A stretch of DNA of 64,000 nt, taken from assembly GCF_000376385.1 (NCBI RefSeq), contig NZ_AQWN01000011.1, positions 62,001 to 126,000 on the forward strand, given 5' to 3'. Below are positions 1 to 64,000 of the stretch, piece by piece (position 1 is the stretch's first letter; every line of letters begins with the position of its first letter). Below the pieces are notes generated by a model that searched no databases, was not told the origin of the DNA, and was given only the letters and a program-made list of their open reading frames with translations. A program made the translations under genes and the position numbers. Origin of the DNA: Desulfurispora thermophila DSM 16022 (GTDB lineage Bacteria > Bacillota > Desulfotomaculia > Desulfotomaculales > Desulfurisporaceae).

Positions 1-705
1 GCTACAGAAAGCCAGGTCCTGCACATGATATTCAAAGGAAACCCGGGCACGGGCAAGACCACCGTAGCCCGTTTGCTGGGCCAGTTGTTCAAGGAAATGG
101 GGGTTCTGCCCAAGGGGCATCTGGTGGAAGTGGAAAGGGCAGACCTGGTGGGTGAGTATATCGGGCATACCGCTCAGCGCACCAGGGAAGCGGTTAAAAA
201 AGCCCTGGGAGGCATTCTCTTTGTTGACGAAGCATACTCCCTGGCCAGGGGGGGAGAGAAAGATTTTGGCAAGGAATCTATTGATGTGTTGGTTAAACAA
301 ATGGAAGACCAGAAAGATGCTTTTATCCTGATCCTGGCCGGATACAACGACGAAATGGAGTGGTTTTTGGAAACCAACCCCGGACTGCGCTCCCGCTTTC
401 CCATTCAAATCCGTTTTCCCGATTACAATTTATCCGAGCTTTTGGCCATAGCCGATGTAATGCTGCAGCAAAAACAATATGTCTTAAACAGCGGGGCACG
501 GGAAGAATTGCGCACAGTATTACAAACGCTCAAAAAATCCCATATCAACAGCGGCAATGCCCGGCTGGTGCGCAATATCATTGAAGCGGCCATTCGCCAG
601 CAAGCTGTTAGGCTTTTGGAAGCCCGCCAGGTTTCCCGGGAGGATTTGCTCACCATTACCAGGGAGGATCTGGTCCGGGCCAGACAAAAAATAAATATCT
701 GTTAA
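1..705 (+). CDS. spoVK: Stage V sporulation protein K, AAA+ ATPase (5' end outside window)
   Basis: The reading frame is open to the left edge, so the N-terminus is missing. The visible 234 codons hold a P-loop GNPGTGKT at codons 13-20, a Walker B segment ILFVDEAYSL, and the typical CbbX/SpoVK stretch VERADLVGEYIGHTAQ. These define the CbbX/SpoVK branch of AAA+ ATPases; SpoVK acts in spore maturation in Bacillus. It lies directly before the PLP-enzyme gene and lexA, an order I recall from related Clostridia. The function as a sporulation factor is from family knowledge; ATPase identity is seen directly. Confidence 0.93.
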   Translation, partial: ATESQVLHMIFKGNPGTGKTTVARLLGQLFKEMGVLPKGHLVEVERADLVGEYIGHTAQRTREAVKKALGGILFVDEAYSLARGGEKDFGKESIDVLVKQMEDQKDAFILILAGYNDEMEWFLETNPGLRSRFPIQIRFPDYNLSELLAIADVMLQQKQYVLNSGAREELRTVLQTLKKSHINSGNARLVRNIIEAAIRQQAVRLLEARQVSREDLLTITREDLVRARQKINIC

Positions 706-722
706 ACATAGAGGTGGAAGAA

Positions 723-1964
723 TTGACACTGGAAGGTGACTGGCTCAGACTTTACCAGGAAACCGTCATAGATACCCAATCCGTTTGCCAGAAAATAGAG
801 GAAACAGCCCGTGTAAATACTGAAAAGGTTTTGCGAGCATTTCAAAAAGCCAGAGTTAGCGATTTTCACTTAAAGGGAAGCACAGGCTACGGTTATAACG
901 ACCTGGCCCGGGAAACCCTGGAAGAAGTATATGCCGAAGTATTCTCCAGCGAAGCAGCACTTGTGCGCAGTCAAATTGTCAGCGGCACGCACGCTATTGC
1001 CCTGTGTTTGTACGGCATTCTGCGTCCCGGTGATGAACTGCTGGCTGTGCAGGGCACACCTTATGATACGCTGGCCGCCATTATCGGTATAAACAGCAAT
1101 GAAAGCGGCTCTTTGAAAGAATACGGTATAACCTACCGGCAGGTGGAATTGCTGCCGGACGGTACCCCTGATTATCAAGCCATTAAGCAGGCTATTAACT
1201 CCAGAACCAAAATGGTTATGCTGCAGCGCTCCCGAGGGTACAGTCTGCGCCCCGCCCTGACCATTGACCGGATGAAAGAATTGATCGACTTTATCCGTGG
1301 TCAGAAACCCGATGTGGTGATTCTCGTCGATAATTGCTATGGAGAATTTGTTGAGGAGAGAGAACCTACACAGATCGGTGCCGACCTGGTAGCCGGCTCA
1401 TTAATCAAGAACCCCGGTGGAGGACTGGCTCCCACCGGGGGATACGTTGTGGGGAAGAATAAATACGTACAAATGGCCGCCAACAGATGGACAGCACCGG
1501 GAATAGGCTGGGAAGTGGGACCCAGCCCGGACTATGTACGACTGCTTTTCCAAGGAATATTTCTGGCACCATCTTTTGTTAGTGAAGCACTTCAGGGGAT
1601 GGTCTTTGCCGCCAGGCTTTTTGAAAGGCTGGGGTATGATACGTCCCCCGCATATACAGATTTTCGCAGTGACATCATCCAGGCTGTTATTCTCAACTCA
1701 CCGCAAAAGGTGATTGCCTTCTGTCAAGCCATTCAGGCCAGCTCACCTGTGGACGCCCATGTGCGACCGGAGCCTGTAGATATGCCAGGCTACACTGATC
1801 AGGTGATTATGGCTGCCGGTACATTTATCCAGGGAGCTTCCCTGGAACTGAGCGCTGACGCTCCCATGCGTCCGCCCTATATAGTATACCTGCAGGGCGG
1901 ATTATCCCGCCATCATACTCGTCTGGCCGTTATTCAGGCCGCCCGGGCTTTACAGATGCTGTAA
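723..1964 (+). CDS. Methionine gamma-lyase / aluminium resistance family PLP enzyme
   Basis: About 413 residues of a fold-type I PLP enzyme of the family annotated as aluminium resistance protein or YnbB. The segment AGSLIKNPGGGLAPTGGYVVG carries the expected PLP-binding lysine, and VDNCYGEF the expected cofactor-contacting Asp region. The substrate is uncertain; the family is usually named after Cys/Met metabolism. A GTG at 714 is also in frame, but the GAGGTGG at 711-717 sits 5 nt before the TTG at 723, so I prefer 723. It starts 17 nt after spoVK and probably shares its transcript. Confidence 0.88.
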   Translation: MTLEGDWLRLYQETVIDTQSVCQKIEETARVNTEKVLRAFQKARVSDFHLKGSTGYGYNDLARETLEEVYAEVFSSEAALVRSQIVSGTHAIALCLYGILRPGDELLAVQGTPYDTLAAIIGINSNESGSLKEYGITYRQVELLPDGTPDYQAIKQAINSRTKMVMLQRSRGYSLRPALTIDRMKELIDFIRGQKPDVVILVDNCYGEFVEEREPTQIGADLVAGSLIKNPGGGLAPTGGYVVGKNKYVQMAANRWTAPGIGWEVGPSPDYVRLLFQGIFLAPSFVSEALQGMVFAARLFERLGYDTSPAYTDFRSDIIQAVILNSPQKVIAFCQAIQASSPVDAHVRPEPVDMPGYTDQVIMAAGTFIQGASLELSADAPMRPPYIVYLQGGLSRHHTRLAVIQAARALQML

Positions 1965-1999
1965 TGCACGGGGATGAATATAGTCGCAATATAAATATA

Positions 2000-2614
2000 T
2001 TAATGATACCGGCGCATCAAACCGATCACCTTACCCAGAATTTCCACGCTATCAACAATAATAGGATCCATAGTCTTGTTCTCCGGCTGCAACCTGATGC
2101 GGCCGTTTTCTTTATATATACGTTTGACCGTAGCTTCGTCCTCCAGCAGGGCTACCACAATATCACCGTTGTCGGCCGTACTCTGTTGCCGGATCACCAC
2201 TATATCATTGGGCAGAATGCCAGCATCAATCATGCTATCCCCTTTAACTGTCAGGAGGAAATAATCACCTTCTCCGAAAAATTCGGTAGACAAGGGCAAA
2301 TGGTACTCAATGTTCTCCACCGCCAGCACTGGCTGTCCCGCAGCCACCCTGCCCAGCATAGGAGCAACCAAAACGCCCCGGCGCAAAATATCCGCCCGTT
2401 CATCACACAGTTCCAACGCCCGGGGCTTGGTTGGATCGCGCCGCAAGTAACCTTTCTTTTCCAGACGCAGAATGTAGCCATGCACGGTCGAGCTGGACTT
2501 CAGTCCTACGGCCAGGCCTATTTCTCGCACAGAAGGGGGGTACCCCTTGGTCTGTACACTTCTGGCAATAAAATCCAACACAGCTTTTTCCCGCGGTGTA
2601 AGCTCTTTTCTCAT
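2000..2614 (-). CDS. lexA: LexA SOS repressor
   Basis: 204 residues, the normal LexA length. The N-terminal winged helix is followed by the Ala92-Gly93 cleavage bond in VAAGQPVLA, the catalytic Ser127 in VKGDSM and Lys164 in DEATVKR. LexA represses DNA-repair genes and is self-cleaved on RecA filaments. The gene converges with the PLP-enzyme gene, with 35 nt between the stop codons. A LexA-box-like element lies at 2702-2715 upstream of its start, so autorepression is expected. Confidence 0.97.
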
Positions 2615-2676
2615 GTAAAAACCCCGCTTCCATAATAAATCTTTTTTTGTTGTTTAAAATCGCCCTGCTAACAAAA

Positions 2677-2715
2677 ATTATAGCACATATCACAAACAAT
2701 TAAAACGTCTGTTCG
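2677..2715 (-). promoter_or_regulatory. lexA promoter with overlapping LexA (DinR) box
   Basis: Read on the minus strand, TATAAT is at 2682-2677. The segment CGAACAGACGTTTT at 2715-2702 matches the Gram-positive consensus CGAACRNRYGTTYG at 13 of 14 positions. With a 17-nt spacer the -35 region (TTTTAA) overlaps the right arm of the box, as expected for repression. Confidence 0.7.
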
Positions 2716-2772
2716 TGAAAAAAGAAAATTTTTCATTTTATAAATTAGAAGGATAAAAGGCGAAATCGTCGT

Positions 2773-2794
2773 ATTTATCTGAAGATAGATAAAT
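2773..2794. promoter_or_regulatory. Perfect 8-bp inverted repeat before the sigma-54 activator gene
   Basis: ATTTATCT (2773-2780) and AGATAAAT (2787-2794) form a perfect inverted repeat around a 6-nt centre, 25 nt before the activator start. It could be an operator, for example for autoregulation, or an RNA hairpin. Its role is inference only. Confidence 0.4.
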
Positions 2795-2818
2795 TTCCTG
2801 CTACAGAAGGTGAGTTGA

Positions 2819-4513
2819 ATGCCCAGAATACGGGTGGCCGTTATCGGGGCAGGCCAAGAAGGGCTGGGTGTGTTAAAAAGTCTGCTGGCTATGCCGGAGG
2901 TAGAAATAGCCGGCATGGCCAGCACCGGTCAAAACTCTATAACGCCCGTTATGGTTGACCACCCTGATGTTTTTATCACTTCCCAAACCAGAGAGTTACT
3001 GGCCAGATTGCCGATTGATGTAATTATCCTCACCAGCACAGCTAGTGAGGTGCGCAATGAGGTCTTCAAATACAAACCGGAAAAAGCTACTGTTGTTGAG
3101 TTGGGCGCAGTAGACCTGTTCAAAAAAATCCTCCGGGAAAAGGAGGAGCTTTTGGAGTTTAAGCGCATGCAGGGCGAGCTGTCGGCCATTCTCAATTCTG
3201 TCCAGGAAGCAATTGAAGTTGTTGATAACAACGGCTTCATCAAATATGTAAATCCGGCTTTTACACGTATCACAGGCATACCCGAGCAGGAAAGGATCGG
3301 TAAGAATATTTTCCAGGTATCGCCGGAGGGGGCTCTGGCTATGGCTCTGAAGAGCGGCCAGAGCGTCTTTGGTCACCGTACCCGGGTAGGAGGAAGTAAT
3401 GCCGAGGTTATCTCCAATGCTTCGCCCATCTTCATTGACGGAAAAATGGAAGGCGCAGTGGTTGTTTTTCAACACTTCACCGATGTCATGAAATTACTTG
3501 AGGAATTAAAACAGCGCACTTCCATGCTGGAAAACCTGGCCGAAAAATTGGGTCAGGCCACCACCAGTAAGTATGCTTTTACCGATATCATCGGGCAGAG
3601 CGCAGAACTGAAAAAGTGTATTACCGTAGCCGAAAGAGCAGCCAGAAGTCACTCCACAGTACTGTTGCTGGGCGAGAGCGGTACGGGCAAGGAATTGTTC
3701 GCTCACGCCATCCACAGTGCCAGTTCGCGGCGGGACAAACCGTTTATTAAGGTCAACTGTGCTGCCATACCGGAAAACCTGCTGGAAAGCGAATTTTTCG
3801 GATATGCCAAAGGCGCGTTCACCGGAGCCGTCAAGTCCAAAATTGGCAAATTTGAGCTGGCCAATGGAGGAACTATTTTCCTGGACGAGATAGGCGACAT
3901 GAACCTGCATCTCCAGGGCAAACTGTTGCGTGTTTTGCAGGAAATGGAATTTGAGCGCGTGGGCGACAATAAAACCATTAAAGTAGATGTACGCGTTATT
4001 GCGGCCACCAACCGTAACCTGCGCGAGTTGATCCGGCAGGGCAAATTCCGGGAAGATTTGTATTACCGATTGAATGTGGTAGAAATAACCATACCACCGC
4101 TGCGGAACAGAAAAGAAGACCTGCCCCTACTGGTCGGCAATTTAATTGTCAAACTCAACCGCAAGTTGGGTAAAAAAGTTAAGGGTTTGAGCAAGGAAGC
4201 TGAGGAAATATTATATAATTATGACTGGCCGGGTAATGTGCGCGAACTGGAGAACGTTATTGAGCGGGTTATGGTTACCGTGGACGAAGATGTGTTCAGC
4301 AAAAAGAGTTTGCTGCAACACATCAACCAGTTCAAGGGTATTGCTGAAAAAGACATCGACATCATGCCCATAGAGCAGATGGAGCAGTTACTGATCAAAA
4401 AGGCCATCGCCAAATTCGGAAACACAGTGGAAGGAAAAAGAAAGGCAGCTCAGGCCCTTAATATTTCCCTGGCAACTCTTTACAATAAATTAAAAAAGAG
4501 TAAGATAGAATAA
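2819..4513 (+). CDS. mmcA: Sigma-54 dependent activator with N-terminal Rossmann and PAS domains (MmcA-like)
   Basis: 564 residues. Residues 1-100 look like a Rossmann nucleotide-binding domain ([11 protein letters not shown]). Residues 120-230 form a PAS domain. Residues 255-490 form the AAA+ domain with Walker A GESGTGKE (285-292), the sigma-54-contacting GAFTGA loop (332-337) and FLDEIGD (354-360). The C-terminus ends in a Fis-type helix-turn-helix. The start ATG has GAAGGTGA 5 nt upstream. The gene occupies the position of mmcA in the Pelotomaculum mmc cluster and has its own terminator. The intact GAFTGA loop fits the sigma-54 promoter found before the next operon. The Rossmann domain suggests sensing of NAD(H) or another nucleotide ligand; this is inference. 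Confidence 0.93.
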
Positions 4514-4581
4514 ACCGTGTTTATTATCATATCTAAATTTTGTGATAGTTTTAAAAAATTAGAAATAATTATTTATATACG

Positions 4582-4609
4582 AACCCTTTGTAACAAAAGG
4601 GTTTTTTAG
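4582..4609 (+). terminator. Terminator of the activator gene
   Basis: AACCCTTT (4582-4589) pairs with AAAGGGTT (4596-4603), followed by a T-run. It separates the activator gene from the catabolic operon. Confidence 0.8.
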
Positions 4610-4714
4610 TTTATATTTCTAATACTTATAAGGTGGACTCTTTAAGCGCTATATTTATAATTATTCGAATTTCCTACTGGCTTTTATTTTTACTATTTTA
4701 AATTTTCTATAATA

Positions 4715-4729
4715 TGGCATGATATTTGC
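4715..4729 (+). promoter_or_regulatory. Sigma-54 (-24/-12) promoter of the methylmalonyl-CoA operon
   Basis: TGGCAT at 4715-4720, 5 nt, then TTGC at 4726-4729. This matches the sigma-54 consensus TGGCAC-N5-TTGC except for the sixth base. Transcription would start near 4741, giving a leader of about 36 nt before the fumarase alpha gene. The adjacent upstream gene encodes a GAFTGA-type activator, its likely partner. Confidence 0.85.
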
Positions 4730-4776
4730 GAATTAATTGCTTTTAACAATCAAGCTGATAGACAGGAGGGATTTTT

Positions 4777-5619
4777 ATTAAAGTCATCCATGTCCAGGAG
4801 GTAATCGACACTGTAGCCAGACTGTGTCAGGAGGCAAACTATTACCTGGGAGAAGATGTGCAACATGCTTTTGAGAACGCCCTGCAAACCGAAATCTCGC
4901 TTACCGGTAAAGACATATTGAAACAACTGCTGGAAAATGCCCGCATTGCCAGGGAAAATGATGTACCCATGTGCCAGGACACAGGTTTTGCTGTAGTTTT
5001 CCTCGAACTGGGTCAGGAAGTTAACATAACCGGCGGTTTTCTCTATGATGCTGTCAACGAAGGAGTCAGAAAAGGCTACACTGAGGGATACCTGCGCAAA
5101 TCGATTGTAAACCACCCTTTACAGCGAATCAATACGGGAGACAACACTCCGGCCGTCATCCATACCACTGTCGTGCCGGGTGACAAACTAACCATCACTG
5201 TTGCCCCCAAAGGCGGCGGCAGCGAGAATATGAGTGCAATCAGGATGCTCAAACCGGCGGAGGGCAGAGAAGGGGTGAAAAAATTTATTCTGGAAACAGT
5301 GAAAAACGCCGGCCCCAACCCGTGCCCCCCCATTATAGTCGGCGTTGGAATGGGTGGAACATTTGAAAAAGCCGCCCTGCTAGCCAAACAAGCGCTTTTG
5401 CGACCGCTGGGCGAACCCCATCCGGAACCTGACATAGCTGATCTGGAAAGCGAGTTGTTAGAAGAAATAAACAAGACGGGAATAGGTCCACAAGGATTGG
5501 GTGGCAAAACAACAGCACTGGCTGTACATATTTTAACCTATCCCTGTCATATCGCCAGCCTGCCCGTTGCCGTCAATATCAACTGCCACGCCGCCAGACA
5601 TAAAAAAGCCGTGTTGTAA
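4777..5619 (+). CDS. Fumarate hydratase alpha (N-terminal) subunit, apparent ATT start
   Basis: 280 residues if begun at ATT 4777. It is the class I (4Fe-4S, TtdA-like) fumarase alpha subunit, catalysing fumarate to malate with the next gene product. Family motifs are CQDTGFAVVF and the glycine-rich APKGGGSENMS. The family N-terminus (about 27 residues upstream of the only ordinary start, GTG 4858) is plainly present: KVIHVQEVIDTVARLCQEAN. The frame between the stop at 4759 and 4858 contains no ATG, GTG or TTG; AGGAGG at 4764-4769 points to ATT 4777 with a 7-nt spacer. It corresponds to mmcB of Pelotomaculum and is the first gene of the operon. Confidence 0.92.
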   Translation: MKVIHVQEVIDTVARLCQEANYYLGEDVQHAFENALQTEISLTGKDILKQLLENARIARENDVPMCQDTGFAVVFLELGQEVNITGGFLYDAVNEGVRKGYTEGYLRKSIVNHPLQRINTGDNTPAVIHTTVVPGDKLTITVAPKGGGSENMSAIRMLKPAEGREGVKKFILETVKNAGPNPCPPIIVGVGMGGTFEKAALLAKQALLRPLGEPHPEPDIADLESELLEEINKTGIGPQGLGGKTTALAVHILTYPCHIASLPVAVNINCHAARHKKAVL

Positions 5620-5635
5620 CAGGGAGGGGATTTTT

Positions 5636-6190
5636 TTGCCTCACATCAGTTTGAGCACGCCATTATCGGATGAAATTGTGGAAAACCTGCGCATTGGCCA
5701 GCGGGTGCTGCTGAACGGGGTTTTGTATACGGGCCGCGATGCTGCACATAAAAAACTGATGGAACTCCTCGACCGGGGTCTGGATCTTCCCTTCCCAATT
5801 AAAGGGCAAGTTATTTATTATGTGGGACCTTCACCAGCCAAACCAGGACAGATCATCGGGTCAGCTGGCCCTACCACTTCGGGCAGAATGGACGCTTATG
5901 CTCCCCGCCTGATTGCCCTGGGCTTAAAGGGAATGATTGGCAAGGGAAAACGTTCCCCCGAAGTGGTAAAGGCCATCAAACAGTATAAGTCTGTTTATTT
6001 CGCAGCAGTGGGAGGAGCAGGAGCGCTGATCGCCCGCTGCATTAAAAGCTGCCGGGTCATTGCTTACCCGGAACTGGGTCCCGAAGCCATCCACGAACTG
6101 GTGGTGGAAAATTTTCCGTTAATTGTGGTCAATGACTCCCTGGGGGGAGACCTGTACGAAGAAGGCGTAAAAATTTACGGCACACGATAA
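5636..6190 (+). CDS. Fumarate hydratase beta (C-terminal) subunit
   Basis: 184 residues, the class I fumarase beta (TtdB-like) subunit, which completes the enzyme with the preceding gene. Family motifs are GPTTSGRMD near residue 80 and LGLKGMIGKGKRS. The start is TTG 5636, 6 nt after GGAGGGG. It corresponds to mmcC and lies 16 nt after the alpha subunit. The separate alpha and beta genes are usual for anaerobic Firmicutes. Confidence 0.94.
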   Translation: MPHISLSTPLSDEIVENLRIGQRVLLNGVLYTGRDAAHKKLMELLDRGLDLPFPIKGQVIYYVGPSPAKPGQIIGSAGPTTSGRMDAYAPRLIALGLKGMIGKGKRSPEVVKAIKQYKSVYFAAVGGAGALIARCIKSCRVIAYPELGPEAIHELVVENFPLIVVNDSLGGDLYEEGVKIYGTR

Positions 6191-6274
6191 AAAACCACTA
6201 TACCTTGAAAGGTTTTCCAGTGCACAAGGAGAATTGATTTTAGTACCTGCTACCAATTAAGGGAGGGAAGCGTT

Positions 6275-7384
6275 TTGAAACTGTTTGAATATATGGGCAA
6301 ACAGATCTTGGCTGCCTACGGGATCAAAACACCACGCGGCAAAATGGTGGTTTCCCCTGAAGAGGCAGCCGCTGCTGCGCAGGAGTTGGGCGGGGAAGTA
6401 GTTGTTAAATCCCAAATTCTCTCTGGTAAGCGGGGCAAAGGTGGCGGTATTAAATTTGCCGGTAATCCGGAAGAAGCCCGCCAGGCAGCCACGCAAATCC
6501 TGGGCAGTCAGGTGCAGGGCCACACTGTGGAAATGTTGTTGGTTGAAGAAAAGCTTTCCATTGATAGTGAGTTTTACGTGGCCATTACCATTGATGGTGC
6601 AGCCAAAAAACCTGTGTTGATCGCTTCCACCAGGGGCGGTATTGATATTGAAGAAGTACCGGAAGAGTACATTGTCAAGCAGCACATTGATGTTTGTTAT
6701 GGCATTCAACCATATCTGGCCCGGGAGATATCCCGCCGCTTGAACTTGAGTGGCAACATCTACAAAGAGTTTAACGCTTTGTTGCCCAGGCTGTATCAAA
6801 TCTTCCGGGAAAAAGACGCCGAGTTGGTGGAGATTAACCCGCTGGTGGTCAGCGGCGAAAGGCTAATTGCTGCTGATGCCAAGGTCACCATTGACGACGA
6901 GGCCCTGTACAGGCAGAAAGACATACCCTTTGTGGACGAACGCACGGAAGCGGAAAGAAAAGCTCACGCCCTGGGCCTTTCTTACGTCCAGTTGGACGGA
7001 AACATTGCGGTTATGGCCAATGGCGCCGGCATCACCATGGGCACGCTGGACATTATCCAACATTACGGCGGGGCACCGGCCAATTTTCTGGATGCCGGAG
7101 GGGGAACCGGAAAAGAAGCTACGGCCAAAGCGTTGGAGATTCTGCTTTCCACCAATCCCAAGGTTATTTTAATCAACATTTTTGGCGGCATAACCCGCTG
7201 TGATGATGTGGCCAATGCACTGGTGCAGGTAAAGAACGAAATTGGTATTCCCGTTCCGGTAGTTATCCGCCTGGTGGGTACAAATGAGGAGATCGGTGTA
7301 CGCATCTTGAAAGATAACGGCTTTGAGGCTTACAGGGTAATGCATGAGGCGGCAGCCAAGGCGGTTGAGCTGGCCCGCAACTAG
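6275..7384 (+). CDS. sucC: Succinyl-CoA synthetase (ADP-forming) beta subunit
   Basis: 369 residues with an N-terminal ATP-grasp domain (KLFEYMGKQILAAYGI, VVKSQILSGKRGKGGGIKF) and the C-terminal CoA-ligase domain containing NIFGGITRCDDVA. With SucD it converts succinyl-CoA to succinate with ATP formation, the substrate-level phosphorylation step of propionate oxidation. Start TTG 6275 follows GGGAGGG. It corresponds to mmcD. Confidence 0.96.
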   Translation: MKLFEYMGKQILAAYGIKTPRGKMVVSPEEAAAAAQELGGEVVVKSQILSGKRGKGGGIKFAGNPEEARQAATQILGSQVQGHTVEMLLVEEKLSIDSEFYVAITIDGAAKKPVLIASTRGGIDIEEVPEEYIVKQHIDVCYGIQPYLAREISRRLNLSGNIYKEFNALLPRLYQIFREKDAELVEINPLVVSGERLIAADAKVTIDDEALYRQKDIPFVDERTEAERKAHALGLSYVQLDGNIAVMANGAGITMGTLDIIQHYGGAPANFLDAGGGTGKEATAKALEILLSTNPKVILINIFGGITRCDDVANALVQVKNEIGIPVPVVIRLVGTNEEIGVRILKDNGFEAYRVMHEAAAKAVELARN

Positions 7385-7399
7385 TGAGGAGGGAAGAAT

Positions 7400-8266
7400 A
7401 TGGCCATTATTATAGATGAGAATACCCATGTGCTGGTTCAGGGAATTACCGGCAATCAGGGCCGGTTTCATACCCGGCAAATGCTTAATTTCGGCACCAA
7501 AATTGTAGCCGGCGTATCACCCGGTAAAGGTGGCCAGGAAGTAGAAGGTGTTCCGGTTTATGATACGGTGTCTGCCGCTCTGGAAGAGCAAAAGGTGGAC
7601 GCGGCCTGCCTGTTCATACCGGCAGCCTTTGCCAAAGATGCCGCCTTTGAAGCCATTGACGCTGGCATTAAAGTTGTGGTGATTATCACCGAACACATTC
7701 CCGTGCACGATGAAATGCAAATCATTGCCTTTGCCCGGCAAAAGGGTACCACTATCATCGGCCCGAACACCTTTGGCATTGTCTCCGCAGGCAAGTGCAA
7801 AATCGGCATCCCGCCCAACCAGTTTTTCAAGCCCGGCCCGGTGGGCGTTGTAGCCCGCAGCGGCACTCTGACCTATGAAATAGTAGCCAACCTTTCCGCC
7901 CACGAGCTGGGACAGTCCACAGTGGTGGGACTGGGTGGCGACCGGGTGGTAGGCTTGTCTTTCATCGATGTACTGGAAAGGTTTGAAAAAGACCCGGAAA
8001 CCAAGGCCGTGGTGCTGGTCGGGGAAATCGGCGGCAACGCCGAAGAAGAAGCGGCGGAGTTTATTAAAAAAATGAGCAAACCGGTGGTAGCCTATATTGC
8101 CGGCAAGAGCGCCCCACCAGGCAAGAGGATGGGGCACGCTGGAGCCATCATTGAGCGTGGTAAAGGCACATTTGAAGGCAAGGTTAAGGCACTGCAGGCG
8201 GCCGGTGTAGCTGTCGCCACACTACCTTTCGAAGTTCCGGGCTTAATTAAGCAAGCACTGGGTTAA
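7400..8266 (+). CDS. sucD: Succinyl-CoA synthetase alpha subunit
   Basis: 288 residues, the normal length. The N-terminal CoA-binding Rossmann domain begins with VLVQGITGNQGRFHT, and the phosphorylated histidine lies in GHAGAI near residue 249. It starts 15 nt after sucC with GAGGAGGG upstream and forms the alpha-beta complex with it. It corresponds to mmcE. Confidence 0.97.
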   Translation: MAIIIDENTHVLVQGITGNQGRFHTRQMLNFGTKIVAGVSPGKGGQEVEGVPVYDTVSAALEEQKVDAACLFIPAAFAKDAAFEAIDAGIKVVVIITEHIPVHDEMQIIAFARQKGTTIIGPNTFGIVSAGKCKIGIPPNQFFKPGPVGVVARSGTLTYEIVANLSAHELGQSTVVGLGGDRVVGLSFIDVLERFEKDPETKAVVLVGEIGGNAEEEAAEFIKKMSKPVVAYIAGKSAPPGKRMGHAGAIIERGKGTFEGKVKALQAAGVAVATLPFEVPGLIKQALG

Positions 8267-8273
8267 AATATAA

Positions 8274-8298
8274 AATATGCCATTCAATATGCCATTCA
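8274..8298 (+). repeat. Two tandem copies of a 12-bp unit
   Basis: AATATGCCATTC is repeated twice in perfect tandem (period 12) in the 57-nt gap between sucD and the mutase gene. It is followed by CATTGTACGCAATG, a small hairpin just before the ribosome-binding site. No function is evident. Confidence 0.6.
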
Positions 8299-8323
8299 TT
8301 GTACGCAATGAAAGGAGGGCTAG

Positions 8324-10000
8324 ATGAGCTTGTTTAAAGAAGGCTTTATCCGGGATATAGCTAGCCAAAAGAAGCAATGGGAGGAAAAACTGGCCGCTCA
8401 GTTGCAAAAACGGCCGGAGAGACAGGCAGAATTTGTTACCGACAGCGGAATCAAGCTCAATACTGTTTACACACCCGATGACATTGCAGAGTTTGATTAC
8501 TACAGAGAACTGGGACTGCCGGGAAGTTATCCCTTTACCCGGGGCGTGCAGCCCAATATGTACCGGGGCCGTCTGTGGACCATGCGCCAGTATGCCGGTT
8601 TTGGTTCGGCGGAGGAAACCAATGAGCGCTTTAAATATTTGCTGGAGCAAGGGCAAACGGGGTTAAGTGTGGCTTTCGACCTGCCCACTCAGATTGGCTA
8701 CGACTCCGACCATCCCATGGCACGGGGAGAAGTGGGCAAAGTAGGGGTGGCCATAGATTCTCTTCAGGACATGGAAACCCTGTTCGCCGGTATCCCGTTG
8801 CAAAAGGTCAGCACATCCATGACCATCAACGCACCGGCGGCAATTTTGCTGGCTATGTATATTGCCGTGGCGGAAAAGCAGGGTGTGGCACCCGAAGCTT
8901 TAAATGGTACCATCCAGAATGATATTCTCAAGGAGTATATTGCCCGGGGCACATATATTTTCCCACCCGCCCCTTCCATGCGGTTAATCACTGATATATT
9001 TGCTTATTGTGCTCAAAACATTCCTAACTGGAACACTATCAGCATCAGTGGCTATCATATCCGGGAAGCAGGATCCACAGCAGTGCAGGAAGTAGCTTTT
9101 ACTCTGGCGGACGGTATTGCCTATGTGCAGGCCGCCATTGACGCCGGCCTGGATGTGGATACATTTGCCCCGCGGTTGTCCTTTTTCTTCAACGCCCATT
9201 TGAACTTTTTCGAAGAAGTTGCCAAGTTCCGGGCTGCCCGCAGGCTCTGGGCCAAGATCATGAAGGAGCGCTTTGGAGCGAAAAATCCGCGCTCCTGGAT
9301 GCTGCGATTCCATACCCAGACAGCCGGTTGCACGCTGACGGCCCAGCAACCCGACGTTAATATCATGCGGGTGGCTTTCCAGGCCCTCAGTGCTGTGCTG
9401 GGCGGAACACAATCATTGCATACCAACTCCCGCGATGAAGCGCTGGCTCTGCCCAATGAAGACTCGGTGTTGATTGCCCTGCGCACCCAGCAGGTGATCG
9501 GCTATGAGATTGGAGTAGCCGATGTGGTTGACCCCCTGGGCGGTTCTTATTATGTAGAATCTCTTACCAACCAGATTGAAGAACAGGCCCTGGCATATAT
9601 TAACAAGATTGATGAGATGGGCGGAGCACCGGAAGCCATTGAATTTATGCAAAGAGAAATACAAAACAGCGCTTATCGCTATCAGCAGGATATTGAAAGC
9701 GGCCGCAAAGTGGTCATAGGCGTGAACAAATTCCAGATGCAGGAAGAAAGGCCGCGCAACCTTTTGCGGGTGGACCCGGCCGTGGGCGACCGGCAATGCG
9801 AGAAGCTCAAAAAGCTGCGGTCCGAACGTGATAACCATACCGTTCAACGGGCTCTGCAAAACATCAAAGAAGCGGCCAGCAGCACAGAAAACCTGATGCC
9901 CCACTTTATTTATGCCGTCAAGCAATATGCCACGCTGGGTGAGATTTGCGGCGTGCTCAGAGAAGTATTTGGCGAATATAAACAGCAGATTGTCTTCTAG
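8324..10000 (+). CDS. Methylmalonyl-CoA mutase large (substrate-binding) subunit
   Basis: 558 residues covering the TIM-barrel catalytic domain of methylmalonyl-CoA mutase but no B12 domain. Family motifs are [26 protein letters not shown]-like residues near 65-90, [14 protein letters not shown] and [15 protein letters not shown]. It interconverts methylmalonyl-CoA and succinyl-CoA with the cobalamin subunit encoded next. The split two-gene form is common in Firmicutes and archaea. It corresponds to mmcF. Confidence 0.97.
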
Positions 10001-10011
10001 GAGGGAATATG

Positions 10012-10443
10012 ATGGCGGAAAAAACCATCCGCGTGCTGGTAGCAAAGCCCGGCCTGGACGGTCACGACCGGGGGGCCAAAGTAATTGCCCAAGCCCTGCG
10101 GGATGCCGGCATGGAAGTTATATATACCGGTCTGCGTCAGACTCCGGAACAAATTGTGGAAGCCGCCCTGCAAGAAGACGTACAGGTAGTAGCTTTGAGC
10201 AGTCTGTCCGGCGCCCATCTCTATCTTTTCCCTCCTGTAGTGGAAGGATTGCGCCAACAGGGGGCTGATGACGTACTGGTACTGGGAGGCGGCGTTATTC
10301 CGGACGAAGATATTCCTGTCCTGAAAGAGGCCGGAATTGCCGAAATATTTGGCCCGGGAACCCCTACCAAGTTGGTGGTGGATTACATCCGTCAAAAACT
10401 GGGCGTAGAAAGCCCGGCAGGAGGTAACTCAAGTGATCAGTAA
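10012..10443 (+). CDS. Methylmalonyl-CoA mutase cobalamin-binding subunit
   Basis: About 143 residues. The B12-binding signature DxHxxG is present as LDGHDRG (the histidine ligates cobalt), followed by SSLSGAHL and [10 protein letters not shown]. Two ATG codons are adjacent; the second, at 10012, is 6 nt from AGGAGGG at 9999-10005 and is preferred to 10009. The ribosome-binding site overlaps the stop of the large subunit, consistent with coupled translation. It corresponds to mmcG. Confidence 0.95.
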
Positions 10444-10834
10444 AATTGACCATATCGGCATTGCTGTCAAAAATTTGCAGCAGGCCATTGAGTTTTATGA
10501 GACCACCCTGGGACTCAAGGTTGCGGGCATTGAAGAGGTACCTGAACAAAAAGTGCGCGTGGCCTTTTTACCCGTGGGGGAGAGCAAGGTTGAGCTCCTG
10601 GAATCCATGACACCGGACGGGCCGGTGGCAAAATTCATTGAAAAAAACGGGGAGGGCGTGCAGCATATTGCTTTCCGGGTGGAAAACCTGGCGGAAAAAT
10701 TGGCTCAGCTTAAAGCCCAGGGCGTCCGGCTAATTGACGAGACACCCAGAAAAGGGGCGGGAGGAGCACTGATTGCCTTTATTCATCCCAAAGCATCGCT
10801 GGGTACCCTGGTGGAGTTGTGTGAGCGAAAATAA
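10433..10834 (+). CDS. Methylmalonyl-CoA epimerase
   Basis: 133 residues of the glyoxalase/VOC fold. [19 protein letters not shown] carries the first metal histidine, [10 protein letters not shown] the second region, and VELCE the C-terminal glutamate. It interconverts the R and S epimers of methylmalonyl-CoA, joining carboxylation to the mutase. The GTG start overlaps the end of the B12 subunit by 11 nt. It corresponds to mmcH. Confidence 0.95.
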
Positions 10835-10848
10835 CGGGAGGGTTGTAA

Positions 10849-12378
10849 ATGCACGAAAAATTGGAGCAACTGAACAAGCTAAGGGAGCAGATTCACGCTG
10901 GTGGTGGTGCCAAAAGAATAGAAAAACAACACGAAGCCGGCAAACAGACGGCCAGGGAAAGAATAGCCATGCTCTTTGATCCGGGTAGCTTTGTGGAAAT
11001 CGACACTTTTGCCGGTGACGAGAATGTCAAAAATTTAAAGAACCCCGGCGAAGGTGTGGTCACCGGCTATGGTAAAATTGACGGTCGCAAAGTATTTGTT
11101 TTTGCCCAGGACTTTACAGTGGCCGGTGGTTCTCTGGGACGCATCCATGCTGCCAAGATTTGCAAAGTTCTTGACCAGGCCATGAAAGTGGGGGCACCTG
11201 TAATAGGTTTGAATGATTCGGGTGGTGCCCGCATACAGGAAGGCGTTGATGCGTTAAACGGCTACGGAGAAATCTTTTACCGCAATACGATCGCCTCGGG
11301 AGTTATCCCCCAGATTTCCGTGATCATGGGTCCGTGTGCCGGGGGTGCGGTTTATTCTCCCGCTTTGACCGATTTTATCTTTATGGTTAAGGGCATCAGC
11401 CAGATGTTTATCACCGGACCGCAGGTGATCAAGGCCGTAACCGGGGAAGATGTAAGCATGGAAGTACTGGGTGGCGCACTGACTCACAATCAGACCAGTG
11501 GTGTTGCCCACTTTATTGCCGAAAACGAGGCAGATTGTCTGGCCATGGTCAGGCAGCTCATCAGTTACCTGCCTTCCAATAATCTGGAGGACCCGCCGCT
11601 TTACAGCCCTCAGGAACCGGCAGGCGACCCCAACGAGTTGCTGGAGATTATTCCTGACTCCCCCAATATGTCGTATGATGTCAAGCGCATCATCAATCTG
11701 GTGGTCGATGCCAACTCCTTCCTGGAGGTGCACCCACTATTTGCCCGTAATGCTGTGGTGGGCTTTGCCAGAATTAACGGTCAACCGGTGGGAATTGTAG
11801 CCAACCAGCCTGAATACCTGGCCGGTTGCCTGGACATCAATGCTTCGGATAAGATAGCACGCTTTGTCCGTTTTTGCGATTGCTTCAATATTCCTTTGAT
11901 TACATTTATGGATGTCCCCGGCTTTTTGCCAGGAACAGCTCAGGAATATGGTGGCATCATCAGGCACGGAGCCAAAATGCTTTACGCATATTCAGAAGCC
12001 ACAGTGCCCAAAGTCACCATTATCCTGCGCAAAGCGTACGGAGGGGCATACCTGGCCATGTGCAGCAGCAGTCTGCGGGCCGATACCGTCTACGCCTGGC
12101 CCACTGCCGAAATTGCTGTCATGGGCCCGGAAGGTGCGGTAAATATTATTTACCGCAACGAGATAGCCAACGCGGAAAACCCGCCGGAAATGAGAGCCAA
12201 ACTAACGGCTGAGTACAGAGAAAAGTTTGCCAATCCCTACATTGCGGCTGCCCGGGCTTATGTGGATGATGTGATTGATCCGCGCGATACGAGAGAGAAA
12301 ATCATCCGCGCTCTGGACATTTACAGCAGCAAGAGAGAAAACAGGCCGGCCAAGAAGCACGGCAACCTGCCAGTTTAG
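10849..12378 (+). CDS. Methylmalonyl-CoA carboxyltransferase 12S / decarboxylase alpha subunit
   Basis: 509 residues of the acyl-CoA carboxyltransferase family with both crotonase-like halves. Motifs are [22 protein letters not shown] at the start, [31 protein letters not shown] and [27 protein letters not shown]. With the biotin carrier and the 5S subunit encoded downstream it can transfer a carboxyl group between methylmalonyl-CoA and oxaloacetate/pyruvate. A membrane decarboxylase role would need a beta subunit, which is not in this operon. It corresponds to mmcI. Confidence 0.94.
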
Positions 12379-12399
12379 AAAAGGAGGCGCAGCAAAAAG

Positions 12400-12585
12400 A
12401 TGAACGCCCATCCTTCGCCCCAGATAGTTGCCGCGATCACGGCCGCCCTGGTAGCCGGCGGCTACTTGCAACAGGGACAAAAAGTTACTTCCATCCGCCG
12501 GCAGCAATCCACACCGGCTGGTAGCCTGTGGAAAAGAGCCGGTATAATTGAAAATATGCGCCGGCGGGAACTGATCAAGTTTTAG
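12400..12585 (+). CDS. Small subunit-like protein of the carboxyltransferase complex
   Basis: 61 residues with AAAGGAGG upstream, between the 12S and biotin-carrier genes. The N-terminal PQIVAAITAALVAGGY resembles the C-terminal helix of small OadG-type decarboxylase subunits, and the C-terminal end has SLWKRAGIIENMRRRE, like the tails of related small proteins. There is no clear membrane segment of OadG length. Position and pattern suggest an assembly or linker subunit; the function is inference. Confidence 0.75.
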   Translation: MNAHPSPQIVAAITAALVAGGYLQQGQKVTSIRRQQSTPAGSLWKRAGIIENMRRRELIKF

Positions 12586-12643
12586 CAGACTTTTCACTAT
12601 TTACCCCTTTGATTTCGTTTACTTTATTCAAGGAGGTTAAAAC

Positions 12644-13051
12644 ATGGGCAAATTCAAAGTAACAGTAAACGGGGAAGTATTTGAAGTTGTGGTTGAAGAA
12701 ATTGGCAGCGCACCAGTCGCCCCAGCATATATACCGGCCGCACCAAAACCTCCGGTGGCACCGCCACCGGTGGTAACTACTGCTCAGCCGTCCATTCAAA
12801 CGGCTGCTCCCACCCCCACACCAGCAGCCCCGGCCGGAGCGGGCGTGGTTACGGCACCCATGCCGGGTAACATCAACGCCGTCAAGGTCAATGTGGGCGA
12901 TACGGTCAAAGCAGGTGACGGGTTGGTCATCCTGGAAGCCATGAAGATGGAAAATGAAATCACAGCACCCATTGATGGGACAGTTAAAGAGGTGAAGGTG
13001 CAAAAAGGTCAGACGGTAAACAACGGCGATGTACTGGTGGTTATTGGTTAG
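12644..13051 (+). CDS. Biotin carboxyl carrier (1.3S) subunit
   Basis: 135 residues. An N-terminal stretch is followed by a Pro/Ala-rich flexible linker (about residues 25-65) and a C-terminal biotinyl domain whose modified lysine lies in EAMKMENEI. The swinging biotin arm carries CO2 between the 12S and 5S active sites. An AAGGAGGT site precedes the ATG. The gene follows the 12S and small-subunit genes. Confidence 0.96.
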   Translation: MGKFKVTVNGEVFEVVVEEIGSAPVAPAYIPAAPKPPVAPPPVVTTAQPSIQTAAPTPTPAAPAGAGVVTAPMPGNINAVKVNVGDTVKAGDGLVILEAMKMENEITAPIDGTVKEVKVQKGQTVNNGDVLVVIG

Positions 13052-13102
13052 CAGATACCAGGCTATTGGTAAAATTTTTTATTTCGGAGATTTGGGAGGT
13101 AA

Positions 13103-14050
<948 letters not shown>

Positions 14051-14206
14051 CATAGGAGAAAGCCTTATGGACCGCTATCGCGGGGTTGCCGGGTGCTGCA
14101 ACAGGTACTCCAGACAGGCTCACTCAAGAAAGGTACACCCACCAGCGCTAACACGGCAGCTGTGCAAAGTATGGCAAAATTGATCAACGTCGTTTTACGA
14201 AGATCT

Positions 14207-14235
14207 GGGAAACCGATTGACCTTATCGGTTTCCC
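14207..14235 (+). other. Perfect 11-bp RNA hairpin in the mdh-5S gap
   Basis: GGGAAACCGAT (14207-14217) and ATCGGTTTCCC (14225-14235) pair perfectly around a 7-nt loop. No T-run follows, so it is not a classic terminator. The 272-nt gap it lies in has no convincing gene. It may be an mRNA processing or stabilising element within the operon. Confidence 0.7.
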
Positions 14236-14286
14236 AATCCTCACACAATGCACTGGTATACAATATTTCGCATACCCAACTTCCTA

Positions 14287-14302
14287 GCATGTTCTAACAT
14301 GC
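14287..14302. promoter_or_regulatory. Palindrome just before the transcarboxylase 5S ribosome-binding site
   Basis: GCATGTT (14287-14293) and AACATGC (14296-14302) form a perfect palindrome with a 2-nt centre, 8 nt before GGGGAGG. Such a tight palindrome fits a protein-binding operator better than an RNA hairpin. No regulator can be named. Confidence 0.4.
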
Positions 14303-14322
14303 GAAAAAAGGGGAGGATACTT

Positions 14323-15723
14323 GTGACAACCGACAAAAAGCCGGTTCGGATCACCGACACTACCCTGCGCGACGGACACCAGTCCCTGTTGGCCACGCGC
14401 ATGAAACTGGAGCACATGCTACCTATTGTGGAGAAGATTGATAACGCCGGATTTCACTCTGCCGAGGTGTGGGGGGGAGCCACTTTTGACTCCTGTCTGC
14501 GCTTTTTGAATGAAGACCCGTGGGAAAGGCTCAGGGTGCTCAGGCGGCACTTTAAGAAAACAAAGCTACAGATGTTGTTGCGTGGTCAGAATGTGGTGGG
14601 CTACAAACACTATGCGGATGATGTGCTGGATGAATTCATCAAGTACACTGTATACAACGGGCTGGACATCTTCCGCATCTTTGACGCACTAAACGATGTG
14701 CGCAATATGGAAAGGGCAATCAGGGTAGTCAAACAAGAGGGTGCCCATGCCCAGGCTACGGTAGTTTACACCATCAGTCCGGTGCACGATTATGATTTTT
14801 ATATGAGTACAGCGAAAGAGCTGGAGCAAATGGGTGCCGACTCCATCTGTTTAAAAGACATGGCCGGTATCCTGGCACCATATCCGGCATATGAGATCAT
14901 CAAAGGATGGAAGGAAACACTGAGCATCCCAGTGCAGTTACACTGCCATTACACCAGCGGCATGGCTTCCATGGCTTACTTGAAGGCCGTGGAGGCAGGT
15001 GTGGATGTTATTGACTGCGCCATCTCTTCCATGGCGCTGCAGACTTCCCAGCCGGCCACAGAAAGTATGGTGGCAGCCTTGAAAGATACACCTTTCGACA
15101 CTGGGCTGGATTTGGGATTGCTATCCGAGATCTCCGATTACTTCAAAGAAGTGCGCAAACAATATGCCCAGTTCGACAATGCCTCCAAGAGTGTGGATAC
15201 CAATGTCCTGCAGTACCAGGTACCCGGGGGCATGATTTCCAACTTTATTAACCAGCTCAAAGAACAGAATGCCCTGCATAAATTACCCGAGGTTTTGGCC
15301 GAAGTGCCCAGGGTAAGGGCCGATTTCGGCTACCCTCCCCTGGTAACACCTTCCAGTCAGATCGTGGGCACCCAGGCCGCCATCAATGTAATCCTGGGCG
15401 AACGCTATAAAATGGCCACTAACGAAGTAAAGAATTATATGCGTGGTTATTACGGACGCCCACCGGCTCCTGTAAATGAAGAAGCACGCAAGAAAATTAT
15501 TGGTGATGAAGAACCCATCACCTGCCGTCCGGCCGATTTAATCGAACCCGAGTTGCCCAAGGCCAGACAGGAAGCAGGACCATATATGGAAAAGCCGGAA
15601 GATGTTATTTCGGTCGCCCTGTTCCCGCAGGTGGCTCCGCAATTTCTCAAAGAAAGAATGGCTAAAAAAATTAAAGTGGATCTGGAACTGGCCGCCCAGG
15701 GCTCGGAATTCTATCCGGCCTAA
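14323..15723 (+). CDS. Transcarboxylase 5S / pyruvate carboxylase-type carboxyltransferase subunit
   Basis: 466 residues of the HMG-lyase-like TIM barrel that carboxylates pyruvate or decarboxylates oxaloacetate on biotin. ITDTTLRDGHQSLLATRM is the N-terminal signature, QLHCHYTSGMASMAYLKA holds metal histidines, and LKDMAG the carbamylated-lysine region. The C-terminal part matches the conserved PYC_OADA domain. GTG 14323 has GGGGAGG upstream. It completes the transcarboxylase with the 12S and 1.3S genes and is the last gene before the terminator. It corresponds to mmcM. Confidence 0.95.
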   Translation: MTTDKKPVRITDTTLRDGHQSLLATRMKLEHMLPIVEKIDNAGFHSAEVWGGATFDSCLRFLNEDPWERLRVLRRHFKKTKLQMLLRGQNVVGYKHYADDVLDEFIKYTVYNGLDIFRIFDALNDVRNMERAIRVVKQEGAHAQATVVYTISPVHDYDFYMSTAKELEQMGADSICLKDMAGILAPYPAYEIIKGWKETLSIPVQLHCHYTSGMASMAYLKAVEAGVDVIDCAISSMALQTSQPATESMVAALKDTPFDTGLDLGLLSEISDYFKEVRKQYAQFDNASKSVDTNVLQYQVPGGMISNFINQLKEQNALHKLPEVLAEVPRVRADFGYPPLVTPSSQIVGTQAAINVILGERYKMATNEVKNYMRGYYGRPPAPVNEEARKKIIGDEEPITCRPADLIEPELPKARQEAGPYMEKPEDVISVALFPQVAPQFLKERMAKKIKVDLELAAQGSEFYPA

Positions 15724-15752
15724 ACCCTGGATCCAAGGAACCGGCCTGACCT

Positions 15753-15812
15753 AAAAAGCAGTTTCCGCACTATCTGTAAAACCAGCTAGTGCGGGAGCTG
15801 CTTTTTGCTTTT
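15753..15812 (+). terminator. Terminator of the methylmalonyl-CoA operon
   Basis: AAAAAGCAG...CCGCACTA (15753-15772) pairs with TAGTGCGG...CTGCTTTTT (15787-15806), with a small internal bulge, followed by T-rich sequence. Confidence 0.85.
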
Positions 15813-15859
15813 TTTATTTTTTTCGGCTTATTATACGCTAGCTTTACTTCTAATATTTT

Positions 15860-15947
15860 TTAACCGTTTATTAATAGACATTCTAATTATAAATTAACCC
15901 TGTTTAACATTTTGCTTGGGGTAGCATTAACACAAACTTGCTAAAAT
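15860..15947 (+). promoter_or_regulatory. Pho-box-like repeat array and promoter of pstS
   Basis: TTAACC 15860, TTAATA 15871, TTAACC 15894, TTAACA 15904 and TTAACA 15927 are spaced at about 11 nt or multiples. This resembles the TTAACA-type direct repeats bound by PhoP in Bacillus. The last box is in a -35 position relative to TAAAAT at 15942-15947. Regulation by phosphate starvation is inferred from the pattern and the pst genes. Confidence 0.65.
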
Positions 15948-15997
15948 GCCACAGTAGGTAAAATAAATATTTTTTAAGAGGAGGTTTTCTAGCCAAG

Positions 15998-16861
15998 ATG
16001 TTTAGTAGCGTGAAAAGTAAATTGGTAGCCTCTTTGCTGGCAGGGGCACTGCTGGTAGGTGCATTGAGTGGCTGCGGCGGTACAGAAAAGCCTCAATCTG
16101 AAAGCAACACCAGTAGCGGTCAAGCCGCCAAAACTACTATAACAACAGCAGGTTCGACATCCGTACAACCTCTTTCCGAAGAACTGGCCAAGGCCTTCCA
16201 GGCCAAGAAGCCCAATATTACTGTTAATGTACAAGGAGGCGGGTCCAGCCAGGGTATTAAAGCAGCAGCCGAAGGGATTGCCGAAATTGGTGCCTGCTCC
16301 CGTGAGTTGAAAGAATCGGAAAAAAGTTTGGGATTGGTAGAAAACACTATCGCCTTGGATGGAATTGCGGTTGTGGTTAATCCACAAAACAGCCAGGTCA
16401 GCGATCTGACCATTGAACAAGTGAAAAAAATCTTTGCCGGCGAGATTAAGAATTGGAAGGATGTGGGTGGCAAAGATGCTCCTATCAATGTGGTAACCAG
16501 AGAAGCCGGTTCTGGCACCCGGGGAGCGTTTGAAGAACTGGTAATGGGCAAGGAAGCTAAAATCACGGACAATGCCGTCACATCTCCTTCCAATGGTGCT
16601 GTGCGGACTTCGGTAGCTGGTGATCCCAATGCTATTGGCTATATTTCCATCGGTTACCTGAATGAAGAAGTCAAGCCTGTGAAAATAGACGGTGTGGAGC
16701 CCAAAGAGGATAATGTCAAAAGCGGTCAATATAAGATCAGCCGGCCCTTTATTTATCTCACCAAAGGTGAGCCTCAGGGTGCAGCAAAAGAATTTATTGA
16801 ATTTGTGCTCAGTCCAGAAGGTCAAAAAATAGTTGCTAAACACTACATTCCTGTAAAGTGA
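15998..16861 (+). CDS. pstS: Phosphate ABC transporter substrate-binding lipoprotein
   Basis: 287 residues. A signal peptide ends in the lipobox LSGC (Cys near residue 27), so the mature protein is lipid-anchored outside the membrane. TTAGSTSVQPLSEELA and REAGSGTRGAFEELV are the phosphate-binding motifs of PstS. GAGGAGGT precedes the start. It delivers phosphate to PstC/PstA encoded next. Confidence 0.96.
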   Translation: MFSSVKSKLVASLLAGALLVGALSGCGGTEKPQSESNTSSGQAAKTTITTAGSTSVQPLSEELAKAFQAKKPNITVNVQGGGSSQGIKAAAEGIAEIGACSRELKESEKSLGLVENTIALDGIAVVVNPQNSQVSDLTIEQVKKIFAGEIKNWKDVGGKDAPINVVTREAGSGTRGAFEELVMGKEAKITDNAVTSPSNGAVRTSVAGDPNAIGYISIGYLNEEVKPVKIDGVEPKEDNVKSGQYKISRPFIYLTKGEPQGAAKEFIEFVLSPEGQKIVAKHYIPVK

Positions 16862-16894
16862 TACCAGACCATCAGTAACATAATAATAAACAGT

Positions 16895-16933
16895 TAATGC
16901 CAACCTACCATTAAATAATTAAGGTTGGCATTA
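16895..16933 (+). other. 12-bp hairpin after pstS
   Basis: TAATGCCAACCT (16895-16906) and AGGTTGGCATTA (16922-16933) pair perfectly with a 15-nt loop. There is no T-run. It may stabilise the pstS message or reduce read-through into pstC. The rest of the 283-nt gap holds a second TTAA repeat array. Confidence 0.7.
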
Positions 16934-17013
16934 TATTATTTCTGCAACAAACAGGTCCATTTGTTACTGCCAATATAAAATGGACAGAAGTCAATCAAGC
17001 AGGTTTATCTATT

Positions 17014-17060
17014 TTAACATAGCGTTAATAGTACTTAAAAATAATCTTAATATATTAATG
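17014..17060 (+). promoter_or_regulatory. Second Pho-box-like array upstream of pstC
   Basis: TTAACA 17014, TTAATA 17025, TTAAAA 17035, TTAATA 17047 and TTAATG 17055 show a period of about 11 nt in the first four copies. It may allow independent transcription of pstCA. The area is AT-rich, so some matches could be chance. Confidence 0.45.
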
Positions 17061-17144
17061 GCAGCATATTTAAAGCACATCTCTTACAATTAATCTAATT
17101 AATCCGCCCAATTGAAAAACCATGAATATGGAGATGGATTGTTA

Positions 17145-18014
17145 ATGAACATGAGTCATAAAAGAATGCATGAGTTAATTATAGAAAAACTGCTGCTATT
17201 TTCGGCCACAACAGCGATTATGGTAGTATGCTTGATATCTATCTTTATCTTTATGGAAGGGCTGCCGGTCATCAAAAAATACGGGCTGTGGCACTTCATA
17301 GCCGGACAGAAGTGGTATCCAGAACAGGGGATATTTGGCATATTCCCCATGATTATTGGTTCATTCTATGTTACATTCATTGCTCTATTTATTGGAATCC
17401 CGCTGGGTGTCGGCTGCGCAATATTTCTGGCCGAAATAGCTCCACCCAAGCTGGCCCGCATGGTGCGTCCCGGCATTGAGCTACTGGCCGGCATCCCTTC
17501 GGTTGTTTACGGTTTTTACGGTCTGGTGGTACTGGTTCCCTTTATTAGAGAGCACATAGGGGGTAGGGGCTTTTCTGTGTTGGCCGCAGCCCTCATCCTG
17601 GCCATAATGATCCTGCCAACAATTGTGAATATTTCCGAAGACGCCATTAGGGCTGTGCCGCGCGAATACAAAGAAGGTTCACTGGCTCTGGGCGCTACGC
17701 ACTGGCAGACAATCAAAAAAGTAATATTGCCCAGCGCAGCATCGGGAATAATCACAGCAGTCGTACTGGGCATGGGCAGGGCACTGGGAGAAACAATGGC
17801 TGTCATCCTGGTGGCCGGCAATGTAGCTGTAATCCCTGATTCCATTCTGGCCCCGGTAAGGACACTGACGGCCAATATTGCCATAGAGATGGGCTATGCT
17901 GCCGATGATCATGCCAGAGCTCTTTTTGCTACCGGTATAATTCTGTTCGTACTGATCATGCTGTTAAACTTATTGCTGGCGCTGGTACCCAAGAAAGCAG
18001 CAACGGGGGAATAA
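17145..18014 (+). CDS. pstC: Phosphate ABC transporter permease PstC
   Basis: About 289 residues with six predicted membrane helices and the permease signature [29 protein letters not shown] in the EAA loop. A TTG at 17112 is also in frame, but GGAGATGG at 17130-17137 supports ATG 17145. It forms the channel with PstA encoded 4 nt downstream. Confidence 0.95.
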
Positions 18015-18018
18015 GGTA

Positions 18019-18861
18019 ATGTTCATCAATCGTTACAGGGAAGAAAAATTATTTCGGGCCTTGCTGTTGATCGCTATTGTAATCACATTGAGCAGCCTTT
18101 TTTCTATTCTGTTTCACATTATTAGTCGCGGCATCAGCGTCATCAACTGGGAATTCATCACGGGATACCCTGAAGATATGGGTAGAAGCGGCGGGGTATT
18201 CCCGGCTATCGTAGGAACATTTTACATTATTTTGGTTTCCATAGCAGTAGCCGCTCCGGTTGGCATCTTGGCAGCCGTCTACCTGACCGAATACACACGT
18301 CAAGATAGCAAGTTGGTGAGAATAATCCGGTTTGCCACGGAAACCCTGGCAGGCATACCTTCCATTGTTTTTGGTTTGTTTGGTTTTGCCTTCCTGGTCA
18401 TTTACCTGAAACTGAGTTGGTCCATTATTTCAGGCAGTCTAACCTTGGCCTGCATGATATTGCCCACGATTATTCGCACAGCCGAAGAAGCAATTAAGGC
18501 TGTACCCTACCAGTACCGAGAAGGCAGTCTTGCCTTGGGAGCCACCCAATGGCAAACAATTTACAAAATAGTACTTCCGGCTGCCTTGCCCGGTATAATA
18601 ACTGGAATCATTCTCAGTATTGGCAGGGTAGTGGGTGAAACCGCTGCAGTGCTTTTAACAGCGGGCAGTTCACTAAACCTGCCGGGTAGCATATTTGACC
18701 CAGCCCGCACATTATCCATCCACCTTTATCTGTTAACATTTGACGGAATATCTTTTCAAATGGCCTATGGCACAGCTACAATTCTCATTATATTGATCCT
18801 GATCATTAATTCGCTGGCCAACTTCATTATGAGAAAAATGTCCACGGGACATAACTGCTAA
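18019..18861 (+). CDS. pstA: Phosphate ABC transporter permease PstA
   Basis: 280 residues with six predicted membrane helices. The EAA loop [18 protein letters not shown] contacts the ATPase. The next genes are unrelated and a strong terminator follows, so pstB and phoU are absent from this operon. The ATPase must be supplied from elsewhere. Confidence 0.95.
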   Translation: MFINRYREEKLFRALLLIAIVITLSSLFSILFHIISRGISVINWEFITGYPEDMGRSGGVFPAIVGTFYIILVSIAVAAPVGILAAVYLTEYTRQDSKLVRIIRFATETLAGIPSIVFGLFGFAFLVIYLKLSWSIISGSLTLACMILPTIIRTAEEAIKAVPYQYREGSLALGATQWQTIYKIVLPAALPGIITGIILSIGRVVGETAAVLLTAGSSLNLPGSIFDPARTLSIHLYLLTFDGISFQMAYGTATILIILILIINSLANFIMRKMSTGHNC

Positions 18862-18890
18862 TGGCCCAACATTTTCGGTCGAATCATTTC

Positions 18891-18917
18891 CTGTTGACTT
18901 ATGTCAACAGTTTTTTT
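18891..18917 (+). terminator. Terminator of the pst operon
   Basis: CTGTTGAC (18891-18898), a 4-nt loop, GTCAACAG (18903-18910), then seven T. It is a textbook intrinsic terminator. From here to 19114 no gene is seen. Confidence 0.92.
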
Positions 18918-19114
18918 ATTGCTTGCATAAATTAAAATTATCAACCATGACACGGTGTATGCATTGTGCATTCGGGGAAGTATAACTCCTTTGAACCTGT
19001 TGATCATTCCATTCAGGGAGAAAATAATGACCTTGAGATTTAAAATCCATACAATTAAGATAAGGTTTATTGTGCAATAGATGAATACGTTCATAAAGAA
19101 GGACGGGTCAAGCC

Positions 19115-19420
19115 TTGATCAAAATAGATCGCGAAAAGCTCAAGCAACTGCCCAAGATGTGCATCCTGGAAGAAAACAAGGTGTGCGATAACTGTTGTGA
19201 GTGCTTTATCTGTGACCTGGACCCGACAAAGACCTGTGATAACTGTGCCAAGTGCATTGAACTGGCAGATTTTAACTCCATAGACATTGATGATATATTG
19301 CTTTACGATGAAAGTATTTTTGATTTCTCCAAAAATAAAAATAAAAAAAAGTATAAAGAAAAGGAAATGGAAGAATACACCAACAACAGGTCAAATAACA
19401 ATAAACAAAAAAAACAATAG
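19115..19420 (+). CDS. Cysteine-rich small protein of unknown function
   Basis: 101 residues, TTG start with GAAGGA upstream. Residues 15-50 hold nine cysteines in CDNCCECFICD and CDNCAKCIE, suggesting binding of zinc or an iron-sulfur cluster. The C-terminal third is a low-complexity Lys/Asn/Glu-rich tail. I do not recognise the family. It stands alone between the pst terminator and a convergent gene. Confidence 0.7.
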   Translation: MIKIDREKLKQLPKMCILEENKVCDNCCECFICDLDPTKTCDNCAKCIELADFNSIDIDDILLYDESIFDFSKNKNKKKYKEKEMEEYTNNRSNNNKQKKQ

Positions 19421-19512
19421 GGAGAAAAGCAAGCACGTGGAAGTAGATGGTTTTTCTTTCATTAAATAAGTTCTCATAATAAATGTTATGTTAACCTTTC
19501 TGGTATGAGAAT

Positions 19513-19546
19513 AAACCGGGCCAAGTTGCAGTGCTGAGCCCGGTTT
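19513..19546. terminator. Hairpin between convergent genes
   Basis: AAACCGGGC (19513-19521) and GCCCGGTTT (19538-19546) form a perfect 9-bp stem between two convergent genes. T-runs are weak on both sides, so termination is probable rather than certain. Confidence 0.55.
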
Positions 19547-19551
19547 CTACT

Positions 19552-19860
19552 TTACCTGGGCAATAAAATATCAATAATCCAGTTTTTCAATTCGGCGTTA
19601 ATATTGTAAAGTCCGTCCCGGTTCAGATCTATGCCCAGTTCTTGAGTGGCGCGCAACAGCATCTCGGCCGGCGGCTGAACTACAGTGGTTTCACTTTTGG
19701 AACTGTAGGTTCGCTTGATAAATACTGCCAGTCTAGGTTGTCTGTCAGCAACATCAATAGCGAACGTAAACCCGGTCCTGGGGTCCAGGTGCTCTCTGGT
19801 AACATCAAAGTCCCAGAGCAGCTTATCCTTAATTTTTTCAAAGGCTTCCCGGTCAAACAA
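19552..19860 (-). CDS. Hypothetical protein
   Basis: 102 residues, TTG start with AGGAGGGG 9 nt upstream. No known motif is recognised; it has mixed alpha/beta character with a central FAIDVADRQPRLAVFIKRTY and a C-terminal KNWIIDILLPR. The good ribosome-binding site and even composition support a real gene. Confidence 0.65.
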   Translation of the reverse strand: MFDREAFEKIKDKLLWDFDVTREHLDPRTGFTFAIDVADRQPRLAVFIKRTYSSKSETTVVQPPAEMLLRATQELGIDLNRDGLYNINAELKNWIIDILLPR

Positions 19861-20133
19861 GCCGCAACCCCTCCTAAATCAAGTATGAAATGTGGTTCTG
19901 GTATTATGTTTTTTCTGGGCACACATTCGACATACAACAGAGGCAATCCTGCTTATTTTCTATGGACAAATTTTCATGAGCACATTTTTTTAATGTTGTT
20001 CCATATTTGAATTTCCATATTTGAATTATGTACACACTAAAATTAGCAGGTATGTTAAAAAAACAGATAGAATAATACCGTAATATAGCCCAAGCTCCCT
20101 TAACTCGTATTGATTCTGAAAGGAGTATAAAAA
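19861..20133. other. Gene-free divergent intergenic region with a 14-bp tandem repeat
   Basis: This AT-rich stretch lies between two divergent genes. It holds TTCCATATTTGAAT twice in tandem (19999-20012 and 20013-20026). I see no RNA gene or clear promoter pair in it. Confidence 0.5.
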
Positions 20134-20955
20134 ATGACCAGCACAAGAGACTACCTTTTTGCCTCTTTTCAACAAGAAAAATTGCCCTTGCTTAAGCCGG
20201 ACGACAAATTTATATTTAGCTGTCAGGATGAATGCATGGGCAGGTGCTGCCATAGCATCAGGATATTCTTAGATCCCTGGGATGTGGAAAGCATAGCCCG
20301 CTTTTTACAGCTTTCTACACAACAATTTATCCAGCAGTATACCCGCATCGACTTTGATCCCCGTTATAGCTGGCCCTATGTAATTATGCGCGATGCCGAG
20401 TCAAGCTGCTGTGCCTTTATGCTACCCGACGGCAAGTGCAGCATATATCCGGTCCGATCCCGCAATTGCCGCACCTATCCCCTGGCCAGGGCTGTCAGGT
20501 TTACCTTTACCAGCGACCATGATTACATAACAGATGAAAGGTATTTCCTCCTGCCCCGCCAATCCTTTTGTTTTGGCCATAAAAGCAAAACAGAATGGAA
20601 TTTGCAAGGCTGGTTGGCCGATGCCAAACTGGCCGAGTATAATGAAAAAGCAGACCAATATTTGTCTGTCATGCAATTTGCAGTGGAAAAATTAAAGATT
20701 GAAAAATGGTTCAATCCGGCCCTGGCAAGGTTTATTTTTCCTATAATCTTTTTGCCTGAAGTGTTGCGACAAAAATTCGGTCTAACTTCCGAACAGATAA
20801 CCCCGCAGGAGTTTTACAAACGTCGGATGCAGGCACTAAAGCAAATCCTGACTGACATGGCCTCAAGCTGGCAAATGAACGCCAATAATCCTGACAAACA
20901 AGTTCTATCCCAGATGAGTCTGATGCAAAGATTGGGACAATTATTAAGCGGGTGA
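20134..20955 (+). CDS. YkgJ family cysteine-cluster protein
   Basis: 273 residues. The conserved cysteines of the YkgJ/UPF0153 family are present: FSCQDECMGRCCHSIRIF near residue 30, CCAFML and CSIYPVRSRNCRTYPLA near 90-115. The family is thought to chelate zinc or iron; the cellular role is unknown. AAAGGAG lies upstream. A lipoprotein gene follows at 3 nt and is probably co-transcribed. Confidence 0.9.
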   Translation: MTSTRDYLFASFQQEKLPLLKPDDKFIFSCQDECMGRCCHSIRIFLDPWDVESIARFLQLSTQQFIQQYTRIDFDPRYSWPYVIMRDAESSCCAFMLPDGKCSIYPVRSRNCRTYPLARAVRFTFTSDHDYITDERYFLLPRQSFCFGHKSKTEWNLQGWLADAKLAEYNEKADQYLSVMQFAVEKLKIEKWFNPALARFIFPIIFLPEVLRQKFGLTSEQITPQEFYKRRMQALKQILTDMASSWQMNANNPDKQVLSQMSLMQRLGQLLSG

Positions 20956-20958
20956 TTA

Positions 20959-21273
20959 ATGATGATCAGAACCATAATTAACCGTTTTGCATACCAAATG
21001 CGTTCCGTGCTGCTCATACTTCTCCTTTTGTCTGTACTGGGGGCTACAGGATGTAGCAATTTTTTATCCCAGCGCAATGCCTCACACAGTACGCTCAAAC
21101 CAATTGCGTTGCCAGAAACAGCCAATCGCTTTCAGGTTATTTATGAGCACGGCGAAACACTAAATACTGGCGGTTTCACCATCCTGCGCGACAATAAAAC
21201 AGGAGTCGAATATCTAATTGTTACCGGTTTGAACGGCGCGCCATCGGTAACCGAACTCAAAACCAAACCTTAA
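20959..21273 (+). CDS. Small lipoprotein, DUF6440-like
   Basis: 104 residues. A hydrophobic signal segment ends in the lipobox GATGC (Cys near residue 32), so it is probably exported and lipid-anchored. The C-terminal half (RFQVIYEHGETLNTGGFTIL, TGVEYLIV) resembles the DUF6440 family. A second ATG at 20962 could also be the start. Function unknown. Confidence 0.78.
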   Translation: MMIRTIINRFAYQMRSVLLILLLLSVLGATGCSNFLSQRNASHSTLKPIALPETANRFQVIYEHGETLNTGGFTILRDNKTGVEYLIVTGLNGAPSVTELKTKP

Positions 21274-21285
21274 CAATATCTTTCT

Positions 21286-22446
21286 TTAACAAACAATATC
21301 TTTCTTTTTTTGCAACGCCAGATGGTAGCATTCCAGAAGCTTTTGTGTGCAGGCCCGGGCGGACATTTCTTGTGCGTGTTGCAATGCATTGTGGGCCATC
21401 TGCCGATAAAGCTCGTGCCGCGAAATCATTAATCTAACCTTTTCGGCAAACGAATCCTCGTCGGGCGATACCAGAAAGCCATCCTGACCATCGCGCACCA
21501 TATCAATTACTCCATTGGCCTTTATCGCCACCACAGGAAGCCCGCCAGCCATCGCCTCGCCAATTACCAAACCTTGTGTCTCGGTCAGCGATGCAAAAAC
21601 AAAGAGATCAGCGCCAAGGTAACAATTTACTACGTCCTCCCTGCTCAGTGTACCGGTAAATATCACGCGCTCCCCCACCCCCAAATCGCCGGCCAGAGCC
21701 CGGAGGTTTTGCTCTTCTGGGCCGCTTCCCACCAGCACCAGACATACATCCTCCCCGCCTTGCCATACTTTTTGTATTACCCGCAACAAGAACGACTGAT
21801 TTTTCTCCTGCCCCAGCCTGCCCACACTCAATAACACTTTGGTGGTGGGAGCAATATTGTATGTGTTGCGCAACCAGTTCCTATTACCCTGCTCATATTC
21901 CTGCAGGTTTATTCCCGTGGGGACAACTGCCAGTTCACTCTCCACTCCCATATTCCGTAAATGATTTGCGATAATTGAGGTGGGAGCAATGACCACATCA
22001 CAATTATTACAAAAATCCCGGCAATAGCGGCGCGTGATTTCTCTGGTTATTTGTTGACCCAGGGGCACATAATGAACATATTCATCATACAAAGTGTGGA
22101 AAGTAAATACCAAGGGGACATCGAGCACCCGGGCATAATAAGCACCCAGGCGACCCAGCAAAAAAGGAGAATGCACATGAATTATCTCCGGCTTAATATG
22201 ATGTTTGATTTTTTTGCCCAGTCGCCACGAGAAGGGCAGGGCCAGTGTATAGTGGGGATTGGTTGGTGCAGGGATGGAAGCAAAACGGTATACCCGTGGT
22301 TCGCGCTCTTGTTGATATGGGTAGCTGGGAGCGAATATAAATACTTCGTGTCCCGCCAACTGCAATTCCCCGGTAAATAATTCGATTGATCTGACTACAC
22401 CGCTGGTATAAGGTTTGTAGCTGTCTGTAAAAATACCTATTCTCAT
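21286..22446 (-). CDS. Glycosyltransferase family 4 protein
   Basis: 386 residues with the GT-B fold. MRIGIFTDSYKPYTSGVVRSIE is the N-terminal acceptor-domain motif, and SLTETQGLVIGEAMAGGLPVVAI with the E-x7-E pattern marks the nucleotide-sugar site. It resembles diacylglycerol or mannosyl transferases of group 1. The acceptor is unknown. GGGGAG lies upstream. It is followed by the minus-strand start of no partner gene, so it may be alone or with the upstream small gene. Confidence 0.93.
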   Translation of the reverse strand: MRIGIFTDSYKPYTSGVVRSIELFTGELQLAGHEVFIFAPSYPYQQEREPRVYRFASIPAPTNPHYTLALPFSWRLGKKIKHHIKPEIIHVHSPFLLGRLGAYYARVLDVPLVFTFHTLYDEYVHYVPLGQQITREITRRYCRDFCNNCDVVIAPTSIIANHLRNMGVESELAVVPTGINLQEYEQGNRNWLRNTYNIAPTTKVLLSVGRLGQEKNQSFLLRVIQKVWQGGEDVCLVLVGSGPEEQNLRALAGDLGVGERVIFTGTLSREDVVNCYLGADLFVFASLTETQGLVIGEAMAGGLPVVAIKANGVIDMVRDGQDGFLVSPDEDSFAEKVRLMISRHELYRQMAHNALQHAQEMSARACTQKLLECYHLALQKKKDIVC

Positions 22447-22465
22447 AAATATTATCTCCCCACAA

Positions 22466-22939
22466 TTAGACCATTGTTTGCCAGATGTATTCCATTTTTA
22501 CTATCCGCCAGCCGGACGCCGTCAGCTTGAGATAAAAAATACCCCTACCCTGTTCAGTGTTGTTTGTATCCAGGTCGATCAGCGAAATGTTAGCGGTAAC
22601 CACAGCATTGTCCTGCCGGATGGTGACAGAAGAAAATGCAGTTACCTCGGCCCGCGTGTATAGGTCGGTGGGCGCTTGCACAAATTGCCAGGTCTTTTCT
22701 GTTATTTCCACCAGCAAGTCAGCGGCATAATACTGGCTGAAATGTTTATACAATTGCTCTCTCTTCTGCAATGCCATCCAATCGGTATCCCGCACCGCCG
22801 CGCGCACTACTTGCAAAACGCCTTCTACATGGTATTTTTCCCCCGCTATTGATATCATACCAAAATTTACATATATAATATAACCCAGCAAGAGCAGGCT
22901 AATTATAAAAAATTTTTTAGGCTGCATATTAAATACCAT
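22466..22939 (-). CDS. Membrane-anchored hypothetical protein
   Basis: 157 residues from the ATG at 22939, chosen because GGAGGT lies 11 nt upstream. One N-terminal membrane helix (KFFIISLLLLGYIIYV) is followed by an extracytoplasmic domain with an NTF2-like pattern (ALQKREQLYKHFSQYYA and a C-terminal beta region). It lies 19 nt upstream of the glycosyltransferase gene on the same strand, so the two are likely one operon. Function unknown. Confidence 0.75.
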   Translation of the reverse strand: MVFNMQPKKFFIISLLLLGYIIYVNFGMISIAGEKYHVEGVLQVVRAAVRDTDWMALQKREQLYKHFSQYYAADLLVEITEKTWQFVQAPTDLYTRAEVTAFSSVTIRQDNAVVTANISLIDLDTNNTEQGRGIFYLKLTASGWRIVKMEYIWQTMV

Positions 22940-22999
22940 ATTATGGCAACACCTCCATAATATAGTATACCACATTTATTTACTCATTCCTGCTCTCGC

Positions 23000-23029
23000 A
23001 AAAATAAAAGCGGCACTTTGGAGCCGCTT
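23000..23029 (-). terminator. Terminator of the radical SAM operon
   Basis: On the minus strand AAGCGGC, an 8-nt loop, GCCGCTT, then a T-rich tail at 23007-23000. Confidence 0.8.
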
Positions 23030-23036
23030 GTTTCCA

Positions 23037-23921
23037 CTACAGGCCGCGTAAAAATTCGGGTTTAAGCCTGTATTGTGCAGGGTTTTTCAGTACATTTTCC
23101 AGCAATGTAACCAAAGCAGCCTGATCTTTGCTCAGTGTGCCTTTTAGAGGCAGGTAATTGGAAGCATGATTGCACCGGAAAATACAGTTGCTCAGCTGCA
23201 TATTCTCCAGCATCAACTTTATTTCCGCCAGGATTTCCAATGGGCCGGGCAACTCAAACTCTCCCCTGGTAATCCTTTTTTCTAAAACTGTGCCCGGTAC
23301 TGGCATCAGCGTCAGCAAACCCAAATAATGTGGGTCAATTTGACTCAACAAGCGGGCAGTATCCAGGGCATGTTCCCGCAACATGGCCCGGCCACCCAGA
23401 CCGTTTATAACTGTTACCGAAAGTTTGAAGCCGGCCTGAATGGCCTTTTGTCCGGCTTCAATCATCTCCTCCGGGGCAACCCCCTTATACATCTGACGCA
23501 GTATCTCTTCATTACCCGACTCGACACCCAAATATAATATCTCCAAGCCGGCCTGTCTGATTTCCCGCAACTCCTCGCCGCTTTTATTTAATATATCTTT
23601 GGGACCGGCATATGCCGATACCCTCTCCAGAAATGGAAAGGCCCGGTACAGGCGACCCAACAGATGTAACATACCTGACGTTGACATGGCCAGGGCATTG
23701 CCATCGGCCAGAAATATGCGCCGGGCATGACGCATTTCCCGTGCCGCAAGGGTTATGTCAACCTCAATTTCCGACCACTCTTTAACACGGAATTTTTTTG
23801 TTTTGTACATGCCGCAGAAGGCACAAGCGTTGTGAGAGCAACCTATGGTCACCTGCAGGATCAGGCTATATGCCTCACTGGGAGGGCGAAAAAGCGGCAG
23901 ATCATAGTTAAGCTCGGGCAT
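23037..23921 (-). CDS. Radical SAM protein
   Basis: 294 residues. The N-terminal GCSHNACAFCGMYK supplies three cluster cysteines in the CX4CX2C spacing typical of one COG1032-related radical SAM group rather than the common CX3CX2C. LYLGVESGNEEIL is the SAM-contact motif. Substrate unknown. It begins 3 nt after the ComFB-like gene and ends the pfkA-comFB operon. Confidence 0.9.
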   Translation of the reverse strand: MPELNYDLPLFRPPSEAYSLILQVTIGCSHNACAFCGMYKTKKFRVKEWSEIEVDITLAAREMRHARRIFLADGNALAMSTSGMLHLLGRLYRAFPFLERVSAYAGPKDILNKSGEELREIRQAGLEILYLGVESGNEEILRQMYKGVAPEEMIEAGQKAIQAGFKLSVTVINGLGGRAMLREHALDTARLLSQIDPHYLGLLTLMPVPGTVLEKRITRGEFELPGPLEILAEIKLMLENMQLSNCIFRCNHASNYLPLKGTLSKDQAALVTLLENVLKNPAQYRLKPEFLRGL

Positions 23922-23924
23922 AGC

Positions 23925-24218
23925 TTACCTCCCACCATGTCTTGGATTGGCAGCAACCACCTGAATGGCCCTGGTAATAGCTGTGATCACGTCGGCCCGG
24001 TTGGCTACTTCCTTGAGGGCGGCATCCTTCAATATCTCACCTTTTTCCGAAACCACATAATGGGGTTTTAAATTATTCAAAGCCAGTGCTTTGATGTCGG
24101 CCAGGCAACGCTCACACTGACACAAAGTATAACCCTTTTTTTGGTATTCGTTTACCAATGTCATTAATATCTCATTTACTGCATTTTCGGTACAATTTTT
24201 AATAAATATTTCCGACAT
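23925..24218 (-). CDS. ComFB family late competence protein
   Basis: 97 residues. The family pattern CQCERCLADIKALALNNLKPHYV is present, with three clustered cysteines and an earlier one. ComFB homologues include cyclic-di-nucleotide binding proteins in cyanobacteria; in Firmicutes the role is unclear. It lies between pfkA and the radical SAM gene with gaps of 6 and 3 nt. Confidence 0.87.
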   Translation of the reverse strand: MSEIFIKNCTENAVNEILMTLVNEYQKKGYTLCQCERCLADIKALALNNLKPHYVVSEKGEILKDAALKEVANRADVITAITRAIQVVAANPRHGGR

Positions 24219-24224
24219 AAGCGA

Positions 24225-25319
24225 TCACTCATCTCCCAAACAAATCCCCAATTGGCGGGCTGTGGTAATCATTTGGCTGTCTACAGGTACACTACGCATT
24301 TCTCCCACGGCTTCTGCCAGCGGCACAGTGGATATTTCGGTGCCGCGCAAACAAACCATCTGACCAAATTTTCCTTCTGCCACAGCATTTACCGCTGCAA
24401 CACCGTACCGGGAGGCCAGTATGCGGTCGTAAGCGGTAGGCGAACCTCCTCTTTGCAGGTGACCCAGTACAGTGACCCTGCTCTCCTTGCCGGTGGCCTG
24501 TTCAATCTGCTGGGCAATAACATTACCGATACCTCCCAGGCGAATGGGATCGAAACTGTCGTCCACTTTCTTGCTGACCACCAGTTCGCCCTCGCTGGTT
24601 TTGGCCCCTTCTGCTACGACAATAATGCTAAAGCTCTTGCGCTGATTGGTACGCTCATTTATCTTCTTCACAATAGCCGGTAACCGGTAAGGGATTTCCG
24701 GAATCAAGATCACATCCGCCCCGCCCGCAATACCCGCTGCCAAGGCAATCCAACCGGCATAGCGCCCCATAACCTCCAGTACCATTACCCGGTGGTGGGA
24801 CTCGGCTGTACTGTGCAACTTGTCTAAAGCCTCCATAGCGGTGTTCAGCGCTGTATCATAGCCAAACGTTTGATCTGTAGCCGAGAGGTCATTGTCAATT
24901 GTCTTGGGCACACCCACCACCTTTAAACCCCGCTCGTGCAACTCTCTGGCTATAGCCAGGCTACCATCGCCGCCAATCACAATTAGAGCGTCCACCTCAT
25001 GAATGCTGATATTCTCAAAAACCCGGTCAGAAACATCAGCAAACACCTTTTCGCCACCCTTTAATACCGGGTAATGAAAAGGGTTGTCCCGGTTTGTAGT
25101 CCCCAGAATTGTGCCACCCCGGGGCAGTATACCGGCCACATCCTTTTCTGTTAATTCCCGCGCTTGGTTTTTGATCAAGCCACCAAACCCGTTTAAGAAG
25201 CCCACCACAGAAAGATTGTATTGTCGGATGGCACATTTGACCACAGCACGAATGACAGCATTTAAGCCCGGCGCGTCTCCGCCTCCCGTTAAAACACCAA
25301 TGCGCTTTGTCTCCATCAT
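24225..25319 (-). CDS. pfkA: 6-phosphofructokinase (group III, Gly/Lys type)
   Basis: About 364 residues. GVLTGGGDAPGLNAVIRAVV is the N-terminal nucleotide-site motif. The diagnostic residues are GGDGS (Gly, ATP type) and PKTIDND (Lys, as in PPi-type enzymes), the mixed combination of the ATP-PFK III clade. It phosphorylates fructose 6-phosphate; the phosphoryl donor cannot be settled from sequence. GTG 25325, ATG 25319 and ATG 25316 are possible starts; AGGTG just upstream favours an ATG. Confidence 0.94.
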   Translation of the reverse strand: MMETKRIGVLTGGGDAPGLNAVIRAVVKCAIRQYNLSVVGFLNGFGGLIKNQARELTEKDVAGILPRGGTILGTTNRDNPFHYPVLKGGEKVFADVSDRVFENISIHEVDALIVIGGDGSLAIARELHERGLKVVGVPKTIDNDLSATDQTFGYDTALNTAMEALDKLHSTAESHHRVMVLEVMGRYAGWIALAAGIAGGADVILIPEIPYRLPAIVKKINERTNQRKSFSIIVVAEGAKTSEGELVVSKKVDDSFDPIRLGGIGNVIAQQIEQATGKESRVTVLGHLQRGGSPTAYDRILASRYGVAAVNAVAEGKFGQMVCLRGTEISTVPLAEAVGEMRSVPVDSQMITTARQLGICLGDE

Positions 25320-25332
25320 ATGCACCTACTCT

Positions 25333-26097
25333 TTAATTATTTAAAACAAAGTCAATAATAGCTGTGTTTACTGCTGCTGGATTTTCCAGCATGAGCATGT
25401 GGCCCGCGGTTGGAATAACCAGATGCCTGCTGTTGGAAATCCTCTGCGCTAAGTAATCCCCATACTTCACCGGTGTCATCACATCGTGTTCCCCGCTGAG
25501 GATCAGAGCAGGTACCTCAATTACATTCAGTCTGTCCCGTATATCAAAAGAATCACAGGCACAAAAATCATGAAAAAAAATGTCCGGACTTGTACCATAA
25601 TATTCTTTTTCTGCCATACTCTTTATTTCAGATGACACATTCCGCGCGTAAAGATACTCCAGCAACACTGGATGATGCCGACCATTGCCAAAAGTTTGCA
25701 GAAGCTCGGGCAGGACTTTTAATTTTGCCCCTGTACCAATCAGGATTAGCCCCTGGAGCATATCCTGATACTTGACTGCCAGGTCCAGGGCAATAGCGCC
25801 CCCCATTGAATGTCCAGCTAAAAAGAAAGGCATAGCGGTTACACGCCGGGCAAACTGATAAACAAACTCGCTGTATTCGGATATACTGGAATAGGCCTGT
25901 CCTTCCGAAAAACCATGCCCGGGTAGATCTACAGCAAATGCCAACAAGTGACGCCCCACGTGAGCAACCTGGTGCAGCCAGTGCCGGTGATTTCCACCTG
26001 CACCGTGCACGAAGATAATTACGCCCCTGGCCTGCTCCTCGGGGGGAACAACAGCGGTGTAATGATATTTTTTACCATCAATGATCACATATGGCAA
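25333..26097 (-). CDS. Alpha/beta hydrolase
   Basis: 254 residues. The nucleophile Ser is in GHSMGGA near residue 95, the acid in SGEHDVMTP and the catalytic His in PTAGHMLML. VHGAGGNHRHW forms the oxyanion loop. The substrate is unknown. TTG 26097 lies 8 nt after GGGAGG. It starts the minus-strand operon that continues with pfkA. Confidence 0.92.
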   Translation of the reverse strand: MPYVIIDGKKYHYTAVVPPEEQARGVIIFVHGAGGNHRHWLHQVAHVGRHLLAFAVDLPGHGFSEGQAYSSISEYSEFVYQFARRVTAMPFFLAGHSMGGAIALDLAVKYQDMLQGLILIGTGAKLKVLPELLQTFGNGRHHPVLLEYLYARNVSSEIKSMAEKEYYGTSPDIFFHDFCACDSFDIRDRLNVIEVPALILSGEHDVMTPVKYGDYLAQRISNSRHLVIPTAGHMLMLENPAAVNTAIIDFVLNN

Positions 26098-26200
26098 TAT
26101 TTAAACCTCCCTTCATTGTCCAACGCTATAAGTGAATGTTATAAATTTCTTTACAATGATTAATATTCCTGCCTGCCTGGTACTTATTGGCTGTTTATTA

Positions 26201-26236
26201 AGAAGAGGCTACCGGTTAAAACCAGTAGCCTCTTCT
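26201..26236 (-). terminator. Long hairpin after the His-tailed microprotein gene
   Basis: AGAAGAGGCTAC (26201-26212) pairs with GTAGCCTCTTCT (26225-26236), extended by GGTT/AACC around a tight loop. The T-run on the minus strand is weak (TTAATAAA). Confidence 0.6.
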
Positions 26237-26245
26237 CAAAACAAA

Positions 26246-26401
26246 TTAATGATGATGCCCGTCGCATCCATGACCGGCCGGCTTTTCGGGAACATCTTCG
26301 TACTTTTTCCACATGGCGCTGAGCGCGTAAGCTACGGCCAGCATGCCCACTGTTGTCACCACACCAAAAACCAGCCCTTGCCACCAGGTTTGAAAGAACA
26401 C
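26246..26401 (-). CDS. 51-residue membrane microprotein with His-rich tail
   Basis: GTG start at 26401 with GGAGAGGTG 7 nt upstream; stop at 26246. The N-terminal half (FFQTWWQGLVFGVVTTVGML) begins one membrane helix of about 25 residues. The C-terminal tail is charged and ends GHGCDGHHH, a possible metal site. It follows the UPF0182 gene by 38 nt on the same strand. I know no family; the clean ribosome-binding site and amphipathic design support a real gene. Confidence 0.75.
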   Translation of the reverse strand: MFFQTWWQGLVFGVVTTVGMLAVAYALSAMWKKYEDVPEKPAGHGCDGHHH

Positions 26402-26439
26402 TTTTTTTCACCTCTCCCTGCCAGTATTTTGTTGTAGTA

Positions 26440-29178
26440 TTACTGATTGGCCACTTGTGCCATTTTTTCCAGAACCGCCTTCAACTTCTGTTGAGCTTCC
26501 CCGTAACCAGCCCAATCAGCGTTTTTCAGCCTTTGTTCAGCTTCCTGCATCAAAGAGCGCGCCTGGCTGACCAGGTCCGCCAGTCCAGCCTTACCCGGTG
26601 TCTCTTCACCCGGCGTTTGCACTGGTGGTAAGGTCCCCGCGTTCTGACCGAATATTCTCTGCAGTGCGCGGTCCAGGGTGGTCTCCATGACAATCATGTC
26701 ACCATGTGCTACAATTACCCTTCTCAGTTCAGGCATTTTGCTTTGTTCTGCCTGCAAATACAATGGTTCCACATAGAGCAAGGAATTCTTTACAGGGATT
26801 ACCAGCAGATTTCCCCGGATCACCGATGAACCTCTCTGATCCCACAGAGTTAGTTGCTGGGATATATAAGTGTCCTGACTGATGCGAGCTTCGATCTGCA
26901 TTGGCCCATAGACCAGTTCTTGTTTGGGAAACTCAAACAACACCAGTTTTCCATAATCCGGTTGGTCGGACTTGGCTGCCAGCCAGGCCACCATATTCTT
27001 TTTGTTCTGCGGCGTGAATGGTAAAATCAGCAAATATTGCGACTGTGTTTCCCCTGGCAGTCTGGTAATAGTGTAATAAGGTTCCATAATCTGTTCTTCA
27101 CTACCGAACAGTTCAGTCGGGAAGACCCACTTGTCTTCCTTGTTGTAGAAAACCTGCGGGTTCTCCATGTGAAACACGGCATACTTGCGGGCCTGGATTT
27201 TGAACAGATCTTCGGGGTAACGCAGGTGCTTTTGCAGGTCCGCCGGCATGTCACTCAGGGGTTTAAACATGCCCGGAAAAATTTTGCTGTAAGATTGGAC
27301 CAAGGGGTCGTTGCTATCGGCCAGGTAAAAATCTACCGTTCCCTCATAAGCATCAATTACCACTTTGACAGCATTACGGATGTAATTATTGCTACCGGCA
27401 AAGGGTTCAGCGTAGGGATAGCCACTGGCATAAGTATAGGCATCCCACAACCAGAACAACTTGCCCTGGCTGATTACCAGATAGGGGTCCTGATCGTACA
27501 ATAAAAATGGGGCTAACCTCTGCACGCGCTCTTCGATAGTACGATTTAACAATACCTTGCTGGTAGGTGTAATTTCGGTAGAAAACAGCAACTTATAGTC
27601 GCCAAGGACAAAGGCAAACAAAACCCTCCGAGCCAGACCGCCGATATAAACACCATCCTTACCCTTGTACGTTGTGTAGGCATTGGTGTCACCCTGCGGG
27701 TAATCAAATTCCTGAGCTTTGGTGTTCACTATGACATAATTGTTTGTAAGCTCACCAAAATAGATTTCGGGACGCGTCACCTTAATTCCCGCACCGGTCA
27801 CGGGGGGGATGTCCCGCACCCAAAGGTTGGGCAAGCCCTCCTCGCTGACCTCATTAACCGGACTGACTACCACACCGTAACCATGGGTGTATTTTAAGTG
27901 CTTGTTGACCCAGGTTTGCGCCTGGGCCGGCAACTGCTCCTGGTTCAATTCTCTGGCGGCCAGCATAACCTGTCGGGACAGTCCGTTCACCTCATAACGA
28001 TCCACATCGATATTGCGCAATTCATAGTACAGCCTCATTTCCTGCAACTGGCTGTATGTCTGCTGCAGAGGGCGGTAATCCCACAGGCGGATGCTGTTTA
28101 CTGCATCGCGGTTGGCCTGCAAATCGGCGGCTGTAAGCTTTTGCCCGGCCGGAAAGGGTTTTTTCTCAATCCGGTCCAACTGATAAGCCACCCGGGTGTA
28201 TTTGATGTGATTCTCGATGGGTACCTTTTCCTTGTTCAGTTCGTCTGGTAGGACAACAAATTTTTGCAACACCATCGGGTATACCCCGCCGGCTACCAGA
28301 GAAGCCAGCAACAGGAAGGCAACGGTAAAGAGTACATAGCGAAATTTTTGCAAGAAAGCGCTGACTAAAATTACAATAGCACAAAAAATTGACACAAAAA
28401 AGAGGATTTTATAGGCAGGCAGAGTAGCATGTAGATCCGTGTATGAAGCGCCGTAAACAATGCTTCCTTGTCTGAAAAGCAAACCATATTGCTTTAACCT
28501 GTACCCCCAGGCCAGCAGCAGGAAAAAAAGCGCTGCCAGCAAAGAAAGATTGTAGCGGGGACGGGCGGCAACAAAAACTCCCTTTTTCCCCTGCCGCAAG
28601 CCAGCCAACCAGTATAAAGCAATACTGGCTACAAACAAGGTAATCAATAGCGTCTGTAACAGTCCGTAAATAAGCTTGTAAACGGGTAGATGGAAAATAT
28701 AAAAACTTATGTCTTTGGAAAACACCGGGTCTGACATATTAAATGTTACCGGGTGTAAAAAGCGTTGCAGGGTTACCCAGTCGCTGCTCACCGCCGCGCC
28801 GGCCATAATTGCCACCATCAGGCTAAACAACACCAGCGCTGTTTTCACCCACCCGTCGGACCTGTAAACAGCGGGTTCCTGATCAATAACCACCACATTT
28901 TCCTGCTCATCATAAAAATGTCTATGTGCCAGCGCAGTGCGCAAGTAGCCGGCGGCTGGCCAGAGCCCCAGATAAAGCACTAAAAAGTAAAGCACGGCCA
29001 CACTTAACTTCAGGCCCCACTGAGTGAGCCAGGTAGTCCAAAACACCTGCTCATAATGCAAGGACTTATACCAAAGGTAATCAATGTAAAAACCTGCCCC
29101 CCAGCGCAGGCCCACCCAAAGCAAAATTAATAAAGTTAGCCATAAATAAACCCGTTTGCGACCAGCAAAAATGGGCAA
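26440..29178 (-). CDS. UPF0182 family integral membrane protein
   Basis: 912 residues, the usual length of UPF0182/COG1615 proteins. About seven membrane helices occupy the first 330 residues, followed by a large extracytoplasmic domain with family motifs such as LWDYRPLQQTYSQLQEMR and YTHGYGVVVSPVN. The C-terminal 60 residues are Pro/Ala-rich and helical. Function unknown. TTG start with GGGGGATGG upstream. Confidence 0.93.
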   Translation of the reverse strand: MPIFAGRKRVYLWLTLLILLWVGLRWGAGFYIDYLWYKSLHYEQVFWTTWLTQWGLKLSVAVLYFLVLYLGLWPAAGYLRTALAHRHFYDEQENVVVIDQEPAVYRSDGWVKTALVLFSLMVAIMAGAAVSSDWVTLQRFLHPVTFNMSDPVFSKDISFYIFHLPVYKLIYGLLQTLLITLFVASIALYWLAGLRQGKKGVFVAARPRYNLSLLAALFFLLLAWGYRLKQYGLLFRQGSIVYGASYTDLHATLPAYKILFFVSIFCAIVILVSAFLQKFRYVLFTVAFLLLASLVAGGVYPMVLQKFVVLPDELNKEKVPIENHIKYTRVAYQLDRIEKKPFPAGQKLTAADLQANRDAVNSIRLWDYRPLQQTYSQLQEMRLYYELRNIDVDRYEVNGLSRQVMLAARELNQEQLPAQAQTWVNKHLKYTHGYGVVVSPVNEVSEEGLPNLWVRDIPPVTGAGIKVTRPEIYFGELTNNYVIVNTKAQEFDYPQGDTNAYTTYKGKDGVYIGGLARRVLFAFVLGDYKLLFSTEITPTSKVLLNRTIEERVQRLAPFLLYDQDPYLVISQGKLFWLWDAYTYASGYPYAEPFAGSNNYIRNAVKVVIDAYEGTVDFYLADSNDPLVQSYSKIFPGMFKPLSDMPADLQKHLRYPEDLFKIQARKYAVFHMENPQVFYNKEDKWVFPTELFGSEEQIMEPYYTITRLPGETQSQYLLILPFTPQNKKNMVAWLAAKSDQPDYGKLVLFEFPKQELVYGPMQIEARISQDTYISQQLTLWDQRGSSVIRGNLLVIPVKNSLLYVEPLYLQAEQSKMPELRRVIVAHGDMIVMETTLDRALQRIFGQNAGTLPPVQTPGEETPGKAGLADLVSQARSLMQEAEQRLKNADWAGYGEAQQKLKAVLEKMAQVANQ

Positions 29179-29196
29179 TAACCATCCCCCCGCAAA

Positions 29197-29373
29197 TTAC
29201 ATAGGTTTGGGTACCTTTTGCGACTCATCGGACTCATACTTCAGCTTTGCTTCGCATAACTGGCAAAAAACAACCGGAGACTTTTTGGGTAATTCCTCTT
29301 CATCATCATAGGGGTCGGGTATAAATTCCTCGGTTTCTACTATCCTGCCGCACATGATGCACCTGGCCTGCAT
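29197..29373 (-). CDS. DUF2197 (YlaI-like) zinc-ribbon protein
   Basis: 58 residues with two zinc knuckles, CIMCGRI at the N-terminus and CQLCEAK near residue 40. ATG 29373 lies 7 nt after GGGGAGGTG. The UPF0182 gene follows at 18 nt, so both are probably on one transcript. The biochemical role of DUF2197 is unknown. Confidence 0.85.
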   Translation of the reverse strand: MQARCIMCGRIVETEEFIPDPYDDEEELPKKSPVVFCQLCEAKLKYESDESQKVPKPM

Positions 29374-29479
29374 TTGGCTGCACCTCCCCAAATTATGTCC
29401 GGATCGTACTTAAAGCTTTCAACATCTTGATGTTCAATTCCTGCCGTAATGAATACGCCAAATGAAATAAACCAAAAAG

Positions 29480-30514
29480 TCAGTCTCCATCTCGCCAGAA
29501 GGCACGGCAATCGGCGGCCAGTTCTTCGGGCAGACAAAGAGTCCATGGCTCATCATGCAAAACCTGGAGATGGCTGAAATCACTGCCGGCTACAGGAAAG
29601 AGAGTGAAACGACCCACCGCACGCAGATGAGCGGTAAATCCCCTGTCCTGGTCGGTAGCAAAGTACAATGCGACATTAAACGATACAATATTTATCTTGT
29701 TGTAATACTGAATAACTTTGCCCAGACCGGATAGCAGATCTGTTATATCCTGTTCGCTCAGGTCATTTATGGTTCGACAATCGGATATTACAGCAGTAAC
29801 GTCAGCCAGATGTCGCGGGGCATATGTAGCCAACCAAACCACCCTTCCGGTTTTCCCCACAAACCGCGGACCATCTTTTTCCCTTTCCACCAGGTCATGC
29901 CAGTAATTGCTACCGTGTTTGGTCAGATAATTGCTGGCAGAATTGAGCATTCTGGACACAAAATTAGTGGGACGTGCGCCTACCATGACCTGCCAGTGGG
30001 GGTGTATAAGCGATCCTCCAGCATAAGGCATGTAATTCCAGTTAATTGAGGCGTAACGGCTGCCGCCCAAATCATACCGCTGCGCCCTGACGATAAACTC
30101 ACGGGCCAGCAAAAAACTATCCCGCATGAAATCACTGTTCAAATCCTCTATAGGAACATAATGTCGAGAACTCATAATAATCACACCGGTATACTTCTCA
30201 TAGGGGTGCAAATTGGGTACAAGCAGGGCATCCCCCTGTTTTAGCCGCCCTTCCGGGATAAAACCTTCCGGAAATCTGGGTGTAACCTGCTCCACCACCT
30301 GCGGGCAGAAAGGGCAAAAGCCGCGTACAGACTGCTCTACAAAGGGTGTCCAATCATGCCGGGGCAGGCTTAATTTACGAAACGGAAAAATACGCACACT
30401 ATCCCCTGTCAGAGGGTCATAACGCAATTCGGCAGTAACTTCCCTCAGTTGGAAACCTGCAGCTGGATCTTGAAAGCTGGAATTAATGTGATCCTTGATA
30501 AATTGCAATGTCAT
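29480..30514 (-). CDS. Galactose-1-phosphate uridylyltransferase-like (HIT) protein
   Basis: 344 residues. The GalT-type active-site region is HPHWQ (canonical HPHGQ), preceded by a CPFCP zinc motif and the NLHPYEKYTG stretch. It is probably a nucleotidyl transferase or phosphorylase; the Gly to Trp change beside the catalytic His makes a true GalT assignment unsafe. GGAGG precedes the ATG. No Leloir genes are nearby. Confidence 0.82.
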   Translation of the reverse strand: MTLQFIKDHINSSFQDPAAGFQLREVTAELRYDPLTGDSVRIFPFRKLSLPRHDWTPFVEQSVRGFCPFCPQVVEQVTPRFPEGFIPEGRLKQGDALLVPNLHPYEKYTGVIIMSSRHYVPIEDLNSDFMRDSFLLAREFIVRAQRYDLGGSRYASINWNYMPYAGGSLIHPHWQVMVGARPTNFVSRMLNSASNYLTKHGSNYWHDLVEREKDGPRFVGKTGRVVWLATYAPRHLADVTAVISDCRTINDLSEQDITDLLSGLGKVIQYYNKINIVSFNVALYFATDQDRGFTAHLRAVGRFTLFPVAGSDFSHLQVLHDEPWTLCLPEELAADCRAFWRDGD

Positions 30515-30586
30515 TTTCCTACCTCCACCTCAAATATTATTTGGGATAATTTTCTTTATATGGTATTATACAATGCTGTCCAATAC

Positions 30587-30626
30587 ACAAACAAACAAAA
30601 AATCAGGATGCTCTCATCCTGATTTT
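30587..30626 (-). terminator. Terminator of ddl
   Basis: AAAATCAGGATG and CATCCTGATTTT (30599-30626) form a perfect 12-bp stem with a 4-nt loop. On the minus strand a T-rich tail follows. Confidence 0.85.
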
Positions 30627-30633
30627 GGGAATG

Positions 30634-31575
30634 CTACTTATTCTCCCAAGCAGATATAGCCAGTTTTTCCACTAAATCGGCAAACTCCATACCCGCCGCC
30701 CTGGCCGCGTCCGGTACCAGGCTGGTTTCTGTCATGCCCGGGATGGTGTTCACCTCCAGTATATACGGCCGGTTATCCTTGTTCACCATAAAATCTACTC
30801 TTACCACCCCGCGACAGTCCAGTGCTGCGTACACACTCTCGGCCAGATGCTTAATCCTTTGCTGTACATCTTCCGGTAAACGAGGCGGAATTATATGTTC
30901 ACTCATCCCCACCGTGTATTTGGCCTGATAGTCATAAACTCCGGTTTTGGAAACAATTTCAATCAGTGGCAAGGCAACCGGCTGACCATTACCCATTACG
31001 GCCGCAGTTACTTCTATTCCGTCAATCATTTCTTCTATTAAGGCTTCCGCCCCGTACTTGAAAGCCTCTTCCAATGCAACCGGCAATTCCGCCTGCTGCC
31101 TGACAAATGTTACCCCAATGGTCGATCCCTGTCGCGGTGCCTTGACCACCACCGGCAGAGATACGATACCTTGCATGCGCAGCAGGATATTGCTCAATCC
31201 TTTTTCTTGATACTCCCGCCTCTTAGCAATAATGAACCGCGGTGTGGGCAAACCTTCATATACAAGTATTTTCTTTGTAGTAATTTTGTCCATACAAATG
31301 GCACTGGGTAAAACACCCGGACCCGTGTAAGGTATGCCCAAAATCTCCAGCAGCCCCTGAATGGTACCGTCTTCCCCCCCGGGACCGTGCAGGGCTATAA
31401 AAGCCAGCCCTACTCTTTCTTTGCGCAAGCTGTCGACAATATGATCATCAACATCAATTTGCACCGCATCATATCCTTTTTGCAACAGGGCATTGTACAC
31501 AGCTTGACCAGTACGCAGGGAAACCTCTCTTTCTGCCGATTTTCCCCCCATCAACACACCGATTCTGGGCAACAT
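30634..31575 (-). CDS. ddl: D-alanine--D-alanine ligase
   Basis: 313 residues, ATP-grasp fold. VLMGGKSAEREVSLRTG is the N-terminal signature; ALHGPGGEDGTIQGLLE and VLEVNTIPGMTETSLVP (metal and D-Ala site) are conserved. It makes the D-Ala-D-Ala dipeptide for peptidoglycan. The YS-type binding residue region (PRQGSTIGV) is normal. GAGGTG precedes the ATG. Confidence 0.96.
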   Translation of the reverse strand: MLPRIGVLMGGKSAEREVSLRTGQAVYNALLQKGYDAVQIDVDDHIVDSLRKERVGLAFIALHGPGGEDGTIQGLLEILGIPYTGPGVLPSAICMDKITTKKILVYEGLPTPRFIIAKRREYQEKGLSNILLRMQGIVSLPVVVKAPRQGSTIGVTFVRQQAELPVALEEAFKYGAEALIEEMIDGIEVTAAVMGNGQPVALPLIEIVSKTGVYDYQAKYTVGMSEHIIPPRLPEDVQQRIKHLAESVYAALDCRGVVRVDFMVNKDNRPYILEVNTIPGMTETSLVPDAARAAGMEFADLVEKLAISAWENK

Positions 31576-31683
31576 ATTTTCACCTCACCCACAATCTCCT
31601 CTAACAATAGTTATGTTGCAGAATAGAAAAATATCCCGAAGAATAAAAGCCAGTACCCGCAAATACTGCGAATACTGGCCATG

Positions 31684-31759
<76 letters not shown>

Positions 31760-31869
31760 GCGTTGCTCACAACTTACGCGGCAATAGTTATTATACTACC
31801 AAGGAACATACTAGTCAACATCTAATAATAACGCCAGGAAATATTTTTTCTCGTACGTCCCGGCCAGTT

Positions 31870-33273
31870 TCATGAGGCAACTGAATGCTGTGTTGAACGG
31901 TTAAAAAAGGCTAAGATTCTGACCACAATACGAACGACAGGGTTGTTAAAAGAATTCTTGAGGTTTTTATAATCGTCTTTTATTTTCTTCAACTCCTGGC
32001 GCAAAAATTTCACCGACCTTTGCAGGTCGTCACGCTCATCGAGCACCTTTTTCAACTCTTTATTCAGTTCCCGCACCTCTTCCTGCCACCGGCTTTCAGT
32101 CAGATGAATGTTTTCGGTCTGCCGGCCCAGTTTCTGCCGCAGTTCCAAAACTTGTGTCTGCAGTTCGGCCACCTTTGTAGCATGTTGATCCTTTAATTCA
32201 GCCAGCAGTGCTTTGTTCTCCCGGTCTTTCTCTTTATACTGCTGAAGCTTGGTAAACATGGCTTCCAAATCCTGTTGCTTGCGCTGCAAAGCTTCCTTGT
32301 AATGCATGTTCTCCGCCGCAGCCTGTTTAGCCCGCTTTACCCACAACCTGCACTGGTAAAGAATGCTGTTACACTTTCTTTCCAAGTAATCAATATGTTC
32401 CCTATAGCGGAAAATCTCTTTTTTCCGCAGTTGTAACAGCAAATCCTTCTCCGCCATTTGAGATAACAGGTGTTCGTTACGGTGCGCCTCCTGAACTTTC
32501 AGTGCCAAAGCTGCCGCTGCCTCTTTCTGGGCCATACATGCTTCTTTCAATTGGCGATCCAAAGACATCACCTTGCGCTGCCAGCGCTCTTTCTCATTTT
32601 GCCAGCGCTGATGATACCGCGTGAGGGTTTTTAAGTATCGTTGCATAAATGAATCGTAGGCGCTATGCACAGCAGGATTATATACCCAGATGCTATCACT
32701 GATCTGTTCAAAATAAGGGAATTTTTGCAAGGTACACATAATTGCCGGGGCATCGGTTTTTTTCCATCCGCCTACTATATCCAATAGCTGTTGTACGGAA
32801 AGTCCACCGGGATGAGATTTTAAAGCTTTGATTAGCAACTGCTTTAGAGAATACTTTTCGTTTTCTACCTGCCATTCGGTCAGCACCCACTGTCCGTTTT
32901 CCAATTGCACAAACCTTCCATCAGCCAGCAGGGAAGCCTCTTCCGCCAGCAGCTTCTTGGCCTTTTTCTTTCCTTTGTTTCCGTTTCTGGCCAGCTCTTT
33001 AATACTGACCGGCTGTTGCTTCCTTAATAAATAGCTGTAAAAGTGATCATTTTCCCGCTTTCCCTGTAAGTTTAATATCCAAACATTACCCTTGTTTACA
33101 AAACAATCGTTTTGCTGCAGACAGCGACTAATTCTCTCCTCCACTTGCTGTGGCGTGCAATCCTTTAACATTTTCTTCTGCACATAGGGCAACAGTTCCG
33201 GTACAGTCAACCCATCAAAAAAGAAAAGCGTTTTCTTGAGAACATCTGTTAATGAGTGCAAACTGTTATCCAT
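31870..33273 (-). CDS. Hypothetical protein with winged-helix-like N-terminus and long coiled coil
   Basis: 467 residues from ATG 33273, 6 nt after GGGGTG. The first 200 residues contain two or three winged-helix-like repeats (SLTDVLKKTLFFFDGLTVPELL, YSLKQLLIKALKSHPGGLSVQQLL). Residues 220-440 are Lys/Glu/Gln-rich coiled coil. The last 30 residues hold a short hydrophobic segment (VVRIVVRILAFF). I do not recognise it. The design suggests a DNA-binding, filament or membrane-tether protein; this is inference. Confidence 0.85.
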   Translation of the reverse strand: MDNSLHSLTDVLKKTLFFFDGLTVPELLPYVQKKMLKDCTPQQVEERISRCLQQNDCFVNKGNVWILNLQGKRENDHFYSYLLRKQQPVSIKELARNGNKGKKKAKKLLAEEASLLADGRFVQLENGQWVLTEWQVENEKYSLKQLLIKALKSHPGGLSVQQLLDIVGGWKKTDAPAIMCTLQKFPYFEQISDSIWVYNPAVHSAYDSFMQRYLKTLTRYHQRWQNEKERWQRKVMSLDRQLKEACMAQKEAAAALALKVQEAHRNEHLLSQMAEKDLLLQLRKKEIFRYREHIDYLERKCNSILYQCRLWVKRAKQAAAENMHYKEALQRKQQDLEAMFTKLQQYKEKDRENKALLAELKDQHATKVAELQTQVLELRQKLGRQTENIHLTESRWQEEVRELNKELKKVLDERDDLQRSVKFLRQELKKIKDDYKNLKNSFNNPVVRIVVRILAFFNRSTQHSVAS

Positions 33274-33448
33274 AACCAACACCCCTTAATCTATTCAAAT
33301 ATGCTATATTATTCCAATTGATTAAATAGTATTCTCCATATATTACCATTTCCCTTTTTACTGTCGGTATGCAGGGGAAAATTTTTTTCTAAACGGCATC
33401 TATTTAAATGTTAATTAATGTATAATGTAGCCAAGAGGGGTGTTACAG

Positions 33449-34063
33449 ATGGAACAAGTTAGGCTTTTACTGGATGCGGGAAAAGAAATTTTATTAGAAG
33501 GTCCTGTAAACAGCATTACCCTGTCAGATCTAAACATGGACGATAAGTTATGTAATTTTCGTCAACCGGAAAAACAGAAAATTGCATTGCGGGAAATCGC
33601 CGCTTCTACCGACGGTATTGTCTATATAGCCCGTACCGGCAACTGCATTGTAGGCTATGTCACTTTCCATCGCCCCGATTCATTCAGCCGCTGGAGTAAA
33701 CATCCCCGTATACTGGAGCTTGGCGCCATTGAGGTCAGTCCGTTATACCGCAAGCACAAGTTAGCTCGCCGTCTCCTGCAAATGGCATTTGCCAATCCTA
33801 TCATGGAGGATTTTATTGTCATCACCATTGAGTTTTGCTGGCACTGGGACCTGGATAACACCGGCCTAACTATCTGGGAATACCAGAAGATGCTGACCAA
33901 ATTGTTTGGTTCCGTTGGTCTGGAGAAAGTAGATACTGACGACCCGGATATTTTGGAACATGTAGCCAATGTACTAATGGCTCGCATTGGCAATAATGTT
34001 TCGCAGCAGGACATAGAAATGTTCAGAGCCATGCAATTCATGCACACGGGAATGATCCGGTAA
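33449..34063 (+). CDS. acuA: AcuA-like protein acetyltransferase (GNAT)
   Basis: 204 residues. GYVTFHRPDSFSRWSKHP, LELGAIEVSPLYR and EFCWHWDLDNTGLTIWEY match the AcuA family. In Bacillus subtilis AcuA acetylates and inactivates acetyl-CoA synthetase. ATG 33449 has AGAGGGGTG upstream; TATAAT at 33421-33426 may be its -10. It stands alone, with an ADP-forming acyl-CoA synthetase gene 1.7 kb away that could be a target. Confidence 0.87.
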   Translation: MEQVRLLLDAGKEILLEGPVNSITLSDLNMDDKLCNFRQPEKQKIALREIAASTDGIVYIARTGNCIVGYVTFHRPDSFSRWSKHPRILELGAIEVSPLYRKHKLARRLLQMAFANPIMEDFIVITIEFCWHWDLDNTGLTIWEYQKMLTKLFGSVGLEKVDTDDPDILEHVANVLMARIGNNVSQQDIEMFRAMQFMHTGMIR

Positions 34064-34078
34064 CCCCTGAAAAAAGCC

Positions 34079-34114
34079 AAGCGCCGCTTAACTAAAGAAA
34101 AACAAGCGGCGCTT
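34079..34114. terminator. Bidirectional terminator between acuA and guaB
   Basis: AAGCGCCGCTT (34079-34089) and AAGCGGCGCTT (34104-34114) form a perfect 11-bp stem between convergent genes, with A- and T-rich flanks. Confidence 0.85.
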
Positions 34115-34121
34115 TAATTAT

Positions 34122-35582
<1,461 letters not shown>

Positions 35583-35769
35583 TCAAAACCTCCTTAAAAG
35601 TTTCCAGCCAGCTTAATATTCGTATATTATAGCATAACGCATTGTCCAACGCATCAAATCCCCTGCGATTTTAAACAAATTTTAACGATCAGGATGTTTG
35701 TATTAGAATTGATTAACATGCTAGAATTATCATAATCATTTATTCATTTAAGATTTAAGGAGGCATAAT

Positions 35770-37875
35770 ATGTCTGACCAGGAAATCTTTCATCTTTTCT
35801 TTCATCCCCAATCCATCGCCTTAATCGGCGTAAGTACCCGGACAGGCCCTGCTTCTTTCAACATTATGGAGCTGATAATCAATAGTGGTTACCCGGCCCG
35901 GCTCTACCCGGTCAACCCGCGGGGCGGCGAGATCCTGGGCCAAAGAGTCTATACATCCGTCCTGGAATTACCCGATATTCCTGATCTTGCAGTCATCTCC
36001 ACCCCCCGTACTGCAGTACCTCACGTCCTTGCGCAGTGTGCCCAAAAAGGCATCAAGGCAGCTGTCATTATTACGCAGGGTTTCTCCGACGCTGATGATC
36101 AGGCTGGTCATGATATGCACAGGCAAATTGTTGATATAGTTAGAAATACCGGCATCAGGGTAATTGGTCCCAATACACTGGGAGTAGTCAACAATTATGA
36201 TCATTTCCGCACGTCCTTTGTAAATTTTCAGGCCGGTTGCCAGGACGTGGGGATTATCTGTCAATCAGGCATTTTCCTGGCCGCATCAGAAGACTTCAGC
36301 CGTGGCGTAGGTCTGGGGGCAGATATAGGTAACACTGCCGATGTTGATTTTGCCGACCTGCTGCAATATTTGACCAACCACGAGCAAATCAAGGTCATCA
36401 ACCTGCATATGGAAGGATTAAAAAATGGTCGCCATTTTCTAGATACAGCGCGTCAGGCAACCAGCAAAAAGCCCGTCATTGTTTTCAAAACCGGCCGCAG
36501 CGAACAAGGCGCCCGGGCGGCTGCTTCCCACAGCGGCTCCATGACCGGCGAAGATATTGTTTTTTCCGCTGCCTTCAACCAGTGCGGCATCATTCGTGTA
36601 GACAACGCCTCACTCATGGGTGATTTAAATAAAACATTCCTTACATACAAATCAATACCCGGCCAGAGAGCGGCTATAGTAACCGTGAGCGGTGGTGCGG
36701 GGATTGCCGCGGTTGATGCCTGCAGTAAATATGGCCTGGAGGTGGCTACTTTCAACCCGGATACCATGCAAAAACTGCAAGCGCTCTATCCGGATTGGAT
36801 GCGCCCCGGCAACCCGGCCGATATCTGGCCGGCCGGCATGTCCCGCGGCTACTGGGATGTTACCAGGCAAGCGCTGGATGTTATTTTATCCGACCCCGCT
36901 GTAGATATGTTGCTCATGATCACTCCCGCTTACCTGCATCCCGATCAGGATCCCATGAATATCTCCAGCATATTTAAGGAAGTAGCAGCCTGTTACCCGG
37001 AAAAGCCATTGGCTGTTTGGATTTTCGGCCCCTACCGGGACGACTACCGGCGAGTGATCGAGGAGGCAGGTTCTGTAGTTGCCTACGACTGCCCGGAAAA
37101 GGCTGCATTTTGCTTGAAACAACTTTATTGCTACCACCACAAAGTTAAAGGCAAGGTTTTTACACGGCCCGTTCCACCGGACGGTTTGGATAAAGCCATG
37201 GTGCGTCAGATATTGACCAACACCCGGCAAAAAGTACTCAATGAAGAAGCACTGGAGATACTTAGCGCTTACCAGATCCCGGTTGTCGGTCACGCTCTGG
37301 CCGAAAACGCGGCTAAAGCCTGCCGGCTGGCTGATGAGCTGGGATACCCCCTGGTCTTGAAAATCGCCAGCCCGGATATCACCCATAAATCGGACGTCGG
37401 TGGCGTAATTTTAAATATCAAAGACCAGCATGAGCTTGTTGCTGCTTATGATCGCCTCATGCAAAACATGCAAAAACAACATCCCGCCGCTCGCATCAAT
37501 GGCGTATTGCTGCAACCTTTCGTCAGTGGCGGTCAGGAAGTAATCATGGGTGGCAAAACCGACCCGCAGTTTGGTCCGGTAGTTATCTTTGGCCTGGGTG
37601 GCATATTTACTGAAGCGATCAGAGACATTGCCTGTCGCGTCGCGCCCATCAGTCCCGAAGACGCCATGGAGATGATCAGAGAGATTAAATCTTACTCCAT
37701 ATTATCCGGTCTGCGGGGCCATAAGTCAGCAGATATAGAAGCCCTTGCAGAATGCTTGCATCGGTTGAGCTTCTTGTTATATCATAATCCTGAGATTATG
37801 GAAGTGGACTTAAATCCTGTTTTAGCAGGTCCAAAGGGCTGTCTGGCCCTGGATGCCAGGATTGTTCTGGAATAA
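35770..37875 (+). CDS. Acyl-CoA synthetase (ADP/NDP-forming), fused alpha-beta
   Basis: 701 residues. Order: N-terminal CoA-binding domain (SIALIGVSTRTG), succinyl-CoA-ligase-like domains, and a C-terminal ATP-grasp (DELGYPLVLKIASPDITHKSDVGGV). The phosphorylated His is in ASHSGSMTGED. It makes acetate or another acid plus ATP from acyl-CoA and ADP, or the reverse. AAGGAGG precedes the ATG. It is monocistronic and near the AcuA-like gene and the etf operon. Confidence 0.93.
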   Translation: MSDQEIFHLFFHPQSIALIGVSTRTGPASFNIMELIINSGYPARLYPVNPRGGEILGQRVYTSVLELPDIPDLAVISTPRTAVPHVLAQCAQKGIKAAVIITQGFSDADDQAGHDMHRQIVDIVRNTGIRVIGPNTLGVVNNYDHFRTSFVNFQAGCQDVGIICQSGIFLAASEDFSRGVGLGADIGNTADVDFADLLQYLTNHEQIKVINLHMEGLKNGRHFLDTARQATSKKPVIVFKTGRSEQGARAAASHSGSMTGEDIVFSAAFNQCGIIRVDNASLMGDLNKTFLTYKSIPGQRAAIVTVSGGAGIAAVDACSKYGLEVATFNPDTMQKLQALYPDWMRPGNPADIWPAGMSRGYWDVTRQALDVILSDPAVDMLLMITPAYLHPDQDPMNISSIFKEVAACYPEKPLAVWIFGPYRDDYRRVIEEAGSVVAYDCPEKAAFCLKQLYCYHHKVKGKVFTRPVPPDGLDKAMVRQILTNTRQKVLNEEALEILSAYQIPVVGHALAENAAKACRLADELGYPLVLKIASPDITHKSDVGGVILNIKDQHELVAAYDRLMQNMQKQHPAARINGVLLQPFVSGGQEVIMGGKTDPQFGPVVIFGLGGIFTEAIRDIACRVAPISPEDAMEMIREIKSYSILSGLRGHKSADIEALAECLHRLSFLLYHNPEIMEVDLNPVLAGPKGCLALDARIVLE

Positions 37876-37881
37876 CAGTCA

Positions 37882-38106
37882 TTAATCCTGTCCCATGATG
37901 GAACCCAAACCATAGCGTTCAAAATGTTCCCGCAGGCTGGCTATAGTTTTTTCTGAAACAGCAAAATCCTGCGCCATTTCCTGGTCGCTTCTCAGTTCTT
38001 TCAGCGCAGCAATAAAGCGGTCGAAGTCCACCCCGGCTTCAGTAGCCTTATATTTTAAGCTGGGTTGTGTGCTCCATGGTACCCGGGTACGCAGGTAGGT
38101 TTCCAT
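37882..38106 (-). CDS. Small helix-turn-helix-like protein
   Basis: 74 residues, ATG after AAAGGAGG. The stretch FDRFIAALKELRSDQEMAQDF followed by AVSEKTIASLREHFERYG reads as a helix-turn-helix of the type seen in short phage-like or accessory regulators. It converges with the acyl-CoA synthetase gene, 6 nt from its stop. Target unknown. Confidence 0.75.
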   Translation of the reverse strand: METYLRTRVPWSTQPSLKYKATEAGVDFDRFIAALKELRSDQEMAQDFAVSEKTIASLREHFERYGLGSIMGQD

Positions 38107-38276
38107 GTCCTGGTTCCTCCTTTGGGCGAGCTTTGCTTTTTCAAATTATTATCTGCCGTGCCCGGGTAATTTAATCTTTTTGTCACCGCCACACAAACAA
38201 CATTCGCGTTGACATTATGTATATCAATGTAAACATTAGAGGCAGTCCAACCCGTCCTCATAAATATTTTGAATTT

Positions 38277-38292
38277 TGGCACCATTATTGCA
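38277..38292 (+). promoter_or_regulatory. Sigma-54 promoter of the etfBA-acyl-CoA dehydrogenase operon
   Basis: TGGCAC (38277-38282), 5 nt, TTGCA (38288-38292) is a perfect match to the -24/-12 consensus. The predicted start near 38303 leaves about 49 nt to the etfB start. An imperfect inverted repeat TTGACATT/AATGTAAA at 38209-38233 could be an activator site. Confidence 0.85.
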
Positions 38293-38351
38293 TGGCACAA
38301 TCCCTGAAATAGATTTTTTCATTGAGTGAACAAGAAAAAAAGGTGATAAAA

Positions 38352-39161
38352 ATGACCATGCACATAGTTGTTTGTATGAAAGCCGTCCCAGACCCGGCAC
38401 ACTGGTCACAAATAGAAATTGACGAGGAGAAAGGCATTCTAAAGCGCCAGGAGTGTCCGCTGGTCATCAACCCGCTGGACAGGCATGCCCTGGAACTGGC
38501 ACTGCAAATCAAGGAAAAAACCCCGGCCACCATCAGCGTTGTTTCCATGGGACCATATCCGGTGCAGAGCAACCTGCAGCAATTCCTGGCCCTGGGCGCC
38601 GATCAGGCCTATCTGCTCAGTGATTACAACTTTGCCGGTGCCGACACTCTGGCTACGGCTCGTACCCTGGCCGCTGCCATCCAACAATACATGTCCCCCT
38701 ACAGCTATATTTTATGTGGTGCCTGGAGTTTGGATGGAAATACAGCCCAGGTCGGCCCACAACTGGCAACTTTGCTGGACATACCCCATATCACGGAAGC
38801 GCGCCAGATAACCATAGGCCAGGACGGCATGTTGATCATCGAAACAAAGTATGATTATTATTGCAACACCTATCATGTGGACTGTCCCGTTCTGATCACC
38901 GTGACGGCCGAAATTAATAAACCGCGCTCCGCATCTTTGATGGGCATTCTGGCCGCTCGCAACAAACAGTGCACTGTGCTGGATGCGGCAGCATTAAATC
39001 TGCCCCGGGAACAAATCGGTCTTGCCGGGTCCCCCACCCGTCCGCACCGGCTATTTACGCCCCACTACGAACGCAGACAACAGTACCTTTCCGGTTCGTT
39101 ACAGGAGGCAGCCAGCGCTCTGACCAGCAGACTGCAAAGCGAAGGGTGGCTGAAGAGATGA
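38352..39161 (+). CDS. etfB: Electron transfer flavoprotein beta subunit
   Basis: 269 residues. HIVVCMKAVPDPAHWSQIEID at the start, NPLDRHALELALQI and LGADQAYLLSD are EtfB motifs. With EtfA it carries electrons from the acyl-CoA dehydrogenase encoded in the same operon. ATG 38352 with AGGTGA 5 nt upstream is preferred to the upstream TTG 38322. Confidence 0.94.
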   Translation: MTMHIVVCMKAVPDPAHWSQIEIDEEKGILKRQECPLVINPLDRHALELALQIKEKTPATISVVSMGPYPVQSNLQQFLALGADQAYLLSDYNFAGADTLATARTLAAAIQQYMSPYSYILCGAWSLDGNTAQVGPQLATLLDIPHITEARQITIGQDGMLIIETKYDYYCNTYHVDCPVLITVTAEINKPRSASLMGILAARNKQCTVLDAAALNLPREQIGLAGSPTRPHRLFTPHYERRQQYLSGSLQEAASALTSRLQSEGWLKR

Positions 39162-40138
39162 GCATATGGGTGTATATTGAACATTTTCAGGGGCAGCCGG
39201 TTCCAGTCGCTTTGGAATTGCTGGGACGAGCTGCCACGCTTGCCGCCATCATAAAACAACAGGCCACCGCTGTAGTGCTGGGGGAAATGCCCCGTGCAAA
39301 ATTAGAGCTACTCTGGGGCTACGGAGCCCACCGCATCATATATTTGCCGGCAGCCGAACTGCATGCTTACAACAGCGATGTGCAACCTGTAATTCTCACC
39401 GATCTGGCCCGGCAATATAAACCGCTGGCCATTATTTGCGGGGCTACCAGCACCGGCCGCGCTCTCGCTCCGGCTGTGGCAGCCAGACTGCAGACTGGCT
39501 GTGCAGCCGATTGCAGTCAACTGGAAATTGACCCGCAGGGTAACTTGCTGCAGACCGTACCGGCATTTAACGGCAGTATTATGGCCCAAATCATCACTCC
39601 CCGGCACCGGCCGCAGATAGCAACCGTCAGGCCGGGGGTTTACCCGATACCCCCCTGTAAGCCACGCCAGGGTGAACTGGAAGTAATATCTTACCCCTTA
39701 CCGGCCCCCCGCCTGACAGTTGACTACCGGTCCCTGAAAAGCCTAAGTGATTCCCTGGTAGTTCCGATTCATGAGGCCCAGGTAGTGGTGGGAGGCGGAG
39801 CAGGGGTAAAGGACCTTTCCGGCTGGCAAATGCTCCACCAGTTGGCAGCACAGCTGGGTGGTGCAGTTGGTGGGACAAGACCTGCTGCCGACGAAGGTTT
39901 CATCCCGTCCAGCCATATGATTGGTCAGAGCGGCATCACTATTCGTCCTCGCCTTTATATTGCTGTGGGTATTTCGGGAGAAATGCAACACATTGTGGGC
40001 ATCAAGGATGCAGGCTGCATTGTTGCTATTAACAATGACCCAGCAGCACCAATCTTTCGCTTTGCTGACTATAACATTATTGCCGACTACCGGGAATTCA
40101 TCCCCGCCTGGCTGGAACAACTGCAAAAAACAGTATGA
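39158..40138 (+). CDS. etfA: Electron transfer flavoprotein alpha subunit
   Basis: 326 residues. The C-terminal FAD domain has GAGVKDLSGWQMLHQLA, GQSGITIRPRLYIAVGISG and the closing NNDPAAPIFRFADYNI. Its ATG overlaps the etfB stop (ATGA), indicating coupled translation. The heterodimer passes electrons from acyl-CoA oxidation to a membrane or FeS acceptor, not encoded here. Confidence 0.95.
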   Translation: MSIWVYIEHFQGQPVPVALELLGRAATLAAIIKQQATAVVLGEMPRAKLELLWGYGAHRIIYLPAAELHAYNSDVQPVILTDLARQYKPLAIICGATSTGRALAPAVAARLQTGCAADCSQLEIDPQGNLLQTVPAFNGSIMAQIITPRHRPQIATVRPGVYPIPPCKPRQGELEVISYPLPAPRLTVDYRSLKSLSDSLVVPIHEAQVVVGGGAGVKDLSGWQMLHQLAAQLGGAVGGTRPAADEGFIPSSHMIGQSGITIRPRLYIAVGISGEMQHIVGIKDAGCIVAINNDPAAPIFRFADYNIIADYREFIPAWLEQLQKTV

Positions 40139-40157
40139 TTAAATGGAGGTTGGTTCA

Positions 40158-41309
40158 ATGGACTTTGCTTTTACCAATGAACAGGAACTGCTGCGCAATG
40201 CCGTCAGGGAGCTATCCGAGCAGTACATTGCTCCCCGGGTAAATGAGATGGAAGAAACCGACCAAGTACCGCTGGATTTACTCAAGCATATGGCCGCACA
40301 GGGGTTCCTGGGTGTCACTGTACCACCGGACCTGGGCGGCACAGGACTTGGCCATGTTGCCCGCATGATCATGCTGGAAGAAGTAGCGCGCGTTTCTCCC
40401 GCCCTATCCATGTCACTGCAATGCCTGCATTTTGGCGTGGCGGCCATTGCTGAATCGGGGAACCAGAAACTAATTGACCAGTATATCAAGCCCTTGTTAC
40501 AGGGAGAGATATTTGCGGCCGCCGGTATCACCGAAGCTTCCGGCGGCTCTGATCCATCGGCCGGAACAACCACCGCCCTGGAAAAAGATAACGGCTTTAT
40601 CTTGAACGGTCGCAAAGTATTCATCACCAACTCCCATATCTCGGACACAGCCATGATCGTCGCCAAAACAGCCGATGAGCCCAAAAAAGAGTTCACTGCC
40701 TTCTGGGTGGATAAAAAATACGGAGGTTTCCGACCCGGCCGGGCCGAAAAGAAAATAGGTTTTCACGGCTGCGTGACCGGCGAGCTGATCTTGGAAGACT
40801 GCTTTGTTCCGGCCGAGAACATCCTGGGCGCCCGGGGGCAGGGGCTGGCCTATGCCCTCAAAGGCATTTCTGACTACGGTCGCACTGGCATTGTGGGCGT
40901 AGCTCTGGGTATCATGCAGGCTTGCCTGGAAAAGGCGATTAAATTTGCCGGTGAGCGGGTGTTGTACGGCAAGCCCATTAGCAATTTGCCCAGCATTCAC
41001 TTTAAAATTGCCGAGATGCATGCCGATCTGGCCGCCAGCCGCCTTCTGGCATACCAGGCCTGCTGGCTGTTGGACAACAAACAACGTGCCGACCTGGCCA
41101 TAGCCACAGCAAAGTTCTACTGTACAGAAGCCGCCCTGCGGGTAAGCCGTAAAGCAATGGATATTATGGGCGGGTATGGCTGCATGGTGGAGTACGGGGT
41201 GGAAAGGTATCTGCGGGACGCCCAATTGCTCGTACCTGCCGACGGAACCAATGACATTATGCGAGTGGTGGTTGGTAAAACACTCACCGCTCCCCCCAAA
41301 AAGAAATAA
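40158..41309 (+). CDS. Acyl-CoA dehydrogenase
   Basis: 383 residues from ATG 40158, placed by GGAGGTTGG. AAAGITEASGGSDPS is the FAD/substrate motif, and IMGGYGCMVEYGVERYLRDAQ the C-terminal signature with the probable catalytic Glu. It oxidises a short-chain acyl-CoA to the enoyl-CoA; chain-length or isovaleryl specificity cannot be read. Last gene of the sigma-54 operon. Confidence 0.95.
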   Translation: MDFAFTNEQELLRNAVRELSEQYIAPRVNEMEETDQVPLDLLKHMAAQGFLGVTVPPDLGGTGLGHVARMIMLEEVARVSPALSMSLQCLHFGVAAIAESGNQKLIDQYIKPLLQGEIFAAAGITEASGGSDPSAGTTTALEKDNGFILNGRKVFITNSHISDTAMIVAKTADEPKKEFTAFWVDKKYGGFRPGRAEKKIGFHGCVTGELILEDCFVPAENILGARGQGLAYALKGISDYGRTGIVGVALGIMQACLEKAIKFAGERVLYGKPISNLPSIHFKIAEMHADLAASRLLAYQACWLLDNKQRADLAIATAKFYCTEAALRVSRKAMDIMGGYGCMVEYGVERYLRDAQLLVPADGTNDIMRVVVGKTLTAPPKKK

Positions 41310-41330
41310 AGTAGACATGGATATTATTTG

Positions 41331-41360
41331 TATACAAGTCACCAGATCACTGGCTATAAT
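41331..41360 (+). promoter_or_regulatory. Possible asnS promoter inside the upstream terminator
   Basis: TATACA (41331-41336), 18 nt, TATAAT (41355-41360). The -10 lies in the loop of the terminator that follows. The -35 is a weak match. Confidence 0.4.
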
Positions 41361-41380
41361 AATAGGCAGTGATCTTTTTT
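41344..41380 (+). terminator. Terminator of the etf-acyl-CoA dehydrogenase operon
   Basis: AGATCACTG (41344-41352) and CAGTGATCT (41367-41375) form a perfect 9-bp stem with a 14-nt loop and six T. It ends only 22 nt before the asnS start codon. Confidence 0.88.
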
Positions 41381-41402
41381 ATTACCTTTTGGAGGGATCT
41401 GT

Positions 41403-42695
41403 ATGGGGCAGCACGTGCTGATTAAAGACCTGCTTGCACATGCCGGGGAAGAAGTAACCGTGAAAGGATGGTTATATAATCAGCGTACTTCGGGTAAAAT
41501 TAAATTCTTGATTGTGCGCGATGGCACTGGTTTAGTTCAGTGTGTTCTCAACAAAAAGGAACACCCCACCCTGTTTAACCTGGCGGAGGAAACCAGTCAG
41601 GAGTCCGCTGTCATAGTTACCGGCAAAGTACACCCTGAACACAGGGCCCCGGGAGGGGCAGAATTACATTTGACCGGTTTAGAAGTTGTATCTCTAGCTC
41701 AACCTTATCCGATCAGCCTTAAAGAACATGGAGTGGATTTTTTAATTGATCGCAGACACCTGTGGATACGCACTCCGCGTCAGGCAGCCATTCTTCGCAT
41801 CCGCAGCAGTGTGGAGATGGCTTGCCGGGAGTTTTTGCACGATCGCGGGTTTGTGCTGGCTGACGCCCCCATTATTACCCCGGCAGCTTGTGAAGGCACC
41901 ACCACTTTATTTGAAATAGATTACCATGGCGATAAAGCCTACTTATCCCAAAGCGGCCAGTTATACAACGAGGCCACAGCCATGGCTCTGGGCCGGGTCT
42001 ACTGTTTCGGCCCCACCTTCCGGGCGGAAAAATCCAAGACCAGACGCCATCTCATGGAGTTCTGGATGCTGGAAGTGGAGGCGGCATACTTTGATTTTGA
42101 AGATAATCTGAAACTGCAAGAAGAGCTGGTTTACCACCTGGTACAAACTGTGCTGAATAGGCACCGCTCCGATTTGCAGTTGCTGGGAAGAGACATCAGC
42201 AAGCTGGAAGCTGTAACCCTCCCCTTCCCGCGCCTGAGTTACAATGATGCTGTTAATTTGCTGAAAGAAAAAGGCTTTGAATTTAATCCGGGTGATGATT
42301 TCGGAGCACCACATGAAACCGCCATTTCGGAGCAGTTTACTTCACCGGTGTTTGTGCACCGTTTTCCCACCTCCATTAAAGCCTTTTACATGCAACCCGA
42401 TCCGCAAAATCCGGATGTGGTCCTGGGAGCCGATCTGCTGGCACCCGAGGGTTACGGCGAAATCATCGGCGGTGGTCAACGCATAGACAGTCTGGAGCTA
42501 ATTGAAGAAAGGATAAAGGAGCACAACTTGCCCCGCGAATCTTTTGAATGGTACCTGGACCTGCGGCGATACGGCACCGTACCCCATTCGGGCTTTGGCC
42601 TGGGACTGGAGCGCACTTTAGCCTGGTTGTGTGGTCTGGAACACGTGCGGGAAAGCATCCCCTTCCCGCGGATGCTCTACAGGATTTACCCATAA
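41403..42695 (+). CDS. asnS: Asparaginyl-tRNA synthetase
   Basis: 430 residues, class II synthetase. An OB-fold anticodon domain (VTVKGWLYNQRTSGKIKFLIVRDG) precedes motif 2 (TFRAEKSKTRRHLMEFWMLE) and motif 3 (HSGFGLGLERTLAWLCGL). The RAEKS rather than RAENS and overall pattern fit AsnRS. It charges tRNA-Asn. GGAGGG precedes the ATG. Confidence 0.95.
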   Translation: MGQHVLIKDLLAHAGEEVTVKGWLYNQRTSGKIKFLIVRDGTGLVQCVLNKKEHPTLFNLAEETSQESAVIVTGKVHPEHRAPGGAELHLTGLEVVSLAQPYPISLKEHGVDFLIDRRHLWIRTPRQAAILRIRSSVEMACREFLHDRGFVLADAPIITPAACEGTTTLFEIDYHGDKAYLSQSGQLYNEATAMALGRVYCFGPTFRAEKSKTRRHLMEFWMLEVEAAYFDFEDNLKLQEELVYHLVQTVLNRHRSDLQLLGRDISKLEAVTLPFPRLSYNDAVNLLKEKGFEFNPGDDFGAPHETAISEQFTSPVFVHRFPTSIKAFYMQPDPQNPDVVLGADLLAPEGYGEIIGGGQRIDSLELIEERIKEHNLPRESFEWYLDLRRYGTVPHSGFGLGLERTLAWLCGLEHVRESIPFPRMLYRIYP

Positions 42696-42706
42696 AAGCT
42701 TATCTG

Positions 42707-42743
42707 CCGCCCGACCGGTATCTTTGGTCCGGGCGGTATTTTT
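42707..42743 (+). terminator. Terminator of asnS
   Basis: CCGCCCG and CGGGCGG, extended by ACC/GGT with a one-base bulge, followed by TATTTTT. Confidence 0.8.
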
Positions 42744-42809
42744 CCGGTATAGAAAACAGCAAACAAGCCAGAATAAAAATAAAACAAGCCACCAGAAGGA
42801 GGAAATACC

Positions 42810-43010
42810 ATGAAAGACCGCAATCCCGTTGCGCCCAGTCACTATATGGAACCCGAAACCAGGCATGACCTGCATCGCCCCAGTGGCTCACCCATGCCCC
42901 GGGAAATCCGCTCACAAAAAGCACAGCTGGAAAGCAGTCATCGCCATGGAACCAGTAAAGGTGTTAAATGGAGTATTTCCTACAAGACCGGCCTGCGTGA
43001 AAAAGAGTAG
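42810..43010 (+). CDS. Small basic hypothetical protein
   Basis: 66 residues, ATG preceded by AGAAGGAGG at a normal spacing. It is rich in Pro, Arg, His and Lys, with no membrane segment and little predicted order. I do not recognise it. The strong ribosome-binding site is the main support; it follows the asnS terminator and precedes a transporter gene. Confidence 0.6.
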   Translation: MKDRNPVAPSHYMEPETRHDLHRPSGSPMPREIRSQKAQLESSHRHGTSKGVKWSISYKTGLREKE

Positions 43011-43087
43011 TATTGGTGTCCACGTCCACTACAAATACACCTGGCCAAGTATTGTTTGCCGGATTATAATGAATGTGTAAATAAATA

Positions 43088-44283
43088 ATGACAATCCGGC
43101 AGGTGTCTGTAATGCGAGTGGCAGAGAGAAAAAACAGTAGTGATGAGACATATATTTCCAAAAACTTTTTGCTGGGTTTCGGTGCTAATTTTTTATTTTT
43201 TGGCACCAATTTATATCTCATTCCCGTGCTCCCCCTTTATTTACACCACCTGGGTAAAAACTCAGCTGCAATCGGCTTGATTATCGGTTCCTTTTCTTTC
43301 ACAGCCATTCTACTACGTCCCCAGGTAGGGCGGCTGTCCGACTTTGTCACCAAGCGTTCCCTAATGCTGTGGGGTACAATTATTTTTATACTCGTACCTC
43401 CTCTATATCTGTGCACCAAGTCCACGCTATTGCTCACATTCATCCGGCTTTTTCATGGCGCCGGTCTGGCCCTTTTTGCCGCCGCCTCCGCCGCCCTGGT
43501 ACCTGACATAGTTCCGGCAACCAGGCTGGGAGAAGCAACCGGCGTCTACGTTACATCTGTTAGTATCGCCAGCGGTCTGGCCCCCCTGCTGGGCAATTAC
43601 ATGGTGCTGCACACAAGCTATGCCACCCAGCTGCTTTTGCCCTGCATTTTTAGTGTCCTGGCCGCCTTGCTCGTTTTTAAAATTAAAGAATCTCCTCCAT
43701 TAGACAACAAATCACCCATCAGTCTCTGGCAGGCCGGGCAAAACGTCCATGTGATCGTCCCTTCCTTAACCTTTGCTACCTGCACTTTCAGCCTGGGAAC
43801 CATTACAGCATTCCTGCCGTTATTTTTGAAAGAACACGGTATAGATAACAGCGGCATTTTTTTATTTTCTACTCCATGACATTGATCAGTATGCGTTTTC
43901 TGGCCGGTAGGCTCAGCGATCGCTGGAAACGCACATTAATCATAATACCATCCCTGTTTTTGCTGGCTGTCGGTTTGGGCATGTTGGCCTTAACTTCCAG
44001 CATATATCAACTGGCACTATCAGCGGTCTTGTTCGGAATGGGTTATGCACTGGTCTATCCCAACCTCAATGCCTGGGTGGTGGAACATGTTCCAGCCCCT
44101 ACTCGGGGAGCATCTTTGGGTATTTTTAGTGCATCCACCGACCTGGGTGCCTTTTTAGGCCCTCTCTTCATGGGACTGCTGGTCGACCAACTGGGCTACC
44201 AGCAAACTTACTTGCTGGCGACCACCATTCCCCTCACCGGTTTGCTGATTTTTTGGTTTACATTGGGACAAGTAGATAAGTAA
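43088..44283 (+). pseudogene. MFS transporter interrupted by a one-base frameshift
   Basis: Two adjacent frames together encode a twelve-helix major facilitator. The first (43088-43879) ends after GIDNSGIFLFSTP. The second (from 43876) continues with a normal MFS loop FLAGRLSDRWKR. The break is at a run of seven T (43857-43863): one extra T would restore GIFFIFYSMTLISMRFLAGR. This is a natural frameshift, a homopolymer sequencing error, or possibly slippage. The substrate is unknown; the family includes drug-efflux-like proteins. Both halves otherwise look unspoiled, so the break is recent or artefactual. Confidence 0.85.
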
Positions 44284-44291
44284 AATAACTA

Positions 44292-44319
44292 TTAATATTT
44301 TGTTAATATTGTGTTAATA
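44292..44319 (+). promoter_or_regulatory. Three TTAATA direct repeats at exact 11-bp spacing
   Basis: TTAATA occurs at 44292, 44303 and 44314, upstream of a two-gene operon. The exact 11-bp period resembles PhoP-type boxes as at pstS, though the area is AT-rich. Confidence 0.5.
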
Positions 44320-44359
44320 TATTATTAAACAGATAACTATACAGCAAGGGTGAGGAGAT

Positions 44360-44572
44360 ATGGTCATAAAATTAATAATTATTGTATATCTGCTGATTAT
44401 ATGCGGCCTGGTCTTGATGATTCCGGTCAAACTGTTATCCACCGAACAGATCTGTTGTCCCGGGTGTACAATGCCCAGCCTGCATCCCAAAAGAAAAAAA
44501 GACTATAATTGCCCTCACTGTGGGCGGGTTTTGCGCCGCGACGGGAAAATAGTTTTTCATGGAGGGTCATAA
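44360..44572 (+). CDS. Small membrane protein with zinc ribbon
   Basis: 70 residues. One N-terminal membrane helix (LIIIVYLLIICGLVLMI) is followed by a cytoplasmic zinc ribbon with CCPGC and CPHCG. GGTGAGGAG lies before the ATG. A hydrolase gene follows at 5 nt, so they are one operon. Function unknown. Confidence 0.75.
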   Translation: MVIKLIIIVYLLIICGLVLMIPVKLLSTEQICCPGCTMPSLHPKRKKDYNCPHCGRVLRRDGKIVFHGGS

Positions 44573-44577
44573 ATTAG

Positions 44578-45348
44578 ATGGTCGAAAAGATGTTTATACC
44601 CAATCACAACCAAAAACAACTGGCTGCACTCTTGTTTACACCGGCCCGCAGGCATGAAAATACTCCCCTGATCATTTTTTGTCACGGTTTCACAGGCAGC
44701 AAGGAAGGAAGGGGGAAAGCCCTCGAACTGGCGGAGATGCTTATTTCTCATCATTATGCTTGCCTGCTGTTCGACTTCAGCGGGCATGGTGAAAGCCAGG
44801 GAGAATTTGAGAATATTACACTTTCCGGGCAAATTGCCGACTTAAACAGTGTGATCGCTTACAGCCATCAGCTAGGCTGGCGAAAAATAATTACCCTGGG
44901 ACGCAGTTTCGGTGGAACCACCGTACTTTTCCATGCTGCCAACCAAATCGGCTTATGTGGTGTATGCGCCTGGGCAGCTCCAGCAAGGGTTTACGAATTG
45001 TTTGCCGGTTTTACAGATTGCGACCTGGAGACATTGGTTGACCCGAACGAGAAGATTGAGCTGGCGGGAGATGAAGGGATTGTATATGTAAAAAAAGCTC
45101 TCTTTACAGATCTAAAAAAATATAATTACCAAACATCAGCCTGCAACATGCCAGATATCCCCGTATTATTGATTCATGGTACCCATGACTCGGTAGTTCC
45201 TTTACAGGAAGCATATCTGTGGCAGGAAGCTCTGGGCAAGAAGGCCAGTCTGGTAGTAATTTCCCAGGGTGACCATCAGTTTTCCCAACACTATCAGCTT
45301 GTATGGCAGGAGTTTATTAATTGGCTGCAGGTCCATTTTCCCGCATAA
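44578..45348 (+). CDS. Alpha/beta hydrolase (acyl hydrolase-like)
   Basis: 256 residues. The nucleophile region is LGRSFGGTTVLF with Ser in GRSFGG, the acid in HGTHDSVVP and the catalytic His in QGDHQFSQ. FCHGFTGSKEGRGKALELAEML is the family's N-terminal loop, as in dienelactone-hydrolase or feruloyl-esterase relatives. Substrate unknown. Probably membrane-independent and cytoplasmic, as no signal is seen. Confidence 0.9.
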   Translation: MVEKMFIPNHNQKQLAALLFTPARRHENTPLIIFCHGFTGSKEGRGKALELAEMLISHHYACLLFDFSGHGESQGEFENITLSGQIADLNSVIAYSHQLGWRKIITLGRSFGGTTVLFHAANQIGLCGVCAWAAPARVYELFAGFTDCDLETLVDPNEKIELAGDEGIVYVKKALFTDLKKYNYQTSACNMPDIPVLLIHGTHDSVVPLQEAYLWQEALGKKASLVVISQGDHQFSQHYQLVWQEFINWLQVHFPA

Positions 45349-45361
45349 AATAAATAACAAG

Positions 45362-45391
45362 AAGCCGGGTGATTCACACATCGCCCGGCTT
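45362..45391. terminator. Bidirectional terminator
   Basis: AAGCCGGG (45362-45369) and CCCGGCTT (45384-45391), extended by GAT/ATC, between convergent genes. Confidence 0.75.
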
Positions 45392-45419
45392 TAATAATCA
45401 CTACTAAATTCCTCTAACG

Positions 45420-47384
45420 CTACCTCAAAAGGAACGGTTCAACCTTTTCCCCAGTGTACAATATTTTAAAAACTTCTGGTCTCTGCCCCGCCCGCAGGCT
45501 TAGCCGGCCATCGGGCGATATGTATCCTTTCAGTAACGGTATTTCCAGCACTACTTCCGGCGGGCACGCGCTCAAATTGTATTCAACCACTGCGGCACCG
45601 GATGACAGTTCTTCTAATTTGCCACTATTTTTCAGTTTCTGAATTCTGTCCTCCAAATCACCGGCACCAAATAAGTAATCATATATTTCATGTATTTTAC
45701 CAGAGAGCACTGCCGCTGCTTCATGCGGTATACCCTTGTTCACCCGCACCAAAAATCTTTTTTGGGTTAAAGGTACAATCACTTCGGCATAATCTTCGTC
45801 CACCTGCTCCGGGCTACCCTGATAATACGCCCTGATATCAGCCGCTTCCCGCAGCGCTTTCTCCGTCTTGGTCAGTTCCTTTTTTCCTCCGTGCCGGTAA
45901 AGATCCTCCAGACGACCACAACGCAAAATTAAAATATCCAAACGTTCCGCTTGCTCGCTCATATGCTCAAAAGCCTGCCGCAATAGATTAAACGAACGGG
46001 CAAAAACGGTGTTTTGCCAGTCGTCATGCTGTAATACAGCTGTCATCAGCATATGAAAGGCCCGGTACTCCCTGTACTCCTGTGGAGCAGTCTGCTTTTT
46101 CCTGATCTCTTTATTTAATTGGTCGCAGCTGTTCAGCCCGATTGCCACATGCTGATGCTCAATTAACAGGTCCAGTGCTTTCTTCATCAACTGTCGTAAC
46201 TTACCGGCCAGACTTTCCAGTTTTTCAAATTCTGCCGGTTTTAAGTTATCCCACTCTGTATCCGGTAAATCATCCTGCTTTCCCTGAACAAAATCCTGCA
46301 CCCGGGCTGGCCCGACCCAACCCCGCCAATCCAAACGGTCACCCTCCCAGCGACCACAATGCCAGCGCATAGCCGCCGAAGGATACACAGCATCCCGGTC
46401 ACATATTACAAAAGGCTTTACGCCAATCTCTTTAAAGAAAGCGGCATATTTCGCCATATACCCAATACCGCCCAGGGGGAGCACACTGGTACGGGCCAAA
46501 GAAACCCCATAACCACCCGCTTCAATCAAAGCATGCAACACATCACGGTCATGCTGCCCCTCTACCAGAACAACCTTATCAGCAAAAAATATCTCGCGTT
46601 TGTATGTTGTTAGGCTGGGCAACAAATCGGCGTAATAATTAGCTTCTGTAGCTGAAATCTGAAATATTTTCCTTTCATTTAGGTAGTTCTTGGGGCGACG
46701 AAAGAAGATCATCCGCGCCAGATCTTCTGCCGTCCGTAAATCAATCATGGAAGGTGAATGGGTGATTAAAATGAAATGCTTGCCCTGTAACCTGGCTACC
46801 TCGCGCATGACCTGAACAAAAATATGTTGCGCTTGCGGATGCAGGGACTGTTCCGGTTCATCAATAATCACCAGCTTGTGCTCGGGATCGTAGACAGCAA
46901 TACCAAGGACGGGCAAATTAATAAAACCCGGAGCTTCGTGGGATACCAGGCTGCAGGAGTCTCCCTCCGCCATATGGAACTTTATGCCGCCGTCTTCTAC
47001 ACTTACCGACAATCGTTGCGGAACTCCCAACCTTTCCAGAAAGGAAAAGGCCATAGCCAAAAGGCCCGGCTGGCGCACCGCGCGATTCCAGTACTGGCAG
47101 ATCTGTTCATATGCCAACCATTCGCGGAAAAAACTGTCCTCCTCCCGGTAAACTACCGGTCGCAAATTTCTCCGCACATCATCACGCGTGGGCAGGATAT
47201 ATAATGCATCGCTTATATTCTCGCGGGCGAATTTTTTGAAAGCGTAAGATTTACCTACTCCGTTCGGACCAATAATATATGTCAGACCCGGTTTGTTATC
47301 AATCTGGTATGTCGAACCATCGGGCAGCTGGAGCTCAATCTTATCCAAAAAACTTCCTCCCCCGGCAAGTTCTCCTGTGTTCAT
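45420..47384 (-). CDS. OLD-family ATPase with TOPRIM domain
   Basis: 654 residues. The ABC-type ATPase has Walker A GPNGVGKS (39-46), Walker B/D-loop LVIIDEPEQSLHP (171-183) and H-loop ITHSP. A TOPRIM domain follows with VVLVEGQHDRD (271-281) and ICDRDA (327-332). This is the layout of OLD nucleases, which act in phage defence or DNA processing; some pair with a helicase (GajB), none is seen here. Residues 380-654 are helical with no clear motif. GGAGGAAG precedes the start. A solitary OLD gene is likely. Confidence 0.88.
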   Translation of the reverse strand: MNTGELAGGGSFLDKIELQLPDGSTYQIDNKPGLTYIIGPNGVGKSYAFKKFARENISDALYILPTRDDVRRNLRPVVYREEDSFFREWLAYEQICQYWNRAVRQPGLLAMAFSFLERLGVPQRLSVSVEDGGIKFHMAEGDSCSLVSHEAPGFINLPVLGIAVYDPEHKLVIIDEPEQSLHPQAQHIFVQVMREVARLQGKHFILITHSPSMIDLRTAEDLARMIFFRRPKNYLNERKIFQISATEANYYADLLPSLTTYKREIFFADKVVLVEGQHDRDVLHALIEAGGYGVSLARTSVLPLGGIGYMAKYAAFFKEIGVKPFVICDRDAVYPSAAMRWHCGRWEGDRLDWRGWVGPARVQDFVQGKQDDLPDTEWDNLKPAEFEKLESLAGKLRQLMKKALDLLIEHQHVAIGLNSCDQLNKEIRKKQTAPQEYREYRAFHMLMTAVLQHDDWQNTVFARSFNLLRQAFEHMSEQAERLDILILRCGRLEDLYRHGGKKELTKTEKALREAADIRAYYQGSPEQVDEDYAEVIVPLTQKRFLVRVNKGIPHEAAAVLSGKIHEIYDYLFGAGDLEDRIQKLKNSGKLEELSSGAAVVEYNLSACPPEVVLEIPLLKGYISPDGRLSLRAGQRPEVFKILYTGEKVEPFLLR

Positions 47385-47424
47385 TTTTCCACGCTAAAAA
47401 CATGATTCCTGCCGAAAAATATAT

Positions 47425-47469
47425 AAAAAACCGCACTCTGGCAAACTGCAAGCAGGCTTGCCGGTGCGG
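47425..47469 (-). terminator. Terminator of tRNA-Ala
   Basis: On the minus strand CCGCAC...GGCAA pairs with TTGCC...GTGCGG, then six T (47430-47425). Confidence 0.8.
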
Positions 47470-47480
47470 CTACCATTGTG

Positions 47481-47555
47481 TGGTGGACGAGAGGGGATTC
47501 GAACCCCCGACCCCCGCGTTGCGAACGCGGTGCTCTCCCGCTGAGCTACTCGCCC
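47481..47555 (-). tRNA. tRNA-Ala (CGC)
   Basis: Minus-strand cloverleaf. Acceptor GGGCGAG pairs with CTCGTCC (one G-U), the anticodon loop is TTCGCAA with anticodon CGC (Ala codon GCG), the T loop is GGTTCGAATCC and CCA is encoded. Confidence 0.94.
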
Positions 47556-47601
47556 TTTATTATGTGCGCGTTGACATTATAATACAAGCACCAGTGACGT
47601 G

Positions 47602-48099
47602 TCAATCGCGTATTTTACCTCTCCTCGCCAGCAAAAACAAAAATAATTCCCATAGAAAAACCAATACCATGCCGGTGTCGCGCCAGAAACGAAATTTTTG
47701 CCGGGTCAGTTGATAAACAGGCCGGCGATAAGCAGTAAACTCGATAACTATAGCCAGCGCAGCCAAACCAAGATAGACCAGCTTGAAATCCAGGGCAACC
47801 GGCAGTTGCTTAAGTATTGGCCTGAGTTCTACAGCCAAAGACTGTTCAATAAACATGATGACCAACAATCCCAGGGATAGGGCACCCGCCAAATCCAGCC
47901 AGACGCTGGAACGTCTCAGCAAGCGGCAAATCCAGTAGCCACCCAATAAAAATATTGATAAACCAAGCCAGAAAAAGGCCAGTACAATATGCAACCAAGA
48001 AGGCAACAGCATGGCACTGAATCCATTGATAAAAGCATAAATGAGAACAAACAACACTGCCATAGCAAGCAAACGTTGCAAGAAAACTACCCCCTGCAC
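47602..48099 (-). CDS. Membrane protein of unknown function
   Basis: About 165 residues with four to five predicted helices (for example LLAMAVLFVLIYAFINGF, LLGGYWIC, LSLGLLVIMF, LVYLGLAALAIVIEF). No motif is recognised. The start is uncertain: GTG 48099, or TTG 48081, which has GGGGG upstream. It is divergent from the DUF378 gene. Confidence 0.72.
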   Translation of the reverse strand: MQGVVFLQRLLAMAVLFVLIYAFINGFSAMLLPSWLHIVLAFFWLGLSIFLLGGYWICRLLRRSSVWLDLAGALSLGLLVIMFIEQSLAVELRPILKQLPVALDFKLVYLGLAALAIVIEFTAYRRPVYQLTRQKFRFWRDTGMVLVFLWELFLFLLARRGKIRD

Positions 48100-48308
48100 T
48101 CATTGGCGGTTTACTCTAAAAGATATTTCTCTAAAGTATTGCCATTTTCCTCCCCCGTTGTTTATTCGCAATATTTATCCACCTTTGGTCAACAATGGCT
48201 TTTTTTGACTTTTATGCAAATGGCAAGGCCTGTATATATTTACATTATTTTGGTAATAATATTACTGCCAAGAATTATCAAAATTTGCTCATGGGAGGTG
48301 AATCACAA

Positions 48309-48539
48309 ATGGCCTGGTTATATAAACTGTCTCTGGCCCTGGTTATTATTGGTGCCATCAACTGGCTGCTGGTAGGGCTGTTTCAGTGGGACCTGGTAAC
48401 AGCGCTGTTTGGTGGCGAAGTAATGCGGCAATCATCTTTGTTCAGCAGGATTGTCTACACCCTGGTCGGTCTGGGCGGCATCTACTTAATCCCCAGCTTG
48501 TTGAGAGACAGAGAAAAAGTTACTAGTGAACAACATTAA
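48309..48539 (+). CDS. DUF378 family small membrane protein
   Basis: 76 residues from ATG 48309, 6 nt after GGGAGGTGA. Two membrane helices and the family motifs ALVIIGAINWLLVGLFQWDLV and IVYTLVGLGGIY identify DUF378. Role unknown. Confidence 0.9.
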   Translation: MAWLYKLSLALVIIGAINWLLVGLFQWDLVTALFGGEVMRQSSLFSRIVYTLVGLGGIYLIPSLLRDREKVTSEQH

Positions 48540-48560
48540 TTGAGAAAAACCTGAACAACA

Positions 48561-48589
48561 TTGACGTGTGCCGTTAATTGAATTATACT
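48561..48589 (+). promoter_or_regulatory. Sigma-A promoter of the ferredoxin gene
   Basis: TTGACG (48561-48566), 17 nt, TATACT (48584-48589). Transcription would start near 48596, leaving a 178-nt leader. Confidence 0.7.
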
Positions 48590-48595
48590 TAAGCT

Positions 48596-48773
48596 AAATT
48601 AATATGTATTTTACGTTAGCGTTACAGCCTGGTGAGCAAGCTGGTCACATTTGGTAAGCTGTTTCACCGCCCGCTGTTTACGGCCTGACGACAAAGGTAT
48701 GTTTAAATACTTTTGGCGGCAGGCCTTTTTGTTTTTCTAAAATTCATTTTTATTTTACCAAAGAAGTGGAAGC
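48596..48773 (+). promoter_or_regulatory. Structured leader with internal terminator (candidate attenuator or riboswitch)
   Basis: The leader contains GGTGA...TCACC pairing (about 48630-48668) and then a long imperfect hairpin at 48682-48726, GGCCTG...CAGGCC, followed by TTTTTGTTTTT. The terminator lies before the coding region, so expression would require antitermination. The gene pair (ferredoxin with an AOR remnant) is of a kind often controlled by molybdenum or tungsten cofactor, but I cannot match a known riboswitch consensus. Confidence 0.5.
48682..48731 (+). terminator. Terminator hairpin within the ferredoxin leader
   Basis: GGCCTG and CAGGCC close a stem continued by CG, CAAA/TTTG and GTAT/ATAC pairs, followed by a T-rich run. 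Confidence 0.75.
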
Positions 48774-49163
48774 ATGAGGACTTTGGTCGTCGACTCTAGC
48801 AAATGTTCCGGTTGTCGGATTTGTGGGCTTTGGTGCTCGCTACAACATGAACAGGCAGCCAATCCCGCTCTTCCCCGTGTCAAGGTTTCCCGCAACCACG
48901 CCCGCTACCAGTGTCAACCAGTAACCAGTGCGCAATGCGCCAGACCGGCCTGTATTGACGCTTGCCCCAAACAGGCCCTGAACCAGGACAACCAAACAGG
49001 CGGGATTATCGTAGATCATGAAAAATGTATTGGCTGCCGCAAATGTCTACGGACTTGCCCCAACGCAGCAATCTCTTTCCCATGGGTGTCATCCAGTACA
49101 TTGATGTTGCTTATGCTCACCGCCCTGTACTGGATAAGGCCCTTCACACCGGTTGTTAACTGA
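48774..49163 (+). CDS. 4Fe-4S ferredoxin of the AOR electron-transfer type, possibly truncated
   Basis: 129 residues. CSGCRICGLWCS near residue 11 and CIGCRKCLRTCPNAAISF near residue 85 are cluster motifs, with CARPACIDACP between. It resembles the ferredoxin-like subunit encoded beside aldehyde:ferredoxin oxidoreductases. The C-terminal 25 residues are hydrophobic and unlike the family; another frame reads GVIQYIDVAYAHRPVLDKAL, so a frameshift near 49080 is possible. An AOR gene remnant follows, so the pair may be decaying. Confidence 0.78.
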   Translation: MRTLVVDSSKCSGCRICGLWCSLQHEQAANPALPRVKVSRNHARYQCQPVTSAQCARPACIDACPKQALNQDNQTGGIIVDHEKCIGCRKCLRTCPNAAISFPWVSSSTLMLLMLTALYWIRPFTPVVN

Positions 49164-49240
49164 GGCCAGCACAGGAGAGTTTTTTTTCATAAAGTTAAAG
49201 CCAATTTTTTGCGAGAGGAGTATGTTAGTCGCTGCAGCAA

Positions 49241-49375
49241 ATGGGCGGATTAGCCGGAAAAATTTTGCGCGTCAACTTAACCAGTGGTACTATCCTGACC
49301 GAGGTTACCAAAGTAGATAACAAAAAAATTAATACCAGTACTGCGGATACTTGCGCTCGGGAGAAACATTATTAA
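49241..49375 (+). pseudogene. Remnant of an aldehyde:ferredoxin oxidoreductase gene (5' end only)
   Basis: ATG 49241 opens a 44-codon frame starting MGGLAGKILRVNLTSGTI, which matches the conserved N-terminus of the AOR family. After about 27 residues the similarity ends and the frame runs into the convergent HPP gene. An intact AOR has about 600 residues, so almost all of it is deleted. The ferredoxin gene just upstream is the usual partner. Confidence 0.75.
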
Positions 49376-49898
49376 CCAGAACAGCTATCAGCACCAGGCA
49401 CAGCACACCGGTCGCCACAGGCATAAAAACAAACCATAATCCCTGCCCCGTGCTTACTGCCATAAACGCCGTGGCTCCACCAGGGGGATGCAGTGTATGT
49501 GTTACAGACATGACGACAATTGCCAGTGTAACACCAATTGTGATAGACCACCAGGAACACCCTAATAGATGATACACTGCCACCCCGGTCAATGCTGATA
49601 CAACATGACCACCAATAACATTGCGCAGCTGAGCCATGGGCACATGGCAGGCACCATAGAGCAAAACCGCAGATGCCCCAAAGGATGGTATTAACAGAGG
49701 CAGGCGGTACAAATGCGCCAGCAGCGTAATCAACCCGATGCCCAACAAGCTACCTGTTGCGGTCACAAGCAAATCCAACCTGGACAATTGAGGCAAGCAC
49801 TTTAGCCTGCCCGCCTTCATTTTAGTCAGGTAATTCAACAGCATTTCTTCAATCCCGGCTGATTGTTCTTTTTTTTGTTCTGGGCTTATATCTATCAT
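49329..49898 (-). CDS. HPP family integral membrane protein
   Basis: 189 residues with four predicted helices and the family signature THTLHPPGGATAF. GGAGG precedes the ATG. HPP proteins are associated with nitrite transport in some chloroplast members; here the substrate is unknown. Its 3' end overlaps the AOR remnant. Confidence 0.92.
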   Translation of the reverse strand: MIDISPEQKKEQSAGIEEMLLNYLTKMKAGRLKCLPQLSRLDLLVTATGSLLGIGLITLLAHLYRLPLLIPSFGASAVLLYGACHVPMAQLRNVIGGHVVSALTGVAVYHLLGCSWWSITIGVTLAIVVMSVTHTLHPPGGATAFMAVSTGQGLWFVFMPVATGVLCLVLIAVLVNNVSPERKYPQYWY

Positions 49899-49991
49899 AC
49901 TCTTTTTCCTCCATTTGAATACAATTTAGATAATATATGTCCACATTAATTATAATAGCACACCTCCCTTACTATGTAAATAATATTGAGT

Positions 49992-50028
49992 AATAAAAAA
50001 AGAGCAGTGTATTGCTTTACTGCTCTTT
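49992..50028 (-). terminator. Terminator of the phosphate transporter operon
   Basis: AAAGAGCAGT (49999-50008) and ACTGCTCTTT (50019-50028) form a perfect 10-bp stem; on the minus strand a T-run follows. Confidence 0.87.
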
Positions 50029-50065
50029 AATCGCTCAAAATAAATAACAACCGTCGTCAATCTCC

Positions 50066-51073
50066 CTAAATAGGCAAAAGCAAGTCCATTAGCATATAAA
50101 CCATGGCTGCCAAAACTATAGTTATGGGCAGGGTGATCAGCCAGGCCGTGACAATTTTCTGGGCTGTACCCCACTTGACAGCATGAAAACGCTTCGCAGC
50201 CCCCACGCCCATGATGGAGGAAGATATTACATGGGTGGTACTTACCGGCAGTTTCAGCAGTGTAGCCATCAAAATGACCGAAGCCGAAGTAAAATCGGCA
50301 GCAAAACCGTTTGCCGGCTCAATTTTTATAATCCGCGACCCTACAGTTTTAATTATTTTCCAGCCTCCAAAGGAAGTACCAAGAGCCATCGCCAAAGCCG
50401 CACATATTTTGACCCAGTACTGAATCTCCATTTCCTGCTGAAAACCGCCGGCAATCAAGGCAAAAGTAATAATGCCCATGGATTTCTGCGCATCATTTGT
50501 GCCGTGGCTGAAAGCTTGCCAGGCCGCAGTAAATACCTGCAACGTACGAAAGCGACGGTTTATCTTTACTGGATGGGCGCGATAGAAAACTATTTTTATT
50601 AAACTCATTACCAGATAGCCAGTAACAAATGCCAAAATGGGTGAAAAGATCAACGCCTCCAAGATACTCACAAATCCTTTGAAGTTAACTGCAGAAAAGC
50701 CAGCTGCCGCCAGCACTCCTCCCACCAATGAACCAATCAAAGCATGCGAGGAGCTGCTGGGAATACCGTAATACCAGGTGATCAAGTTCCAGACAATTGC
50801 TGCTACCAGAGCCGCTGTTACAATATACAGCCCATTGTCCAAGGCAAATGGGTTGGCAATTTTACCACCAATTGTCTTTGCTACACCGGTAAAAGCCAGC
50901 GCCCCGACGAGGTTCATGGTAGAAGCCAGTACAATTGCTACACGCGGCTTGAGAGCGCGGGTGGAAATGGAAGTGGCTATGGCGTTGGCCGTATCATGAA
51001 ACCCGTTGATAAAATCAAATACCAGTGCTAAAACAACAACCAGCGCAGTTAAGAAAAAGTTAGCATCAAACAT
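50066..51073 (-). CDS. pit: Inorganic phosphate transporter, PiT family
   Basis: 335 residues with about ten membrane helices. FDFINGFHDTANAIATSISTRAL and GTNDAQKSMGIITFAL are the two PiT signatures. It is a low-affinity phosphate (cation-coupled) carrier. It follows the PhoU-like DUF47 gene by 24 nt, the usual pairing. Confidence 0.96.
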   Translation of the reverse strand: MFDANFFLTALVVVLALVFDFINGFHDTANAIATSISTRALKPRVAIVLASTMNLVGALAFTGVAKTIGGKIANPFALDNGLYIVTAALVAAIVWNLITWYYGIPSSSSHALIGSLVGGVLAAAGFSAVNFKGFVSILEALIFSPILAFVTGYLVMSLIKIVFYRAHPVKINRRFRTLQVFTAAWQAFSHGTNDAQKSMGIITFALIAGGFQQEMEIQYWVKICAALAMALGTSFGGWKIIKTVGSRIIKIEPANGFAADFTSASVILMATLLKLPVSTTHVISSSIMGVGAAKRFHAVKWGTAQKIVTAWLITLPITIVLAAMVYMLMDLLLPI

Positions 51074-51097
51074 ATACCATCCTCGTTAATATCTTTT

Positions 51098-51730
51098 TTA
51101 AGAATTACGCATAATGATGCCTTCCAAAATGTCAGCGACATCCTCACAAAAATCCGAAAAAGACTCCATCATGGTGTATATTTCTTTTTTCTTTAAAATT
51201 TCAATGGCATCTTTACTTTCAGCAAACAGGTTTTCCAGCGCATCCCGCAAAATAGCATCGGCGGCATTCTCCAAATCGTTGATTTTATGAGTGTGCTTGG
51301 TCATTTCCTGTAATTTATGCTGGGTAAGCTTTTCCACCGCCTGAATCAGTTCCTGAGTACAAATTTGAATATTGCGGGCAAAAAGCTTCATGTAGTCATC
51401 AGGCTCTGTCATCCGGTAGAGTGCCAGGTGGGAAGAGCAAACTTCCAAACAGTCCAGCACGTCATCCAACTGCAGGGTGAGCCCCAAAATGTCCTCCCTT
51501 TCCAGCGGAGTAACAAAAGCTTTGTTCAACTCGGCAATAACCTCATGCGTATACTGGTCTCCCATGTTCTCCACCGTTTTGATTTGCAAGGAATAGTCCT
51601 CACAATTACGCAAATCATCGATTTGTCTAATGAAAACGTCGGTGGCCAGACCAATGTTCTTGGCAATGAGATTAAAGTACTCGTAAAAGACATTTGGCTT
51701 TTTACGCAACAACTTGAGAATATTTACCAT
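51098..51730 (-). CDS. DUF47 family PhoU-like regulator
   Basis: 210 residues, all-helical. GDQYTHEVIAELNKAFVTPLEREDI is the PhoU-type metal-binding motif, repeated in weaker form at NDLENAADAILRDAL. It regulates the partner PiT transporter by analogy with known pairs. ATG 51730 is chosen over the TTG/ATG at 51745. Confidence 0.93.
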   Translation of the reverse strand: MVNILKLLRKKPNVFYEYFNLIAKNIGLATDVFIRQIDDLRNCEDYSLQIKTVENMGDQYTHEVIAELNKAFVTPLEREDILGLTLQLDDVLDCLEVCSSHLALYRMTEPDDYMKLFARNIQICTQELIQAVEKLTQHKLQEMTKHTHKINDLENAADAILRDALENLFAESKDAIEILKKKEIYTMMESFSDFCEDVADILEGIIMRNS

Positions 51731-51784
51731 CTTTACCCCCATCAAGCGTGTTATAATTTTTTGGTATTTTTAATTAAACCGGCC

Positions 51785-51856
51785 TTAAGTTATTCTTTTT
51801 TTGTTCCTAAAAACCTGTTAAGAGGCAAATAATTTCCTGTTAATAATGTGTTAAGA
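51785..51856. promoter_or_regulatory. 11-bp-phased TTAA repeats between the PiT operon and the coat genes
   Basis: TTAAGT 51785, TTAAGA 51818, TTAATA 51840 and TTAAGA 51851 are separated by 33, 22 and 11 nt, all multiples of 11. This is the phasing of PhoP-type direct repeats. The array lies upstream of the divergent DUF47-pit operon. Confidence 0.5.
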
Positions 51857-51933
51857 GTGTGGTTGTGCATTATTTTCTCCAGATGCAGAAATACTAATAT
51901 TGTCAAAATACGCCGCCAAGGAGGAAATGCAAA

Positions 51934-52248
51934 ATGAACAACTACAACTACATCAACCCTGCTACCCAGCCTAACCCAGCCGAGCAACAAACATACCAAA
52001 CCCAGCAACTGATGGCGCAACCTCCCAACATTATCAGCACCAAAGACCATCTTTATTTAAAAGATGCCCTTTCCTGGACACTCACCACCAGTAAAAAATA
52101 CAACTTTTATGCTCATAATTGCACCGACCCGGAAATCCGTCACGTATTCATGCAACTGGGTCAAATTCATCAGAGACAATACCAGGCTCTGTTGAACCAT
52201 ACCTACCCGCAATACAATGCCCAACAAGTAGACAGACCCACATACTAA
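51934..52248 (+). CDS. Spore-coat CotF-like protein
   Basis: 104 residues with a Gln/Asn/Pro-rich N-terminus and a short ferritin-like helical part (LKDALSWTLTTSKKYNFYAHNCTDPEIRHVFMQLGQIHQRQY). AAGGAGG precedes the ATG. A CotF-type partner follows after 22 nt. It is likely a coat component made in the mother cell. Confidence 0.8.
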   Translation: MNNYNYINPATQPNPAEQQTYQTQQLMAQPPNIISTKDHLYLKDALSWTLTTSKKYNFYAHNCTDPEIRHVFMQLGQIHQRQYQALLNHTYPQYNAQQVDRPTY

Positions 52249-52270
52249 CAGGCAGGAGGTAATGGAGTAA

Positions 52271-52621
52271 ATGCAACAAAACCAAAATGTCATCGCCAAT
52301 CCGCAAAGCGGTAGCTTGAACAGAGTAAAAGGTTCCCAATTCAATGACCGGGATCTGTTGAATGATGCTTTAGCTACAGAAAAATTGCTCACTGACAACT
52401 TTAACATTATGGCCAGAGAAGCTTCTCACCAGTCGCTCCACCGCGATGTAACGGCCATGCTGATGGAGACCCACCAGTGCACAAGAGAGTTATTTAATCT
52501 GATGTTCCGCAAAGGGTGGTACAAGCTGGAACCAGAAGATACTCAGAAGCTGCAACAAACTTACCAGCAGTTTTCCAGCTACCAAACCCAATTTGCCTAC
52601 TCGGAACAAATGATGCAATAG
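52271..52621 (+). CDS. Spore coat protein CotF-like
   Basis: 116 residues. FNDRDLLNDALATEKLLTDNFNIMAREASHQSLHRDVTAML matches CotF-family ferritin-like helices, ending in a Gln/Tyr-rich tail. GGCAGGAGGT lies upstream. It forms an operon with the preceding coat gene. Confidence 0.85.
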   Translation: MQQNQNVIANPQSGSLNRVKGSQFNDRDLLNDALATEKLLTDNFNIMAREASHQSLHRDVTAMLMETHQCTRELFNLMFRKGWYKLEPEDTQKLQQTYQQFSSYQTQFAYSEQMMQ

Positions 52622-52625
52622 TCAA

Positions 52626-52650
52626 CCCCGGGGAAACCCGGGGCATTTTT
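52626..52650 (+). terminator. Terminator of the coat-protein operon
   Basis: CCCCGGG and CCCGGGG with a 4-nt loop, then CATTTTTAATTTTT. Confidence 0.88.
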
Positions 52651-52763
52651 AATTTTTATGTGTTTATTTTTATTTACATCAAAATGTTAACTACAGTTTA
52701 TAAATAAGCGCTCACCTATTAGTTATTATTTGAATTTACTGATTATTTTTATTATTGGGTTTG

Positions 52764-52780
52764 TTGGCACTTTTTTTGTA
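52764..52780 (+). promoter_or_regulatory. Sigma-54-like promoter of the carboxylase/HMG-lyase operon
   Basis: TTGGCAC (52764-52770), 5 nt, TTGTA (52776-52780). The -24 element is perfect; the -12 has T for C. Predicted start near 52791, 45 nt before the first gene. Confidence 0.65.
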
Positions 52781-52835
52781 TAAAAACCGCTGCAAAACCT
52801 GCTTTGCAAAATCAGGCAAAGGAGTGAGATAGGAC

Positions 52836-54380
52836 TTGGAAGAGAAAAATTTAGCCCAACTGAACAGCGAGCTAATGGAAAAAGAAGCTATCATAAAAAG
52901 AGGGGGTGCTTCCAAATATCATGAAAGTAACGCTCGAAAAGGAAAATTGTTTGCCCGGGAACGAATTGCCCTGCTGGTAGATCCCGATTCCTTTGTAGAA
53001 GACGGCCTTTGGGCCAATAATCTGGCGGGCGACCTGCCAGCTGACGGAGTGGTCACTGGCATGGGCCGCATTCACGGGCGACCAGTTTGTATAATGGCTA
53101 ATGATTCCACTGTGAAAGCGGGTTCCTGGGGCTGGCGGACAGTGGAGAAAATTATTCGCATTCAGGAAACCGCCATCGATATGCAGGTACCTATGCTCTA
53201 CCTGGTAGATTCGGCCGGAGCGCGCATCACCGACCAGATTGAAATGTTCCCCGGACGGCGGGGGGCAGGACGCATTTTTTACAACGAAGTAAAAATGTCG
53301 GGCATGATACCCCAGATATGCCTGCTTTTCGGACCGTCGGCAGCCGGCGGAGCTTATATCCCGGCCTTTTGCGACGTGGTTTTCATGGTGGATGGCAACG
53401 CCAGCATGTACCTCGGCTCGCCCCGCATGGCCGAGATGGTAATTTATGAAAAGGTGAGCCTGGAAGAAATGGGAGGCGCCCGCATGCACTGCTCGATTAG
53501 CGGGTGTGGCGACCTATTGGTAAGCACTGAACAGGAGGCCATTGAGGCATGTCGGGCCTATCTAACTTATTTTCCCCAAAACTATACGGAAAGGCCACCT
53601 TCTTACCAGGCCGTGCCACCGGTTCCCGGCCGTTCTATTGAGGAGATTATCCCCACCCGGGAAAGCGTAGCCTTTGACATGTACGAATTTATAGACGCTC
53701 TCATTGATGCCGGCAGCTGGTTTGAAATAAAGCGGCTTTTTGCCCCCGAATTGATCACAGGCTTGGCCCGCCTGGGGGGCCAGGTGGTAGGCATATTAGC
53801 CAACCAGCCCAAGGTTAAAGGAGGAGTTCTGTTTGTAGACTCAGCAGATAAAGGAGCCCGCTTCATGGATCTATGTGACGCTTTTAATATTCCTTTACTC
53901 TTTCTTATGGACGTACCGGGTTTTATGGTGGGCTCGGCAGTTGAACGGCAAGGAATCATCCGGCACGGGGCCAAGATGATCTCAGCCATGGCTCAAGCCA
54001 CTGTGCCCAAAATATCCGTGGTGGTGCGCAAGGCGTACGGTGCCGGTCTTTATGCCATGTGTGGGCCAGCTTTTGAACCAGACTGCTGCCTGGCCCTGCC
54101 CACAGCCATGATTGCCGTAATGGGTCCGGAAGCTGCCGTCAACGCTGTGTATGAAAACAAAATCAAAGTACTGTCGCCGGAAGAACGCGAAGCCTTTGTC
54201 ATACAAAAAAGAGCAGAGTATTGCCAGGACATTGATATCTACCGCCTGGCTTCCGAGCTAGTAGTGGACCAGGTGATCAGCACGCATACTTTACGCGAAG
54301 AATTGATAAAACGTTTTGCCCTCTACAGCAGCAAAAAACAGGAATTCTCCCGTCGCAAACATTCTATTTATCCAGTTTGA
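52836..54380 (+). CDS. Acyl-CoA carboxylase carboxyltransferase subunit (methylcrotonyl/propionyl-CoA type)
   Basis: 514 residues of the same superfamily as the mmc 12S subunit. LVDSAGARITDQIEMFPGRRGAGRIFYNEVKMSG and LLFGPSAAGGAYIPAFCD are more like methylcrotonyl-CoA/acyl-CoA carboxylase beta subunits. [23 protein letters not shown] is the CoA-carboxybiotin site. The following hydratase and HMG-lyase genes favour 3-methylcrotonyl-CoA as substrate. No biotin carboxylase or carrier gene is in this operon. TTG start 52836. Confidence 0.9.
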   Translation: MEEKNLAQLNSELMEKEAIIKRGGASKYHESNARKGKLFARERIALLVDPDSFVEDGLWANNLAGDLPADGVVTGMGRIHGRPVCIMANDSTVKAGSWGWRTVEKIIRIQETAIDMQVPMLYLVDSAGARITDQIEMFPGRRGAGRIFYNEVKMSGMIPQICLLFGPSAAGGAYIPAFCDVVFMVDGNASMYLGSPRMAEMVIYEKVSLEEMGGARMHCSISGCGDLLVSTEQEAIEACRAYLTYFPQNYTERPPSYQAVPPVPGRSIEEIIPTRESVAFDMYEFIDALIDAGSWFEIKRLFAPELITGLARLGGQVVGILANQPKVKGGVLFVDSADKGARFMDLCDAFNIPLLFLMDVPGFMVGSAVERQGIIRHGAKMISAMAQATVPKISVVVRKAYGAGLYAMCGPAFEPDCCLALPTAMIAVMGPEAAVNAVYENKIKVLSPEEREAFVIQKRAEYCQDIDIYRLASELVVDQVISTHTLREELIKRFALYSSKKQEFSRRKHSIYPV

Positions 54381-54445
54381 TCAAAGATAAATAACATGAG
54401 TTCCACTTCCCCGGGGGTAAGCCAGGTTTATCTGGAGGTGTATTT

Positions 54446-55228
54446 ATGCATTATGAAACTTTGTTGATAGAGAAGCAAGAACATATTGGTGTAATTAAAT
54501 TCAACCGGCCCGCAGTAATGAATGCTTTAAACACTAAAATGGCTCAGGAGTTACTCCACGTACTGGGCGATTTTGAGCAGGATGAAGATATTTTTGCCGC
54601 CGTGCTCACGGCAACGGGTGAAAAGGCTTTTTGTGCCGGGGCGGATTTAAAAGAGCGCCAGCATATGAGCAAGGAAGCGATGGCGCGCCAGAGGGCCCTT
54701 TTTGTAAAGACTTTCACGGCGGTAATAGATTTTTGCAAACCGCTGGTGGCAGCTGTTAACGGTTTTGCCCTGGGGGGCGGTACGGAGTTTGCTCTGGGCT
54801 GCGACTTTATTATAGCTGCCGAAAATGCCTCTTTCGGGTTGCCCGAGGTCGGTCTGGCCATTATTCCAGGAGGGGGAGGAACGCAACTCCTGCCCCGCAT
54901 CATTGGCCGCGCCAAGGCCAAAGAATTAATTTTTACCGGGCGACGCATTACGGCCCAACAAGCACTGGAAATGGGGCTGGTAAACTACGTCGTACCAGCA
55001 GAAAAGTTAATGGAGAAGACCATGCAAATCATGCAGGAAATAACACGCAACAGCCCCATAGCCCTGCGCCAGGCCAAGCTGGCCATCAACCTGGGTAGTG
55101 ATATTGAACTGCACAGTGCCCTGTCCCTGGAAGCAGAGTGTTACAACGTATGCTTAAAGACCGAAGACCGGGACGAAGGACTGCGAGCTTTTAATGAAAA
55201 AAGACGTCCGGTGTACAAAGGAAGGTAA
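54446..55228 (+). CDS. Enoyl-CoA hydratase/isomerase (possible methylglutaconyl-CoA hydratase)
   Basis: 260 residues, crotonase fold. Both catalytic glutamates are present, in ALGGGTEFALGCD and FGLPEVGLAIIPGGGGTQLL. FCAGADLKER is the oxyanion motif. Hydratase activity is secure; methylglutaconyl-CoA is inferred from neighbours. GGAGGT precedes the ATG. Confidence 0.93.
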   Translation: MHYETLLIEKQEHIGVIKFNRPAVMNALNTKMAQELLHVLGDFEQDEDIFAAVLTATGEKAFCAGADLKERQHMSKEAMARQRALFVKTFTAVIDFCKPLVAAVNGFALGGGTEFALGCDFIIAAENASFGLPEVGLAIIPGGGGTQLLPRIIGRAKAKELIFTGRRITAQQALEMGLVNYVVPAEKLMEKTMQIMQEITRNSPIALRQAKLAINLGSDIELHSALSLEAECYNVCLKTEDRDEGLRAFNEKRRPVYKGR

Positions 55229-55243
55229 AGGAGGAATGTATTA

Positions 55244-56260
55244 ATGGCTATGATGAATTACCCAACAAAAGTTGTCCTGGGTGAGATCACCGTCCGGGAC
55301 GGTTTTCAGCACGAGGAAATCCTGATCCCTACCACGGCCAAGCTATGGGTGCTGGAAGAATTAATCCTGGCCGGGTTTAGGCGGTTGGAGGTAACCAACT
55401 TTGGCAACCCCAGAGCCATGCCCCAGTTTGCCGACGCGGATGAGCTTTTCAAAGCTATTCGGAACAGTAAAAGGGTGAAAAACCTGCTCCCGGAAGTGGA
55501 ACTTACGGCAGTTACCATCAGCGAACGCGCTGTGGATAGAGCTATTGCGGCCAGAAAGGAAGGCTACGGTCCGGATCGTATCTTGCAAATGGTTTCCACC
55601 TCCGAGCCACATCAGTTGAAGAACTCCGGCATGACACACCGGGAGTACTGGGCCATGACCGAACGATGCATCCAAAAAGCACATGATGCCGGCATGAAAT
55701 TCTGCGGTACGGTCAGCACTATTTGGGGTTGCCCAATAGCGGGCCCCACGGAATTGAAAACAGCGGTTGAGTTTACCAAAAGGTATCTTTCCTTGGGAGC
55801 AGACGACATTGAACACGCTGACCACGACGGCTCTGCCCCGCCCAACAAGGTTTATGAGTATTTCAGCATGGTCCTGGACGCGCTGCCCGACCCCAAGCTG
55901 CACATAGCTCATTTTCATGTCACCCGGGGCTGGGGGCTGGCCAATGTCCTAGCAGCCCTGCAAGCCGGTATTACCCATTTTGAAAGCACAATGGGTGGAA
56001 TTGGCGGACAGCCGGCAAATTTTGTAGGAGGTAGCCCTGTGCCGGGAACTGGGTCCTACTACTACCAGGATCCCAATATTGTCGGTCTGGTTTGCACTGA
56101 AGACATGGTGGTCATGATGGATGAAATGGGTATTGACACTGGCGTCAATGTAGACCGGGTGCTGGAAATAGGGCGAATGGTGGAAAAAATATGTGGCCGC
56201 CGCCTGCGCAGCGAATGCATTAGAACAGGACGTATCCCCAAAGGCAAAACCGGGTTTTAG
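55244..56260 (+). CDS. HMG-CoA lyase family protein lacking the catalytic cysteine
   Basis: 338 residues. ITVRDGFQHEE retains the metal/substrate RD pair and HFHVTRGWGL the two metal histidines, but the loop that in true HMG-CoA lyases reads GGLGGCP is GGIGGQP here. The aspartate of HxHD is also Val. It is probably a related DRE-TIM enzyme with a different acyl substrate, or a catalytically altered paralogue. It lies between the hydratase and a canonical-looking lyase. Confidence 0.82.
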   Translation: MAMMNYPTKVVLGEITVRDGFQHEEILIPTTAKLWVLEELILAGFRRLEVTNFGNPRAMPQFADADELFKAIRNSKRVKNLLPEVELTAVTISERAVDRAIAARKEGYGPDRILQMVSTSEPHQLKNSGMTHREYWAMTERCIQKAHDAGMKFCGTVSTIWGCPIAGPTELKTAVEFTKRYLSLGADDIEHADHDGSAPPNKVYEYFSMVLDALPDPKLHIAHFHVTRGWGLANVLAALQAGITHFESTMGGIGGQPANFVGGSPVPGTGSYYYQDPNIVGLVCTEDMVVMMDEMGIDTGVNVDRVLEIGRMVEKICGRRLRSECIRTGRIPKGKTGF

Positions 56261-56277
56261 AGGAGGTCTGAGCAATT

Positions 56278-57198
56278 TTGCACTGGCCTGACAGCATCCG
56301 CTTGCGGGAAGTTGGTCCCCGCGACGGCTGGCAAAGCATTAAACAAGTGATACCCACCGCAGATAAGGCATATTTCATACTCCAACTCATTAAATGTGGT
56401 TTGCGAGAACTGGAGATTACTTCCTTTGTCAGCCCTCGCGCCGTTCCCCAACATGTGGACGCTGAACATTTGTTTGATATTTTAAAAAATAATACTTTCC
56501 AGGGCCCTGAGCCAGTGTTAAGCGCTCTGGTGATAAACACTACCGGTGTAAAACGCGCCATTTCCTGCGGCGTATCCACCCTGGCTGCAGTGATTTCCGC
56601 CACCCAAAGTCACAGCCTGGCCAACAGTGGTTTAACCATTGAAGATGCTTTACTAGAATTGACCTCCATGCACAACCTGGCAACAAGTCACGGCATAAAG
56701 GTAAGGGTAGCTATAGCCACCGCATTTGGCTATCCTGGCCATGAAAGTGTTGATATTCAGCGTTTGCGTGTGATCGTTGATAATTTAATACACCTAAAAA
56801 TTGATGAAATCATTCTGGCCGACACACCAGGCCTGGCCAGTCCCCGGCAAATTTATCAGACAGTACATGCTTTAAATAAGTCCTATCCTGGACACACCTG
56901 GGGCCTACACTTGCACGACGCCCACGGTCTGGGTCTGACCAACGTCTTAGCTGGGATTATGGCGGGCGCAACAGTCATTGAAACGTCTCTCGGGGGCCTG
57001 GGCGGTTGTCCGTTCCTGCCCGGTGCCAAAGGCAATGTGGCTACCGAAAAGGTAGCCTTCATGCTGCAGGAAATGAGCATAAACACAGGTGTCTCTCTAT
57101 CCTGTCTTAGAAAACTGTTAGAAAAATGTCCATTACCATACAATCCCTACCGAAAGGAGCAAAATCAAAATGACTCAGCTGGACAGTTTCAGTCGTGA
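56278..57198 (+). CDS. Hydroxymethylglutaryl-CoA lyase
   Basis: 306 residues. LREVGPRDGWQSIKQV, HLHDAHGLGLTNVLA and SLGGLGGCPFLPGAKGNVATE contain the RD pair, metal histidines and catalytic Cys of HMG-CoA lyase. It cleaves HMG-CoA to acetoacetate and acetyl-CoA. TTG start with AGGAGGT. With the two upstream genes it forms the lower isovalerate/leucine pathway. Confidence 0.9.
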   Translation: MHWPDSIRLREVGPRDGWQSIKQVIPTADKAYFILQLIKCGLRELEITSFVSPRAVPQHVDAEHLFDILKNNTFQGPEPVLSALVINTTGVKRAISCGVSTLAAVISATQSHSLANSGLTIEDALLELTSMHNLATSHGIKVRVAIATAFGYPGHESVDIQRLRVIVDNLIHLKIDEIILADTPGLASPRQIYQTVHALNKSYPGHTWGLHLHDAHGLGLTNVLAGIMAGATVIETSLGGLGGCPFLPGAKGNVATEKVAFMLQEMSINTGVSLSCLRKLLEKCPLPYNPYRKEQNQNDSAGQFQS

Positions 57199-57691
57199 GC
57201 AATTATATAGTTTTATTGTCGACCTGGCTAAACGCTGGCTGGCCCACGACGGGCTATGGTTTCAAGCAGTCGAGGAGATGCACGGTATGGAAGAAGCCAT
57301 CAAAGCCGACATCGCAGCATGGAGGAAATTCACAGTTATTGAAGCCAAACGAATCATGGAAATTCTGGGTGCTTCCCCAGGTCAGGGAATCCCAGCACTG
57401 AAAAAAGCCCTAGCACTTCGCCTGTATGCATTTATAAATAAACAAGAGATTATTGATGTTGACGATAACACGATCATTTTTCGCATGAACGATTGCCGGG
57501 TGCAGTCAGCTCGTAAACGCAAAGGTTTGCCCGATTTTCCCTGCAAACAAGTGGGATTAGTGGAATACGAATATTTCGCCAAAACCATAGACCCGCGTAT
57601 AAAAACCCGCTGCATTGCCTGTCCGCCTGACGAACACCCACCGGAATTTTATTGCGCCTGGGAATTCAAATTGAATGAAAGCGTTCAATAA
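57170..57691 (+). CDS. DUF6125-like conserved protein
   Basis: 173 residues, AAGGAGC before ATG. It overlaps the lyase gene by 29 nt. The C-terminal half has CRVQSARKRKGLPDFPCK and CIACPPDEHPPEFYCAWEF, four or five conserved cysteines suggesting a metal or substrate site. I associate it with the family DUF6125 found in anaerobes; function unknown. Confidence 0.8.
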   Translation: MTQLDSFSREQLYSFIVDLAKRWLAHDGLWFQAVEEMHGMEEAIKADIAAWRKFTVIEAKRIMEILGASPGQGIPALKKALALRLYAFINKQEIIDVDDNTIIFRMNDCRVQSARKRKGLPDFPCKQVGLVEYEYFAKTIDPRIKTRCIACPPDEHPPEFYCAWEFKLNESVQ

Positions 57692-57702
57692 GGCATAAAA
57701 GC

Positions 57703-57745
57703 AAAATTCCCACCTCTAAAATACTTTAGAGAGTGGGAATTTTTT
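57703..57745. terminator. Bidirectional terminator
   Basis: AAAATTCCCAC...CTCTAAA pairs with TTTAGAG...GTGGGAATTTT (one bulge), with T-runs on the plus strand and A-runs on the other side. It serves the lyase operon and the minus-strand microprotein operon. Confidence 0.88.
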
Positions 57746-57807
57746 GCTGTTCATTCTGTCCTCACCTTATGTATGTAATATTTATCTGCGTGATATAAAT
57801 CAGCCTA

Positions 57808-57891
57808 TTACCAGCGCTGGGAGCGGGCAATCACGAAGAAGAGACCCAGCATCAACAGGTTGTAAGGGATCATGGAAAACCATCTCAACAT
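57808..57891 (-). CDS. 27-residue membrane microprotein, copy 1
   Basis: The frame starts at ATG 57891 (GGAGGT is 7 nt upstream) and ends TAA at 57808. An ATG at 57897 is also in frame but too close to the ribosome-binding site. The product has an Arg near the N-terminus, a hydrophobic core (FSMIPYNLLMLGLFFVIA) and a basic end RSQRW. It differs from copy 2 by one conservative Leu/Val change. Third gene after the HD-GYP gene. No family known to me. Confidence 0.82.
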   Translation of the reverse strand: MLRWFSMIPYNLLMLGLFFVIARSQRW

Positions 57892-57992
57892 GTTCATTAC
57901 CTCCATCTAAAAGATTTTTTTAGCTTATTAGCAGGTAACCATGCACTATCGATTAAACTGATTTTTAGATCAAACCGCCTATCATTGAGTTT

Positions 57993-58076
57993 TTACCAGC
58001 GCTGGGAACGTGCGATCACGAAGAAAAGACCCAGCATTACCAGGTTGTAGGGAATCATGGAAAACCATCTCAGCAT
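57993..58076 (-). CDS. 27-residue membrane microprotein, copy 2
   Basis: ATG 58076 lies 8 nt after GGGGGG (58085-58090), which is inside the last codons of the HD-GYP gene; the start overlaps the HD-GYP stop by 7 nt. The stop is TAA at 57993. The sequence is MLRWFSMIPYNLVMLG plus a basic end, matching copy 1. Between the copies 8 of 27 codons differ, 7 synonymously, evidence that the peptide is under selection. Confidence 0.85.
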   Translation of the reverse strand: MLRWFSMIPYNLVMLGLFFVIARSQRW

Positions 58077-59344
58077 CCTATATACCCCCCTTTCATAAAC
58101 TTGTTATTTTGAGTTTTATCAATAACCCTGCAAAAAGCATCTACCACAACCGGGTCAAATTGACTTCCCGCATTCTCACGTAATATTTTCATTGCTCGAT
58201 TGCTGTCCATAGCTTTACGATAAGGTCTGTCAGTTGTCATGGCATCATAACTGTCGGCTACTGCCATAATTTTTGCCCCTAAAGGTATCTCTGAGCCATG
58301 CAACCCCAGCGGATAACCCCTACCATCAACCCGCTCATGGTGCATGAGAACAAATATTGCTCCATTTTTGTACATGTCTAGATTTTTCAAAATTTCGTAA
58401 CCGCTTTTGCTGTGCTGCTTCATCAACGCATACTCATCATCTGTTAAGGCATCCGGTTTAAGTAACACATTATCGCGCACTGATATCTTGCCCAGGTCGT
58501 GTACCATACCTGCCGTATATATCTGTTCCACTTCTTCGGGTGACAACTGCATCTCCTCGGCAATCATCCTGGCATACTCGGCTACTCTTTTGGAGTGCTG
58601 GGCCGTATACACATCTCGCAAATCAACGATTTCAGAAATGACCTCCATTGTTTTGCGCGTTTCCCTGCTGAGCTGAAAATAATTTTTAAAACTTAAATGA
58701 GCAGTTGCCAGGGGAGGTATTAGCAGGAGCATTCCCCAGGGCTGAACGCTGTATAGAATAACCATCAACATACTTATGGGTGCCAGGGTAGTAAAGTACA
58801 GCATTTTCATGCCGATATCACTGAATATGACATGCCCTAACGGTTTCTGGAGACTCAGTGCAACTATAATTGAAACAAGCAAAACATTTACTGTAACATA
58901 TACAAAACTAGCTATAACCAAAGCAGGCAAATCATCGGGTAACATAAACATTGCCGCCGATTTCTTGAAGAAGTAGAATGCCTCTCCCGTAAAAAAAATG
59001 GTTATAGCATACTGGCAAGCGTTGAATAGAAGCTTTTTCAAACCCCTTCTACCCCACGCATCGGTGACTACATTAGCAATTAATGACACGATAATGGCGA
59101 AGTCAACACCATAAATAATTACCATTGCCAAATTTATTGAGAACGACAGGGTTATCTGATCTTTCGTGTTCAGCAAGACCGGATTCATTTCGATGGGTAT
59201 GGCAAAAGCTACCCACAAAAACAAAACAGCAAGGTAATCAAAATTAAAACCTGCTACAGCTTTATAAATTACGAAAAGACCAATAACAACAACAAGATAG
59301 AAATAAAAACCAAATAGCCGTCTCGCCAATGCCGTATACGGCAT
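58070..59344 (-). CDS. Membrane HD-GYP domain protein (putative cyclic-di-GMP phosphodiesterase)
   Basis: 424 residues. Residues 1-220 contain about seven membrane helices of a MASE-type sensor. The HD-GYP domain has HSKRVAEYARM (250-260), HDLGK (282-286) and HHERVDGRGYP (335-345), all metal and GYP residues intact. It probably degrades cyclic di-GMP. GGGGGT precedes the ATG. Two 27-residue membrane microproteins follow, the first overlapping its stop. Confidence 0.95.
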   Translation of the reverse strand: MPYTALARRLFGFYFYLVVVIGLFVIYKAVAGFNFDYLAVLFLWVAFAIPIEMNPVLLNTKDQITLSFSINLAMVIIYGVDFAIIVSLIANVVTDAWGRRGLKKLLFNACQYAITIFFTGEAFYFFKKSAAMFMLPDDLPALVIASFVYVTVNVLLVSIIVALSLQKPLGHVIFSDIGMKMLYFTTLAPISMLMVILYSVQPWGMLLLIPPLATAHLSFKNYFQLSRETRKTMEVISEIVDLRDVYTAQHSKRVAEYARMIAEEMQLSPEEVEQIYTAGMVHDLGKISVRDNVLLKPDALTDDEYALMKQHSKSGYEILKNLDMYKNGAIFVLMHHERVDGRGYPLGLHGSEIPLGAKIMAVADSYDAMTTDRPYRKAMDSNRAMKILRENAGSQFDPVVVDAFCRVIDKTQNNKFMKGGYIGC

Positions 59345-59482
59345 TGTGCTTACCCCCAGGATGTGATATAATTATGTTTTGTCTACTTTCAAGGCTAATT
59401 ATAACTCTGCTTGATAAATAAATCAAGTAATATTTTGCCAGTCGCAAGAAAATTTTTTGTTTTTTTAAGTCAAAATTTTTGC

Positions 59483-59488
59483 TATAAT
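59483..59488 (+). promoter_or_regulatory. Probable -10 element of the malic enzyme gene
   Basis: TATAAT, 60 nt before the start codon; the -35 is unclear in the T-rich sequence upstream. Confidence 0.45.
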
Positions 59489-59547
59489 GCCAATATAATG
59501 TTTTGTATTATGAATACTTGATCCACAAGCAAGGAGATGTTTATGCC

Positions 59548-60966
59548 ATGCCAATCTCGCTTAATGTCACCATTCGTCTCAGGCTGCTTAACAAGCCGGG
59601 TACATTAGCCAAAGTTCTGACAACCATAGCCGAGTCCGGCGGTAGCCTGGGCTCCATTGATCTACTTTCCGCTTCCCATGATCATGTAATCAGGGAACTT
59701 ATGGTACGGGTGCCAGACAAACAAAGCTTGAAAAATATTGCTGCCAGACTGGATAGTCTGACTGGCGTAGATGTCATATATATCGCCGACCGGATTTTAC
59801 TAAAACACCTGGGGGGCAAACTGGAGGTTACAGCTAAAAGAAACATAGAAACACGTGAAGACCTGACGCTGGTTTACACGCCGGGGGTGGCCAAAGTTGC
59901 CCAATCAATACACCAAAATCCAGATCTGGCCTACCGCTTTACCATTAAGTGCAACAGCGTAGCTATTGTTACGGACGGCTCAGCGGTTTTGGGTCTGGGC
60001 AATTTAGGCCCGACAGCAGCCCTGCCGGTAATGGAGGGGAAGTCGCTTTTATTTAAACGGTTTGGCAATATTGATGCTTTCCCAATTTGTTTGAACACAC
60101 AGGAGCCAGAACAAATCATCAATACTGTGGTTGCGCTTTCACCGGTATTTGGCGGCATCAATCTGGAAGATATCGCTGCCCCCAGGTGCTTTATCATTGA
60201 AGAAGTCTTACGGGAGAAATTGGACATACCCGTATTCCATGACGACCAGCATGGTACCGCTATTGTGACACTGGCCGGCTTAATTAACGCGCTCAAGATT
60301 GTCCGCAAGAGATTGGCGGAATGCAAGATTGTGATCAGCGGAGCGGGGGCAGCGGGAATGGCCATCACCCGTATTTTACTCAAAGCAGGAGCCAATAATA
60401 TTGTGGTCTGTGACCGCCAGGGAGCAATCAGCCCCCAGCGTACATATCATGATAAGTACAAAGCCTGGCTGGCCCAAAACACCAACCCTCAAGGTATTAA
60501 CGGCAATCTCAACGAAGCATTGAAAAATGCTGATATTTTTATAGGCGTCTCGGGACCGGGCCTTCTTACCCGGCAAGACATCATGAATATGACAGAAAAA
60601 CCAATAGTATTTGCTCTGGCCAACCCGGAACCAGAAATTGCCCCGGAAGAAATCTTTGATATTGCTGGTGTGGTTGCTACAGGTCGTTCCGACTACCCCA
60701 ATCAAATCAACAACGTACTGGCCTTTCCTGGTATTTTCCGCGGCGCCCTGGACTGCCATGCCCGCTGCATTAACGACGAAATGAACCTGGCGGCAGCGGA
60801 AGCACTGGCCAACATTATTACACCAGAACAATTAAACGCCGAAAATATCATCCCCTCGGTTTTCAGTCCCAAGGTGGTGAAAACCGTTGCCCAGGCGGTC
60901 ACCAGGGCAGCTGAAAGAACTGGCGTAGCACGCAAACACACCAGCGATATTGATAATTTGCTTTAA
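59548..60966 (+). CDS. NAD-dependent malic enzyme with N-terminal ACT domain
   Basis: 472 residues from ATG 59548 (AAGGAGA upstream). Residues 1-85 form an ACT domain (IRLRLLNKPGTLAKVLTTIAE), probably regulatory. The malic-enzyme domains follow: YTPGVAKVA, VTDGSAVLGLGNLG, FHDDQHGTA and the NAD site VISGAGAAGMA. It decarboxylates malate to pyruvate, a possible link to the mmc pathway. The gene ends at a strong hairpin. Confidence 0.96.
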   Translation: MPISLNVTIRLRLLNKPGTLAKVLTTIAESGGSLGSIDLLSASHDHVIRELMVRVPDKQSLKNIAARLDSLTGVDVIYIADRILLKHLGGKLEVTAKRNIETREDLTLVYTPGVAKVAQSIHQNPDLAYRFTIKCNSVAIVTDGSAVLGLGNLGPTAALPVMEGKSLLFKRFGNIDAFPICLNTQEPEQIINTVVALSPVFGGINLEDIAAPRCFIIEEVLREKLDIPVFHDDQHGTAIVTLAGLINALKIVRKRLAECKIVISGAGAAGMAITRILLKAGANNIVVCDRQGAISPQRTYHDKYKAWLAQNTNPQGINGNLNEALKNADIFIGVSGPGLLTRQDIMNMTEKPIVFALANPEPEIAPEEIFDIAGVVATGRSDYPNQINNVLAFPGIFRGALDCHARCINDEMNLAAAEALANIITPEQLNAENIIPSVFSPKVVKTVAQAVTRAAERTGVARKHTSDIDNLL

Positions 60967-61003
60967 AGAGGTTAAGGACAGGATTATTAATATTGAGTAA
61001 CAA

Positions 61004-61050
61004 AAGAAAGAACCGGGGCAACTAAAACCATTGAGCTCCGGTTCTTTCTT
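61004..61050 (+). terminator. Terminator of the malic enzyme gene
   Basis: AAGAAAGAACCGG (61004-61016) and CCGGTTCTTTCTT (61038-61050) form a perfect 13-bp stem with a 21-nt loop. The T-run is short, as the stem itself ends in T-rich sequence. Confidence 0.75.
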
Positions 61051-61060
61051 AACCAAAAAC

Positions 61061-61134
61061 TGGAGCGGGTGATGGGAATCGAACCCACGTACCCGGCTTG
61101 GAAGGCCGGTGCTCTACCATTGAGCTACACCCGC
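61061..61134 (-). tRNA. tRNA-Gly (TCC)
   Basis: Minus-strand cloverleaf. Acceptor GCGGGTG pairs with CACCCGC, anticodon loop CTTCCAA with anticodon TCC, T loop GGTTCGATTCC, encoded CCA. Confidence 0.95.
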
Positions 61135-61262
61135 TTATCAAACACGGCTATTCTGTTTTGCAGCAATTAATATTATACTGCCGCCTACTCCTTCTGTCAA
61201 GGTATAAAGGGTAAACCCCGAATAATATTTCTTGTAAAGCCCGAATACAACCAGGCCCAGTA

Positions 61263-61298
61263 CAAAAAGAAGGTGGGAAAACCTTATTATACCCCACC
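61263..61298 (-). terminator. Terminator of the rph-rdgB operon
   Basis: On the minus strand GGTGGG (within the last codons) pairs with CCCACC, then TTCTTTTT. Confidence 0.6.
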
Positions 61299-61898
61299 CC
61301 GTTCTTCATTCACCAGACCGGCGATAATCTCCCGGGCCAGGGTTAATGCCTGGGCACGATGGCTAATGCTGTTCTTTATATCTGGAGGTAGTTGTGCAAA
61401 GGTCTGCCCATATTGGGGAACAATGAAAAGGGGATCATAACCAAATCCACCATCACCTGCCGGTTTAAAGCCGATCACGCCCTCGCACTTTCCTTCACTG
61501 TAGTACAATTGTCCATCAGGAGTAGCAATGGCAATCACACAAACAAACCGCGCCGTCCGCTTTTCCCGGGGTACACCCGTGAGCAGCTTGAGCAGCTTGT
61601 AGTTATTGGCAGCATCGTTGGCCTTTGCACCGGCAAAGCGCGCCGAATAAACTCCCGGGGCCCCGCCCAGATAGTCTACTTCCAAACCGCTATCGTCGGC
61701 CAGGGCTGTCAAACCGGTGGCCAGCATTACCGAACGGGCCTTTTGAGCCGCGTTTTCCTGAAAGGTAGAGCCTTCCTCCGCTAATTCAGGAATATTGTCA
61801 AAGTCAGATAGTGAGAGTATCTCAACCGGCATATCGGAGAGCATAGCTTTTATTTCCCGTATTTTACCCTGATTTCGGCTGGCTATAACCAAGCGCAT
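61287..61898 (-). CDS. rdgB: XTP/dITP diphosphatase (RdgB/HAM1)
   Basis: 203 residues from ATG 61898. RLVIASRNQGKIREIKAML at the start, ADDSGLEVDYLGGAPGVYSARFAG and GDGGFGYDPLF are the family motifs. It removes non-canonical purine nucleotides. A GTG at 61913, within the overlap with rph, is an alternative start. Confidence 0.96.
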   Translation of the reverse strand: MRLVIASRNQGKIREIKAMLSDMPVEILSLSDFDNIPELAEEGSTFQENAAQKARSVMLATGLTALADDSGLEVDYLGGAPGVYSARFAGAKANDAANNYKLLKLLTGVPREKRTARFVCVIAIATPDGQLYYSEGKCEGVIGFKPAGDGGFGYDPLFIVPQYGQTFAQLPPDIKNSISHRAQALTLAREIIAGLVNEERGGV

Positions 61899-61905
61899 CT
61901 TCTCA

Positions 61906-62661
61906 TCACACACCCAAAATCAACTTTGTTATCTCTTCGCCCAAAATCTGTTGCTGGTAATCTACCAGTTGTCCAATGCCGGTCTGAGCCAAATCCAGCA
62001 TACTGTTCAGCTCTTCCCGGCTGAAAAAGGCTTCCTCACCAGTACCCTGCACTTCCACAAACTGCCCTCTCCCCGTCATCACAATATTCATGTCCACCTC
62101 TGCTACCACATCTTCCTCATAGCACAGATCCAGTAAAAGCTGCCCCTCAACTCGCCCCACGCTTACCGCAGCCACAAAATCCTGCACAGGCATTCTGTCA
62201 ATCAATCCCTGCCGCAATAAGCCGTACATGGCGTCCACCATGGCTACAAAAGCACCAGTGATTGAGGCAGTTCGAGTACCTCCATCGGCCTGAATGACAT
62301 CACAGTCCAATATGATTGTCCTCTCACCCAGCAGCGTCAGATCTACAACAGCCCGCAAAGCCCTTCCAATCAACCGCTGGATTTCCATAGTCCGCCCGCC
62401 CTGGCGACCCTTGCTCGCCTCCCGTGCTGTACGCTCCACAGTAGCCCTGGGCAACATGCCATATTCAGCTGTTATCCACCCCGGCTGTTCGGCTAATTTG
62501 CGAAAGGGAGGCAATCTGTCTTCCACCGTAGCATTACAGATCACCCTGGTGTGACCCATCTCAATTAATACTGAACCTTCCGCGTATCGATTATATTGAC
62601 GTACAATGTTAAAAGGCCGCAGTCTATTATACTCCCTGCCATCCGGTCTTGCGTACAACAC
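61906..62661 (-). CDS. rph: Ribonuclease PH
   Basis: 251 residues. [53 protein letters not shown] and [19 protein letters not shown] are RNase PH signatures. It trims tRNA 3' ends. GTG start with GGAGGG. rdgB follows closely, a common pair. Confidence 0.97.
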
Positions 62662-62684
62662 AATCCCTCCCGGCTCTTATTATT

Positions 62685-63467
62685 TTACAGAACAAAATAA
62701 GTATCCCCTTCCGTGGCCAGGTATACTTTGTTCCCATAAGCTTCCTCCGCCTGACGACGCAGTTCCTCCAGATCGTATTCCGGCCAAAAATGGGTCAAAA
62801 TCAGTTCTTTCACCCTGGCCTGCCGGGCCAATTCACCGGCCTGTCCTGCAGTCATATGCCTACCCGCCATAACATCCAGGTCACTATTTAAACCGCTGGC
62901 CTCACATAAAAGTATATCCGCTTTTTCAGCAAACCGAGTTAGATCAGGTGTTGGGCAAGTATCGCCGGTATAAACCAGATAACCTGATCCTTCTACACCA
63001 ACAGCGTAAGCGGGTAGATTATGCTGTACCGGCAGCAGATAGTAGCGTACCGGTCCCACATGGCAAACATGCACTAACACGCCGGGAGGCACAGTTTCTC
63101 TGGGCAAATCTTTAATAAATACTGTATTAAAAGCATCCTGGCAACTGGCAAAATAACCAGCAATATCAGCGGGCTGGTCGGGCAAGTATAGGTTAACCAG
63201 ACCCTGGCGGCGGCTACCATCTCGTAAAGCACCGGCAATGGCATGACGCAAGCAGTGCAAATCAGCATAGTGATCGGGATGCAGGTGGGTTATAATTACT
63301 GAATGAACCGAACGAAAGTCAAATATTTGGTGTAAGCGACTAAAAGACCCGTGGCCCAAGTCCAAAACCGTATTGGTTGCCGCATCCTGAATCACATACC
63401 CTGAACAAGCTCCCCCCGGTGCAGGATAGGGAGCCCAACAACCCAATACCGTTACTCGCATAAACAT
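62685..63467 (-). CDS. MBL-fold metallo-hydrolase
   Basis: 260 residues. THLHPDHYADLH is the HxHxDH metal motif, VYTGDTCPTPDL and DVMAGRHMTAGQAGELA add ligands. It resembles the RNase Z/ElaC-like or phosphonate-type branch; the substrate is uncertain. GAGAGGGG precedes the ATG. It lies upstream of rph on the same strand with 23 nt between. Confidence 0.9.
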   Translation of the reverse strand: MFMRVTVLGCWAPYPAPGGACSGYVIQDAATNTVLDLGHGSFSRLHQIFDFRSVHSVIITHLHPDHYADLHCLRHAIAGALRDGSRRQGLVNLYLPDQPADIAGYFASCQDAFNTVFIKDLPRETVPPGVLVHVCHVGPVRYYLLPVQHNLPAYAVGVEGSGYLVYTGDTCPTPDLTRFAEKADILLCEASGLNSDLDVMAGRHMTAGQAGELARQARVKELILTHFWPEYDLEELRRQAEEAYGNKVYLATEGDTYFVL

Positions 63468-63566
63468 TTTCCCCTCTCAACCATATTTACTATAAATAAA
63501 AGAACAACGCCAACAATAATCAACAGTGCATCAAAATTTTTCTATCAAAAATCATAAAGGAACGCC

Positions 63567-64000
63567 TCATTCCATGCCGGCCCTTAAGCAGCAACCAATT
63601 GCTCCAGCATAAGCCGCGTGGGGTGGCACCAGTACGGGCAGCTCTGTTTCCCGTGCCAGAATTTCCACCAAAGCCCTGTTTCGAGAAACACCTCCGGTAA
63701 ATACTATCTTTTCGCTGGCAAGTTGGCGAAGCAAAGGATGAATGCGTTTAAAAATTGTATAATTAACACCGGCAGCCAGTCGAGCAATGGAATGGCCTTC
63801 CAAGATCCGCCCGATCAGCTCACTCTCACCAAAAATGGCACAGGTAGCGGATAGCTCAACAGGGTCCGCACTGTACTGGGAAAGTTCCTCCAAGCTAAGG
63901 CCCAGAACAGTGGCCATGTTCTCCAGATAACGTCCCGTACTGGCAGCACATTTATCATTGGTGAGAAAATCCACCAATTTCCCTTCCCGAACCAAAGCCA
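63567..64000 (-). CDS. BadF/BadG/BcrA/HgdC-type CoA dehydratase activator (partial)
   Basis: The frame runs off the right edge, so the N-terminal part is missing; about 144 C-terminal codons are seen. NDKCAASTGRYLENMA contains the cluster cysteine, a second Cys is in TCAIFGESE, and VFTGGVSRNRALVE is the ASKHA ATP site. Such proteins activate 2-hydroxyacyl-CoA dehydratases or reductases. The partner is outside the window. Confidence 0.9.
   Translation of the reverse strand, partial: ALVREGKLVDFLTNDKCAASTGRYLENMATVLGLSLEELSQYSADPVELSATCAIFGESELIGRILEGHSIARLAAGVNYTIFKRIHPLLRQLASEKIVFTGGVSRNRALVEILARETELPVLVPPHAAYAGAIGCCLRAGME

Follow-up and report, generated by a model that had tools for sequence, protein, structure and literature searches.

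The window (the whole stretch of 64,000 nucleotides analysed here) carries on its minus strand a gene for a membrane-bound MASE9-HD-GYP phosphodiesterase followed by two short open reading frames (ORFs), each encoding a 27-residue peptide. The positions of these genes and of the elements around them are given in Table 1. The initial annotation had described two minus-strand ORFs, each with its own ribosome-binding site, the second of them overlapping the stop of the HD-GYP gene. Both ORFs and both Shine-Dalgarno (SD) sites were found, and the overlap is 7 nt. Copy 1 also has an in-frame upstream ATG, which would give a 32-aa alternative; the 27-aa start is favored on the basis of its SD site and of all the homologues. 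Beyond copy 1 lies a hairpin with a T-rich stretch, which is probably the terminator that closes the unit HD-GYP - copy 2 - copy 1; this hairpin was not among the sites listed by a consensus terminator scan. The simplest reading of the layout is that the HD-GYP gene, the two peptide genes, and the terminator form one operon. Promoter-like sites in the region are no more numerous than in shuffled sequences. A genome-wide search found no third copy in the 2.82-Mb genome. An ordinary tRNA gene is located at 61064-61134 on the minus strand.

Table 1. Features of the peptide locus in the window.
Feature	Position	Strand	Basis or remark
Micropeptide copy 1, MLRWFSMIPYNLLMLGLFFVIARSQRW	57808..57891 incl. 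stop; coding 57811-57891, stop 57808-57810	-	Sequence, ORF list
Micropeptide copy 2, MLRWFSMIPYNLVMLGLFFVIARSQRW	57993..58076 incl. stop; coding 57996-58076, stop 57993-57995	-	
Shine-Dalgarno GGAGGT, copy 1	57899..57904	-	7 nt before ATG 57891
Shine-Dalgarno-like GGGGGG, copy 2	58085..58090	-	8 nt before ATG 58076; within HD-GYP gene 3' end
MASE9-HD-GYP membrane phosphodiesterase gene, 424 aa	58070..59344	-	Pfam MASE9, HD_5, HD; catalytic motifs; AF2 model; PDB matches
Promoter-like TTGATT-17-TATAAT, 5' of HD-GYP gene	59398..59426	-	Consensus match only
Hairpin + T-rich stretch, probable terminator	57700..57743	-	RNA fold z = -4.8 over 57690-57770

The two copies are 9 nt apart in 8 codons, of which 7 are synonymous and one exchanges Leu13 and Val, and this recount agrees with the initial annotation. 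Under neutrality, nine substitutions placed at random in copy 1 alter a mean of 6.0-6.5 codons. One changed codon or fewer has a probability of 4.5e-5 to 2.4e-4 across the transition biases assumed (neutral P < 3e-4). Tandem arrays of 2-6 copies were found in eleven genomes, and their 45 variable codons comprise 41 silent and 4 non-silent ones, none of the latter (0/4) within the last 6 residues. Since silent differences are present, the protein identity among array copies is not merely a result of recent duplication. The selection proposed earlier is therefore seen to be purifying. An N run (L043:7751-7955) and two contig breaks (the contig ends of L046 and L047) fall inside peptide arrays; thus, the assemblies probably underestimate array copy numbers. 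This codon pattern already contradicts the idea that the ORFs are chance frames or a noncoding repeat artefact, for which their very short length and a 113-nt repeat common to both window copies could be cited. We consider this explanation close to inconceivable.

Relatives of the peptides were sought in several ways. One window peptide searched against 113 genomes of the same class gave weak but repeated matches (E 0.004-0.6). A profile that includes the window copies recovers them at E 5e-16, a value that is partly circular. The class-level relatives were found in G031, G033, G056, G060, G026, and G030, and then as tandem arrays in G087, G088, G096, and G098. In a reverse search, genes for the membrane protein DUF5317 were listed for the class and for 398 phylum genomes, and 120 loci were scanned for the peptide. 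A profile of the LAGGA form of the peptide (A6) was also run on the 398 phylum genomes, and the peptide was found in 94 of them. At E 1e-3 this profile does not list the window genome (G000), so the window copies are linked to the LAGGA core via intermediates such as MLRWSTMIPYSLLVLMMMVLAGGAGRKWG and via the shared HD-GYP partner. Family membership was judged by a profile match and by the neighboring gene: the window copies match the profile of their relatives significantly and adjoin a MASE9-HD-GYP gene.

The relatives extend across Bacillota and were also found in Chloroflexota and Atribacterota. Homologues, whose absence elsewhere had been set beforehand as an outcome that would count against the peptides, are thus widespread. 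Among the named carriers are Thermoanaerobacterium saccharolyticum (L253), Thermoanaerobacter wiegelii (L255), Caldanaerobacter subterraneus (L258), Caloranaerobacter azorensis (L260), and Fervidicola ferrireducens (L264). Also among them are Atribacterota (L272, L274) and Chloroflexota such as Pelolinea submarina (L289), and a Bipolaricaulota bin (L279) is a more distant candidate. In most Bacillota the peptide lies just 5' of the HD-GYP gene, as with MKKATIIKVLLALLALALAGGANYTWG, and five copies of MRRWFSVLVMASFILSSIARCRW lie 3' of DUF5317 in G010. P. submarina has six copies of the 26-residue MLIVILTIALFVISAGAPSCTIGIGK, with only silent differences, 3' of DUF5317 (L289:4817-6017); the true start of this peptide may be further upstream.

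Neither the window peptides nor ten relatives matched any Pfam or NCBIfam model above its cut-off. Sub-threshold matches were MgtU (E 3.5e-4 for one Bacillota relative, below the curated score) and PhrK (E 0.12 for one relative). The open-access papers searched contained no description of the peptide or of peptides paired with HD-GYP proteins. No description of the family was therefore found in curated families or in those papers, which agrees with the earlier statement that no such family was known.

The members of the family share one plan. They are 23-31 aa long, with a basic N-terminus, a stretch of 14-18 residues without charge, typically LAGGA or a related small-x-Ala site, and a Trp-rich tail of 3-7 residues. 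Among 77 distinct peptides, all 77 have a basic residue within the first 8 positions, and an acidic residue is present in 6. The median length of the longest run free of charged residues is 16 in the LAGGA group and 18 in the Desulfotomaculia-type group. A small/aliphatic-x-Ala site lies 3-10 residues before the end in 77/77 peptides, and Trp occurs within the last 6 residues in 63/77. In a chosen subset the small-x-Ala site was observed in 30/30 peptides vs a mean of 22.4 in shuffles; this test was chosen post hoc on related sequences and is weak evidence. When the peptides are aligned on GGA, LxLAGGA is almost invariant (positions -3 to 0 nearly so), after which entropy jumps in the tail and Trp is favored at +4. 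The tail is about RSQRW in the window, NLQWN in T. saccharolyticum strain NTOU1 (L253), and, for example, GHRW, NFRI, or NLKWT elsewhere. Trp and basic residues occur at both ends of the peptides, especially in the group of the window. A few members have Pro after the conserved GA (ASGAPKRW), and an alternative cut site is present there.

The contrast between core and tail was quantified in Thermoanaerobacteraceae, where exactly one match was found in each of 20/20 genomes. In an alignment of 19 sequences, residues 15-23 and Trp26 do not vary and the leader is nearly fixed, whereas tail positions 24, 25, and 27 hold 4, 7, and 8 residue types. The pN/pS ratio is 0.11 for the LAGGA codons and 0.66 for tail codons 24-26. 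The tail is thus freer or diversifying; the ratio of 0.66 is not above 1, so positive selection is not proven.

Next to the peptide, the recurrent neighbors in the class are the MASE9-HD-GYP protein (cluster C2) and the membrane protein of about 190 aa that contains DUF5317 (C4). In 86 loci of fixed order, in which a gene for a conserved protein of about 216 aa precedes the HD-GYP gene, the peptide occurs in the 5' gap of 76, compared to 1/86 on the opposite strand. These counts, like the conservation of the motif across phyla, also speak against chance ORFs. A qualifying ORF is present in 52/159 zones 5' of the HD-GYP/DUF5317 block vs 4/370 zones of other genes used as a control. Of 398 phylum genomes, 94 have the peptide and 90 of these have DUF5317, 24 have DUF5317 only, and 280 have neither (Fisher P = 5e-61, a nominal value, as the genomes are phylogenetically non-independent). 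DUF5317 is thus a usual but not obligatory companion, and the class-level listing of DUF5317 genes contains none from the window genome. The best 30 phylum matches all lie between the about 216-aa gene and the HD-GYP gene, including cases with DUF5317 on another contig, and HD-GYP is therefore the constant partner. The tie to HD-GYP noted at first for the window is thus conserved across phyla. These sequence comparisons give good support to the view that both window ORFs are genuine genes, under selection and linked to HD-GYP.

The protein of about 216 aa has no Pfam match. Its gene immediately precedes those of the peptide and HD-GYP in 87 loci out of about 150 (e.g., L255:1865-2515 and L220:6085-6735), often in a neighborhood with S30AE, secA, and prfB genes. 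It was not found in the window's genome in a search that had no positive control and shows little. At one Thermoanaerobacter-family locus (L362:2284-4088, G504), two frames share the HD-GYP coding sequence, which is possibly a decaying copy. A general linkage to MASE9 proteins was also considered and rejected: 15 loci of MASE9-type proteins from outside this HD-GYP lineage contained no family-like microORF and only a few weak hydrophobic ORFs without the motif.

The location of the ORF could mean that it is a cis-acting leader, whose translation regulates HD-GYP, DUF5317, or secA by coupling, attenuation, or nascent-chain arrest while the peptide itself is dispensable. In many Bacillota the ORF is about 80-150 nt 5' of HD-GYP and upstream of secA, and the overlap of copy 2 with the HD-GYP stop would also fit. 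The array position, however, varies by lineage among 5' of HD-GYP, 3' of HD-GYP, 3' of DUF5317, and 3' of OppF, which argues against a cis-acting leader and for action in trans. In the window and the Desulfotomaculia-type relatives the ORF is 3' of HD-GYP/DUF5317 or behind OppF and is often present in several copies. Its conservation at the amino-acid level extends along the whole length, and 24 residues would barely fill the ribosome tunnel. A leader function is therefore improbable.

Another possible explanation, raised in the initial annotation, is a type I toxin-antitoxin pair, in which a small membrane-damaging peptide is repressed by an antisense RNA. The peptides are short and hydrophobic with a basic end, and some type I toxins likewise occur in tandem. 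But no antisense gene was seen: there was no Rfam antisense match, and the region has no excess of promoter-like sites. One specific enzymatic partner is kept in synteny across phyla, and the single copy in every Thermoanaerobacteraceae genome also disagrees with a toxin. We regard this alternative as very improbable.

In the window HD-GYP protein the HD, HHExxDGxGYP, and other catalytic residues are intact, and its AF2 model (pLDDT 92) matches solved HD-GYP domains in the PDB. The membrane part of the model, MASE9, matches the ECF S-components RibU, ThiT, and FolT with a target TM of about 0.6-0.7 and weak E-values (0.01-1). This S-component-like fold suggests, but does not prove, that MASE9 is a membrane sensor for a small ligand. 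A model of DUF5317 (pLDDT 84; L101:1420-2001) had no match among solved PDB structures; the conserved features of this protein are an Asn and the NGGxMP and SxGD motifs. In the open-access literature no paper was found on DUF5317, and the sole text match for MASE9 was an unrelated cancer paper. TM0504 is a Thermotoga peptide linked to c-di-GMP and exopolysaccharide; no paper on it was found in the open-access literature. The window HD-GYP protein is a clear member of the MASE9-HD-GYP phosphodiesterases, for which, as for DUF5317, no peptide partner is reported in the papers searched.

Other genes near relatives of the peptide point to peptide signaling. AgrB-like genes were detected only in L194, L229, L230, and L231 among the scanned DUF5317 loci. 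AgrB was confirmed with Pfam in the first three, each with a TIGR04223 AgrD ORF. These loci combine DUF5317, AgrB, AgrD, and an HD-GYP protein (L229:429-4542, L230:3946-7531, L194:3382-6252), and the HD-GYP protein is a GGDEF-HD-GYP protein in L229 and L230; in L231 the AgrB-like gene is near DUF5317. Established peptide signaling therefore occurs in the same context, suggesting that the peptide signal is exchangeable. The window peptides differ from AgrD, a cyclic lactone autoinducer, in that they have no TIGR04223 match and no ring residues, and no AgrB was apparent among the window neighbors inspected.

The peptides also resemble the precursors of linear pheromones (Phr, PapR, SHP, and cAD1/cCF10 types) in that basic residues at the start are followed by a hydrophobic part and a short C-terminal segment. 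The LVLAG stretch recalls the enterococcal pheromones. In several relatives the genes of an oligopeptide importer (an OppA-like protein, OppBC, and OppDF) adjoin the peptide; these are a minority of the relatives, and the window is not among them. However, the window peptides and relatives match no curated pheromone family above cut-off, their tail is only about 3-7 residues long, and they occur in several phyla. The fixed neighbor here is a membrane c-di-GMP phosphodiesterase instead of an RRNPP-type cytoplasmic regulator, and no RRNPP receptor was present among the neighbors scanned. Most genomes have one peptide copy in a housekeeping-like neighborhood (S30AE, secA, and prfB genes), unlike typical mobile quorum-sensing cassettes.

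Small membrane protein regulators of the KdpF, CydX, AcrZ, and MgtS type offer a different comparison. Like them, the peptides have one hydrophobic segment in about 25-30 residues and a gene beside that of a membrane partner. The peptide could thus be a resident, uncleaved regulatory or assembly subunit. Its small-residue face (LAGGA) would pack on DUF5317 or on the helices of MASE9 and so adjust how active or stable HD-GYP is. A subunit would fit the constant linkage to membrane proteins, the vertical inheritance within a conserved neighborhood, and the Trp and basic residues at both ends. It would also fit the near-invariant LxLAGGA, which resembles a helix-packing motif, with its GA kept even before Pro. 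On the other side, no similarity to these regulators was found above cut-off, and tandem arrays (up to 6 near-identical copies) and a variable tail with a fixed Trp are unusual for them. The uncharged stretch of the LAGGA group is short for this role, and AgrB/AgrD genes occur in some sister loci. A resident subunit is possible, although we are inclined to doubt it. Given the uncharged stretch, the small/aliphatic-x-Ala site, the variable tails, the arrays, and AgrB/AgrD or Opp nearby, an exported and processed peptide is no less likely than a single-pass protein that stays in the membrane.

The best reading, to which we give an even chance, is that an exported autocrine peptide gates the c-di-GMP phosphodiesterase. 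From the family, its selection, linkage, arrays, and variable tail, all of which are demonstrated here, we infer export, cleavage, MASE9 sensing, and an effect on c-di-GMP. Each peptide would be an export signal, with a basic n-region, a short hydrophobic core, and a small-x-Ala site, carrying a very short signal at its C-terminus. Signal peptidase, DUF5317, or another protease would cut off the leader at the membrane, and the MASE9 domain would then sense either the freed tail or the peptide while still anchored. HD-GYP activity would respond to this binding, and the cell would thereby read its own and its neighbors' peptide output as a c-di-GMP setting; tandem copies would raise the dose. 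The anatomy of the peptides, the selection in arrays, the linkage to HD-GYP, the varying array position, the S-component matches of MASE9, and the nearby Opp and AgrB/AgrD genes are consistent with an exported signal. Several observations fit it less well. Pro after GA, as in a few members, is disfavored by signal peptidase I, although the other cut site is available. The variability of the tail may reflect relaxed constraint rather than diversification, the Opp genes adjoin the peptide in no more than a minority of relatives, and most genomes have a single copy in a housekeeping-like setting. The S-component E-values are weak and the small-x-Ala test was post hoc.

More tentatively, a secreted peptide of a few residues may directly gate a membrane c-di-GMP phosphodiesterase in an ancient, vertically inherited autocrine system, with MASE9 as the receptor and DUF5317 as a processing or sensing partner; besides Bacillota, the system would occur at least in Chloroflexota and Atribacterota. 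As general types, peptide signals and small membrane regulators are familiar, and the novelty would lie in their link to a c-di-GMP phosphodiesterase. Such a system would have been overlooked because precursors of 23-31 aa are below gene-calling limits, and with no Pfam or NCBIfam model for ORFs of 23-31 codons, annotation pipelines have probably missed a large family.

The second messenger c-di-GMP sets motility, biofilm, and sporulation decisions, and we know of no input for most membrane HD-GYP enzymes. The family gives context to DUF5317 and MASE9. A conserved peptide gene beside one HD-GYP lineage makes the question of input directly testable, and tractable carriers such as Thermoanaerobacterium saccharolyticum exist.
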